A DNA stretch of 45,221 bases, from positions 1 to 45,221 of the forward strand of contig JAMORJ010000024.1 in the NCBI GenBank assembly GCA_027063595.1, given 5' to 3'. Position 1 is the first letter of the stretch, and each line of letters begins with the position of its first letter. Below, one piece after another: positions 1-45,221 of this stretch. The notes under the pieces are model-generated. The model was not told the origin of the DNA. It worked only from the letters and a program-made list of their open reading frames with translations, and made no database searches. The stretch is from Nautiliaceae bacterium. Its GTDB lineage: Bacteria; Campylobacterota; Campylobacteria; Campylobacterales; Nautiliaceae. A program made the position numbers and the translations under genes.

Positions 1-1
1 T

Positions 2-499
2 GTAGAGTTTGCTTATAAATTTGATGAAGGACCAATTGCCTTTAGATATCCAAGAGGAGCGTTTAAATTGGAAGATGGAATTTTTAAAGCAAAAGATTTT
101 GAATTTGCTAAAGCAGAGCTTTTAATTGATAGTGATGAAATTATGTTAATTGGATATGGAAATGGAGTAGGTAAAGCTTATAAAGTTTTAAAAGGGCTTG
201 AAGAAAAGGGAATAAAAGCTGGGTTATTGGATTTAAGATTCGTTAAACCTTTTGATAAAGAACTTTTAAAAAGACTTAAGGCAAAAAAATGGTATGTAAT
301 AAGTGATAATGCAAAAGAGGGTGGGATAGCTGAAATGTTAAGCGATTTTGTAAATGAAGAAGGTTTGAATGTGAAAATTAGAAGTTTTGAATATCCAGAT
401 AAATTTATTCCTCATGGGAGCGTTGAGGAAGTTGAAAAATTTTTAAAAGTAGATATAAATAGCATAATCGAAGCGATTGAGAATGAAAATAGGGTTTAA
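2..499 (+). CDS. dxs: 1-deoxy-D-xylulose-5-phosphate synthase, C-terminal part (partial)
   Basis: This is the 3' end of a gene that enters from upstream; the frame is open from base 2. The visible residues begin with a stretch containing GPIAFRYPRGAF and continue through GVGKAYKVLKGLEEKGIKAG, LLDLRFVKPFDKELL and FIPHGSVEEVEKFL, which is the transketolase C-terminal domain of DXS. The enzyme condenses pyruvate with glyceraldehyde 3-phosphate, the first step of the MEP isoprenoid pathway, in the cytoplasm. The TDP-binding and catalytic N-terminal domains lie outside the window. The TTG at 68 is not a start, because homology runs through it. The stop overlaps the start of the next gene, so the two are probably co-transcribed. 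Confidence 0.93.
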   Translation, partial: VEFAYKFDEGPIAFRYPRGAFKLEDGIFKAKDFEFAKAELLIDSDEIMLIGYGNGVGKAYKVLKGLEEKGIKAGLLDLRFVKPFDKELLKRLKAKKWYVISDNAKEGGIAEMLSDFVNEEGLNVKIRSFEYPDKFIPHGSVEEVEKFLKVDINSIIEAIENENRV

Positions 500-1262
500 A
501 AGTGATATTCATCTTGATTTTTGGATAAAAGATTTAAGTGAGATTGATGAATTTATAAAAGATGTTTTAAACCCTCAAGTTTCAGATGTTTTAATTTTGG
601 CTGGAGATATAGGACATTATAACGAGCAAAATGTTGTTTTGATTGAAAAACTTTCGAAATATTCTAAAATTTTTTTAACTTATGGAAATCACGATTTGTA
701 TTTATTACCTGATGAAAAGCTAAAATATTCCAATTCTTTTAAAAGATTGGACGATTTTAAAAGTATGGTTTCTAAAATAGAGGGAGTTTATTTTTTTGAT
801 GGAGATTTAATAGAGATTGATGGAGTAAATTTTTTAGGAAGTGCTGGATGGTATGATTTTTCTTTGGGGTTGAAACATGGATATTCATTAAATTATATGA
901 GAGAAAATTGGGAAATTATAATGAATGATTCAAGGATGATTTTTCCAAAAATAGATCCGGTCAATTTTTCTTTTTCTCATAAAGAAAAATTAAGAGCAAA
1001 TATTCAAAAAGCCGATATCGTTTTTACTCACGTAGCACCAGTTTATATTAGTTGTCATAATGATTTAATTTTAGATAGTTTTTATAGCTTTTATGGATAT
1101 GATTTGTTAGAAGAAAATGTTAAATATTGGATTTTTGGTCATTGTCATAAACCGATGGATTTTTATGAAGATATAGTAAGATTTATTTCTTCTCCTCTTG
1201 GTTATCCTCATATAAGAACCGGTAAAAAAGGAATAAACTACTTAAATTTAAAAGGGTTATAA
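483..1262 (+). CDS. Calcineurin-like metallophosphoesterase
   Basis: A 259-residue protein with the complete metallophosphoesterase motif series: SDIHLDFW near the N-terminus (D-x-H), LAGDIGH (GD), YGNHDLY (GNHD), THVAP (His) and GHCHKPMDF (GHxH) near the C-terminus. These residues normally bind two metal ions and hydrolyse phosphoesters; the substrate cannot be read from the sequence. No signal peptide is visible, so it is probably cytoplasmic. A TTG at 477 would add two residues, but the ATG at 483 is preferred. The gene overlaps the end of dxs by 17 bp and is probably translationally coupled to it. Confidence 0.88.
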   Translation: MKIGFKSDIHLDFWIKDLSEIDEFIKDVLNPQVSDVLILAGDIGHYNEQNVVLIEKLSKYSKIFLTYGNHDLYLLPDEKLKYSNSFKRLDDFKSMVSKIEGVYFFDGDLIEIDGVNFLGSAGWYDFSLGLKHGYSLNYMRENWEIIMNDSRMIFPKIDPVNFSFSHKEKLRANIQKADIVFTHVAPVYISCHNDLILDSFYSFYGYDLLEENVKYWIFGHCHKPMDFYEDIVRFISSPLGYPHIRTGKKGINYLNLKGL

Positions 1263-1273
1263 TTTTTGGAAAT

Positions 1274-1297
1274 TAAAATTTGCTTAAACAAATTTTA
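1274..1297 (+). terminator. AT-rich stem-loop after the metallophosphoesterase gene
   Basis: TAAAATTTG (1274-1282) pairs perfectly with CAAATTTTA (1289-1297) around a 6-nt loop. It lies 12 bp after the stop codon, where the dxs operon should end. The stem has a single GC pair and no long T-run follows, so it is at best a weak terminator. Confidence 0.4.
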
Positions 1298-1356
1298 TGA
1301 AAAGGCGATTTTATTAAAATTGCTAAAATTTATGGAAAGATTCTCTAGCAAAGTGG

Positions 1357-1379
1357 TATAATTAAGATTAAAAAGGAGG
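1357..1379 (+). promoter_or_regulatory. Promoter -10 box and Shine-Dalgarno of the phasin/ABC1/propeller operon
   Basis: TATAAT at 1357-1362, with no clear -35, is followed by AGGAGG at 1374-1379, five bases before the ATG at 1385. A strong -10 without a -35 is the usual sigma-70 promoter form in Campylobacterota. Confidence 0.65.
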
Positions 1380-1384
1380 GGGAT

Positions 1385-1681
1385 ATGATAAATTTTGAAG
1401 ATTTAATAAAAATAGGGATAGGTAGTGCTCTTTTGGCAAAAGAGAAATTGGAAGAATTTATTGAAGAAGCAAAAAAAAGGGGAGAACTTAGCGAAAGTGA
1501 AGCGACTAAGCTGATTGAAGAGTTAAAAAAAGAATCGGAAAAAAAATTAACTGAACTTAAAAATCTAATCAAAGAAGAAGTAAAAAAAGAGTTAGATGAG
1601 CTTGGTGTTGCTACTAAGAAAGATATTGAAGAGTTAAAAAAAGAAATTGCCGAAATTAAAAAATTTTTAAATGAAAAATAG
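1385..1681 (+). CDS. Phasin-like small coiled-coil protein
   Basis: A 98-residue, highly charged, almost fully helical protein. A short hydrophobic N-terminal segment (DLIKIGIGSALLAKEKLEE) precedes long Glu/Lys heptad stretches, including TKKDIEELKKEIAEIKKFL at the C-terminus. This is the appearance of the phasin superfamily (polyhydroxyalkanoate-granule-associated-like proteins); granule binding itself is not shown. It has its own TATAAT box and a strong AGGAGG site. Its last 11 bp overlap the ABC1 kinase gene, so the two are coupled. In other bacteria similar small proteins are found beside ABC1/UbiB kinases, which suggests a partner or regulator role (inference). Confidence 0.7.
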   Translation: MINFEDLIKIGIGSALLAKEKLEEFIEEAKKRGELSESEATKLIEELKKESEKKLTELKNLIKEEVKKELDELGVATKKDIEELKKEIAEIKKFLNEK

Positions 1682-3287
1682 TTTTTACGAATTAAAGCGT
1701 ACAAAAGAAATTATTTTTATTTTAGCTAAATATGGGTTTGGAGATATTATTGAATCTTTAGGAATACCCGTCCCTTTTAAAAGAGAAGTTAATCTCTCAA
1801 GAAGCGAAAGAATAAGAAAAGCGATTGAAGAATTAGGTCCTACTTTTATAAAATTGGCTCAAGTTTTATCTTTAAGGCCTGATTTGATTCCTCTTGAATT
1901 GGCAAAGGAATTCGAAAAACTTCAAGATAATGTAACTCCTCTTCCATTTAGCGAAATGGAAAAGGTGTTAAAAGAAGAGTTTGGGGATTATAAAAAGATC
2001 TTTGTTGAAGATTTTGAGCTTTTGGCAAGTGCATCAATAGGGCAGGTTTATAAAACGAAATTAAATTCAAAAGATGAAGTTGCCGTTAAAATTTTAAAAC
2101 CAGATATTGAAGAGAAAATTTTTGTGGATATTACGATAATTCAAAAATTTGCAAAATTGTTTAGAGATAGATTTTTAATTTATGGAATTGATTTGGTAAA
2201 AATTGTAGATGAGTTTGCAAAAAGTATAAAAAAAGAGCTTGATTATAATATTGAAGCTTTGAATCTTAAAAGATTTAGGGCTAATTTTAAAGATAACCCA
2301 AATATAAAAGTTCCAAAGCTTTATTCGAAATATTCGACAAAACGCGTATTAACTATGGAATTCATAAGAGGAATTAAAATTAGCGATATTAAAAAGCTGA
2401 AAGAAAAGGGTTATGATTTAAAGGAAATTACAAAAAAAGGTTTTGAATTAGTATTTGAGCAAATATTTATCCATCGTTTTTTTCATGCAGATCCTCATCC
2501 CGGCAATTTAATGATTAGTGATGGCAAAATCGTATTTTTGGATTTTGGAATAATGGGAAGATTAAGTGAGGAAGATAAAAAATACTTTGTTGAAATGATT
2601 TATTATGTTATAAGAAACGAGGAAGAAAAAGCAGCTCTTTATGTGTTAAAACTCTCAAAAGTGGAAGGTGAAGTTGATATTGGCGCTTTTAAGAAAGAGA
2701 TGGCTGATATTATTTCAACTTATTTTTATTCTTCCTTAAAACAAGTTGAACTTAGAAGTTTAATTGATGATATGTTAAAGGTAATGAGCAGATACAAAAT
2801 CTATTTTAAAGAAGATAATTATCTTTTAGCAAAAGCTCTTGTTACTATGGAAGGCGTTGGTAAAATGTTATACCCAGATTTTAACGCCGCAGAAGAGATA
2901 AGACCTTTTATTTTAAAATTGTATAAAAGCGAATTTTCTTTGTTTTCCATTTTAAAAAAATCTCAAGAATTTAATAAAAATTTGACGGAGTTCATGATTA
3001 ATTTTACGGCAAATATGAATGAAATAATCTCTAAAATAAAAAATGGAAATTTAAAAATAGAATTTGAGCATGTTGGTCTTGAGGATTTTGAAAATACTAT
3101 AGAAAATTCTTTTAATAGACTTTCAACTTCTATTGTAATAGCTTCTATTTTGATAGGTTCATCCATGCTTCTTAGCTCTAAAATCCCTCCTACGATAAAC
3201 GATATATCTTTACTTGGAATTGCTGGATATGTTTTTGCGTTTATTTTAGGAGTGATTTTGTTAATAACTATATTAAGGAAGAGGTAA
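1671..3287 (+). CDS. ABC1/AarF/UbiB-family atypical protein kinase
   Basis: A 538-residue member of the ABC1 (UbiB/AarF) kinase-like family. Visible motifs: GPTFIKLAQVLSLRPDLIP (the KxGQ region, here KLAQ), LLASASIGQVYK (Ala-rich loop), VAVKILKP (ATP-binding Lys), KKELDYN (ExD motif), FHADPHPGNLMI (catalytic loop) and FLDFGIMGRL (DFG). Two C-terminal hydrophobic segments (about residues 487-505 and 512-534) anchor it in the membrane. In E. coli UbiB supports ubiquinone synthesis, but Campylobacterota use menaquinone, so the role here is more likely another prenyl-lipid or stress function (inference). It overlaps the phasin-like gene by 11 bp and shares its stop with the next start (TAATG). 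Confidence 0.9.
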   Translation: MKNSFYELKRTKEIIFILAKYGFGDIIESLGIPVPFKREVNLSRSERIRKAIEELGPTFIKLAQVLSLRPDLIPLELAKEFEKLQDNVTPLPFSEMEKVLKEEFGDYKKIFVEDFELLASASIGQVYKTKLNSKDEVAVKILKPDIEEKIFVDITIIQKFAKLFRDRFLIYGIDLVKIVDEFAKSIKKELDYNIEALNLKRFRANFKDNPNIKVPKLYSKYSTKRVLTMEFIRGIKISDIKKLKEKGYDLKEITKKGFELVFEQIFIHRFFHADPHPGNLMISDGKIVFLDFGIMGRLSEEDKKYFVEMIYYVIRNEEEKAALYVLKLSKVEGEVDIGAFKKEMADIISTYFYSSLKQVELRSLIDDMLKVMSRYKIYFKEDNYLLAKALVTMEGVGKMLYPDFNAAEEIRPFILKLYKSEFSLFSILKKSQEFNKNLTEFMINFTANMNEIISKIKNGNLKIEFEHVGLEDFENTIENSFNRLSTSIVIASILIGSSMLLSSKIPPTINDISLLGIAGYVFAFILGVILLITILRKR

Positions 3288-5110
3288 TGGTGTTTAAAAA
3301 TTTAAAAAAGAGGGTTAGTTATTTTAAGGTTGTTAAAGAAGAGTTGTATTTGGTAGATGAGGTAAATAGGGTATTAAAATTTGATAAAGATTTGCTTTTG
3401 ATTGGAGGATTTAAGTTAAAGTTTAATAATAATAAACCGACTGAAAAATGCGTAAAAATGGATAAAAACGCAAAATTGTTGGCTGTTGCTTCTAATAATT
3501 TAATTGGGGTTTGGGATTTAAAAAGTAAGAAATTTTTAGGTTCTTTTCAAAGAAAAGACGATATATTATCTATTTCTTTGGATGAAGAATATTTAGTTAG
3601 TGGAGGGGTAAGTGGAGAAATTAAACTTTATAATTTGGAAATAAAAAAAGAGATTGGAACTATTATAAAACATAAGGATTTTGTTACAGATTTGGAAATT
3701 GAAAGCGAAATTAATGAAGTATATGGAGGATGTTACGATAAGGCGGTGGTATTTTGCGACTTGATTACTTATAGAAAAAAAGAGCGTTATTTACATATAA
3801 AGCCTGTTAGAAAAATAGAAAAAAAGGAAACCTTAATTACGGCTGATCAAATTTCAGACATTCTTAAATGGGACGTTGTTAAAACAGAATCTAAAGATAG
3901 AGTTGATTTTTATAAAGAATTTAGAGATTTTTGGATAGATGATAATTTTTTGGTAATTCTTATGAATTCAAAGGTTGCTATTTACGATTTGGAAAAAGAA
4001 GTTATTTTAAATGATAACTTTTTAGAAATTAACGAGGGAGATAAAATAGTCGTTTTTGGTAGGTTTATGTTAATTTCCGATATTAAGGGAGTATTGTATA
4101 AATTTGATTTGTTTGAAGATGAAGAAAAGCTTTTAGATTTAATTTTAAAAGAGGATTTTAAAAGAGCGTATGAGTTAGTTGATAAAAATCCTTTTTTAAA
4201 AAGAACGCTTGCGTTTGAAAAATTAGAAAAATTAGTAGAAGCTATGATAAAAAGAGCTAAAGCTTATTTTGAAACCGATAAAGAAAAAGCAATAGAAATT
4301 TTACAAAAGTTATTGGTCGTTCCTCATTTAAGGGGACAAATTGAAAATATAATTAGAGATTTTGAAAACATAGTTAAATTTAAATTTGCAATAAAAAGCG
4401 GAAATTATGCTCTTGCTTATCAATTGGCAAATCAGTTTCCATTGTTAAAAGAAACAAAATATTATGAATTGCTTGAGAAAAAATGGCAAATAACGTTTGA
4501 AAAGGCATTGAAACTTATAAAAGAAGGAAAAATAAGTGAGGCAAAAGAATTGCTTGAACCTTTTATGGCGGTTCCTACAAAGCTTCCTTTGATTGAATTT
4601 GCTTTAAAAAAAGCAAATATTCTCTTTTTAATGAAGGAAAAATTGGCAAAAAGAGATTTTAAAGGATTTTTTGATTTGGTAAAACTTCATCCGGAACTTA
4701 AAGATACGATTGAATATCAAAAAGTTTTGGAATATGGTAAAAGACTTTTAGAAAAAGCGGAGGAGCTATTTGAAAAAGAAGAGTTTGAAAAGGCAAAAAG
4801 GGCTTTGAATATCCTTTTGGATTTTCCAGATTATGCTCCTAAAGCTCAGAAACTTCTTAAAAAAATTGAAATAGCTCTAGAATTTCAAAGAGTATTGGCT
4901 AATAAAGATTATGAAAAAGCGTATGAATTAATAGAACTTTATCCGTTTTTAAAAAGATTGCCAAGTTATAAAGAATTTATGAAAAAAATTCATAATGCGT
5001 TTAAAGAAGCTGAAAAATTTATGAGCGAAAATAAGAAAGCAGATGCTATTAATACTTTAAAAGAGTTTCAAAATAGATTTACAATGGGAAGAATAGGTCA
5101 GATTATTTAA
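3287..5110 (+). CDS. Beta-propeller (WD40-like) plus 84-residue helical repeat protein, paralogue 1
   Basis: A 607-residue protein of unknown function. Residues ~1-280 look like a degenerate WD40 propeller (GVWDLKSKKFLGSF, YLVSGGVSGEIKLYNLE, VYGGCYDKAVVFCDL). The rest is a tandem helical array. Units begin with DFKRAYELVDKNPFLKRT (residue 290), NYALAYQLANQFPLLKET (373), DFKGFFDLVKLHPELKDT (457) and DYEKAYELIELYPFLKRL (541), a period of 83-84 residues. Between them lies a second motif of the type EAKELLEPFMAVP. There is no signal peptide or membrane segment, so it is cytoplasmic. Its start overlaps the ABC1 stop (TAATG). It ends convergent with polA (8-bp overlap). It is clearly paralogous to the protein at 7751-9859. 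Confidence 0.85.
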   Translation: MVFKNLKKRVSYFKVVKEELYLVDEVNRVLKFDKDLLLIGGFKLKFNNNKPTEKCVKMDKNAKLLAVASNNLIGVWDLKSKKFLGSFQRKDDILSISLDEEYLVSGGVSGEIKLYNLEIKKEIGTIIKHKDFVTDLEIESEINEVYGGCYDKAVVFCDLITYRKKERYLHIKPVRKIEKKETLITADQISDILKWDVVKTESKDRVDFYKEFRDFWIDDNFLVILMNSKVAIYDLEKEVILNDNFLEINEGDKIVVFGRFMLISDIKGVLYKFDLFEDEEKLLDLILKEDFKRAYELVDKNPFLKRTLAFEKLEKLVEAMIKRAKAYFETDKEKAIEILQKLLVVPHLRGQIENIIRDFENIVKFKFAIKSGNYALAYQLANQFPLLKETKYYELLEKKWQITFEKALKLIKEGKISEAKELLEPFMAVPTKLPLIEFALKKANILFLMKEKLAKRDFKGFFDLVKLHPELKDTIEYQKVLEYGKRLLEKAEELFEKEEFEKAKRALNILLDFPDYAPKAQKLLKKIEIALEFQRVLANKDYEKAYELIELYPFLKRLPSYKEFMKKIHNAFKEAEKFMSENKKADAINTLKEFQNRFTMGRIGQII

Positions 5111-7700
5111 GTTCTCCCCATCTTTTTGCAAAAGATATACCTACTTTTAGTGGAACTTTTAATTTAAACGCTTTTTCCATTATTTCTTTATAGTAATTTG
5201 CTTCTTCTTTATTTTCTATTTCAAAAATTAATTCGTCGTGAATTTGAAGAATCATTTTTGAATTTGGAAAATTATTTTTTATATCAATCATTGCTTTTTT
5301 AATAATATCTGCCGCACTTCCTTGAAAAACAGTATTTACCGCTTCTCTTTCGTATGAAGCTAAAGTTTTTTGGTTTGCGCTTAAAAAGTTAAAAAATCTT
5401 CTTCTTTTTAAAAGAGTTTCTACGTATCCGTTTGCTTTTGCTTCTTCTTTAATTTTTTCTAAATAATTTTTTACCGTTGGGAAAGAATCAAAATATTTTT
5501 TTATAAACTCTTTTGCTTCTTTTAAAGAAACTCCTATTGTCTCGCTTAATTTTTTAGGTCCCATTCCATAAATTAATCCAAAGTTTATTGATTTTGCAAC
5601 GCTTCTGCTAACTCCTATAATATCGGCTGTTTTTTGATGAATGTCTTCATTGTTTAAAAATGCTTCAATTAATTTTTCATCTTCACTAAAATGAGCTAAA
5701 AGTCTTAATTCTATTTGAGAATAATCAAGACTTACGAATAATTTATCTGTAATAAATGCATTTCTTATGTTTATTTCAGTAGAGGTTGGAATGTTTTGAA
5801 GATTTGGGTTTTTGCTTGATAATCTTCCAGTAGCCGTTCCTGTTTGGAGGAAGTTTGTATAGATTTTGTGATTTTTGTCTTTTTTTGCGTATTCTTTTAA
5901 GGGAATTATATAAGTTGATAATAATTTTTCTAATTTTCTAAATTCTAAAATTTTTGGAATTATTGGATGAGCGTTTTTTAATGAATTTAATACTTTCTCA
6001 TCAGTTGAATAGCCCGTTTTTGTTTTTTTCTTTACAGGAAGTTTTAATACTTCAAAAAGAATATGACTTAATTGTTTTGTGCTCTTTATATTAAATTCTT
6101 TTCCTGCTAATTTATGAATTTCTTTTGTTAGTGTTTCTATTTTCTTTGAAACTTCTATTTGTAGCTCTTCTAAATATTTGATATCTACTTTTATACCTTC
6201 TTTTTCCATGTCTATTAAAAGATTTATAAAAGGCATTTCTATATTTTCAAAATCCCAAATTACTTCATTCCAAAGTTTGTTTTTTAAGACATGGTATAGT
6301 TTTAAAGTGATTAAAGCATCTTCTGCTGCGTATTTAGATGCTGTTTTTATGTCTATTTCTTGAAAATTTTGATTTTTTCCTACTATTTCTTTGTATTTTA
6401 TGTTTTCATGATCTAAATATCTTTTGGCTACGCTATCAAGCCCAACGGGAGAATCTGGATCTATTAGCCATGCTAAAATCATCGTGTCGGCAAAAGGAGT
6501 TGGAGTTTTTAATCCGTAATTTCGTAGCATTTTAAAATCAAATTTTAAATTATGTCCAATTACTTTTTTTTGAAGAATTTTTTCGATTGCCTTAAGAGCT
6601 TTTTTTTGGTCAATTTGTTTACTTACTCCAAGATAAAAATGATTAATTGGAACGTAATAAGCTTTGTTTTCTTCAAACGCAAAGCTAAAACCAACTATTT
6701 TTGGATTTTCAAGGGAATCGGTTTCGGTATCGAAAGCTACTATTTTATCGCCAATCTTGTCTATTATTTCAAATAATTCCTTTTCGTTTTCTAATATTAT
6801 GGTTTCAAATTCTATTTTTTTTGGTTCTTTTGTTTTTATAAACAATCCATCTTTTTTTACTCTTTCAATAACGGATTTTATATCTAAATCAATTAACTTA
6901 TCGGCAACTTTTAAAATAGGATTAATTTCTGGATATTTAAATTCTTCTAAATTTAAGTTATCAAATAAATCCGTTTTTAAAGTTACTAACTCTCGACTTA
7001 AAAATGCATCTTTTTTTCCTTCTATTAGTTTTTTTTTGATTGCTCCTTTTATTTCGTCTATATGTTCGTATAAATTTTCAAGAGTGTGGTATTGATTTAT
7101 AAGCTTTGCTGCAGTTTTTTCTCCAATTCCTTTAACTCCTGGAATATTATCGCTTCTATCTCCCACAAGAGCCTGAAAATCTCTAAAATTTTTAGGATGA
7201 ACGCCAAATTTTTCAATACATCCTTTTTCATCGATTTCTATTTTTTTTAGTGGATCAAAAATTACTATTTTCCCATCTTTTATTAGTTGATACATGTCTT
7301 TATCATGACTTACTATTTTAACTTTTATTCCTTTGTTTGCGGCTGTTGTGGCTAATGAAGCTATAATATCATCACTTTCATAACCAGGTATCTCAATAAT
7401 TTTAAATCCCATTTCTTTTATTAAATTAATTGCAATTGGAAGTTGAGTTTTAAGATCTTCTGGAGCTTCTGGACGGTTGGCTTTATAGTCTTTAAAAATT
7501 TCTTTTCTAAAGGTTTCTTTTTCTTTACTATCAAGAGTAAAAACTACATAATCGGTTGGAAAATCTTTTCCTAGAGAAGCTATAAAATTCATAAATCCGG
7601 TAATCATTCCGGTTGGAATGCCTTTTTTGCTTTTTAATTTTGGAAGCGCATAATAATTTCTAAATAAAAATCCAAAAGTATCGATTATAGTTAGAGTCAT
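5103..7700 (-). CDS. polA: DNA polymerase I
   Basis: 865 residues with all three Pol I domains. The N-terminal 5'-3' exonuclease starts MTLTIIDTFGFLFRNYYALP and includes a helix-hairpin-helix region (GIGEKTAAKLINQY). The 3'-5' proofreading domain keeps its metal ligands: VAFDTETDSL, GHNLKFDFKML and YAAEDALITLKLY. The polymerase domain has motif A (VSLDYSQIELRLLAHF), motif B (RSVAKSINFGLIYGMG) and motif C (LQIHDELIFE). It fills gaps in excision repair and removes Okazaki primers. Proofreading appears intact, unlike in Taq-type enzymes. The start is ATG at 7700 with AAGG upstream. It lies between two paralogous propeller genes and shares a divergent promoter region with the second. Confidence 0.97.
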   Translation of the reverse strand: MTLTIIDTFGFLFRNYYALPKLKSKKGIPTGMITGFMNFIASLGKDFPTDYVVFTLDSKEKETFRKEIFKDYKANRPEAPEDLKTQLPIAINLIKEMGFKIIEIPGYESDDIIASLATTAANKGIKVKIVSHDKDMYQLIKDGKIVIFDPLKKIEIDEKGCIEKFGVHPKNFRDFQALVGDRSDNIPGVKGIGEKTAAKLINQYHTLENLYEHIDEIKGAIKKKLIEGKKDAFLSRELVTLKTDLFDNLNLEEFKYPEINPILKVADKLIDLDIKSVIERVKKDGLFIKTKEPKKIEFETIILENEKELFEIIDKIGDKIVAFDTETDSLENPKIVGFSFAFEENKAYYVPINHFYLGVSKQIDQKKALKAIEKILQKKVIGHNLKFDFKMLRNYGLKTPTPFADTMILAWLIDPDSPVGLDSVAKRYLDHENIKYKEIVGKNQNFQEIDIKTASKYAAEDALITLKLYHVLKNKLWNEVIWDFENIEMPFINLLIDMEKEGIKVDIKYLEELQIEVSKKIETLTKEIHKLAGKEFNIKSTKQLSHILFEVLKLPVKKKTKTGYSTDEKVLNSLKNAHPIIPKILEFRKLEKLLSTYIIPLKEYAKKDKNHKIYTNFLQTGTATGRLSSKNPNLQNIPTSTEINIRNAFITDKLFVSLDYSQIELRLLAHFSEDEKLIEAFLNNEDIHQKTADIIGVSRSVAKSINFGLIYGMGPKKLSETIGVSLKEAKEFIKKYFDSFPTVKNYLEKIKEEAKANGYVETLLKRRRFFNFLSANQKTLASYEREAVNTVFQGSAADIIKKAMIDIKNNFPNSKMILQIHDELIFEIENKEEANYYKEIMEKAFKLKVPLKVGISFAKRWGELK

Positions 7701-7717
7701 AAAAAACCTTTTTTTGG

Positions 7718-7727
7718 TATTATAATA
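7718..7727. promoter_or_regulatory. Palindromic divergent -10 region between polA and propeller paralogue 2
   Basis: TATTATAATA is its own reverse complement, so it presents a TATAAT box on both strands: 7721-7726 (+) and 7724-7719 (-). The gap is only 50 bp and serves polA leftward and the propeller gene rightward. Initiation in the two directions may therefore compete (inference). Confidence 0.6.
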
Positions 7728-7750
7728 TCATAAATTTAAAAGGAGAAAGT

Positions 7751-9859
7751 TTGAAGGTAGAGAAAATATTAAACTTAAAGCATCCGATTTCATTAGTAAA
7801 ATATATCAATTCAAAAGTAGGGGTAATAGATAAAGCAAATACTTTTAGAATGTTTGATATTAACGATTTTTCTTTAATGGGAGGGTTTAAGATTAAGCTT
7901 CCTGAAAACAATCCTTTGGAAAATAGCGTTGATATTTCGATAAATGGAAATTATTTAGCTGTTGCAATAAAAGGTAAAAGAAAAACTACTATATGGGATG
8001 TAAATCAAAAAAAATTAATCCATACTCTTGGGTGGCATAAAGGAGAAGTATTAAGTGTTAGTTTTGATTTTGACGAAAATTATTTAATTACAGGTGGAAT
8101 GGATGGGAGAGCTTATCTTTGGTCAGTTGAACTTGGAAAAATGGTAAGTTCTTTACCTCCTCATCCTGATTATATTTTAAGTTCGGCTTTTAGCATAAAT
8201 TCTTTATGGGCGGCAACGGGAAGTTATGATAGAATGACTTCTATTACGAATATTACTTCAATAAATATAAATTACAGGAAAAAAGCTCACAGAGGTGCCG
8301 TAACTAAAATTAAATTTTTTAAAAAGTTTATGATTAGTGGCGATAAAACGGGAGAATTGATTGTATGGGATTATCCAAAAGGAAAAATATTAGGAAGAAT
8401 GCATAACGTTGCTGATATGGTGATTGATATGGCAACCGATGAAAATGAAGAATATTTATTTGTGATTACAAAAACCAAATACGTTTATTTATACGATTTA
8501 AAAACTTACGAATTAATTACCGATAAATTTATCACTCTTAGCGAGCTTCCAAGTTCTATTACTTATGTTCCTGAAAATACGATGCTTTGGATAGGAACGC
8601 TTGGAGGTAGCATTTATATTTTTGATATTTATTCCGATGAAAAAAAATTGATCGAAGCGGTTAAAAATAATAAATATGATGAAGCATATGAGCTTATTAA
8701 GAAAAATCCTTTTCTTGAAAGAACCGAAGCTTATAAACAGCTTGATGAAATTTGGAATAAGACTGTCTCTACTGCTTATAGATTAATGGAAAAGGGAGAA
8801 TACGATAAGGCTAAGCAAATTTTGGCTCCATTTTTGGCGGTTCCTCAAAAAAGAACGATTATTCAAAACATTTTAAAAGATTTTAGCGAGTTTGAAAAAT
8901 TCAAACAAGCTGTTTTAAAAAGAAAGTATCCTCTTGCTTATTCTTTAGCGGCGATGTATCCTTCTTTTAAAGATACGATTTATTATAAAAAAATGGAAGA
9001 AGATTGGAAAAGGGTATTTGCTAAGGCAAAAGAACTAATTAAAATAAGAGGAAAAGAAGATGAAATTAGAAAACTTTTTATGCCATTTAGAGGGGTTACT
9101 TCAAAAACTCCTTTAATTCAGGCGTTATTTAACGATAAACAATTATATGAATTATTGAGAAATTATTTATTATCAAGGAAGTTTGATAAATTTTTTGAGT
9201 TGGTTCAAAGAAATCCTTTTCTTTATGAAACTCCAGAGTATGAACAAGCTATGAAATTTGCAAAAAAACTTGATGAAGAAATACAGAAAAAACTGAAAGA
9301 AACAAAATTTAAAGAAGCTTTAAGTCTTGCCCAAATGCTTGAGATGTTTCCGGAATATAAAGAAAAAGCAAAGGAATACATTAAAGAAGCAAATATTTTA
9401 TCTAATTTTCTTAGTGCTCTTGCCAATAACGAATATGATGTTATTGAAAAAATGGCTTTTGAGTATCCGTTTTTAACCGAAAATGAAGATTATATCGAAT
9501 TTAAGAATAAAATTACTCAAAAATTTAAACTTGCTGAAAATGAAGCTATGAAAGGTAATATTAAAAAAGTTAGCGAAATTTTAGGCGATTTATATAAGAG
9601 TAATATTTTTAAATCAAAAATCGAAAATTTAATTAAATCCGCTTATTTGAATCAATTGCTTGGCATTTTGGTAAAAAAAGATAAAGAAAAACTTCAAAAA
9701 GGGGTTGATAATTATATAGCTTATTTTGGATTTGATAACGAAATTGAAGATATTATAAAGATGGCTAAAAAACTAGGTATGAATTTAGAAATTAAAAATA
9801 CCGAAAAAAGTAGATTTTTAGATTTTAATAATCTTCCTAATTTTATTTGGGAGGATTGA
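7751..9859 (+). CDS. Beta-propeller (WD40-like) plus 84-residue helical repeat protein, paralogue 2
   Basis: A 702-residue protein of unknown function. The N-terminal ~300 residues carry clearer WD40 blades than paralogue 1 (TTIWDVNQKKLIHTLGWHKG, YLITGGMDGRAYLWSVELGK, MISGDKTGELIVWDYPKGK, WIGTLGGSIYIFDI). Helical units start at KYDEAYELIKKNPFLERT (308), KYPLAYSLAAMYPSFKDT (392), KFDKFFELVQRNPFLYET (477) and EYDVIEKMAFEYPFLTEN (561), with a diverged fifth near 643: a period of 84-85. The start is TTG, supported by AGGAG five bases upstream. The N-termini of both paralogues align (GGFKLKF / GGFKIKL, then LLAVA / YLAVA). No signal peptide is seen. The 3' end overlaps mobA by 42 bp on the other strand. 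Confidence 0.85.
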   Translation: MKVEKILNLKHPISLVKYINSKVGVIDKANTFRMFDINDFSLMGGFKIKLPENNPLENSVDISINGNYLAVAIKGKRKTTIWDVNQKKLIHTLGWHKGEVLSVSFDFDENYLITGGMDGRAYLWSVELGKMVSSLPPHPDYILSSAFSINSLWAATGSYDRMTSITNITSININYRKKAHRGAVTKIKFFKKFMISGDKTGELIVWDYPKGKILGRMHNVADMVIDMATDENEEYLFVITKTKYVYLYDLKTYELITDKFITLSELPSSITYVPENTMLWIGTLGGSIYIFDIYSDEKKLIEAVKNNKYDEAYELIKKNPFLERTEAYKQLDEIWNKTVSTAYRLMEKGEYDKAKQILAPFLAVPQKRTIIQNILKDFSEFEKFKQAVLKRKYPLAYSLAAMYPSFKDTIYYKKMEEDWKRVFAKAKELIKIRGKEDEIRKLFMPFRGVTSKTPLIQALFNDKQLYELLRNYLLSRKFDKFFELVQRNPFLYETPEYEQAMKFAKKLDEEIQKKLKETKFKEALSLAQMLEMFPEYKEKAKEYIKEANILSNFLSALANNEYDVIEKMAFEYPFLTENEDYIEFKNKITQKFKLAENEAMKGNIKKVSEILGDLYKSNIFKSKIENLIKSAYLNQLLGILVKKDKEKLQKGVDNYIAYFGFDNEIEDIIKMAKKLGMNLEIKNTEKSRFLDFNNLPNFIWED

Positions 9860-10321
9860 TAAATCTTCTTTTTTGTTGATATTAACAGAAGCGTTTTTAA
9901 TAGAAATTTGTCGTTTGTTTATGCCATATATTTTTTTTGTTTTAAAATCGAAATTTTTTATCATAGTATAATCATAATATCCAATTAGCGGATTTTCCTT
10001 AGCGACTGCTTTTTTTTTAATGAGTTTAATTAAATCTTTTTGAGTTATAAGGGGAGTATCGATATTGATTACGAAAATTTTTTTGTATTTTTGAATAATT
10101 TCTTTTAGAGCAAAAATGGGGGCGTATTCTTTAGATTTTTCGATAAAGAAGGAATAATTTTTAAATTTTTTTTCTTTTGCTACGAAAAACACTTTTTTAA
10201 AAATTTTTTTGCATAAATTATATTGATGTTTATGAAAATATTTTGCTTTATCTTCCTTAAAACGGCTTGATTTACCGCCGGCTAATATAAAACAAGGAAT
10301 TTTAGTTTCTTTTAAATTCAC
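9818..10321 (-). CDS. mobA: Molybdenum cofactor guanylyltransferase (MobA-like)
   Basis: About 167 residues. The nucleotidyltransferase signature [16 protein letters not shown] near the N-terminus and INIDTPLI further on identify the MobA/MobA-like family, which attaches GMP to molybdopterin. The chosen start is GTG at 10321 ([16 protein letters not shown]), with GGCGGA just upstream. An ATG at 10348 would give a longer overlap with moaC. The protein is slightly short for MobA and Lys-rich. It is the last gene of the rhodanese / TSUP / small membrane protein / moaC operon, and its moaC neighbour supports the Moco role. Its end overlaps the convergent propeller gene. Confidence 0.8.
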
Positions 10322-10769
10322 CTGATTTTCCGCCGCTTTTGTATTCAAGACAAATGTCGCTAATTACCATTTCCCTATCTATTGCTTTTGCCATATCGTA
10401 TATCGTTAAAAGTCCGATGCTAACTGCCGTTAAAGCTTCCATTTCTATTCCTGTTTTTGAAGTAGTTTTTGCTGTAACTATTAATTTAAAACCGTTTTCT
10501 ATTTCTTCAATTTCCACGTCAACTCCGTCAATTAATATGTTATGACACATTGGAATTAACTCGCTTGTTTTTTTGCTTCCCATAATTGCTGCAATTATTG
10601 CAGTTTGAAGAACGGCTCCTTTTTTTGTTTTTTCTTCTAAAATGGCTTTTTTTGTCTCTTTTTTCATAAAAATTTTGCCGCTTGCTATAGCTATTCTTTT
10701 TGTTATTTCTTTATCTCCTACATCTACCATTTTGGGATTGTGTTTTTCGTTTATGTGAGTTAGTTTCAT
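10302..10769 (-). CDS. moaC: Cyclic pyranopterin monophosphate synthase MoaC
   Basis: 155 residues, full length for MoaC. Typical motifs are [19 protein letters not shown] at the N-terminus, [16 protein letters not shown], and [26 protein letters not shown], followed by the Gly/Lys tail KSGGKSGEF. MoaC acts after MoaA to form cyclic pyranopterin monophosphate. Its ATG overlaps the stop of the upstream small gene (ATGA), and its end overlaps mobA by 20 bp. moaA lies about 2.7 kb away on the other strand. Confidence 0.95.
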
Positions 10770-10912
10770 TTTAAAACCTTTCTTATGTTAAAATGAAGTA
10801 TTGACCATAAAATGCTTCCTATGATGAATCCAAGCAAAGGAGGAAGCTTTAAAATGTTTAAAATTAATATTGTAATTAAAAGCGATATAATTAAAGCAAG
10901 TATTTCTTTCAA
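10766..10912 (-). CDS. Small (48 aa) hydrophobic membrane protein, possibly XapX-like
   Basis: A 48-residue reading frame fills exactly the space between the TSUP permease gene and moaC. It starts at a TTG overlapping the TSUP stop (TTGA) and stops on the moaC start (ATGA). The protein begins [20 protein letters not shown] and continues with [19 protein letters not shown], two hydrophobic helices around a Leu-Pro-Pro turn, then a basic tail. Size and the LxLPPLLG turn recall XapX (DUF1427) small membrane proteins, but that is a resemblance only. Tight overlap at both ends is the main argument that it is translated. Function unknown. Confidence 0.65.
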
Positions 10913-11640
10913 ATTAAACTCCAAGCCATTCTAATTGCAATTATATAAAGGATTATACCAATAATTTTTTTAATTTGTTTTTGATTTAAATGAAAATGCA
11001 TTATGTAATTTCCTATAATTCCTCCAAAAATAGCGGCAATTGTTGCGCTAAGTAGTAATAGCCAATCTATTTTTACGATACTTAAATAAGTTAAGAATGC
11101 TGTAAAAGTAGAAAAAGGAATAACAAAACTCATAGTAACTGCAAGTTTTTTTGCATCAAACCCTAGCAATATTAAAATTGGCAAAAGTAAACTTCCTCCT
11201 CCAACTCCAAGAAGACCGCTAATAACTCCTACTATAGAGCCTAATAAAACCATAACCCATGGTTTATTATAATGAAATTTGGTTTCTTTTTTTCCAAAAA
11301 GTATCATACTTCCAGCAAAAAATAAAAATATAACAAAAAGCCATTTAACATAAATTTGTGGAATGAATTTGCTTAAGTATGCTCCAATAGGAGCGGTAAA
11401 TGCAAGAGATATTGCAAGAGGAAGGGCAAATTTAAAATCAAGAACTTTTCTTTTTATGTTTGCAATGGTTGCCGCTATGGTAGTAGAGGTATTTACAAAA
11501 AGTCCTATTGCTTTGGATGAGTTAAAATCAAGCCCCAAAAAGTGCAAAATTGGAATAAGAGCGACTGCGCTTCCAACGCCTCCAAGCGCAAATACGGTAG
11601 ATAAAATTAAAGTTATTATAAAAACTTCAAGATAAAACAT
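10909..11640 (-). CDS. TSUP (TauE/SafE) family membrane transporter
   Basis: 243 residues with about seven to eight hydrophobic helices and the internally repeated TSUP pattern: ALGGVGSAVALIPILHFLG with LDFNSSKAIG in the first half, and GLLGVGGGSLLLPILILLGF with DAKKLAVT in the second. The family moves sulfur-containing or organic anions (sulfite, sulfoacetate, possibly thiosulfate) across the inner membrane; the substrate cannot be assigned. It overlaps the upstream rhodanese gene by 14 bp and the downstream small membrane gene by 4 bp. The rhodanese neighbour favours a sulfur compound (inference). Confidence 0.85.
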   Translation of the reverse strand: MFYLEVFIITLILSTVFALGGVGSAVALIPILHFLGLDFNSSKAIGLFVNTSTTIAATIANIKRKVLDFKFALPLAISLAFTAPIGAYLSKFIPQIYVKWLFVIFLFFAGSMILFGKKETKFHYNKPWVMVLLGSIVGVISGLLGVGGGSLLLPILILLGFDAKKLAVTMSFVIPFSTFTAFLTYLSIVKIDWLLLLSATIAAIFGGIIGNYIMHFHLNQKQIKKIIGIILYIIAIRMAWSLI

Positions 11641-12007
11641 CTAATATCGCTTTTGCTTTATTTCCGTTTAAATGTTCGCTAAATAGTTTAGATAAACCTC
11701 CTGTTAGATTTTTTGCATTAAATCCTTTATAATTTAGATAATTGGTTGCAAATACGCTTCTGTATGCGTTAGGACATGCGCAAACTATTATTTTGTCTTT
11801 TGGTAATTTTTCTAAATTATCCGGTAGTTTGTTTATAGGAATTTCTATGGCAAAAGGAAATTTAACTACTTCTTTTTCGAAATCTTCTCTAATGTCTAAA
11901 AGAATGGCTTTTTTCTCTTTGAAAAGTTTAATAAATTCTTCAGGTTCTATTTTTGTTTTTCCAAGTTCAGATATACTTAAATTTCTTACAAAATCATCGA
12001 AATTCAT
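11627..12007 (-). CDS. Rhodanese-like domain protein
   Basis: A single 126-residue rhodanese domain. KAILLDIREDFEKE is the N-terminal CH2A-like signature, and VCACPNAYRSVFATNYLN holds the active-site loop C-x4-R-S, so the cysteine that carries persulfide is present. No signal peptide is seen. It is the first gene of the minus-strand operon continuing to a TSUP permease, moaC and mobA. It could hand sulfur to the permease pathway or to molybdopterin synthesis (inference). AAGGAG lies just upstream of the ATG. Confidence 0.88.
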   Translation of the reverse strand: MNFDDFVRNLSISELGKTKIEPEEFIKLFKEKKAILLDIREDFEKEVVKFPFAIEIPINKLPDNLEKLPKDKIIVCACPNAYRSVFATNYLNYKGFNAKNLTGGLSKLFSEHLNGNKAKAILDVLS

Positions 12008-12028
12008 TATTTCTCCTTTTTTTTTGAA

Positions 12029-12034
12029 ATTATA
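12029..12034 (-). promoter_or_regulatory. -10 box of the rhodanese-moaC-mobA operon
   Basis: On the minus strand the sequence reads TATAAT, 21 nt before the ATG at 12007, giving a very short leader containing AAAAGGAG. Confidence 0.6.
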
Positions 12035-12104
12035 TCATTATTTATTAACATATGTTTAAAATATTTTTGAAATTTTGATAAAATGCTATAAAAAAAGGAT
12101 TAAG

Positions 12105-12677
12105 ATGAAAAAATTGTTATCAATTTGTTTAATGGGTGCTGTTTTGTTTGCAAGTAATACTGATGAGATTAATAAAAAATTGGATTTATTGCTTCAAAAA
12201 ATTACCGAGCTTGAAAAAAAAGTAGATCAAAAAGATGCTGAAATTGAAAAATTAAAAAATGAAATTAAAAAACAGCAAATTGAGATGAAAAAGCAAGAAG
12301 AAAAAACGAAAAGAGAATTTGCAATTAAAAGTTGTAAGAAAATTAAAGTAACTTCTTTACAATATACTTATCATAACGAGGTAATTCCGTATTACGATTT
12401 AGTGTTTACTTTAAAAAATACTTATCCAGAAACCATTACTTTTATTAGAGGTTCTTTATATGCCGAAGATAAAGACGGAGTTAAGATTTTACAAGCGTAT
12501 GTTAATAGAAAAGTAAATTTAAAACCAGGAGAGAGTGTAACAATTAAATTAAAGCATATTATAGATAGCGAGCTTGAAAAGTATTTAAAAGATGAAAAAC
12601 CAGAGAATTTGAAAGTTTATTTTGAACCAAGCAGAGTAGAGTTTGCTAACGGATATAGATTAGAGTGTACTTTTTAA
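12105..12677 (+). CDS. Secreted coiled-coil protein of unknown function
   Basis: A 190-residue protein. It begins with a signal peptide (MKKLLSICLMGAVLFASNTD; cleavage probably after the FAS region). A Lys/Glu coiled coil of roughly 60 residues follows (KLDLLLQKITELEKKVDQKD and onward). A C-terminal ~110-residue domain is predicted to be beta-rich, with YYDLVFTLKNTYPETITFIR and LKPGESVTIKLKHI, reminiscent of an immunoglobulin-like fold (inference). The ATG at 12105 is chosen over an in-frame ATG at 12075 because the signal peptide starts there and AAAGGA precedes it. It ends convergent with the DUF455 gene (4-bp overlap). No family recognised. Confidence 0.8.
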   Translation: MKKLLSICLMGAVLFASNTDEINKKLDLLLQKITELEKKVDQKDAEIEKLKNEIKKQQIEMKKQEEKTKREFAIKSCKKIKVTSLQYTYHNEVIPYYDLVFTLKNTYPETITFIRGSLYAEDKDGVKILQAYVNRKVNLKPGESVTIKLKHIIDSELEKYLKDEKPENLKVYFEPSRVEFANGYRLECTF

Positions 12678-13477
12678 CACTCTATTTTTTCTTTACTTAA
12701 AATTTTAAGTTCGTTACAGCTAAATCCGGCTTTTAATCTTGCCGCTACGTTTATATCTTTTTTCTTCCAATCTTTGAAAAAATTATCTACTATTTGAAAA
12801 TAAGTTTTAATTGGATCTAAATTCTTTTTTCTACATTCCCATTTAAACCATTTATCTCCCTTGCTAACGTGAGGTATTTCTTCTTCTAAAATTATTTCTA
12901 AAGCTTTTATTACCTCTTTTGCGAAAGGATCTTTAATTTTTGAGAGTTTTTTTATAATTTTTTCATTTGCATCAAGTCCATTTGCTTCATACCATCTTGG
13001 AATTATTGCCATTCTACTTAATAAATCTTGCGTTTTTTGAGATGCTTCAAAAAGTGAATCATGAACCGGAAAATCTCCATATTTATAACCCGTTTTTTCT
13101 AAAAGAGAATTTATTGAATTAAAATGTCTAATTTCGTCATTTGCTACTTCGAGCCAGTCAAGATAATATTCTTTTGGCAAATTTCTAAATCTATAACATG
13201 CATCAAGAGCTAAATCTATTGCCGAATATTCAATATGAACTATTGCATGAAGTAAGATAGCTTTTTTTTCGGGGGTATTAAATCCCCTTCTTCTTGGAAC
13301 TTTTGCCGGAGGAACGATTTTACAAAAGGAAGCATAACTTGGTTTTGTAAAAATTTTTGGAGATTTATCGCTTTTAAAATTAAATTTGTCAATATTTTGA
13401 TATAAATCATTAAACATTTTAAATTTTTGTGGTATATTATCGCAAGTAATTATTTGTTCAAGTTTTTCGTAAAACAT
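12674..13477 (-). CDS. DUF455 ferritin-like diiron protein
   Basis: 267 residues. The core carries ferritin-like carboxylate/His signatures: [35 protein letters not shown] and [18 protein letters not shown], giving E...ExxH-type ligands for a diiron site. The layout, including [18 protein letters not shown] and [19 protein letters not shown], is that of the DUF455 family, related to MiaE-like tRNA hydroxylases. The reaction is not established for this family. It is divergent from moaA with only 41 bp between the start codons. A minus-strand TATAAT at 13503-13498 lies 20 nt upstream of its ATG. Confidence 0.88.
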
Positions 13478-13518
13478 TATTGTCCTTTTTTTTTGAAATT
13501 ATACAAAATGGAGAAAAA

Positions 13519-14475
13519 ATGCTAGTAGATTCGTTTAACCGCGTAATTGATTATATAAGAGTTTCAGTAACAAGTAGATGCAATTTTAGATGTATTTATT
13601 GTATGCCAAATACTCCGTTTGAATGGGATCCAAAGGAAAATATTCTTAGTTATGAAGAGATGTTTGAGTTTTTGAAATTGGCAATAGATGAAGGAGTAAA
13701 AAAAATTAGGTTAACCGGGGGAGAGCCTCTTCTTAGGAAAGATTTGGATAAGTTTGTGAAAATGCTTTATGATTATAAACCTTCTCTTGATTTAGCATTA
13801 ACTACCAATGGGTATTATTTAAAAGAGTATGCAAAAAAATTAAAAGAAGCCGGACTTAAAAGAGTAAATATTTCTTTAGATTCTTTAAGACCGGAAATTG
13901 CGGCTAAAATAGCTCAAAAAGATGTTTTAGAAAAGGTACTAGAAGGAATTGATGAAGCTATAAAAGTTGGATTAAAAGTAAAACTTAATACTGTTGTTAT
14001 GAAAGGTATTAATGATGATGAAATTTTAGATTTGCTTGAATATGCCAAGAAAAAAGGCGTTATTATAAGATTTATTGAATTTATGGAAAACGAAAGAGCT
14101 TATCCTGGTATTAAAAGAGTTGAGTCAAGTGAGATTTTGAAAAAAATTTCAAAAAAGTATAAATTTACAGAACTTCCAAAAGACAATAGTGCAAGCAAAT
14201 ATTTTAAAATGGAAGATGGATATGTTTTTGGAATAATCGAGCCTCATAACGAAGATTTTTGCAAAAGTTGTAATAGAATTAGATTAACAGCCGAGGGGTA
14301 TTTAATTCCATGCCTTTTTTTTACCGAAAGTTATTCTATCAAAGAGGCTATAAGAAAAAAAGATATAAAAAAAGCGGCTGAGATTTTAAGGGATGTGGTA
14401 AAAAATAAACCAGAAAAAAACGATTGGCAAGAGGATAAAATAAGTGATAGGGCTTTTTGGGAGACTGGAGGATAA
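13519..14475 (+). CDS. moaA: GTP 3',8-cyclase MoaA
   Basis: A 318-residue radical SAM enzyme that turns GTP into (8S)-3',8-cyclo-GTP in molybdenum cofactor synthesis. The radical SAM cluster motif is [11 protein letters not shown] near residue 25. [11 protein letters not shown] is the SAM-binding GGE region. The second [4Fe-4S] cluster uses [19 protein letters not shown], and the protein ends in ETGG, the C-terminal double glycine required for activity. The start is ATG 13519 with GGAG six bases upstream; an upstream in-frame ATG at 13480 adds residues without homology. The downstream sirtuin gene starts 2 bp after the stop. Confidence 0.96.
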
Positions 14476-14477
14476 AT

Positions 14478-15272
14478 ATGACAGAACTTAAAGAAGCGGC
14501 AAATGCTATAAAACAAGCGAAGTATCTTTTAATAACCGCTGGAGCTGGTATGGGAGTTGATAGCGGACTTCCGGATTTTAGAGGGGATGAGGGATTTTGG
14601 AGAGCGTATCCTATTGCTAAAAAGCTTGGTCTTAATTTTCAAGCTCTTGCAAATCCAAAGTGGTTTGAAATTAATCCAAAATTAGCTTGGGCTTTTTATG
14701 GACATAGGCTTAAAATGTATAGAGAAACTATTCCTCATGAAGGATTTAAGGTATTGCTTAATTTGCCTCATGAAAAATTTGTATTTACTTCAAATGTAGA
14801 TGGTCAATTTCAAAAAGCTGGATTTGATGAAGGAAAGATAGTTGAAATTCATGGAAGTATTCATTTCCTTCAATGCACGCTTCCATGTAGTAGGGAAATT
14901 TGGGAAAATAATGAAGAAATTGAAATAGATATGGAAAAATTCGAAGCAAAAAATTTTCCAAAATGTAGAAATTGCGAGAGAATTGCAAGACCTAATATTT
15001 TGATGTTTGGAGATTTTTATTTTGTTGAAGATAGGGTAAACTTACAACTTATGAGATTTGAATATTGGTTAAGTCAAATAGATGAGGAATTGGTTATTAT
15101 CGAAATAGGAGCTGGAAAAGCCGTTCCAACCGTTAGAATGATGAGTGAAAAAATTAGAAAAAAATTTAAAGCTAAATTAATTAGGATAAATCCAAGAGAA
15201 CCTGATGGAGCTGATATTCAAATTCCTCTTGGAGCTAAAGAAGCTCTTTTAAAAATAAAAAACTTGTTATAA
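14478..15272 (+). CDS. Sir2-family NAD-dependent protein deacylase
   Basis: 264 residues. The NAD-binding signature GAGMGVDSGLPDFRG (canonical GAGxSxxSGIPDFRG, Ser replaced by Gly-Val region), FTSNVDGQFQKAGF (usually TQNxDxLxxxAG) and the catalytic EIHGS histidine are present. A zinc-binding set CTLPC ... CRNC follows. Sirtuins remove acyl groups from lysines using NAD. The TSN for TQN variation places it in a divergent subgroup, so the exact acyl preference is open. The start is ATG 14478, directly after moaA, probably in one transcript. The next promoter overlaps its stop codon. Confidence 0.88.
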   Translation: MTELKEAANAIKQAKYLLITAGAGMGVDSGLPDFRGDEGFWRAYPIAKKLGLNFQALANPKWFEINPKLAWAFYGHRLKMYRETIPHEGFKVLLNLPHEKFVFTSNVDGQFQKAGFDEGKIVEIHGSIHFLQCTLPCSREIWENNEEIEIDMEKFEAKNFPKCRNCERIARPNILMFGDFYFVEDRVNLQLMRFEYWLSQIDEELVIIEIGAGKAVPTVRMMSEKIRKKFKAKLIRINPREPDGADIQIPLGAKEALLKIKNLL

Positions 15273-15273
15273 T
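15268..15273 (+). promoter_or_regulatory. -10 box overlapping the sirtuin stop codon
   Basis: TATAAT lies across the TAA stop at 15270-15272 and 19 nt before the GTG start at 15292, with AAAGGA between them. Confidence 0.55.
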
Positions 15274-15291
15274 TTGAAAAAAGGATAAAAA

Positions 15292-15687
15292 GTGAAAAAA
15301 GTATTGTTTTTAGGTTTAAGTGTTGTAGCTTTGTTTTCTTTTAACATGGTTGATGGTAAAATGTATAAATGTAAAACGGAAGGTCTTTCTTTTAGTGATG
15401 GGAATACCACAAAAAATATTCCTTTAACTCCCAAAACAGAACCTCTTATTAAAAATTCTTTAAAAAATTTTTTTGAAATCAAAGTTAAAAAAATTAAAAA
15501 CATTGTTGATATAAAAGTTGGAAAAGATGAGGGTAATTTAACGTTTGTTGGAAAATGGAGAGGTTATGATAGATATCAGGATGTTATGAGTTCTATTATT
15601 TTCATGCCTGATAAGAATTCTTCTACGAATAATGCGGCTTTGATAATACCATCTCAAAGATTAATTATTTTTTATAAATGCCAGTAA
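15292..15687 (+). CDS. Small secreted protein of unknown function
   Basis: 131 residues with a GTG start (AAAAAGGA upstream). The N-terminal signal peptide is VKKVLFLGLSVVALFSFNMV. The mature part carries a Cys close to the N-terminus (MYKCKTEGLSF) and one at the very end (FYKCQ), which could form a disulfide in the periplasm. The middle is Lys-rich (NSLKNFFEIKVKKIKNIVDI). No family is recognised. It overlaps the downstream GGCT-like gene by 10 bp. Confidence 0.75.
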   Translation: MKKVLFLGLSVVALFSFNMVDGKMYKCKTEGLSFSDGNTTKNIPLTPKTEPLIKNSLKNFFEIKVKKIKNIVDIKVGKDEGNLTFVGKWRGYDRYQDVMSSIIFMPDKNSSTNNAALIIPSQRLIIFYKCQ

Positions 15688-16037
15688 TTTTTGTTTATGG
15701 AAGTTTAAAAAAAGGTAAAAAACTTCATTATTATCTTAAAAACTCCGTTTTTCTCGGAGTTGGTCAAACTTGTAAGAAATATCCTCTAATTCTTTCAAAA
15801 AGCGGTTGGTATCCTTATTTAATAGAAAAAGAAGGATTTGGTTTTCAAATAAAGGGAGAAGTTTATAAGGTTGATTTTAAAACCTTAAAAAAACTTGATA
15901 AGGTTGAAGAAGTTCCACATTATTATTATCGAAAAAAAATTCCTATATGTTTAAATAATAAAAAGGTATTAGCATATACGTATTTTGTAAGAAAGCCTCC
16001 AAAGTTTACTAAAAAAGATTTGTTAAAAGAATTTTAA
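15678..16037 (+). CDS. Gamma-glutamylcyclotransferase (AIG2/GGCT)-fold protein
   Basis: 119 residues. The signature FVYGSLKKGKKLHYYL at the N-terminus is the substrate-binding YGSLxxG loop of the AIG2/GGCT fold. LDKVEEVPHYYYRKKIPI corresponds to the region holding the catalytic glutamate. The family removes 5-oxoproline from gamma-glutamyl peptides or amines; the true substrate is unknown here. The start overlaps the preceding secreted-protein gene by 10 bp. The next gene upstream region contains the tandem regulator site. Confidence 0.82.
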   Translation: MPVIFVYGSLKKGKKLHYYLKNSVFLGVGQTCKKYPLILSKSGWYPYLIEKEGFGFQIKGEVYKVDFKTLKKLDKVEEVPHYYYRKKIPICLNNKKVLAYTYFVRKPPKFTKKDLLKEF

Positions 16038-16070
16038 GTTTATGTTAGGTTTATTTTAAGGGAATATACT
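16038..16070 (+). promoter_or_regulatory. Tandem half-site plus -10 of the response-regulator gene
   Basis: GTTTAT occurs at 16038-16043 and 16049-16054, exactly 11 bp apart, and TATACT at 16065-16070 follows after 10 bp. The same arrangement and spacing recurs at 17753-17785. One-turn direct repeats next to a -10 box are typical for OmpR/PhoB-type regulators, and the gene downstream encodes one. Confidence 0.65.
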
Positions 16071-16089
16071 TTTTTAAAAAAGGTATCAA

Positions 16090-16737
16090 ATGAGAATTTT
16101 GCTTATAGAAGATGATAGGGATTTAAATGAGACTATTAAAGAATTTTTGGAATTAAGCGGTTTTGAAGTAATTAGTGTTTTTGATGGAGAAGAAGGATTG
16201 AGTAAGGCTTACGAAGAAAATTTCGATTTGTTAATAGTTGATGTGAAATTGCCAAAAATAAATGGATTTGAATTGGTAAAAGAGTTAAGAAAAACAAAAA
16301 ATACGCCGGTTATTTTTTTAACTTCTCTTAATTCTCAAAAAGATATAGAAGAGGGTTTTTTAAGCGGAGGAGATGATTATATTACAAAACCTTTTTCTTT
16401 AAATGAGTTAAAGCTTAGAATTGAAGCAATTCTTAGAAGGGTTTATGGAAATAGTGAAATTATAAAAATAGGGGATGTTGAGTTTGATTTGAAAAAAGAA
16501 ATTTTGAAAAAAAATGGAAAAATAGTTCATTTAAAACCAAAAGAGATAAAACTTTTAAAACTTTTTCTAAAAAATAAAGGCAAAATTTTAAGCAAAGAGG
16601 AGATTTTTGAAGAAATTTATGATTTGGAAGAGCCAAATGAATATTCTCTTAGGGTATTTGTTAATAATTTAAGAAAAGTTTTTGGAAAAGAAAAAATAGA
16701 AACAATAAAAAATGTAGGATATAGATTTGTGGGGTGA
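16090..16737 (+). CDS. OmpR-family response regulator
   Basis: 215 residues. The receiver domain (1-115) has the acidic pair D8/D9, the phospho-acceptor D51 in LLIVDVKLP, T78 in FLTS and K100 in YITKPF. The C-terminal winged helix (about 125-215) contains HLKPKEIKLLKLFLKNKG and ETIKNVGYRFVG, typical of OmpR/PhoB DNA-binding domains. The kinase gene starts within its last codons (11-bp overlap), so the pair forms a two-component system. Its promoter carries a GTTTAT tandem site also found before the envelope operon at 17815, which indicates autoregulation (inference). Confidence 0.94.
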   Translation: MRILLIEDDRDLNETIKEFLELSGFEVISVFDGEEGLSKAYEENFDLLIVDVKLPKINGFELVKELRKTKNTPVIFLTSLNSQKDIEEGFLSGGDDYITKPFSLNELKLRIEAILRRVYGNSEIIKIGDVEFDLKKEILKKNGKIVHLKPKEIKLLKLFLKNKGKILSKEEIFEEIYDLEEPNEYSLRVFVNNLRKVFGKEKIETIKNVGYRFVG

Positions 16738-17764
16738 AAAAAAGAGTTTAGTTTTATTTTTAACTACTTATCTAATTTCTATGGTGTTTTTTATAGCCAT
16801 TTTTGATTATTTATATTTTAAGAATATTATGTTTGAAATTTTACAAAATCAAAAAGCTTTAATAAAACAACAATTATTAAACGAAAATTTAAGGTTTAGG
16901 TTTTGGAATAATGAATTTAAGGATTTAAATATAACAATTTATGATGGGAAAATTGTTTTAAAAAAATCTCCTCAAGTTGGAGTATGTGTTGATTATGAAT
17001 TAATTAGAGGATGGAGAAAATTTAAAATAATTGCTTGTAAAGTTTTTGAAGATAGGAAAAAGGAAATTATTTTTAAGCTACTTTTTTATAATGTGGTATT
17101 TTTAGTTTTTGTTTCTATTTTTGCTTATTTTTTGGCAAAGCTTTTTTTAAAACCTATGAGAGATGAAATAAAAAAGCTTGAAAATTTTCTAAGAGATATT
17201 ACTCACGAAATGCAAACTCCAATAGCTATAATAAATTCCAATATCGAGATGCTTGAAATTAAAGGAATTGAATATAAAGAATTTCAAAGAATAAAAAATG
17301 CAGCCAATAGATTATCTGCTATTTTTGAAATGCTTAAATTTTTAAATTTAAAAAGAAAAGAGGTTATAAGTTTGAATTTAAAAGAGGTCTTACTTGAGAG
17401 AATAAGATTTTTTGAGACTCAAATAGAACAAAGAAATTTAAAAATAAAAAAAGAATTAAAAGATGTTATTTTAAATATTGATAAAGAAGATTTAATAAGA
17501 ATCTTTGATAATCTTCTTTCAAATGCCATTAAATATTCGATGGGGGATATTTATATTTATTTAAATGAGAAAGGTTTTTGCGTTGAAAATAAAGGAGAGA
17601 TAAAAAATCCAAAAGAAGTAATTCAAAAATTTGTTAGGGAAAATAAAAGCGAAGGCGGTTTTGGGCTTGGGCTTTATATTGTAAACGAAATTTGTAAATT
17701 TTATGGTTTTAAATTTGAAATAACAAATAAAAATGGATTTGTTAAGGTTTGTGTTTATTTTTAG
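16727..17764 (+). CDS. Membrane histidine kinase
   Basis: 345 residues starting at TTG 16727, overlapping the regulator gene. TM1 is about residues 8-30 and TM2 about 117-139, framing a small periplasmic domain of ~85 residues with two Cys (VGVCVDY, IIACKVF). The dimerisation box RDITHEMQTPIAII gives phospho-acceptor H160. The N-box is FDNLLSNAIKYS and the G2 box GGFGLGLYIV. The usual DxGxG G1 box is replaced by VENKGEI, and the ATP lid is short, as in several compact Campylobacterota kinases. The two periplasmic cysteines could sense metal or redox state (inference). Confidence 0.92.
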   Translation: MWGEKKSLVLFLTTYLISMVFFIAIFDYLYFKNIMFEILQNQKALIKQQLLNENLRFRFWNNEFKDLNITIYDGKIVLKKSPQVGVCVDYELIRGWRKFKIIACKVFEDRKKEIIFKLLFYNVVFLVFVSIFAYFLAKLFLKPMRDEIKKLENFLRDITHEMQTPIAIINSNIEMLEIKGIEYKEFQRIKNAANRLSAIFEMLKFLNLKRKEVISLNLKEVLLERIRFFETQIEQRNLKIKKELKDVILNIDKEDLIRIFDNLLSNAIKYSMGDIYIYLNEKGFCVENKGEIKNPKEVIQKFVRENKSEGGFGLGLYIVNEICKFYGFKFEITNKNGFVKVCVYF

Positions 17765-17785
17765 TTTATATTGATCTACTATACT
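17753..17785 (+). promoter_or_regulatory. Tandem half-site plus -10 of the envelope operon
   Basis: GTTTAT at 17753-17758 and 17764-17769 (11-bp step) is followed after exactly 10 bp by TATACT at 17780-17785. All four half-sites here and at 16038 fit GTTTATnTT. The first half-site lies in the 3' end of the kinase gene and the second starts on the last base of its stop codon. Confidence 0.65.
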
Positions 17786-17814
17786 TTTAATACAAAAAAT
17801 TAAAGGAGGAAAAA

Positions 17815-18240
17815 ATGAAAAAAGTAGTAATTAGCGTGCTTGTAGCTGCTGGTTTATTTGGTTTTAATTTTAGCAATGCTTCGAATTCAAATTCTACTAC
17901 AAATCAAAATCAATTGCAAGAATATAATTATGGATATGTAGTAGAAGGGAAAGTATTAAGAGCCTATAAAGCTCCAGGTTTTGGTCCAAGAAGATTTGAA
18001 TGGCTTTTTATGGATGTGGAGACAAAAAATGGAATTGTAAAAGTTGGAATTGCTCCAACATTTAGAGTTTCTAATCTTCCTATTAATGAGGGAGATAGAG
18101 TAAGAGTTAATGGTTATACTCCTCCTTATTGGCCAAATGGAGTAATTAAAGCATGGGATATTTATGATGTGAGTCAAAAAAAAGATTATCCAATTGTAGG
18201 TTGGGGACCTGGTAGGAGATGGGGAAGATATTATAGATAA
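17815..18240 (+). CDS. Secreted OB-fold-like protein, first gene of the regulated envelope run
   Basis: 141 residues. The signal peptide is MKKVVISVLVAAGLFGFNFS, followed by an Asn/Ser/Gln-rich linker. The body (YVVEGKVLRAYKAPGFGP, WLFMDVETKNGIVKVGIAP, INEGDRVRVNGYTPPYWPNG) has the strand pattern and GDxVxVxG turn of an OB-fold (inference). The tail GWGPGRRWGRYYR is rich in Trp, Arg and Gly. AAAGGAGG precedes the ATG. It sits directly after the two-component genes and has the same tandem operator. No named family is assigned; a periplasmic binding or metal/redox stress role is plausible but unproven. Confidence 0.8.
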   Translation: MKKVVISVLVAAGLFGFNFSNASNSNSTTNQNQLQEYNYGYVVEGKVLRAYKAPGFGPRRFEWLFMDVETKNGIVKVGIAPTFRVSNLPINEGDRVRVNGYTPPYWPNGVIKAWDIYDVSQKKDYPIVGWGPGRRWGRYYR

Positions 18241-18250
18241 GGAGAAAAAA

Positions 18251-18388
18251 ATGGAGAGTAAAGATATTTACAAAATAATCCTTTTGGTTTTCCTTTTGTT
18301 TCTTTTATTTCCTTTTATAAAATTTTTGTTTTTTAAATTATTTGGATTTTATGGATTTGGATGCTGTAGGTGTGGTAGATGGTGGTAA
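18251..18388 (+). CDS. 45-aa membrane microprotein with Cys/Arg/Trp tail
   Basis: A short frame 10 bp after the OB-like gene, with GGAG 6 bases upstream of the ATG. It encodes MESKDIYKII, then a run of about 20 Leu/Phe/Val residues forming one transmembrane helix, then FGFYGFGCCRCGRWW. The three cysteines in CCRC next to Arg and Trp could bind a metal or form disulfides. Its size, RBS and position in the run support translation. No known family recognised. Confidence 0.65.
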   Translation: MESKDIYKIILLVFLLFLLFPFIKFLFFKLFGFYGFGCCRCGRWW

Positions 18389-18395
18389 AGGAAGT

Positions 18396-18488
18396 ATGAT
18401 GAGAAGATTTTTAGTTATGTTAATGATGGTGGTAATTTTATTTATTGTAGGATGTGTTTGTAGAGGTTCTTGTTGGAGGTGTTGGTAG
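18396..18488 (+). CDS. 30-aa Cys-rich micro-lipoprotein candidate
   Basis: Starts at ATG 18396, with GGAAG directly upstream, and stops at TAG 18486-18488. It reads MMRRFLVMLMMVVILFIVGC and then VCRGSCWRCW. IVGC fits a lipobox ([LVI]-x-[GA]-C), so Cys20 could be lipid-modified, leaving an 11-residue mature peptide with four cysteines. The stop overlaps the next GTG start (TAGTG), which supports coupled translation. The tail resembles that of the preceding 45-aa protein in composition. Novel as far as can be judged from sequence alone. Confidence 0.6.
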   Translation: MMRRFLVMLMMVVILFIVGCVCRGSCWRCW

Positions 18489-18808
18489 TGAAAAAATGGA
18501 TTGATTTAGTATTGTTTTATTTTACAATAATTTTAATTTTTAGCGGGATTGTACTTTATATTATGCCTCATGGTCGTATTGCTTATTGGAGCGGATGGAA
18601 ATTTTTATGGATAGATAAGGATGGGTGGGATAATATTCATGTAGTTTTTGGTATTTTTATGAGTATTTTTGTAATTTGGCATGTTGGAATTAATTGGAAG
18701 ATAATGAAAAAATATCTTTTAAAAAAAGAATCTTTTATAATTGCTTTGGTTTGTATAGTTTTTATATTTGGCAGTGTTAAAAATATTTTTCCGTTTAGTT
18801 TAGTTTAA
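18488..18808 (+). CDS. DUF4405-type membrane protein (candidate b-haem protein)
   Basis: 106 residues starting at GTG 18488, which overlaps the previous stop. An in-frame ATG/TTG upstream (18470) lies inside the preceding gene. Three hydrophobic helices are visible (about 5-26, 50-68 and 82-98). H28 sits in YIMPHGR, and H51 and H65 lie 14 residues apart in the second helix (NIHVVFG ... IWHVGINW). This is the pattern of DUF4405 proteins, where such histidines are candidate haem ligands. Haem binding is not shown. It is followed after 8 bp by a soluble protein likely to act with it. Confidence 0.75.
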   Translation: MKKWIDLVLFYFTIILIFSGIVLYIMPHGRIAYWSGWKFLWIDKDGWDNIHVVFGIFMSIFVIWHVGINWKIMKKYLLKKESFIIALVCIVFIFGSVKNIFPFSLV

Positions 18809-18816
18809 TTATTTCT

Positions 18817-19239
18817 TTGGAAGAAAAAATAAAATCCTCTTATAATTTTCAAGCTCCAATTATTCCTCATGCCGAACTTTTAACGTTAAAGGATTATTGT
18901 AAAAAGGTAAATATTCCTTTAAGTTTAGCAATGGCTAAATTGAAATCAAAAAATATTAAATTTAATGAAAATTGGACTTTAAAAGAAATAGCTAGAAAAA
19001 ATAATTTAGCTCCTTTAGATATTGGCAAAATAATCTTTTCTCCAGTAAATATGGGTGGTTATGGATATGGAAGGATGACTTTAAAGGAAATTTGTAAAAA
19101 ATTTAATTTGAGTGAAAAAAAATGTTTGGAAAAGTTGAAACGACAAAAAATTAATGCTAGTTTGAATGAAACATTAAAAGAAATTGCTTTAAAAAACGAT
19201 CTTTTTCCAGTGGATATTATGAATTTCATTAAAAAATAA
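18817..19239 (+). CDS. Soluble protein with two 65-residue TLKEI repeats, DUF4405 partner
   Basis: 140 residues. Two copies of one unit are offset by exactly 65 residues: TLKDYCKKVNIPL (23-35) ... TLKEIARKNNLAPLDIGKII (54-73), and TLKEICKKFNLSE (88-100) ... TLKEIALKNDLFPVDIMNFI (119-138). Each half resembles a small helical DNA-binding-like or docking module. From memory, similar segments occur fused to or beside DUF4405 proteins in other anaerobes, so the pair probably functions together. The start is TTG 18817 with no good Shine-Dalgarno, so it may rely on coupling. The link between copies is Gly/Tyr-rich (NMGGYGYGR). Confidence 0.72.
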   Translation: MEEKIKSSYNFQAPIIPHAELLTLKDYCKKVNIPLSLAMAKLKSKNIKFNENWTLKEIARKNNLAPLDIGKIIFSPVNMGGYGYGRMTLKEICKKFNLSEKKCLEKLKRQKINASLNETLKEIALKNDLFPVDIMNFIKK

Positions 19240-19245
19240 TTATGT

Positions 19246-19267
19246 TATAATTAAATAAAAAAGGAGG
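19246..19267 (+). promoter_or_regulatory. -10 box and Shine-Dalgarno of the Gln-rich microprotein gene
   Basis: TATAAT at 19246-19251 and AGGAGG at 19262-19267, five bases before the ATG. This is one of the strongest promoter/RBS combinations in the window. Confidence 0.65.
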
Positions 19268-19272
19268 GGAAA

Positions 19273-19491
19273 ATGGTTAGTGGAGTAAACTTGAATGCTC
19301 AATGTATTCCGATGGGAAATGTTCAATGTTCAAAAAATGAAACTATAAAGGCTAAACAATTACAAGAGCAATTTCAAAATCAACAATTACAACAGAAAAT
19401 ACAACAGCAAACTCAACTACAAAATCAAATTCAACAGCAGCAGCAAATACAACAGCAGTTTTTGCCAATAGGAATTAATATTTATGCTTAA
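19273..19491 (+). CDS. Gln-rich microprotein (72 aa)
   Basis: A 72-residue protein in which 24 residues are Gln, 22 of them between positions 29 and 62. The N-terminal part MVSGVNLNAQCIPMGNVQC holds two cysteines (11 and 19), and the end is FLPIGINIYA. There is no signal peptide or membrane helix. The Gln tract could form a helix or coiled coil, or could aggregate. Its own strong promoter and AGGAGG site argue for real, possibly abundant, expression. No family recognised. Confidence 0.65.
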   Translation: MVSGVNLNAQCIPMGNVQCSKNETIKAKQLQEQFQNQQLQQKIQQQTQLQNQIQQQQQIQQQFLPIGINIYA

Positions 19492-19553
19492 TTTTTAATA
19501 AAAGCTCTTTTGCGAAAAATTTATGTTTGAAAAAATTAATCAGATCGAATTTA

Positions 19554-19567
19554 TTATTAGCTAATAA
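19554..19567. repeat. Perfect 14-bp palindrome between convergent genes
   Basis: TTATTAGCTAATAA is self-complementary and lies in the gap between the Gln-rich gene and the end of the NUDIX gene. It could act as a weak bidirectional stop or a protein site; there is no T-run. Confidence 0.4.
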
Positions 19568-19574
19568 ATGCTAT

Positions 19575-20021
19575 TTATGCATTAAGAGATAAAAAATCTT
19601 CTAATATTTTTTTATGGTCAAATACTAATTTATCCCATGGGATTTCTTCAAGTTTAACGACAATTGCTTCTTTTGCGTCATCTCCGGCTTTTGGAAGAGC
19701 GTTTGCGTGACAAATAAATACAGCGCTTGCTGTGTGAAGTCTTGGATCTCTATTGGGGTCTGAATAAATGCCAAGAAGTTTTTTAATTTCTACATCTAAA
19801 TTTGTCTCTTCTTTCATTTCTCGAATTAATGCTTCTTCTACTTTTTCTTTATAATCTACAAATCCTCCCGGAAGTGCAAAACCAAAAGGAGGGTTTTTTC
19901 TTTTAATTAAAACTATTCCGCTAAAATGAGGATTAAATATTTTGATAATTCCATCAACTGTTAAGAAAGGAGTTGGTTTTACCCAATTGGGTATATTTAA
20001 TTTTTCAAATTCTTTAATCAT
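19575..20021 (-). CDS. NUDIX hydrolase
   Basis: 148 residues with the Nudix box [24 protein letters not shown] (split here as [16 protein letters not shown] and EMKEETNL), i.e. G-x5-E-x7-R-E-x2-E-E, which binds the metal and hydrolyses nucleoside diphosphates linked to another group. Upstream sequence [11 protein letters not shown] and [17 protein letters not shown] is usual for ADP-ribose or (d)NTP pyrophosphatase-like members; the substrate is not determined. It overlaps prfA by 8 bp and is the last gene of rpsT-prfA-nudix. Confidence 0.9.
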
Positions 20022-21087
20022 TTAGTCCCGCTTCTTTTAAAGCTTCGGCTTGATAGTGTGCAATTAATGGTTCGATTATTTCATCAAATTTTCCTTCATT
20101 CATTATTTCTTCTAATTTATAAAGAGTTAGTCCGATTCTGTGGTCAGTTATCCTGTTTTGAGGGTAATTGTATGTTCTAATTCTTTCGCTTCTATCTCCG
20201 CTTCCAACTTGTGCTTTTCTTTCTTTTCCTATTTTTTCAAGTCTTTCTCTTTCGTATTTTTCATAGACTCTAGCTTTAAGTATTTGCATAGCTTTTTCTT
20301 TGTTTCTTTGCTGACTTCTTTCATCTTGCATTGAAACTACTATTCCAGTTGGAATGTGAGTGATTCTTACGGCACTTTCGGTTTTATTTACGTGTTGTCC
20401 TCCAGCTCCTCCGGCTCTCATTACTTCAATTTTTAAATCTTTTGGATCAATTTCTATATCCACATCGTCAACTTCGGGCATAACGGCAACGGTTACAGCT
20501 GAGGTGTGAATTCTTCCTTGAGATTCGGTAATAGGAATTCTTTGGACTCTATGAGTTCCACCTTCGTATTTTAAACGACTATAAGCGCCTTCTCCTTTTA
20601 CTAGCAAAATAATCTCTTTATATCCACCAAGGTCATTTTTGCTTTCGCTTACAATCTCTACTTTCCATCCTTTAGAGTCGGCATATCTTAAATATGCTTT
20701 TGTTAAATCTGCTACAAATAACGCTGCCTCATCTCCTCCGGTTCCGGCTCTTATTTCGAGGAAAATGTTTTTTTCATCGTTTGGATCTTTTGGGAGCAAA
20801 AGAAGTTTTATTTCTTCTTCCATTTTTGGAAGCTTTTCTTCGATTTCTTTAATTTCTTCTTTTGCCAAATCAGCCATTTCGGGATCATCAAGCATTATTT
20901 TTGCTTCTTCTAAATTATTTAAAAGATTTTCGTATTCTTTTGCTTTATTTACAATTGGCTCAAGCTGTCTTGCTTCTCTTGAAAGCTTTGTCATTCTTTT
21001 GATATCTTGAGTAATTTCTGGAGAGCTTAATTCTTTATTTATTTGATTGTATTTTTCAACAAAAGGTTTTAGTTTTTCGCGTAGCAT
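20014..21087 (-). CDS. prfA: Peptide chain release factor 1
   Basis: 357 residues, full length. The GGQ catalytic loop is present in [19 protein letters not shown], and the stop-codon discriminator region [20 protein letters not shown] carries PxT (PIT), the RF1 signature that reads UAA and UAG. The Gln of GGQ is normally methylated by PrmC. It follows rpsT by 36 bp on the same strand and overlaps the NUDIX gene. Confidence 0.97.
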
Positions 21088-21123
21088 AGTAATTCCTTAG
21101 TAGGATATAAAGAGAGGAAAAAA

Positions 21124-21405
21124 TTAAGCTTCTTGTGCTTTTGGTTCGATTGATTTTACTAAATGATGAAGTTTTGAAATTTTTCTTCTTGCTGTATTTT
21201 TCTTTAATATTCCCTTGTTAATGTAACTTTGAAATTTTTTGTTTGCAACTTTCCAATACTCAAGCGCTTTTTCGTAATCACCAGCAGCTACCGCTTCTCT
21301 TATGTTTCTTGTGATTGTTTTAATTCTTGTTCTGTAGTATCTGTTTCTTTCTGTTCTTTTTTTTGTTTGTCTTATTCTTTTTTGAGCTGATTTTGTGTTT
21401 GCCAT
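21124..21405 (-). CDS. rpsT: 30S ribosomal protein S20
   Basis: 93 residues, very basic, starting [20 protein letters not shown], then [15 protein letters not shown] and [20 protein letters not shown]. This is the three-helix S20 that binds 16S rRNA. AAAGGA precedes the ATG. It probably leads the rpsT-prfA-nudix transcript. It is divergent from glmM, and the 81-bp gap contains TATAAA-like and TAAAAT boxes on the two strands. Confidence 0.97.
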
Positions 21406-21486
21406 ATAGTTCCTTTTTTTTAGAGCGTATTTTATAAAAATTTGGTAAAATTTGCAAATCTTTATTTCATTTTTAAAAGGAAAAAA

Positions 21487-22809
21487 ATGAAATTATTTGG
21501 AACGGATGGAGTTAGAGGAAAAGCTGGGGAATTTTTAACTCCAAGTCTTGCGATGAATTTGGCTATGGCTTTTGCTGAAAGTTTAAAAAAAAATACGGGT
21601 AAAATTTTGGTAGGTAAAGATACCAGAAGAAGCGGATATATGATTGAAAATGCTATAGTTAGCGGTCTTACTGCCGTTGGGTATGACGTGATTCAAATTG
21701 GTCCTATGCCAACTCCGGCAGTTGCTTTTCTTACCGAAGATATGAGATGCGATGGCGGAATTATGATTAGCGCAAGTCATAATCCATATTATGATAACGG
21801 AATTAAATTTTTCGATAACGAAGGAAATAAACTCTCAAGTGAACTTGAAGAAAAAATAGAAGAAAGATATTTTGAGAATAATTTTGAATTGAAAACCGAA
21901 AAAGAAATAGGAAAAAGCAAAAGAATTGATGATGTAATTGGAAGATACATAGTTCATATTAAATCTTCTTTTCCAAAGCATTTAAATTTAAATGGCATTA
22001 GAATCGTAATAGATACGGCAAATGGTGCAGCTTATAAAGTAGCTCCAACCATTTTTAGCGAACTTGGAGCAGATGTAATTACAATAAACGATAAACCAAA
22101 CGGATTTAATATTAATCAAAACGCAGGAGCAATGCATCCAGAAATTTTAGCTTCTAAGGTAAAAGAGTATAGAGCCGATATTGGATTTGCTCTTGATGGA
22201 GATGCCGATAGATTGGTAGTGGTTGATGAAAAAGGCGAAGTAATTAATGGAGATAAATTAATAGGAGCTTTAGCTTTTTATCTTCATAAACAAAATAAAT
22301 TAAAAAATAGCGGAATTGTAGTAACCGTTATGAGTAACGGGGCTTTAGAAGAATTTTTGTCTAAATATGGGATAGAGGTTTATAGAAGTAAAGTAGGAGA
22401 TAAGTATGTGTTGGAAGTTATGAAAGAAAAAGATTTAAATTTTGGAGGAGAGCAATCGGGACATATTATTTTTAGCGATTACGCAAAAACCGGAGATGGA
22501 CTTGTAAGTGCTCTTCAGGCGGTAGCTTATATGATTGAAAGTGGTAAGAAAGCTAGTGAAGCTTTTGATTTGTTTGAACTTTATCCTCAAGTTCAGACGA
22601 ATATAAATGTTAGCGAAAAAGTCCCTTTAGAAAGTATTGAAGGAGTAGAAGATTTATTAAAAAGCGTTGAAAAAGAAGGTTATAGACATTTAGTAAGATA
22701 TTCGGGAACGGAAAATAAACTTAGATTGCTTATCGAAGGAAAGGAATTAAAAAAAGCAAAAGAGTTTTTAGAAGAATTAAAAGCATTTTTTGAAAAAAAA
22801 CTTGGATAG
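21487..22809 (+). CDS. glmM: Phosphoglucosamine mutase
   Basis: 440 residues. It starts [19 protein letters not shown]. The active-site serine lies in [20 protein letters not shown], the metal-binding loop is [10 protein letters not shown], the sugar-binding loop GGEQSGHI, and the phosphate-binding [12 protein letters not shown] is near the C-terminus. It interconverts glucosamine 6- and 1-phosphate for UDP-GlcNAc, peptidoglycan and LPS. The ATG at 21487 with AAAGG upstream is chosen over 21442. lspA starts 4 bp after its stop. Confidence 0.96.
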
Positions 22810-22813
22810 AGTT

Positions 22814-23263
22814 ATGAAATGGATTTTTAAATTTGCTTTCTTTTTTTTATTCGTTTTAGTAATTGATCAATTTATAAAATTTGTTTTTTTGAATGGATTT
22901 GAGTGGCATAGTAAATGTATTTCTTTGGTTTTAGCGATAAATAAAGGTGTTGCTTTTTCTATGTTCTCCTTTTTAGGAGAGTATTTAAAATATATTCAAT
23001 TGGCTTTGATAGCGATTCTTTTTGCGTATTTTTTAAAAGATAGAGTAATTCAAACATATCCTATTGTTTCTGGTATTTTACTTGGAGCCGCTGTTTCTAA
23101 TTTGTTGGATAGATTTATTAGAGGCGGGGTTGTAGATTATGTATATTGGCATTGTTTTTTTGATTTTGCGATATTTAATTTTGCCGATGTAATGATAGAT
23201 TTGAGTATTGTTTTGTTTGCTTATTTTTATTTTTTTAAAAAAAATGTTAAAATTTCAATATAG
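22814..23263 (+). CDS. lspA: Lipoprotein signal peptidase (signal peptidase II)
   Basis: 149 residues and four hydrophobic helices. It has the family motifs VLVIDQFIKF, NKGVAFSMFSFLG (N-x-G-x-A-F), SNLLDRFIRGGVVDYV and IFNFADVMIDLSIV; the aspartates in the last two form the catalytic dyad. It cleaves lipoprotein signal peptides in the inner membrane. ATG 22814 is preferred; a TTG at 22790 would overlap glmM. The third base of its TAG stop is also the first nucleotide of the following tRNA-Val. Confidence 0.93.
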   Translation: MKWIFKFAFFFLFVLVIDQFIKFVFLNGFEWHSKCISLVLAINKGVAFSMFSFLGEYLKYIQLALIAILFAYFLKDRVIQTYPIVSGILLGAAVSNLLDRFIRGGVVDYVYWHCFFDFAIFNFADVMIDLSIVLFAYFYFFKKNVKISI

Positions 23264-23337
23264 GTCGCGTAGCTCAGTGGGAGAGCACTGCCCCGACACG
23301 GCAGGGGTCGCAGGTTCAAATCCTGCCGCGACCACCA
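23263..23337 (+). tRNA. tRNA-Val (anticodon GAC), CCA encoded
   Basis: 75 nt. Acceptor GGTCGCG pairs with CGCGACC; D-arm GCTC-AGTGGGA-GAGC; anticodon stem CTGCC/GGCAG; T-arm GCAGG-TTCAAAT-CCTGC; discriminator A and encoded CCA. The anticodon loop is CCGACAC, so GAC occupies positions 34-36 and position 33 is C rather than the near-universal U. The first base overlaps the lspA stop codon, so the tRNA is probably processed from the glmM-lspA transcript. Confidence 0.94.
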
Positions 23338-23484
23338 TTAAATTGACATTAATAAAAAAATAAGTTATTATTCACGTAAAAAAAGGAGATTGGCATAAGA
23401 AACTTGGATTTGAATTTTAAAACTTCATTTAATAGGGACTCACTTGATTAAACTTCATTTTTCAAAAAAATCAAAAGGAATTTT
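23338..23484 (+). promoter_or_regulatory. Leader region before thrS
   Basis: This 147-bp gap contains an exact direct repeat, AAACTTCATTT at 23420-23430 and 23450-23460 (30-bp step), and ends with AAAAGGAA before the thrS ATG. No clear T-box or -10 consensus is seen. Some regulation may reside here, but nothing specific can be claimed. Confidence 0.35.
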
Positions 23485-25323
23485 ATGTGCGATGTTATTG
23501 GTTATAAAATAGGTGAAGATATTTTTGATCTTCAAACAATAAAAGCAAAAAATATAGATATTTCTAACGCTACTCCTATTTATTTTGATAATTCTCTTGA
23601 AGCTCTTGAAATAATTCGTCATTCTGCAGCTCATTTAATGGCTCAGGCTATTAAAGAACTTTATCCTGACGCTAAATTTTATGTAGGCCCTACTATTGAA
23701 AATGGATTTTATTATGATTTAAAAACGAATGAGCAAATTACGGAGAAAGATTTAAAAAATATTGAAAAAAAAATGAAATCTCTTGTAAAGAAAAAATTTG
23801 ATATTACAAGATACGAAATAAGCAAATCGGAAGCGATTGAAAAATTTAAAGATGACGAATTAAAACAAGAAGTTTTAAAAATGATTGATTCGGATGTAGT
23901 GTCCATTTATAAGCAGGGAGATTTTGAAGATCTTTGTAGAGGACCTCATGTTCCAAATACAAAATATCTTCAAAATGTAAAACTTCAAAAAATATCTGGT
24001 GCTTATTTAGGAGGCGATTCTTCTAAAGAGATGTTAACGAGAATTTATGGAACCGCTTTTGCTACTAAAGAAGCTCTTCAAGAATATTTAAAAATGTTAG
24101 AAGAAGCTCAAAAAAGAGATCATAGAAAACTTGGAAACGAGCTTGAACTTTGGATGTTTGATGAAGAAATTGGGGCTGGTATGCCAATATGGCTTCCTAA
24201 AGGAGCGCTTCTTAGAGCTAATCTTGAGAAACTTCTTTTTTCCGCGCATATTAGAAGAAATTATGATCCAGTAAGAGGTCCTGAACTTTTAAGATCTCAC
24301 ATGTGGAAAATAAGTGGGCATTATTATAACTATAAAGAGAATATGTATTTTACAGAAATTGCTCATGACGATGAAAACAAACCTGCTGAAGAATATGGTA
24401 TAAAACCAATGAACTGTTTATCTCACGTTAAAATTTTTGCTCATAAAACAAGAAGTTATAAAGAATTACCTCTTAGATTTTTTGAGTTTGGAACGGTTCA
24501 TAGACATGAAAAAAGCGGAGTTCTTCATGGGCTTTTGAGAGTTAGAGAATTTACGCAAGATGATGCTCATATTTTTTGTAGACCTGATCAAATTGAAGAT
24601 GAGGTTATAAATGTTTTAGATTTTGTTGATTCTATTATGAAAAAATTTGGATTTGAGTATGAGATGGAAATTTCGACAAGACCAGAAAAATCTATTGGAA
24701 GCGATGAAATTTGGGAGAGAGCAACTTCTTCTCTTAAAGGAGCTCTTGAAAGACTTGGTAAAAACTATGGGATAGATGAAGGCGGGGGAGCTTTTTATGG
24801 GCCTAAAATAGATATAAAAATTACCGATGCTATTGGCAGAAAGTGGCAATGTGGAACGATTCAGGTAGATTTTAATTTACCTGAAAGATTTAATATAACG
24901 TATGTTGATGAAAACAATGAAAGAAAACGCCCGGTAATGATTCATAGGGCGATAATTGGAAGTTTTGAAAGATTTATAGCTATTCTTACTGAACATTACG
25001 CTGGAGAGTTTCCGACTTTTATTGCGCCAATTAAGGCTATTTTCGTTCCAATTGGAGAAAAACATATAAAATATGCTGAAGAAATTCAAAAAGAATTGCT
25101 TGAATATGATTTAAAAACGGAAATTTTTAAAAGTAGTGATTCTCTTAATAAAAGAATTAGAAACGCTGAGAAGCAAAAGGTTGGATATGTAGTAATTATT
25201 GGGGATGAAGAGGTTGAGAATAATACGGTTGCCATTAGAGATAGAAGAAAAAGAGAACAATACAAAATGAAAAAAGGAGAGTTCGTGGAAATGATAAAAA
25301 AATTATGTGAGGTTAAACTATGA
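23485..25323 (+). CDS. thrS: Threonine-tRNA ligase
   Basis: 612 residues. An N-terminal TGS-like segment is followed by the editing domain (HSAAHLMAQAIKELYPDAKF with HxxxH, and later LCRGPHVPNT). The class II catalytic core has GAGMPIWLPKGALLR, KPMNCLSHVKIFAHKTRSYK (zinc Cys in NC), FFEFGTVHRHEKSGVLHGLLR and REFTQDDAHIFC, and the C-terminal anticodon domain follows (APIKAIFVPIGEKH). It charges tRNA-Thr. Its TGA stop overlaps the infC ATG (ATGA), so the two are coupled. Confidence 0.97.
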   Translation: MCDVIGYKIGEDIFDLQTIKAKNIDISNATPIYFDNSLEALEIIRHSAAHLMAQAIKELYPDAKFYVGPTIENGFYYDLKTNEQITEKDLKNIEKKMKSLVKKKFDITRYEISKSEAIEKFKDDELKQEVLKMIDSDVVSIYKQGDFEDLCRGPHVPNTKYLQNVKLQKISGAYLGGDSSKEMLTRIYGTAFATKEALQEYLKMLEEAQKRDHRKLGNELELWMFDEEIGAGMPIWLPKGALLRANLEKLLFSAHIRRNYDPVRGPELLRSHMWKISGHYYNYKENMYFTEIAHDDENKPAEEYGIKPMNCLSHVKIFAHKTRSYKELPLRFFEFGTVHRHEKSGVLHGLLRVREFTQDDAHIFCRPDQIEDEVINVLDFVDSIMKKFGFEYEMEISTRPEKSIGSDEIWERATSSLKGALERLGKNYGIDEGGGAFYGPKIDIKITDAIGRKWQCGTIQVDFNLPERFNITYVDENNERKRPVMIHRAIIGSFERFIAILTEHYAGEFPTFIAPIKAIFVPIGEKHIKYAEEIQKELLEYDLKTEIFKSSDSLNKRIRNAEKQKVGYVVIIGDEEVENNTVAIRDRRKREQYKMKKGEFVEMIKKLCEVKL

Positions 25324-25853
25324 AGAAGCAGGAAAAAACGTTATTAAATGAAGAGATTTTAGATTTTACAGATAAAGTAAGATTTGTAGATACACAAGGA
25401 GAGCCTCAAATTATAGATTCTCATAAGGCTCTTGAAATTGCTTATAATAAAGGTCTTGATTTGGTGCTTGTAGCACCAAATGCAAATCCTCCCGTAGCAA
25501 AAGCAATGGATTATGGCAAATACAAATACGAACAAGAGAGAAAGAAAAAAGAAGCAAGAAAGAAACAAGCCAAAATTGAAGTAAAAGAGATTAAATTTAC
25601 TTCAAAAATTCAGCAAAACGATATTGATTATAAAGTAAAACACGCAAGAGAGTTTTTAGAAAAAGGAAAACATGTTAAGCTTAGAGTGTTTTTAAGAGGA
25701 AGAGAATTGGCTACTCCTGAAAAAGGATTTGAAGTAATAAATAAAGTATGGGAGATGTTAAAAGATATAGCAGAAAAACAAAACGAGCCTAAACTTGAAG
25801 GAAATTATATAAATCTTCTTGTAACGCCTCCTAAGAAGAAAAAGAAGAAATAA
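25320..25853 (+). CDS. infC: Translation initiation factor IF-3
   Basis: 177 residues. The N-domain and linker contain LNEEILDFTDKVRFVD, NPPVAKAMDYGKYKYEQERK and a Lys/Arg-rich linker, followed by the C-domain KEIKFTSKIQQNDIDYKVKH and FLEKGKHVKLRVFLRGRE. It starts with ATG, not with the AUU used for autocontrol in enteric bacteria. It overlaps thrS by 4 bp. rpmI and rplT do not follow; a terminator does. Confidence 0.96.
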   Translation: MKKQEKTLLNEEILDFTDKVRFVDTQGEPQIIDSHKALEIAYNKGLDLVLVAPNANPPVAKAMDYGKYKYEQERKKKEARKKQAKIEVKEIKFTSKIQQNDIDYKVKHAREFLEKGKHVKLRVFLRGRELATPEKGFEVINKVWEMLKDIAEKQNEPKLEGNYINLLVTPPKKKKKK

Positions 25854-25865
25854 TACGGAAAATGT

Positions 25866-25892
25866 AAAATGCACTCTTATCGAGTGCATTTT
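25866..25892. terminator. Bidirectional terminator between infC and the YfdX gene
   Basis: AAAATGCACTC (25866-25876) pairs with GAGTGCATTTT (25882-25892) over 11 bp with loop TTATC. The A and T flanks make it usable for thrS-infC and for the opposing gene. Confidence 0.8.
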
Positions 25893-25966
25893 GGCTAATG
25901 TTTTTTGCCTTAAAATAAAGTGTCAGATAATTTTTTTTTGTGATAAAGAAAAAAGAGGGGAAAAAT

Positions 25967-26833
25967 TTATTTGTTGATATGGTGGATAGCTTTTTCTTTG
26001 AATTCTTTAAGTTTTTGTAACAATTCTTCAAATAAGCTACCTGTTTTATGATTAGCTTTAATTTCTTTTTCAATGTGTTTAATTGCTTCTTCAAGTTCTT
26101 TATAAGTAGTTTTGCTTGTACTTGTATATCCAAGTAATCTTGCAAGTTTAAGTTGTTTTTTAGCTTCTTCTAAATATTTTAAAGCTTGTTTTTTATCTTT
26201 TTTTACAATTTTACTTGCTTCAGTTACTAGCGCTTGAGCTTTTATTAATGGAATAGGAATGATAGTATCTATTTCTACTAAAGTAGAAAGAGCCATTGCC
26301 AATACGTCTTTTGCCTCTTTAATTTTTCCTTCGTTTAAATATTTGATTGCAAGATTAAGTGCTGCTGGGTATGTTGCAAGTGGAAGATTTATTGTTTTAA
26401 TTACAATTTCATCTCTTAGAGCGTTTAATACTTGTCTTGCTTCAGGAAGTTTATTTTCCGCTACAAGTAATTTTGCGCTTGCTACCATTTTTGCAATATC
26501 TTCAATTTTCCCTTGAAATTCATACGCTTCTATTCTAATGTCTACTGGTAGAAGGTATGGTGGATTTGGAGAATTTAGAACTATTGCAAGCTCTCCTATT
26601 GCTTTTTTTAGTGCTTCTTTTGCTTTTTTAATTTTGTTACCATTTAAATAAATTAGCGCATCTTGAGTATATTGAATAGCTCTTATCGCTTCTTTAATAA
26701 GTTGTGTGCTTTGAGCTTTCTTTTCTGCGTTAATTACAGCATTATTACTTACTTTGTTTGTTTTTGCATCAGCTGCAAAGCTTGTGCTTACAAGAATACT
26801 TGCCAATGCTAAAGATGTTACTAATTTTTTCAT
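25967..26833 (-). CDS. YfdX-family secreted protein
   Basis: 288 residues. The signal peptide MKKLVTSLALASILVSTSFA ends in SFAAD. The mature protein is helical with YfdX (PF10938-type) features: TQDALIYLNGNKIKKAKEAL, PPYLLPVDIRIEAYEF, INLPLATYPAALNLAIKYLN and DTIIPIPLIKAQALVTEASK. The C-terminal ~60 residues (beyond the YfdX core) are a Lys/Glu helix. YfdX proteins are periplasmic and linked to acid or stress responses in enterics; the function here is unknown. A minus-strand TATAAT at 26871-26866 and AAGGAGGG provide strong expression signals. Confidence 0.85.
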   Translation of the reverse strand: MKKLVTSLALASILVSTSFAADAKTNKVSNNAVINAEKKAQSTQLIKEAIRAIQYTQDALIYLNGNKIKKAKEALKKAIGELAIVLNSPNPPYLLPVDIRIEAYEFQGKIEDIAKMVASAKLLVAENKLPEARQVLNALRDEIVIKTINLPLATYPAALNLAIKYLNEGKIKEAKDVLAMALSTLVEIDTIIPIPLIKAQALVTEASKIVKKDKKQALKYLEEAKKQLKLARLLGYTSTSKTTYKELEEAIKHIEKEIKANHKTGSLFEELLQKLKEFKEKAIHHINK

Positions 26834-26865
26834 AATACCCTCCTTAAAAATTTTTAGGTAGTATA

Positions 26866-26871
26866 ATTATA
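26866..26871 (-). promoter_or_regulatory. -10 box of the YfdX-family gene
   Basis: TATAAT on the minus strand, 33 nt before the ATG, with AAGGAGGG between them. Confidence 0.6.
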
Positions 26872-26949
26872 CAACTTTAGTAATGTTGTGTCAAGTTTTT
26901 TAAGTTGCATTCTTAAAATTTTAATAATCGTTTAAGGTTTTAAATGTGA

Positions 26950-26955
26950 TATAAT
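26950..26955 (+). promoter_or_regulatory. -10 box of lepA
   Basis: TATAAT 20 nt before the lepA ATG; AAAAGG precedes the start. Confidence 0.6.
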
Positions 26956-26975
26956 TATGCAAAAAAAGGTTTTTT

Positions 26976-28757
26976 ATGCAAGAGAAAATAAGGAATTTTG
27001 CGATTATTGCGCATATTGATCATGGAAAGAGTACTCTTGCCGATAGATTGATAGAATTTTGCGGTGGAATTGATGAAAGAGAAAAAGAAGATCAACTTCT
27101 TGATACGATGGATATTGAAAAAGAAAGAGGAATTACAATAAAAGCTCAAAGCGTTAGACTTGAATATAAAGGGCATATTTTAAATCTTATAGATACGCCA
27201 GGACATGTGGATTTTTCGCATGAAGTTAGTAAATCTTTAAAAAGTAGCGAAGGAGCTTTGCTTGTAGTTGATGCAACTCAAGGAGTAGAAGCTCAAACAT
27301 TAGCTAATGTTTATATGGCAATAGAAAATGATCTTGAGATAATACCAGTTATTAATAAAATTGATTTGCCATCTGCCGATCCTCAAAGAGTTGCTGAAGA
27401 AATTGAAATGACTATTGGAATTGACAAAAATGAAGCTATTTTTGTAAGTGCAAAAACAGGGGAGGGAATAGAAAAACTTCTTGATGCAATAATTGAGAGA
27501 ATTCCTGCTCCAAAAGGAGATCCAAATGCTCCTACTAAAGCTTTGATTTATGATAGTTGGTTTGATAATTATTTAGGAGCCGTGTGTTTGGTTAGAGTGT
27601 TTGATGGATCTATTAAAAAGAACGAAGAAGCCCTTATTATGGGTACTGGAAAAAAACATAAGGTATTAGACCTTTATTATCCTCATCCTTTGAGAAAATT
27701 AAAAACGGATGAGATTAAAACGGGAGAAATTGGCGTAGTTGTAATGGGGCTTAAAAATGTAAGCGATATTAGAGTAGGAGATACCATTACAATGGCTAAA
27801 AATCCAGCAAGTGAGCCTGTTGAAGAGATGAAAGAAGCAAAAAGTTTTGTTTTTGCTGGAATTTATCCAATTGATACGGATAAATACGATGATTTAAGAG
27901 AAGCTCTTGAAAAACTTAAACTTAATGATGATTCCATTACTTTTGAACCAGAAACTTCTCAGGCTCTTGGTTTTGGTTTTAGAGTTGGATTTCTTGGAAT
28001 GCTTCATATGGAAGTTATTAAAGAGAGATTGGAAAGAGAATTTGGAATAGAGCTTATAGCAACGGCTCCAAGCGTTACTTATAAAGTAAAATTAACCGAT
28101 GGAAGCGAAATTGAAATATCTAATCCAAGCGAATTGCCGCCAGTAAATAAAATAGAAAAAATTTATGAGCCTTATGTGAAAGCTACTATTATTACTCCAA
28201 GTGAATTTGTCGGAAATTTAATTCAGTTTTTAAACGAAAAAAGGGGCGTTCAACTTAAGATGGAGTATTTAAGTCCAGAGAGAGTATTGCTTGAATATGA
28301 ATTACCTTTAAATGAAATAGTTACCGATTTTTATGATAAATTAAAAACTCTTACCAAAGGTTATGCAAGTTTTGATTATGAAGAAGCTGGATATAAAGAG
28401 GGAGATTTAGTTAAAATGGATATAAGAGTTGCCGGAGAAGTAGTTGATGCTTTGAGTGTAATAGTTCCAAGAGATAAGGCAGAAAAAAGAGGAAGAGAAC
28501 TTATTAAAGTTATGAAAGAACTTATTCCAAGGCAACTTTTTGAAGTGGCTCTTCAAGCAAGTATTGGAAATAAAATTATTGCAAGAGAAACCATTAAAGC
28601 TTTAAGAAAAGATGTTACGGCTAAATGTTATGGGGGAGATATTAGTAGGAAAAGAAAGTTGCTTGAAAAGCAAAAAAAAGGTAAAAAAAGAATGAAAGCG
28701 ATTGGAAAAGTAAATATTCCTCAAGAAGCGTTTTTAAGTGTATTAAAGATTAACTGA
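26976..28757 (+). CDS. lepA: Elongation factor 4 (LepA)
   Basis: 593 residues. The GTPase domain shows [16 protein letters not shown] (G1), [10 protein letters not shown] (G2), [12 protein letters not shown] (G3) and NKIDLPSA (G4). LepA-specific C-terminal sequence includes [20 protein letters not shown] and [17 protein letters not shown]4 back-translocates or rescues stalled ribosomes under stress. The stop overlaps the start of the downstream permease gene (TGATG). Confidence 0.97.
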
Positions 28758-29722
28758 TGAATATTTTATATATTGCAGCTACTATAATCACTATTATAGG
28801 TCTTAAATTTCTTTCCCCTTTTTTAATCTATTTAATTCTTTCTATATTTTTAACCATTTTAATTTATCCCCTTGTGGCGTTTTTTGAAAAAAGAGGAATG
28901 CCGATTTTTGTAGGATATATATTTTCGGCTTTATTGGTTGTATTTATTTTCGGGGCTATGTTTATGGTTATAAATTCTTCTTTAAAAGAATTTTTACAAA
29001 ACGCTTCTTTTTATCAGGATAAATTTTCAACAATTGTTAGGCAGATAAACGGATATTTGGAAAATTTTGATATGAAGATAGATTCTTCTATGTTAAACGC
29101 CGTTAATGTAGTGCCTTTAATAAAAACGTTTTTGGCAAAAGCCGGAAATTTAATAAAGGGTTTTTTGATTGTATTTATAGGGGTTTCGTTTATGATATTC
29201 GAATCTAAAAATTTCGGCAAAAAAATTTCTTTAATTGCCGAAAATAAAGATACATTAACGTTGTTTTTTAAAAATATCCAAAAATATTTTGTTATCAAAA
29301 CCTTTACTTCAGCTTTGACAGGTTTACTCGTGGCGCTTATGCTTTTGTATTTTAAAGTGCCTTATGCGTGGCTTTTGGGGATAATGGCTTTTATATTCAA
29401 TTTTATTCCCGTAGTCGGGTCTATTGTGGCTGCAATTCCAGGAATTTTAATTTCATTTGTTATTTATGATTTAAATGTTGCCGTTTATGTAACAATAGGG
29501 TATATAATTATAAATAATGTGGTTTCAAATATAATAGAACCAAAACTTATGGGAGATGGGCTTGATTTGTCTCCGGCAGTCGTGTTTTTTTCTCTTCTTT
29601 TATGGGGATGGGTTTTTGGCATTGTAGGGACATTTTTAGCTGTTCCTCTTACCATGACGCTCAAATTGGCTTTAATAAGTTATAAAAGAACAAAATGGAT
29701 TGGAATGTTGCTTTCTAAGTAA
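28757..29722 (+). CDS. AI-2E (YdiK/PerM) family membrane transporter
   Basis: 321 residues with about seven hydrophobic segments. Typical family positions are the N-terminal pair of helices (FLSPFLIYLILSIFLTILIY), a soluble stretch around residues 80-120, and the C-terminal VPYAWLLGIMAFIFNFIPVVG, VVSNIIEPKLMGDGLDLSP and GTFLAVPLTMTLKLAL motifs. Members export various small molecules or act as Na+/H+ antiporters; AI-2 export cannot be assumed. It starts within the lepA stop and is probably co-translated. Confidence 0.88.
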   Translation: MNILYIAATIITIIGLKFLSPFLIYLILSIFLTILIYPLVAFFEKRGMPIFVGYIFSALLVVFIFGAMFMVINSSLKEFLQNASFYQDKFSTIVRQINGYLENFDMKIDSSMLNAVNVVPLIKTFLAKAGNLIKGFLIVFIGVSFMIFESKNFGKKISLIAENKDTLTLFFKNIQKYFVIKTFTSALTGLLVALMLLYFKVPYAWLLGIMAFIFNFIPVVGSIVAAIPGILISFVIYDLNVAVYVTIGYIIINNVVSNIIEPKLMGDGLDLSPAVVFFSLLLWGWVFGIVGTFLAVPLTMTLKLALISYKRTKWIGMLLSK

Positions 29723-29741
29723 AAAACTTTGCAAAAAAACG

Positions 29742-29773
29742 AAATGTGAGGTTTTAAAAAGGCTCTCACATTT
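29742..29773 (+). terminator. Stem-loop after the lepA / AI-2E-family gene pair
   Basis: AAATGTGAG (29742-29750) pairs with CTCACATTT (29765-29773) around a 14-nt loop, followed by T-A-C. It is placed correctly to end the transcript, but the loop is large and the T-run short. Confidence 0.5.
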
Positions 29774-29893
29774 TACTATACTGCTAAAGAGGAGGATCTT
29801 TCATATGTAAAAGTTTTAGGTATTTTATTTCCTCCTCTTGACGCTATACCTGATGTTATGCTGGTTATAGGGGTTATAGCGTTGGTACGATAG
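29750..29893 (+). pseudogene. DUF1232 (YkvA-like) gene remnant
   Basis: In frame 2 the sequence reads GFKKALTFYYTAKEEDLSYV, then KVLGILFPPLDAIPDVMLVI and GVIALVR before a stop. PLDAIPDVxxVIG is the core of DUF1232 membrane proteins (usually SPIDLIPDFIPVIGYLDD), and FYYTAKEEDLSYVKVL fits the segment before it. There is no start codon in frame (TGA at 29747) and the conserved Asp-Asp tail is missing. It therefore looks like a truncated, dead copy. Confidence 0.6.
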
Positions 29894-30603
29894 ATGGTTG
29901 TAAAGAGCATAAAATAAAAACAAAATATTCTTACAATGTTTGGATTGTGAATAATGCAAAAATCCTATATATTCTATAAAGCCATTAGAAGGGATACGAA
30001 AATATTTATACTGCTACTTCTACAAATAAAAGATACCAAAAATTGATTAACAAGAAAATGAAGTTGTGCTATGAATAAACGCTTTGAAACCTTTACTAAT
30101 TTTCTTGGCGCTGAAGACTAGAATATTTGAACTTATCGGATTTATAATGTGAAATAGAAAAACAGTGGCTAAAAAGCAAGAAGGGAAGGAAAATTCAAAT
30201 TTATTTAAAGAAAGTACTAAAGAAAAAACTAAAGGAAAACAAAAGGAATTAGTGGTTAGAAAGTTTACTTTAAGCTCTAAATTTAAAAGAGTAGATTTTG
30301 AATCTGGAAAAAGTTTAATTCAATAGATATAGGGTTTTAAAAAAGAGCAATCTAAAAATATAACGGCTTTGTGCTTTTTTGTTATGTAGTTTTTGCTAAA
30401 AAATGCGAACGAAAGAGCTTAAAAACGATAACTACTTCTCGTTGTTAAGCACGCGATGAAAATGTTAAGATTTATACTTCATACGCTTGTAAGGTAAATA
30501 TGAAAGCTATTGAATGTATTGTCTTTAATGCTTAAATTTGGGCGTCTTTTCGCACAAAACAGGGAAAAAAGTTATTGGAAAAGTGAATATTCATTACATT
30601 TTA
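29894..30603 (+). other. About 700 bp without an intact gene; fragmentary frames
   Basis: No long frame is present on either strand. Short protein-like pieces occur in shifting frames: TIDGCKEHKIKTKYSYNVW, then GYENIYTATSTNKRYQKLI with a Lys-rich tail, a 53-residue GTG frame at 30165-30326 (ending RVDFESGKSLIQ), and near the end DENVKIYTSYACKVNMKAIE. Such frame hopping fits decayed genes. A 12-bp hairpin with one mismatch lies at 30417-30450. No RNA gene is recognised. Confidence 0.5.
30417..30450 (+). repeat. Hairpin in the gene-poor stretch
   Basis: GCTTAAAAACGA (30417-30428) pairs with TCGTTGTTAAGC (30439-30450) with a single A-G mismatch and a 10-nt loop. No T-run follows, so it is not a standard terminator. 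It may be structure of an unknown RNA or chance. Confidence 0.4.
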
Positions 30604-30915
30604 TTAACCGCCACAAGCGGGAGCTCCTCCTCTCCAATATTTTTTTTCTAATTCAAGAAATTTGTTTCTTTCTTCTTCATTCATAATTCTTTCTTTATAT
30701 TCAAGCTCTAATCCAAAAGGTTTTATTGCATTTTCTACGCTTGATATTAACTGAGCTTTTATAGGAATGTTTGCAAATGGCCATACGAATGTAGCTAATA
30801 CTTTATTGCCTTCTATATCTACATCTTGAAGTATTCCAAGAGTAGTTAACGAAGCATCAATAGCTGGATGTTTTACATTTTCTATTGCTTGAATTACTTT
30901 AAATAAATCGTTCAT
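30604..30915 (-). CDS. MIP18/DUF59-family Fe-S cluster assembly protein
   Basis: 103 residues. MNDLFKVIQAIENVKHPAID is the DUF59 N-terminal helix and turn, followed by a beta-rich segment (LGILQDVDIEGNKVLATFVW). The C-terminus ends KKYWRGGAPACGG, with one Cys. MIP18-family proteins take part in Fe-S cluster maturation and delivery. The canonical DPE/C motif is replaced by HPAID, so the assignment to function is tentative. ATG 30915 has AAAAAGG six bases upstream; ATG 30945 would add a ten-residue extension overlapping the likely promoter. It stands alone between the gene-poor stretch and the tRNA cluster. Confidence 0.75.
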   Translation of the reverse strand: MNDLFKVIQAIENVKHPAIDASLTTLGILQDVDIEGNKVLATFVWPFANIPIKAQLISSVENAIKPFGLELEYKERIMNEEERNKFLELEKKYWRGGAPACGG

Positions 30916-31033
30916 GCTATGCCTTTTTAACAAGGATTTTACCATAATTAATTATGAAGTTTTTGAGAATTTTTAGAAGTATTTTAATTTTTTCATTAAA
31001 AATTATAGCATTTAGTATTGAAGAAGTTTTTTA

Positions 31034-31112
<79 letters not shown>

Positions 31113-31113
31113 A

Positions 31114-31189
31114 TGGTGGTCGGTGCAGGGCTCGAACCTGCGACCCCCAGCTTGTAAGGCTGGTGCTCTCCCAACTGAGCTAACCGACC
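31114..31189 (-). tRNA. tRNA-Val (anticodon TAC), CCA encoded
   Basis: 76 nt. Acceptor GGTCGGT... with ACCGACC on the opposite side; anticodon arm CCAGC-CTTACAA-GCTGG, with the normal U33. It is the second valine isoacceptor in the window. Confidence 0.97.
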
Positions 31190-31231
31190 AAGTTTATTAT
31201 AAGTGTCAATGATGTTTATTGATTTTTGAAG

Positions 31232-31307
31232 TGGCGTCCCCAACGGGATTCGAACCCGTGTCGCCGCCGTGAAAGGGCGGTATCCTAGACCACTAGACGA
31301 TGGGGAC
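31232..31307 (-). tRNA. tRNA-Glu (anticodon TTC), CCA encoded
   Basis: 76 nt. Acceptor GTCCCCA/TGGGGAC with discriminator G; anticodon arm CCGCC-CTTTCAC-GGCGG; T-arm ACGGG-TTCGAAT-CCCGT. Confidence 0.97.
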
Positions 31308-31311
31308 AAAG

Positions 31312-31387
31312 TGGTGACCCGTGCTGGATTCGAACCAGCGGCCCTCTGCTTAAAAGGCAGATGCTCTACCAGCTGAGCTAACGGGTC
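31312..31387 (-). tRNA. tRNA-Lys (anticodon TTT), CCA encoded
   Basis: 76 nt. Acceptor GACCCGT/ACGGGTC with discriminator A; anticodon arm TCTGC-CTTTTAA-GCAGA. It is the first tRNA of the cluster, which is transcribed Lys-Glu-Val-Asp. Confidence 0.97.
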
Positions 31388-31390
31388 ATT

Positions 31391-31420
31391 CACAACTTCC
31401 GTTGTGGTGATGAAATTATA
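31391..31420 (-). promoter_or_regulatory. Promoter and leader hairpin of the tRNA cluster
   Basis: On the minus strand TATAAT (31420-31415) is followed by a stem CACAAC/GTTGTG (31406-31391) closed by a GGAA tetraloop. The hairpin ends 3 nt before the 5' end of tRNA-Lys and would begin near the predicted transcript start. Confidence 0.6.
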
Positions 31421-31433
31421 ATAAAAACGATTT

Positions 31434-31460
31434 AAAAAAGCAAGCTTTTTTTGCTTTTTT
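31434..31460 (-). terminator. Terminator of the ctpA-pur-crcB operon
   Basis: AAAAAAGCAA (31434-31443) pairs perfectly with TTGCTTTTTT (31451-31460), loop 7 nt. In minus-strand reading it lies 7 bp after the crcB stop and ends in a T-run. Confidence 0.75.
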
Positions 31461-31467
31461 TTTACTT

Positions 31468-31854
31468 TTATCCATAAATTGATTGAATAATTTTAAATCC
31501 GCTACCTGCTAAAATAATACTGCCTATAACATTTAATAGTATATAGATAATACTTTCTGTTATTAACCCGTTTTTTAATAAAAAAAAGTTTTCTATTGCA
31601 AAAGTAGAGAAAGTAGTTAACGCTCCCATCATGCCTGTAGTTAGCATTGATTTTAAATAAGGATTTTGAAGAGCTTGATATTGAATAAGACCAATTAGTA
31701 TTCCTAAAATAAAACTTCCTATTAAATTTACGCTTAAAGTTCCAAACGGAATATTGTGTTTTATATTTGAATTTACGATTCCATTTATATAAGCTCTAAG
31801 AATTGCTCCAATAAATCCTCCAATTCCAATGGCAAGATATGTATCAAATTTCAT
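31468..31854 (-). CDS. crcB: Fluoride channel (CrcB/Fluc)
   Basis: 128 residues with four hydrophobic helices. Family motifs are GGFIGAILRAYINGIV, FGTLSVNLIGSFILGILIGL and TTGMMGALTTFSTFAIE (the G-x-x-T-T-F-S-T-F fluoride path). It lowers cytoplasmic fluoride as a dual-topology dimer in the inner membrane. No fluoride riboswitch is visible before it, since it overlaps the acyltransferase gene by 11 bp. It ends the long minus-strand operon. Confidence 0.95.
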   Translation of the reverse strand: MKFDTYLAIGIGGFIGAILRAYINGIVNSNIKHNIPFGTLSVNLIGSFILGILIGLIQYQALQNPYLKSMLTTGMMGALTTFSTFAIENFFLLKNGLITESIIYILLNVIGSIILAGSGFKIIQSIYG

Positions 31855-32539
31855 TTTTATACTCCTTGTCTAAAATTTTTTGCATGTTTTCTCTCATTTT
31901 TTCGTACCATCCTTCGTATGGGTAAAAGCTTTCGAGAAACACTACTTTTATTTGCTGTTTTTCGATTCTAAAAGGATTGGATTTAAATGCTTTTGGAAGA
32001 TTGATTATTACAAATGGTTGAACTTTTAGGTTTAATTTTTCAACTATACCTTTTGGCCCGTTTTTAAAAGGTAAAAGTTTAGTGTAGTCTTTTTTATTTC
32101 TTGTTCCTTCTGGAAAAATTGCGACTTTATAGCCGTTTTCTACGTTTTTTTTAACTTCTTTTAAGATTTTAATAATCGCTCTTTTATCGTTTCTATTTGC
32201 AAGTATCATTCCCGTTTTTGTAACGAGATATTTAAAAATTGGCATTTTGGCAACTTCATCTTTTGCTACCCATATTATTTTTTCGTTTTTGTATACTGTT
32301 TCAATTAAAGGAGTATCTAAAGTGTGAGTATGGTTTCCCATAATTATATTTGCCGTTGGATCTATTGAGCCTTCTATTATTATTTCTTTAGCAATGAGAT
32401 TAATTAAAACTTCGGAAGCTTTTTTTCTTAATTTTAATTCCCATTTTGGATTGATTGCAATTAATAACGATACTATTGCTAAATAACTAAATCCGTAAAT
32501 AAATTTTAAAGAACTTATTATGCTATTTAATATCATCAT
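31844..32539 (-). CDS. plsC: 1-acyl-sn-glycerol-3-phosphate acyltransferase (PlsC family)
   Basis: 231 residues. An N-terminal hydrophobic segment (about 10-27) precedes the catalytic motif MGNHTHTLDTPLI (H-x4-D), and FPEGTRNKKDY is the second substrate motif. It transfers an acyl group to lysophosphatidate in membrane lipid synthesis, at the inner membrane. A genome may have more than one PlsC-like enzyme, so the specific substrate is not certain. The gene overlaps its neighbours by 17 and 11 bp. Confidence 0.88.
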   Translation of the reverse strand: MMILNSIISSLKFIYGFSYLAIVSLLIAINPKWELKLRKKASEVLINLIAKEIIIEGSIDPTANIIMGNHTHTLDTPLIETVYKNEKIIWVAKDEVAKMPIFKYLVTKTGMILANRNDKRAIIKILKEVKKNVENGYKVAIFPEGTRNKKDYTKLLPFKNGPKGIVEKLNLKVQPFVIINLPKAFKSNPFRIEKQQIKVVFLESFYPYEGWYEKMRENMQKILDKEYKNEI

Positions 32540-33488
32540 TTTTCACCCATCCTATTTTATTTTGGTATTTTATTTTAATGTAATTTTTATTTTTTTGAAG
32601 GATTTTTACTTTTGTTGGAGTATTTACTATTTCGATTGTGGTAGATTGAGGGGTTGGCAAAATTTTAATTTGAGTATTTTTAGGCAAGATGATTTCTCCT
32701 TTTGGAATAAATTGATAAACAAGAGGTATGGATAAAATTATGGCTATAAAAAAAATCCATAACTTTTGATATATCAAAAAAATTAATAACACAAAAGCGA
32801 TAGTAGTTAAAATAAGAATGTTTAAAGGAGTAAAAAAATTTTTGTTTTCTGGATTTATGTTTGTTTGAGTGCTTATCGTTTGTTGTTTTGTTTTGATTTC
32901 AATAAAAACTTTTTTAAAAGTTGAATGATTTAAATCAAAATAATAAAAATTTAATTTTTTCAAAAATTTAGGAACGATTAGAAAAATCGATGCTTCGTTT
33001 TGATTGATTATTTTTAGTTTTTGAGGGTAAGTTAAATTAAAATCTTTAATATTACAATTTTTACATTTGAGAGTAAAAAATAAAAGATTGTTTTTAGTAT
33101 CGTAGTTTGAAGCTATTGGATTTACGATTTTAAGATTTGTCGCATAGACTTTACAAAAGTTATGCGGATATTCGTTTAGTTTTATTGGCTTTATTAATGC
33201 ATTTAAATCTATTTCTTTAAAATAGTTGGTAGATATTAAAAATACTTTATGAGGTTTGTCGTTAGCTTTAAATTTTATTTTTAAAGAATAAAGATAAGGA
33301 TTGATTTTTGTTAAATTTACTTCTGTATTTAAACCTACAGCGTTTAAGTTGATGGGATTTTGAAGAATTACTTTTGTTTTAAAATTAACTAATTGGTTGT
33401 AATAATAAGTTTTTTTTAAGTTATCGAATTTGATTATTTCGCTAAAAAGCAAAAGAGGCAAAAAAAATATAAATATAGATATTTTCAT
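32523..33488 (-). CDS. Membrane protein with periplasmic beta domains and a C-terminal SH3b domain
   Basis: 321 residues. The signal peptide MKISIFIFFLPLLLFSE leads into about 190 residues of predicted beta structure with CKNC (a CxxC-like pair). Two hydrophobic helices follow (about 220-260). The C-terminal ~60 residues have the bacterial SH3 pattern (TKVKILQKNKNYIKIKYQNK then IGWVKNDDIK). The layout suggests a cell-wall-associated envelope protein. The gene directly follows an M23 endopeptidase gene (4-bp overlap), which fits a cell-wall role (inference). No specific family recognised. Confidence 0.75.
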   Translation of the reverse strand: MKISIFIFFLPLLLFSEIIKFDNLKKTYYYNQLVNFKTKVILQNPINLNAVGLNTEVNLTKINPYLYSLKIKFKANDKPHKVFLISTNYFKEIDLNALIKPIKLNEYPHNFCKVYATNLKIVNPIASNYDTKNNLLFFTLKCKNCNIKDFNLTYPQKLKIINQNEASIFLIVPKFLKKLNFYYFDLNHSTFKKVFIEIKTKQQTISTQTNINPENKNFFTPLNILILTTIAFVLLIFLIYQKLWIFFIAIILSIPLVYQFIPKGEIILPKNTQIKILPTPQSTTIEIVNTPTKVKILQKNKNYIKIKYQNKIGWVKNDDIK

Positions 33489-34585
33489 TTTAAAGCAATA
33501 TTATTTTCGCTTTTAAATTTTTGGATGTAAGAGAGAAATTCTTTTCTTTTTTTACCATATAGAATAATTTTAGCTGAATTTTTAATTTTTAGAGGATTAA
33601 TCCATCTTCCATATCTCATAACTCCAAAGTGAAGATGAGGACCGGTTGATAGACCCGAATTTCCTAAATATCCAATAACTTGACCTTGTTTTACCCATTT
33701 TCCAACATAAATTCCTTTTGGCCATCCGTGAAGATGAGCATATAAAGTAACATATCCGTTTTTGTGTTTTATTTTAATTGATTTGCCATATCCTTTAATC
33801 CATCCTTTAAAAATTATTTTTCCATCGGCTACCGAATGAATTGGGGTTCCTATTTTATTTACATAATCAATTCCATCGTGCATTCTCCATTTGTGTAGAA
33901 TCGGATGAAATCTCATTCCAAAATAAGAAGAAATTCTTTTGTATTTCAAAGGAGCTGGTAGAAACATTCCTTTTAAGCTTCTTGCGTTTTCATCGTAATA
34001 TCTTCCATCGTAAGGGTTTAAGAATGCGTTGTAAGTGTAATGTTTGTTTGAAATGGAAGCAAAAAGTACTTTTGCTTTTTTAATTTTTCCGTATGCGTAA
34101 TATTCTTCGTATAAGATTTTTATTTTTGTATTTTTAGGTAGGGCTCTAAAATTGATTTTATCTTCGAAAATGTATATTATTTGAGAAGTTAAACTTTTTA
34201 GATGTGTTTTTTTATAAATATCGTAACTTAGATAGTGATTTATGTCTATTTCGACGTATTTTTTTTGAGTTTCGTATATTATGGGTACTATTTTTGTTAT
34301 GTAAGAATTGTTTTGTTTAATAATTTGTAATTGAATTTTATCATTAAGAGGAATTAACGCTTGTTTAATTGAATTGTTATCTTTTAGTATAAAGATTGTT
34401 GAATGAATTGGAATTCTTCTAACCATTCTTTTTGTTTTTGGATCTAAATTATAATAAATGCTTAGGGGAAGCGAATTTTGTTTTAAGAAACTATAAAAGG
34501 TATCTTTATACCCCCATTCTTTTGTTTCTACTTTATAAGCAAAGGCAAAAGAAATAAATAATAAAAGAGTTAGAATTTTTTTCAT
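33485..34585 (-). CDS. M23-family peptidoglycan endopeptidase (Csd3/Pgp3-like)
   Basis: 366 residues with a signal peptide (MKKILTLLLFISFAFAYKVE). The N-terminal domains (about 20-225) are followed by the LytM/M23 domain: YFGMRFHPILHKWRMHDGID gives the H-x3-D zinc ligands, and GLSTGPHLHFGVMRYGRW the HxH motif. Size and layout match the Csd3/Pgp3 enzymes of Helicobacter and Campylobacter, which trim peptidoglycan and set cell shape. It acts in the periplasm. The gene overlaps purQ and the SH3 gene by 4 bp each. Confidence 0.9.
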   Translation of the reverse strand: MKKILTLLLFISFAFAYKVETKEWGYKDTFYSFLKQNSLPLSIYYNLDPKTKRMVRRIPIHSTIFILKDNNSIKQALIPLNDKIQLQIIKQNNSYITKIVPIIYETQKKYVEIDINHYLSYDIYKKTHLKSLTSQIIYIFEDKINFRALPKNTKIKILYEEYYAYGKIKKAKVLFASISNKHYTYNAFLNPYDGRYYDENARSLKGMFLPAPLKYKRISSYFGMRFHPILHKWRMHDGIDYVNKIGTPIHSVADGKIIFKGWIKGYGKSIKIKHKNGYVTLYAHLHGWPKGIYVGKWVKQGQVIGYLGNSGLSTGPHLHFGVMRYGRWINPLKIKNSAKIILYGKKRKEFLSYIQKFKSENNIALK

Positions 34586-35253
34586 GAAATAAAACCTTCA
34601 AGCATTTTTATTCCATCACTTCCACCTAAAATATCGCTCATTGCTCTTTCTGGATGAGGCATTAGACCAAATACGTTTTTTTCTTTGTTGCAAATTCCTG
34701 CGATTGCATCAATGCTTCCGTTTGGGTTTAAGTAGTGTCCGTTTTCGTCGCAATATTGAAGTAAAATTTGTTCATTGTCATACATTTCTTTTAAGGTTTC
34801 TTCATCGATTTTGTAATTTCCTTCTGCGTGAGCTATAGGAATATTGATAATATCGCCTTCGTTGAATTTTTGCAAAAATTTATTGTTGTTATTTATTACT
34901 TTAAGATGATGAAATTTTGAAATAAAATGAAGATTTTCATTTCTCGTCATAGCTCCTGGAAGTAGGTGAGATTCAAGTAATATTTGAAACCCATTACAAA
35001 TTCCAAGCACAAAGCCGCCTTTTTTTGCGTATTCTTTAACGGCGTTCATTATAGGCGAAAATCTTGCAATAGCTCCGCTTCTTAAATAATCTCCGTAACT
35101 AAATCCGCCGGGAAGCACTATTAAATCGTATTTTTTGTGAAGATTTTTTTCATTATGCCAAATAAAGTCGGCTTTTGCTCCAATTCTTTCAAAAGCCCAT
35201 TTCGTGTCTCTATCGCAGTTGGTTCCCGGAAATACCACAACTCCTACTCTCAT
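34582..35253 (-). CDS. purQ: Phosphoribosylformylglycinamidine synthase subunit PurQ
   Basis: 223 residues. This class I glutamine amidotransferase begins [20 protein letters not shown], with the nucleophile in GFVLGICNGFQILLES (Cys) and the His/Glu near GLMPHPERAMSDILGG. It supplies ammonia to PurL in the fourth purine step. It overlaps purS and the M23 gene by 4 bp each. The PurL subunit is not in the window. Confidence 0.97.
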   Translation of the reverse strand: MRVGVVVFPGTNCDRDTKWAFERIGAKADFIWHNEKNLHKKYDLIVLPGGFSYGDYLRSGAIARFSPIMNAVKEYAKKGGFVLGICNGFQILLESHLLPGAMTRNENLHFISKFHHLKVINNNNKFLQKFNEGDIINIPIAHAEGNYKIDEETLKEMYDNEQILLQYCDENGHYLNPNGSIDAIAGICNKEKNVFGLMPHPERAMSDILGGSDGIKMLEGFIS

Positions 35254-35492
35254 TCTTTTACCTCAATTTCGTAATTTTCTATAACTGGATTTGCTAAAAG
35301 TTCTTTTGCCATTTCTTCCGCTTTTTTTATGGCTTCTTCTTTGTCTTTTGCGTTAATGTTTAATAAAATCTGTTTTCCTACTCTAACGTCTTCTACTTCT
35401 TTAAATCCCAAAGTATGAAGCGCATGAAGCACTGCTTTTCCTTGAGGATCAAGTACTCCCGCTTTTAGATGAACATTAACTGCTATTTTCAT
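35250..35492 (-). CDS. purS: Phosphoribosylformylglycinamidine synthase subunit PurS
   Basis: 80 residues, starting [20 protein letters not shown] and containing [19 protein letters not shown], the small PurS subunit that bridges PurQ and PurL. The separate PurS/PurQ layout shows a three-part FGAM synthase instead of the single-chain enterobacterial enzyme. It overlaps purC by 4 bp. Confidence 0.96.
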
Positions 35493-36196
35493 TTTGCTTC
35501 CTTTAATCTTTCTAATACTTCCGTATAAGCTTCTTTTATGTTACCAAGATTGAATCTAAATAAATCTTTATCCATTTTTTTGCCAGTTTTTTTATCCCAA
35601 AGTCTACAGCTATCAGGCGTAATTTCGTCTGCCAAAATTATGTTTCCGTCTTTATCTTTTCCAAATTCTATTTTAAAATCTACCAAAATAAGTCCTACTT
35701 TGTCGAAGAATTTTACTAAAAAGTCGTTAATTTTTCTACCATATTCTCTTAGTAAATCAAGTTCTTTTCTATCTTCTACCAAATTTAAAATCATAGCGTG
35801 ATCGTCGTTAATTAAAGGGTCGTTTAATTCGTCGTTTTTATAATAAAACTCCACTATTGTAAATGGAAGCTTTTCTCCTTCTTTAAGTCCAAGTCTTTTG
35901 GCTAAACTTCCAGCTGCTATGTTTCTTACTACCACTTCTATAGGAATAATATCGACTTTTTTTACAAGTTGTTTAGTATCGTCTATTTTTTTAATTAAGT
36001 GAGTTGGAATTCCTTCTTTTTCTAAAGCCTCAAAAATTAAAGTAGTAATTGCGCAATTTAGCGCTCCTTTTCCTTGCTCTTTGCTAGCTTTTTCTCCGTT
36101 AAAAGCCGTTAGGGAATCTTTAAATTCGCAAATTACTTCGTCTGGATTGTCTGTCTTATAAATTTTTTTTGCTTTTCCTTCATAGAGTAATTCCAT
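35489..36196 (-). CDS. purC: SAICAR synthetase PurC
   Basis: 235 residues, starting [20 protein letters not shown]. Family sequences [59 protein letters not shown] and [20 protein letters not shown] are present. It joins aspartate to CAIR in purine synthesis. It starts 1 bp after the ctpA stop and leads the purine part of the operon. Confidence 0.97.
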
Positions 36197-36197
36197 A

Positions 36198-37454
36198 TTA
36201 TCTCCTTAATTGATTTTCTATAATTAAAGCTTTTAAAATGTTTGCTCCTGTTAAAAGTTGTAAATCTCCGTTAATTTTTTTAATGTTTTTTTCTTCTTTT
36301 TTTGGGGTTTTGTTTTCTATTTTTTCAAGTTCAGCTTTTAAATGAGCTTTTAGATTAGCTTCTTTTATTTGAGTATCATTTTCGTTTATTTCTTTAATTT
36401 TAGCAGGATGTACGATTATATCCGGAGTTACTCCTTTTGCTTGAATAGTTCTTCCGCTTGGAAGATAATATCTTGCAACTGTTAAACGAATTGCTTCCTC
36501 TTTATTTACAGGCAATATGGCTTGAACGCTTCCTTTTCCAAAAGTTTTTTCTCCTACTATTACCGCTCTTTTATGATCTTGTAAACCTCCACTTACTATT
36601 TCGCTTGCGCTTGCGCTTCCTCCATTTACTAACACTACGATAGGAAGGTGCTTATAAGTTCCAAAAGAATGAGCATAAAAAGTTTGATTTTCTTGAGGAA
36701 CTCTTCCTTTTTGAGATACGAGAACGCCTTTATCGATAAATAAGTCAAGAGTGCCTACTGCTTGATTTAAAAGACCACCTGGATTGTCTCTAAGATCTAT
36801 AATTATTCCTTTTTTACCTTCTTTTTTAAGGTTTTTTAAAATTTTTTTAAGATTTGATACTACGTTTTTATCAAAGCTGCTTATTCTTATATATTTAATG
36901 TTTGGATAACCTTCTAAATTTTTTGCTTTTACGGATTTTATTTTAATGATTGCTCTTGTTATGGTTACTTTAAATGGTTTTTGACCTTTTCTAACTATTG
37001 TTAATGTGATTTTGGTTCCTGGTTTTCCTCTCATTAAATTTACTGCTTCATCAAGAGTCATGTCGATTGTTGCTTTATCGTTAATTTTTAAAATTATGTC
37101 TCCAGCTTTTAATCCGGCTTTATAAGCTGGAGTGTCGTCTATTGGAGAGATTATGGTTAATACGCCGTTTCTCATTCCAACTACTATTCCAAGCCCTCCA
37201 AATTCTCCAGAAGTTTGTATTTTTAATTCTTTGTAGGCTTTTTTGTCAAGATAACTTGAATGGGCGTCAAGATTTGGAAGAAGTCCTTTTAGGGCTTTGT
37301 TTATAATGGTAGAAGTATTGATTTCGTCTACATAGTAAGCTTCAATCATATTAACAACTTTTACAAATTTTTTATATGCTTCAAGTCGTGTTTGTTGAGT
37401 TTCTTTGGCAAATAAAGTAAGCGAAAATAATAGGAGTAAGACAATTTTTTTCAT
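36198..37454 (-). CDS. ctpA: Carboxy-terminal processing protease (S41, CtpA-like)
   Basis: 418 residues with a signal peptide ([20 protein letters not shown]). A PDZ domain lies around residues 85-165 ([36 protein letters not shown]). The S41 catalytic region contains [20 protein letters not shown] (nucleophile Ser in SAS) and [16 protein letters not shown] (Lys general base), followed by [20 protein letters not shown]. It degrades or processes periplasmic proteins, often peptidoglycan hydrolases, which suits its operon with an M23 endopeptidase. It is the first gene of the long minus operon. Confidence 0.95.
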
Positions 37455-37512
37455 AAATTCTCCCTTTTTTTGAAATTCTATTTTAATTTGTCTTAAAAAT
37501 CAAGAAATTAGG

Positions 37513-37602
37513 TATAATTGGAAGAATTTAATCCTTTTTTAATTTAAAATATAAAAAATGGGTTCAAAAACCTTGACATAATTACACTAAACTTGTTAAA
37601 AT
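37513..37602 (+). promoter_or_regulatory. Two candidate promoters upstream of clpB
   Basis: TATAAT at 37513-37518 and a fuller promoter, TTGACA at 37573-37578 with TAAAAT at 37597-37602 (18-bp spacer), precede clpB. The second is one of the few clear -35 boxes in the window. No CIRCE or HspR-type inverted repeat was found. Confidence 0.5.
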
Positions 37603-37634
37603 TACATCAACTAAAACTTTTAAGGAGGAGAATT

Positions 37635-40238
37635 ATGGAAAAATTATTCGAAAAATTAACAAATCAAATGATGGAAGCGATTGAATCAGGACTTTCTCTT
37701 GCTCTTCACAATAAAAACCCTGAAGTTCATCCACTTCATGTATTATGGGGGCTTTTGACAAATACTAATTCTGTGCTTAATCAAGCTCTTAATAAAATGG
37801 GGGTTGATAAAGTTGCTATTGAGCTTGAGGTGAAGTCTGCGGTAGATAGACTTCCAAAAGTAGATCAAATTACAAAAGAATCAATTAGAATTGGAAGAGA
37901 GCTTATAGATTCTTTACATAAAGCAGAAGCTCTTGCTACAAAACTTGGAGATAAATATATTGCGGTAGATACTTGGCTTATAGCAAATCTTGATAGATTT
38001 AAAGATGTTCTTGGAAAATATGTAGATTTAATGGAGCTTAAAAAAACTCTTGAAGCAATAAGAGGAGATAAAAAAATCGAATCTAAAAGTGCAGATGAAA
38101 ATCTTGATGCTCTTAACAAATACGGAATTGATTTGACAGAAAAAGCAAGAAAAGGTGAGCTTGATCCTGTTATTGGAAGAGACGAAGAAATTAATAGAAT
38201 GACTCAAATTTTGATTAGAAAAACTAAAAACAATCCAATTTTACTTGGTGAGCCTGGTGTTGGTAAAACGGCTCTTGTTGAAGGACTTGCTCAAAGAATT
38301 GTAAAAAAAGAAGTACCAACAAGTTTACAAAACAAAAAAATCGTTGCGCTTGATATGACAGCTTTAATTGCTGGTGCAAAATATAGAGGAGAATTTGAAG
38401 ATAGGCTTAAAGCTGTTGTAGATGAAGTAAAACAAAATCCTAATATTATTTTATTTATTGATGAAATTCATACAATCGTTGGAGCTGGTGCAAGCGAAGG
38501 AAGTATGGATGCAGCAAACATATTAAAACCAGCGCTTGCAAGAGGCGAATTAAGAACTATAGGTGCTACGACTTTGAAAGAATATAGAAAATATTTTGAA
38601 AAAGACGCAGCGCTTCAAAGAAGATTTCAACCTGTAAAAGTTGAAGAACCGAGCGTAAATGAAGCAATAAGAATTTTAAGAGGACTTAAAGAAAGACTTG
38701 AAGCTCATCATAAGGTAAAAATTTTAGACGAAGCTTTAGTAGCGGCGGCTAAACTTACTGATAGATACATAACAGATAGATTCTTACCAGATAAAGCGAT
38801 TGACGCAATTGACGAGGCGGCGGCTGAAATTAGAATGCAAATTGAATCAGAGCCATTTGAACTTGCAAAAATTAAAAGAGAAATAGAACAACTTATGGTT
38901 GAAAAACAAGCAATTGAAATGGAAGGTGCTAAAACCGAAAAAGCTAAAAAAAGATTAGAAGAAATTGAAAAACAACTTGCTGATTTAGAAGAGAAAAAAA
39001 GACAGCTTGAAGCAAGATATGAAGAAGAAAAAAGAATCTTAAAAGAGATTGCTCAAATTAAAGAAGAAATTGAAAAACTTAAAAACGAAGCAGAAATTGC
39101 AAAAAGAGAAGGCGATTTTCATAAAGCGGCTGAAATTGAATACGGTAAGATTGTAGAACTTAGAAAAAAACTTGAAGAACTTGAGAAAAAATGGGAAGAA
39201 ATGAGTAAAGAAGGAACGCTTCTTAAAAACGCGGTTGATGAAGAAGCGGTTGCGAATGTTGTAAGTAAATGGACTGGAATACCTGTAAGTAAAATGCTAA
39301 AAAGCGAACTTGAGAAAATTTTGCATATTGAAGATGAACTTAGAAAATGGGTAGTAGGACAAGATGAAGCTATTAAAGCGGTAGCTCGTGCAATTAAGAG
39401 AAATAAAGCTGGACTTGGGGATCCAAACAGACCGATTGGAAGTTTTATGTTTCTTGGACCAACTGGAGTTGGTAAAACTGAAACAGCAAAAACATTGGCA
39501 AGATTCTTGTTTGATGATGAAAAAGCTTTAATTAGATTTGATATGTCAGAATATATGGATAAAATAAGCGTATCTAAACTTATTGGTGCTGCGCCTGGAT
39601 ATGTTGGATATGAAGAAGGCGGACAACTTACAGAAGCCGTTAGAAGAAAACCATACAGCGTAATTTTATTTGATGAGATTGAAAAAGCTCATCCAGATGT
39701 ATTTAACATTTTATTACAAGTACTTGATGATGGAAGACTTACGGATAATAAAGGTGTAACAGTAGATTTTAAAAACACAATTATTATCTTAACAAGTAAT
39801 ATCGCAAGCGATATTATTATGGAGATTAAAGATCCAGAAGCAAGAAAAGAAGCAGTCTGGGCGGAACTTAAAAGAAGAATGAAGCCTGAATTTTTAAATA
39901 GACTTGATGAAGTGGTAGTATTTAATCCACTTGGTAAAGAACAAGTTAAACAAATTGTTGATATCTTGCTTAGAAAAATTAAACAAAGACTTGAAGAGAG
40001 AGATATTGAACTTGAACTTACAGACAAAGCAAAAGACTTTATTGCTGAAGTTGGATTTGACCCAATCTTTGGTGCAAGACCTTTAAAAAGAGCATTGGCT
40101 GAGGTTGTAGAAGATAAATTAGCTGAACTTATCTTAGAAGGAAAAGTTAAAGAAGGCGATAAAGTAGAATTTGACGTAGATGAAAATCACGTTATCGTTA
40201 GAGTTAACGGAAAAGAGGTAGCAAAAGATCCTAAATAA
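37635..40238 (+). CDS. clpB: ATP-dependent disaggregase ClpB
   Basis: 867 residues. The N-domain (about 1-145) is followed by NBD1 (Walker [21 protein letters not shown], Walker [17 protein letters not shown]). A Glu/Lys coiled-coil middle domain comes next (about 390-530). NBD2 follows (Walker [21 protein letters not shown], Walker [21 protein letters not shown]). The middle domain marks it as ClpB instead of ClpA/C. It threads aggregated proteins, normally with DnaK. Start ATG 37635, with AAGGAGGAG directly upstream. Heat-inducible regulation is likely from the family but not visible. Confidence 0.97.
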
Positions 40239-40248
40239 TTCCTCTTTT
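40211..40248 (+). terminator. Possible terminator overlapping the end of clpB
   Basis: AAAAGAGG (40211-40218) pairs with CCTCTTTT (40241-40248), followed by a T/C-rich tract. The 22-nt loop and overlap with coding sequence make it uncertain. Confidence 0.4.
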
Positions 40249-40356
40249 TTCTTCTTTTTTCTCCAAAATTCTTTTAATTTTTATTAAATTTTTGTTAAAA
40301 TTCTGTCATAAGTGTCTTTTTAATTAGAGATGGTTGATTGATGAACTATAATTCGT

Positions 40357-40362
40357 TATAAT
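40357..40362 (+). promoter_or_regulatory. -10 box of the HemJ/CopD-like and aerotaxis genes
   Basis: TATAAT 18 nt before the ATG at 40381, with AAAAAGG between. Confidence 0.55.
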
Positions 40363-40380
40363 TTTTCAAAAAGGTTTTTT

Positions 40381-40749
40381 ATGTGGTTTTTTGGCTTACA
40401 CTTATTAAGTGTTGTTAGTTGGGTTTTGTTTTTGTTGCTTTTAATTAAAGCCGTTCAAAACGATACCAAAGATAAAGTAGTTTTTGCGTTTTTATCGTTG
40501 TTTTTTATGGTATTGGTGCTTTATTTTGGAGTAAAATTAATGTTTTTAAATCCAAGTGTTGCCAAAAACGGCAATTGGCTCCATGTAAAGCTTAGCTTTG
40601 ATATTTTAATGATGCTTTTAAATGTTTATCTTGTTTTTGCCGTTTTTAAGAAAAAATTGTTATCTTCTAAATTTTTGGAAATTATTTTTTGGGTGAGTTA
40701 TGTAATTTTTATGATTATGATTTATTTAACGATGTTTAGACCTTTTTAA
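40381..40749 (+). CDS. Four-helix membrane protein, HemJ/CopD-like
   Basis: 122 residues with four hydrophobic helices. His7 in GLHLLSVVSW and His68 in GNWLHVKLSFDILMML sit where HemJ/CopD-type proteins have conserved His residues (alHiiaviaW and WLHxKL), which are likely haem or copper ligands. It is shorter than classical HemJ and lacks the long first loop, so the catalytic role of HemJ (protoporphyrinogen oxidation) is not claimed. It is followed 9 bp later by the PAS receptor gene. Confidence 0.65.
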   Translation: MWFFGLHLLSVVSWVLFLLLLIKAVQNDTKDKVVFAFLSLFFMVLVLYFGVKLMFLNPSVAKNGNWLHVKLSFDILMMLLNVYLVFAVFKKKLLSSKFLEIIFWVSYVIFMIMIYLTMFRPF

Positions 40750-40758
40750 GGAGAGAAA

Positions 40759-41346
40759 ATGGTAGATCAGAAAAGAATAGAAGAGAAATTAAAAGCTGGT
40801 AAAAGGCTTTCAAAGCTTGATGCTCCAAAAGAGATAAAAAATGTTGAAAAAGTAATGAGCGATAATGATTTTATCGTAAGTAAGACCGATCCAAAAGGAT
40901 ATATTACTTATTGTAACAGAATTTTCGTGGAAATGGCTGGATGGAGTAGAAGAGAGCTTATTGGAGCAAATCATAACATTATTCGTCATCCTCATATGCC
41001 AAAAATTGCGTTTAAACTTCTTTGGGATTTGATTCAAAATAAACAAGAGTTTTTCGGTTTTGTAAAAAATTTAAGAAAAGATGGAGGATTTTATTGGGTT
41101 TTTGCTTATATTACGCCTGATTTGGATTTAAATGGTAATATCGTTGGATATACTTCTTTTAGGAAAAAACCAAGCAGAAAAGGAATTGAAACGCTTGAGC
41201 CTATATATCTTGAACTTGTTGAGCTTGAAAAAACCGGAGGTATGGAGGCAAGTTACGAAAGGCTTAAAGAAATTCTCGGTGCTACGGATGAAAATTTAGT
41301 AAGAAAATATAACGAATTAGTTTTTAATCTTCAAAAAGAAGGGTGA
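40759..41346 (+). CDS. Aer/CetB-type PAS redox sensor protein
   Basis: 195 residues. After a ~35-residue N-terminal helix there is an Aer-type PAS domain (about 36-140): IVSKTDPKGYITYCNRIFVE, AGWSRRELIGANHNIIRHPH and FFGFVKNLRKDGGFYWVFAY. The HNIIRHPHMP stretch is the FAD-binding signature of aerotaxis PAS domains. The C-terminal ~55 residues are helical. No membrane segment is present. The following chemoreceptor has no PAS domain of its own, which matches the CetA/CetB division in Campylobacter, where a PAS protein senses redox state and signals through a separate receptor. Confidence 0.85.
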   Translation: MVDQKRIEEKLKAGKRLSKLDAPKEIKNVEKVMSDNDFIVSKTDPKGYITYCNRIFVEMAGWSRRELIGANHNIIRHPHMPKIAFKLLWDLIQNKQEFFGFVKNLRKDGGFYWVFAYITPDLDLNGNIVGYTSFRKKPSRKGIETLEPIYLELVELEKTGGMEASYERLKEILGATDENLVRKYNELVFNLQKEG

Positions 41347-41349
41347 GAG

Positions 41350-42825
41350 ATGAGTAAAGAAAAATTGGAGTTATTTGTAAAAATAGCGGCAAGTATAGTA
41401 GCTTTAGCGGGTATTGTTTTGAGTGTTATGAATGCTCAATATTTGTATGGGGCATTGTTTTTAATACTTTTAATAGTTCCTTGGTTGAAGTTTAAAAAAG
41501 AAGAGAAAAAAGATGCATTAGATAAAATTAACGATGTAGTTCACAAACTTTACAAAGGGGAAATTCATCACAGAGTTATTCTTGACGATGATAAAACAAA
41601 AGAAGAGCAGATTGGTTGGAATATAAACGAAGCTTTAGATCAAATTGAAGATTTGCTAAGAGAGGCTCAGAATACGATTGTTGCAGTAAGCAATGGAGAA
41701 GATTATAGATATATTTTGCCAAGCGGTCTTCATGGAGAGTTTAGAAATGTAGCTGAAGAATTTCAAAAGGCGGCGGAATCTATTAAAATAGCTAAAAAGG
41801 TTGAGTTAATTGCAAATCTTGGAAAGAGATTTGTAGAGATAGATGGAGGAGTTCCAGCTAATCTTCAAAGAGTAGGAAATGAAATTTTTAAAATAGACGA
41901 ATCTTTTAAAGAAATTGCTACTAAAGTTAAAAAAACTTCGGATAATGCAAATGAAACTTATCAAATCATGCAAGAGACAAGAGCCGATTTTGATGAATTG
42001 TCTCAAAAAGTAAGCGAAACTTCTCAAGAAATAGAGCATATGGCAAGTCATATTAGTTCTATTTCTGATATAATAGAACTTATTAGAGATATTGCAGATC
42101 AAACGAATTTACTTGCTTTAAATGCTGCGATTGAAGCGGCAAGAGCTGGGGAACATGGAAGAGGATTTGCTGTTGTTGCAGATAACATTAGAGAACTTGC
42201 TGAAAAAACTCAAAAAGCTACGAATGAAATTGCAATTACCATTCAAACTCTTCAACAACAATTTATGATGGTAAGTGAAAATACTGAGAAAGTAGTCGAT
42301 ATTTCAAATAAATCTTATCAAACAATCGAAAGCTTTGAGAGACTTTTAAATGATTTACAGAAAAATTTAAACGACGTTACAATGATTTCAAATATTAATA
42401 CGCTAAAATTAATTTTTATTACTTTTAAAATTGCGCATATTGTCTACAAATCAAATGTTTATTCTTCAGTTACGAGAGAACATGTGGAAGATGAGCTTTT
42501 AGAAAAAACAGCCGAAAATTGTTTGCTTGGCAAATGGATGGAAATTGAAGGTATTAAAGAAATATTGGTTAAACTTGGAATTTATAAGAAGATGAAAGAA
42601 TATCATAAAAAAGTTCACGAAATTGGACAAGAAGTACTTATTAGAGTAAAAGAAGAGGGAGTTACAAGAGATAATCAAAATTGGTATTATGAAAAATTAA
42701 AAGAGCTTGAGAAATATGCTAACTTATTGTTTGAGACTTTTAACGTATTTCTTGAAGAAGTTTCTAAATCACCAGAATTGTTACAAAGAGTATTAAGCGA
42801 AAGTAAACAATTAACGAATAATTAA
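41350..42825 (+). CDS. Methyl-accepting chemotaxis protein with C-terminal CZB domain (CetA-like)
   Basis: 491 residues. Two short transmembrane helices (about 10-27 and 30-46) form a hairpin with no periplasmic domain. A HAMP-like region follows. The signalling hairpin tip is [20 protein letters not shown] and [20 protein letters not shown]. The C-terminal domain (about 355-470) fits a CZB zinc-binding module: H363, C391 in NCLLGKW, and H419 and H423 in YHKKVHEIG. It starts 3 bp after the PAS gene. Together they make a likely energy- or metal-taxis pair. The pentapeptide NWxxF is absent at the C-terminus. Confidence 0.88.
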
Positions 42826-42833
42826 GGAGAGAT

Positions 42834-44135
42834 ATGTTAAGATTTGCCCCTTCTCCTACGGGAGATATGCATGTTGGAAATTTAAGAGTTGCTATTTTTA
42901 ATTATATAGTTTCAAGGCAAAGAGGAGAAAAGTTTTTAATTAGAATTGAAGATACAGATAAAGAAAGAAACATTGAAGGAAAAGATAAAGAAATTTTAGA
43001 TATTTTAAATCTTTTTGGAATAAAATACGATCAAGTCGTTTATCAATCAAGTAATTTTCATATTCATCAGCAGATGGCAAAAAAATTATTAGAAGAAAAG
43101 AAAGCGTTTGTTTGTTTTTGCGATGAGGAAGAACTTAAATTTCAAAGAGAAAAAGCGAAAATAGAAAAAAGGCCTTATAGATATTCCGGAAAATGCGAAA
43201 ATTTAACTAAAAGTGAAATTGAAAAATTAATGGCTAAAAAAAAGCCGTATGTAGTTAGGCTTAGGAAACCAAGCGAAAATATTAGGTTTAAAGACGAAAT
43301 TAAAGGAGAGTTTGATTTTTCTCCTTTTGAGGTAGATTCTTTTGTAATTTTAAGAAGCGATTTTACTCCTACTTACAATTTTGCTTGTGCGATTGATGAT
43401 ATGCTTTATGATATAAGTTTGGTAATTAGAGGAGAAGATCATTTAAGCAATACTCCAAAACAAATTCATGTTAGAAACGCCTTAGGATATAATAAAGAAA
43501 TAAAATACGCTCATCTTCCTATTATTTTAAACGAAGAAGGTAAAAAACTCTCAAAAAGAGAAAATCATGCATCCGTTAAATGGCTTTTAGAAGAAGGTTT
43601 TTTGCCAGATGCCATAGCTAATTATTTAATTTTACTTGGAAATTCTTTTGAAAAAGAAGTTTTTACAATAGATGAAGCAATTGAGTTTTTTGATTTGAAT
43701 AAAATTTCAAAAGCTCCTGCTAAATTTGATTTGGAAAAACTTAAGTTTTTAAATAAAGAGCATTTAAAAAGAATTCAAAATATCTCAAGTCTTCTTGGAT
43801 ATAATAAAATGTATGAGGATTTGCTAAAAATTTTTAGAGATGAGAGTGTAACTTTAAAAGAGATAAAGGAAAAATTTGATAAAGTTTTTAAAAAAGCCGA
43901 GGATAACGAATTTAAAGAAGAGAGAGAAATTTTAAAAAAAGAAATTTTAGAAAAAGAACTTGAAGAAAATTATGATGAATTTAAAAAAAGAATTATGAAA
44001 AATACTGGTTTAAAAGGTAAAAAATTATTTATGCCTCTTAGAGAACTTTTTATCAATCAAAAGCATGGAGCCGAAATTAAAGATTTGTATAAAGCAATGA
44101 AGCCTTATTTAAAAGAAGTAATTAAGAAAAGATAA
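42834..44135 (+). CDS. gltX: Glutamyl-tRNA synthetase, GltX2 type
   Basis: 433 residues. The class I HIGH motif is in FAPSPTGDMHVGNLRVAIFN, and the KMSKS equivalent is KKLSKRENHASVKWLLEEG. IRIEDTDKERNIEGKDKEIL and YNFACAIDDMLYDISLVIRG are typical GluRS parts. The short N-terminus and PTGDMHxGNLR resemble Helicobacter/Campylobacter GltX2, which charges tRNA-Gln with Glu for later amidation by GatCAB. Whether this copy does so depends on a second gltX elsewhere. It is preceded by GGAGAG and lies 8 bp after the chemoreceptor gene. Confidence 0.95.
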   Translation: MLRFAPSPTGDMHVGNLRVAIFNYIVSRQRGEKFLIRIEDTDKERNIEGKDKEILDILNLFGIKYDQVVYQSSNFHIHQQMAKKLLEEKKAFVCFCDEEELKFQREKAKIEKRPYRYSGKCENLTKSEIEKLMAKKKPYVVRLRKPSENIRFKDEIKGEFDFSPFEVDSFVILRSDFTPTYNFACAIDDMLYDISLVIRGEDHLSNTPKQIHVRNALGYNKEIKYAHLPIILNEEGKKLSKRENHASVKWLLEEGFLPDAIANYLILLGNSFEKEVFTIDEAIEFFDLNKISKAPAKFDLEKLKFLNKEHLKRIQNISSLLGYNKMYEDLLKIFRDESVTLKEIKEKFDKVFKKAEDNEFKEEREILKKEILEKELEENYDEFKKRIMKNTGLKGKKLFMPLRELFINQKHGAEIKDLYKAMKPYLKEVIKKR

Positions 44136-44144
44136 AGGATTTTA

Positions 44145-44423
44145 ATGAATGCGTTGATTGTTAGTATTTTACAATTTATTAATTTAATAATTGAACTTTA
44201 TGTATGGGTTGTGATTATAGCGGCTTTGATTACTTGGGTTCAGCCCAATCCTTATAATCCTATTGTAAGATTTTTATATTCAGTAACTGAACCTATTTAT
44301 GCTTTTATTAGAAGGTATATTCCTACTACTTTTGGAGGATTTGACATTGCTCCTATTATTTTAATCTTGGTTTTAAAGTTTATTCAAATTTTGATTAATA
44401 ATATTATTATTTCCTTATATTAA
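44145..44423 (+). CDS. YggT-family membrane protein
   Basis: 92 residues, with helices near residues 6-30 and 68-90, and the conserved centre VVIIAALITWVQPNPYNPIV and YSVTEPIYAFIRRYIPTTFG. YggT/Ycf19 proteins are linked to osmotic or cell-division functions in other bacteria, but the mechanism is unclear. Its TAA overlaps the next ATG (TAATG), and it starts 9 bp after gltX. Confidence 0.92.
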   Translation: MNALIVSILQFINLIIELYVWVVIIAALITWVQPNPYNPIVRFLYSVTEPIYAFIRRYIPTTFGGFDIAPIILILVLKFIQILINNIIISLY

Positions 44424-45221
44424 TGAAAAAGCTACTTCTTTTTTTGCCTCTTTTATTGTTTGCTGAGCTTAATTTATCTTCTCTTCTTGTAAAGCCAAAA
44501 AGTTATGTAAGGGATTTTTATTTAACTGAATTTATGAGAGAGACTAATAGTTCTTCTTTGGCGTTTAAGGCATATAACGCTCTTTATAAAAAGAAAATGA
44601 AACATCTTAAGATTTTATCTAAATTTAATTTTTTTAAAGATGCGTATGTGTGTATTAATCCGAGTATTAAAGATATTAGAAAAATAGATATTTCCTGTGT
44701 TTTGGATAATGGGCTTTGGCTTAGAAGCATTGCTAGATTAAGTAAGAAAGATTTAAAATATCTTTATGGTAATTTACCAGAGGGTAAAGAAAGAAAAGCG
44801 GTTTTTGCTTTTTTAAATAACGATTTTTCTAATGTATTTAAAGATAGGGATTTAGGTTATTATTTTGTAATTAATTATCCTTCAAAAAAAATAGATCAAA
44901 TAGTAAATAATTTTTCGATTTTTGAAGGAAAGTATTTTTATTTTTTTGTAAAAAATATTGTGTTAAATGATTTGCCTTTATTATCAATTTCTCTTTCTAA
45001 ACTCAATTATAAAAGATTTAACGATAAAATTAAGTGGTGGCTTTTTTTAAATGAAATGAAATTAAATCGTTCTAAAAAAGCTTTTGAAATTTTAAAAAGT
45101 ATCAGATATAAAACTTCAAAAGAGTATTTTTGGCTGTGGAAATTGAGCAAAAAAAGAAAATATTTGGATAAATTACTAAATAACAAAAGAATAAATTTTT
45201 ATACGCTATATGCGCATGAAG
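44423..45221 (+). CDS. slt: Soluble lytic murein transglycosylase, N-terminal part (partial)
   Basis: The frame is open from ATG 44423 to the window end (266 codons); the C-terminus and catalytic Glu domain lie outside. A signal peptide (MKKLLLFLPLLLFAELNL) is followed by superhelical domain sequence with KPKSYVRDFYLTEFMRE and INFYTLYAHE at the edge, typical of Slt70-like proteins of Campylobacterota. It would cleave peptidoglycan glycan strands in the periplasm. The start overlaps the YggT stop, so the two are probably coupled. Confidence 0.8.
   Translation, partial: MKKLLLFLPLLLFAELNLSSLLVKPKSYVRDFYLTEFMRETNSSSLAFKAYNALYKKKMKHLKILSKFNFFKDAYVCINPSIKDIRKIDISCVLDNGLWLRSIARLSKKDLKYLYGNLPEGKERKAVFAFLNNDFSNVFKDRDLGYYFVINYPSKKIDQIVNNFSIFEGKYFYFFVKNIVLNDLPLLSISLSKLNYKRFNDKIKWWLFLNEMKLNRSKKAFEILKSIRYKTSKEYFWLWKLSKKRKYLDKLLNNKRINFYTLYAHE

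Follow-up and report, generated by a model that had tools for sequence, protein, structure and literature searches.

A propeller-solenoid protein family of Campylobacterota, present as a flanking pair at polA in a Nautiliaceae genome, follows the native flagellum

We analyzed a 45,221-nt stretch of Nautiliaceae DNA (contig JAMORJ010000024.1; hereafter the window), in which two related genes flank polA. Gene A (3287-5110, + strand) encodes a 607-aa protein from an ATG start, and gene B (7751-9859, +) encodes a 702-aa protein from a TTG start with AAGGAG ahead of it. The polA gene lies between them on the opposite strand (5103-7700, -), with its end overlapping A by 8 nt and its start 50 nt from that of B. 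A first-pass annotation of the window had described A and B as paralogues without a signal peptide, and both points were confirmed: the proteins are 34% identical over residues 6-603, and no signal peptide or membrane helix was detected in either, the maximum 19-residue hydropathy being 1.2 for A and 1.0 for B. Both are probably cytoplasmic, and they are the sole members of their family in this genome. The host is a deep-sea-type bacterium. Upstream of A, all on the + strand, lie the 3' end of a dxs-like gene (68-499; Transketolase_C, E = 2e-24), a phasin-like gene that recurs in family f1 (1385-1681; PF05597, E = 1.6e-7) and, overlapping the latter, an ABC1/UbiB-type kinase gene (1671-3287; PF03109, E = 3.6e-74) whose stop shares 1 nt with the start of A, consistent with the coupling of A to these two genes noted at first pass.

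WD40-like blades had been proposed at the N-terminus of both proteins; this is solid for B only. Residues 3-292 of B (7757-8626, +) form a predicted WD40 propeller, probably of seven blades, that scored 58 bits against PF00400 (curated cut-off 27 bits) and matched the designed propeller Tako8 at E = 3e-37. The AF2 model of B (mean pLDDT 79; the models of A and B were both built from a 5-sequence alignment) contained 26 strands in this region, with a low-confidence segment at residues 149-182 where the missing two would fall. The propeller of A (residues 1-276; 3287-4114, +) is degenerate, with a PF00400 score of 18.6 bits, below the cut-off, and a best propeller match at E = 8e-9; in its AF2 model (pLDDT 71) this domain was poorly modelled, with values below 50 in residues 125-220. 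The top fold match for B was a prokaryotic WD40 protein, PkwA of Thermomonospora (PDB 5yzv). In contrast to PkwA-type proteins, the family has no kinase or NTPase domain and its propeller is fused to a conserved solenoid.

The C-terminal part of each protein is an array of 84-residue repeats, each built from a pair of TPR-like hairpins about 42 residues long. The AF2 models revealed a regular helical array in B, with helices from residue 297 to 674, and a good array in residues 278-606 of A (mostly pLDDT 74-92), in line with the solenoid that had been proposed from the helical pattern. Hairpins start at residues 291, 374, 458 and 542 of A and 309, 393, 478, 562 and 645 of B, in phase with the tandem units of 83-85 residues described earlier. 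The AF2 models and unit profiles together delimit four units in A (all +), at residues 290-373 (4154-4405), 374-457 (4406-4657), 458-541 (4658-4909) and, shortened, 542-607 (4910-5107). They likewise delimit four units in B (all +), at residues 309-392 (8675-8926; AYELxxxNPFLxxTxxY then AKxxLxPFxxVPxK), 393-477 (8927-9181), 478-561 (9182-9433) and 562-644 (9434-9682); the AF2 model adds a terminal half unit at residues 645-676 (9683-9778, +) that A does not have. The second unit of B holds K452, which is invariant among 30 aligned homologues. The repeats are real and far beyond chance: hhalign comparisons between units gave E = 5e-12 to 3e-24, and one-unit profiles scored 17-46 bits on average against the other units compared with 1-2 bits for shuffles. 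The array thus consists, as a TPR solenoid does, of tandem hairpins of regular length with mutually significant profiles. No Pfam or NCBIfam family covers it, in agreement with the first-pass annotation, and no TPR model in Pfam reached its cut-off (A scored 20.9 bits against TPR_6, cut-off 26.3). Scattered Pfam matches of the solenoid to YfdX, cytochrome b562, spectrin and others (best E = 1e-5, at most 5/30 members) were treated as matches of helical composition. The sole PDB profile match below E = 0.001 was a kinesin-light-chain-type TPR (PDB 4y6c, E = 1.2e-4), which shares the 42-residue hairpin period; here, however, two hairpin types alternate, and the resulting 84-residue unit carries the motifs NPFL/T/Y and PFxxVPxK.

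An N-terminal propeller followed by an alpha-solenoid is also the layout of eukaryotic coat, nucleoporin and IFT subunits and of the coat-like proteins of the PVC group (Planctomycetes-Verrucomicrobia-Lentisphaerae). The membrane-coat architecture has been defined as a beta-propeller preceding stacked alpha-helix pairs in proteins of 500-1500 aa, an order stated to be unique to the endomembrane systems of eukaryotes and PVC bacteria (Santarella-Mellwig 2010, PMC2799638). This order is clear in B, with the reservation for A that its propeller is degenerate. The family differs from these coats in having a single propeller, a length of 600-720 aa, TPR-like 42-residue hairpins and a distribution that follows flagella. 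Among 30 members no solenoid matched a coat, nucleoporin or IFT family at the Pfam cut-off, and sub-threshold matches (e.g. Clathrin_H_link, TPR_IFT121) occurred in 2/30. IFT-A chains were among the top structure matches of A, but this was a purely local similarity, with a TM of about 0.15 and an rmsd of about 25 A. The coat or nucleoporin likeness raised at first pass stands for domain order, and a coat role is not supported.

The family has so far been seen only in Campylobacterota, where it combines a variable WD40 propeller with a more constant TPR-like solenoid. Among 219 genomes sampled from the order, 88 encode homologues, which nearly always have a length of about 700 aa. A and its clade are restricted to Nautiliaceae. 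Orthologues of B occur in many families of the order, either beside polA or within an ilvA-[gene]-ppx-ilvBN-lpxD operon, the commonest operon context and not a motility one, whose ilvA-[gene]-ppx core is tight and recurrent in f4, f16, f19, f21 and f23. The links to polA and to the ABC1 kinase gene both recur but are local to lineages. A polA neighbour was seen in f1, f13 and one long-branch f17 row, and in a relative from the genus of the window (G004) polA is kept without B, so we regard it as a syntenic neighbour and claim no functional partnership. The ABC1 kinase gene adjoins 6/11 A loci, and partnership with it or the phasin-like gene was set aside as confined to f1 and not found at every A locus. 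More informative neighbours lie elsewhere in the phylum, namely the receiver/PAS protein described below, the ilvA-ppx operon, fliFGH and a CheZ-like gene. The homologous dxs cluster follows fliF-fliG-fliH in relatives, and this fliFGH-dxs cluster stands ahead of A in f1 and ahead of a PAS gene plus a family gene in f7 (L105). A CheZ-like gene follows the family gene in f23, and in f14 a member lies between minD-minE and dprA. We also considered and rejected anti-phage defence, for which PADLOC gave no meaningful match, and mobile cargo, for which the solenoid had no match in plasmid or phage collections.

We compared the distribution of the family with that of the native flagellum, using the rotor protein FliG as marker and as the sole flagellar gene searched. 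All 88 carriers in the order sample have FliG, and the family was found in 0/30 FliG-negative genomes (hypergeometric P = 4e-8, uncorrected for ancestry). A similar pattern was observed within f16, where all 112 carriers among 128 good genomes were FliG-positive and 10/10 FliG-negative genomes lacked the family (Fisher P = 4e-11; about 1e-10 for the family of 150 genomes, before any correction for shared ancestry). The FliG-negative genomes of f16 are spread over genera g66 and g79 and one g60 species (G293); across the order most come from few clades (family f6 and genera g66 and g79), and the losses are phylogenetically clumped. The FliG-negative carriers, G300 and G386 (f16) and G015 and G018 (f1), are all under 90% complete (57-89%) and likely reflect a missing contig. 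The reverse is common: only 88/189 FliG-positive genomes carry the family, whereas a core flagellar component would be present in essentially all flagellated genomes, and the family is therefore not needed for flagella as such. Flagellated relatives that lack it altogether include f11 and, within f14, genera g40 and g48. G303 is FliG-positive yet has lost the family gene; G008 is FliG-positive and lacks the family, but its assembly yielded no polA, so it does not count as a clean counter-example; the same holds for G327 and G301, where no ilvA was detected.

In FliG-negative relatives the family gene alone has been excised from otherwise intact loci. In G293, G283, G273 and G284, ilvA abuts ppx/gppA with only the family gene missing. 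In G004 (99% complete, FliG-negative), a mobA-like gene overlaps polA and B is gone. In G203, ilvA is followed by ilvB; its FliG is unusual, with 52% identity to the query (62-70% is typical of f16).

In one paralogue clade the family gene directly follows a gene for a receiver and/or PAS protein. The receiver and PAS domains of these partners were confirmed, and we refer to their C-terminal domain as PAS-C. PAS-C was present in 23/219 genomes, and all matches at E <= 1e-9 adjoin a family gene, and in most cases the two reading frames overlap (L122 was counted by a partial match at a contig end, and the family gene is broken in L115 and L116). No PAS-C protein was found in the Nautiliaceae genomes searched, including that of the window. 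The PAS domain of several partners reads like that of CetB/Aer-type energy-taxis sensors, a putative likeness at the level of sequence. Unlike those sensors, the partner has no recognised output domain, ends in PAS-C and is paired with a propeller-solenoid protein rather than a chemoreceptor.

Taken together, these data provide good support for a link between the family and motility. An unrecognised motility or taxis adaptor is more likely than a vesicle coat, since the family is deleted in lineages without a native flagellum. The family would be an accessory of the native flagellar or taxis apparatus and in one clade would receive input from its dedicated receiver and/or PAS partner; PAS-C may dock on the propeller-solenoid protein, which could inform the polar motor or the chemosensory machinery of redox or phosphorylation state. 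We place at about even odds the reading that A and B belong to a family of cytosolic adaptors of this kind, fed through PAS-C in the one clade; in their own genome, A and B would do a similar job via other partners.

That the proteins are instead a structural part of the polar flagellar motor or pole, a cytoplasmic scaffold and not a signalling adaptor, is improbable: co-loss with FliG, the fliFGH-dxs cluster beside A in f1 and beside a family gene in f7, the min-associated member of f14 and the unidentified cytoplasmic proteins near the stators in published motor work (PMC12222027) would all suit it, whereas the patchy distribution among flagellated genomes is unlike that of core motor parts and the PAS-C/receiver partner points to regulation. 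Slightly less probable is a generic WD40-TPR adaptor without a motility link, the correlation arising from shared ancestry and general gene loss. The clumping of FliG-negative genomes in f6, g66 and g79 and the effect of MAG incompleteness on both genes favor this explanation, but single-gene excisions from kept operons in separate lineages (G004, G293, g79, g66) and complete genomes on both sides argue against it. We consider it very unlikely that B is a metabolic scaffold for IlvA/IlvBN and Ppx/GppA, and A one for isoprenoid/quinone synthesis (Dxs, ABC1/UbiB), as the recurrent ilvA-[gene]-ppx operon and the ABC1 overlap in f1 might suggest; the operon stays intact after loss of the family gene, polA takes the place of ilvA in f1 and f13, ABC1 is missing at 5/11 A loci, and loss with FliG would go unexplained. 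A membrane-coat or vesicle scaffold is the least probable, since domain order and the IFT-A matches are offset by low global fold similarity, the lack of a coat-family match at the sequence cut-off, the absence of membrane segments in A and B and a distribution that tracks flagella. Campylobacterota are not known to have internal compartments; with its wide spread there and its motility signature, the family means that the propeller-then-solenoid order can serve a non-endomembrane purpose.

More speculatively than the adaptor role itself, the family may form part of an unnamed two-part sensory device of Campylobacterota, in which variable receiver, PAS or membrane inputs are fused to a constant PAS-C that docks on the coat-like propeller-solenoid protein; the latter would stand in for the usual output domain and govern the polar flagellum, A and B using other inputs. 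The PAS-C pairing supplies a directly testable partner. Our searches of the literature on WD40 proteins in Campylobacterota and on the motors of Nautilia/Helicobacter or Wolinella returned no paper on the family; the phylum's well-studied pathogens may be among the lineages without it, which would explain why motility studies missed it. In its proposed role the family resembles two taxis accessories of the phylum, CheO and ChePep; CheO is confined to Campylobacterota and, in contrast to the present family, is reported mainly from host-associated genera (PMC9665402).

Gene A (3287-5110, forward strand, 607 aa) and gene B (7751-9859, forward strand, 702 aa), which lie on either side of polA, were confirmed as the paired paralogues picked out by the first-pass annotation; their products share 34% identity and are the sole two copies in the genome. 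The proposed layout of a propeller followed by a helical array held for B, which has a clear WD40 domain and array, whereas A retains the array behind a decayed propeller. Identity between A and B was 34% in the solenoid and 27% in the propeller, and the solenoid was more conserved in 75% of pairs when 30 homologues were compared. The C-terminus of A ends approximately one unit earlier than that of B. The 84-residue unit was also borne out, with profiles of units 1 to 4 matching each other at E-values of 5e-12 to 3e-24, whereas shuffles gave scores close to zero. Each unit comprises a pair of hairpins, each some 42 residues long and made of one short and one long helix; structure models of A and B were built from five sequences. 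As in the first-pass annotation, no named family was recognised for the repeat: no model in Pfam or NCBIfam spanned the array, and the sole PDB profile match below 0.001 was a 42-residue TPR-like design. B overlaps a convergent MobA-like gene by 42 nt (9818-9859), and comparable overlaps occur in relatives.

Among the 219 good Campylobacterales genomes, 88 encoded a homologue. Solenoid-profile matches lay nearly always inside reading frames of 600-740 aa, and the array is therefore rarely seen without an N-terminal domain. The suggested likeness to vesicle-coat proteins stood for domain order, which the family shares with coat proteins of eukaryotes and PVC bacteria (PMC2799638), but the resemblance is confined to that order. 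The propeller-then-solenoid order was called unique to those two groups in 2010, in a survey of far fewer genomes (PMC2799638); since our searches covered Campylobacterota, we conclude only that this phylum too possesses it. Open frames of great length (841 and 2029 aa) at L051 (G003:C1:898137-899780) match WD40 repeatedly but are apparently unrelated to the solenoid family.

Two trees (44 and 82 sequences, rooted by midpoint only) revealed three main groups: B and its orthologues (f1, f13, f4, f16, f19, f21 and f23, with f8 joined loosely); clade A, found only in Nautiliaceae (f1); and clade C, a large group of other paralogues with 99% support once one long-branched row was left out. Gene contexts clustered on the tree much more strongly than in shuffles (22 changes compared with a mean of 55). 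The link between B and polA extended across f1 and f13, where polA is divergent, but not to f4, f16, f19, f21 and f23. In these families the B orthologue belongs to the operon CoA-binding protein-ilvA-[family gene]-ppx/gppA-ilvB-ilvN-lpxD, whose genes are only a few bases apart and some members of which are missing at some loci. Clade A genes come after the series fliF-fliG-fliH-dxs-msrA-phasin-ABC1, which is not complete in every species; the proposed coupling to ABC1 applied to 6 of 11 clade-A loci, where ABC1 is directly upstream, but not to the remainder. Clade C genes follow a PAS or receiver-PAS protein in f5, f7, f9, f15, f20 and f21 and a receiver-only protein in f16; they lie between minD-minE-yibQ and dprA, or adjoin ispG, in f14, and also upstream of secA in f15. 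Directly 3' of the family gene in f23 is a CheZ-like gene (PF04344, E=1.5e-4, below the cut-off; L086:5620-6841, two tandem copies; L104:6110-6793; L096:6159-6866).

The family probably has an accessory role in motility or taxis driven by the native flagellum, most likely as a cytosolic adaptor; for this fuller statement we consider the chances even. FliG, the only flagellum marker used, was identified in 189 of the 219 genomes, including all 88 carriers; none of the 30 FliG-negative genomes carried the family (co-occurrence P-values ignore ancestry). Because many FliG-negative genomes belong to one family (f6), comparisons were also made within families. In f16 (150 genomes), the family was absent from 12 of 14 FliG-negative genomes, and the only two exceptions (G300 and G386) are 88-89% complete; the 128 good f16 genomes comprised 112 with both, 6 with FliG only, 0 with the family only and 10 with neither. 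In Nautiliaceae, G004 (99% complete) and G009 (83%) lacked both, and G015 (57%) and G018 (80%) carried B with no FliG match. Two genomes without the family, G203 and G301, have unusual FliG proteins (G203:C1:368707-369699 and G301:C18:11100-12092; 52% and 37% identical to the query, compared with typically 62-70% in f16), which suggests, from sequence divergence, replaced flagellar sets. This is in keeping with flagellar replacement and loss published for this phylum (PMC9321776). The FliG match of G281, also without the family, contains one in-frame TAG (G281:C132:391-1413), possibly a fliG pseudogene or a sequencing error.

The loss of one gene alone, its operon being otherwise retained, speaks against genome reduction or missing contigs as the cause. 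In four FliG-negative genomes (G293, G283, G273 and G284) ppx/gppA lies directly behind ilvA, and in G203 ilvB does so, with the family gene alone missing. G004 retains the order moaC-mobA-like-polA without B, its mobA-like and polA genes overlapping. The same excision in the FliG-positive G303 indicates that loss of the family does not require loss of FliG. G177 was left out of this count, as its operon was recovered but the called frame was an opposite-strand frame over ilvA. In G004, SbcC/SbcD-like genes adjoin polA at the place occupied by A in the window (L137:5201-10806), where two frames look like cas2 and one like cas1 by sequence.

The best clue to mechanism is the pairing of clade C with PAS-C, a recognisable domain C-terminal to PAS in the partner protein and possibly a degenerate PAS fold, given its weak PAS_8 overlap; the propeller-solenoid occupies the place expected of an output domain. 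PAS-C was found in 23 of the 219 genomes, and every match at E<=1e-9 was immediately upstream of a family gene, with qualifications at three loci. At L115 and L116 (G164 and G222) the PAS-C genes are intact and the downstream genes broken (frames of 497 and 409 aa), so that decay, apparently recent, is confined to the downstream partner; at L122 a partial family match just after PAS-C is followed by the contig end. Two matches at approximately 1e-7 (L117 and L118) were not immediately upstream of any family gene. PAS-C and the propeller-solenoid remain constant, while the input may be a receiver, a PAS domain, the two together, or a membrane protein whose Tll0287-like match falls below the cut-off. 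In f20, histidine kinases and a receiver-GGDEF-EAL protein share an island with the pair.
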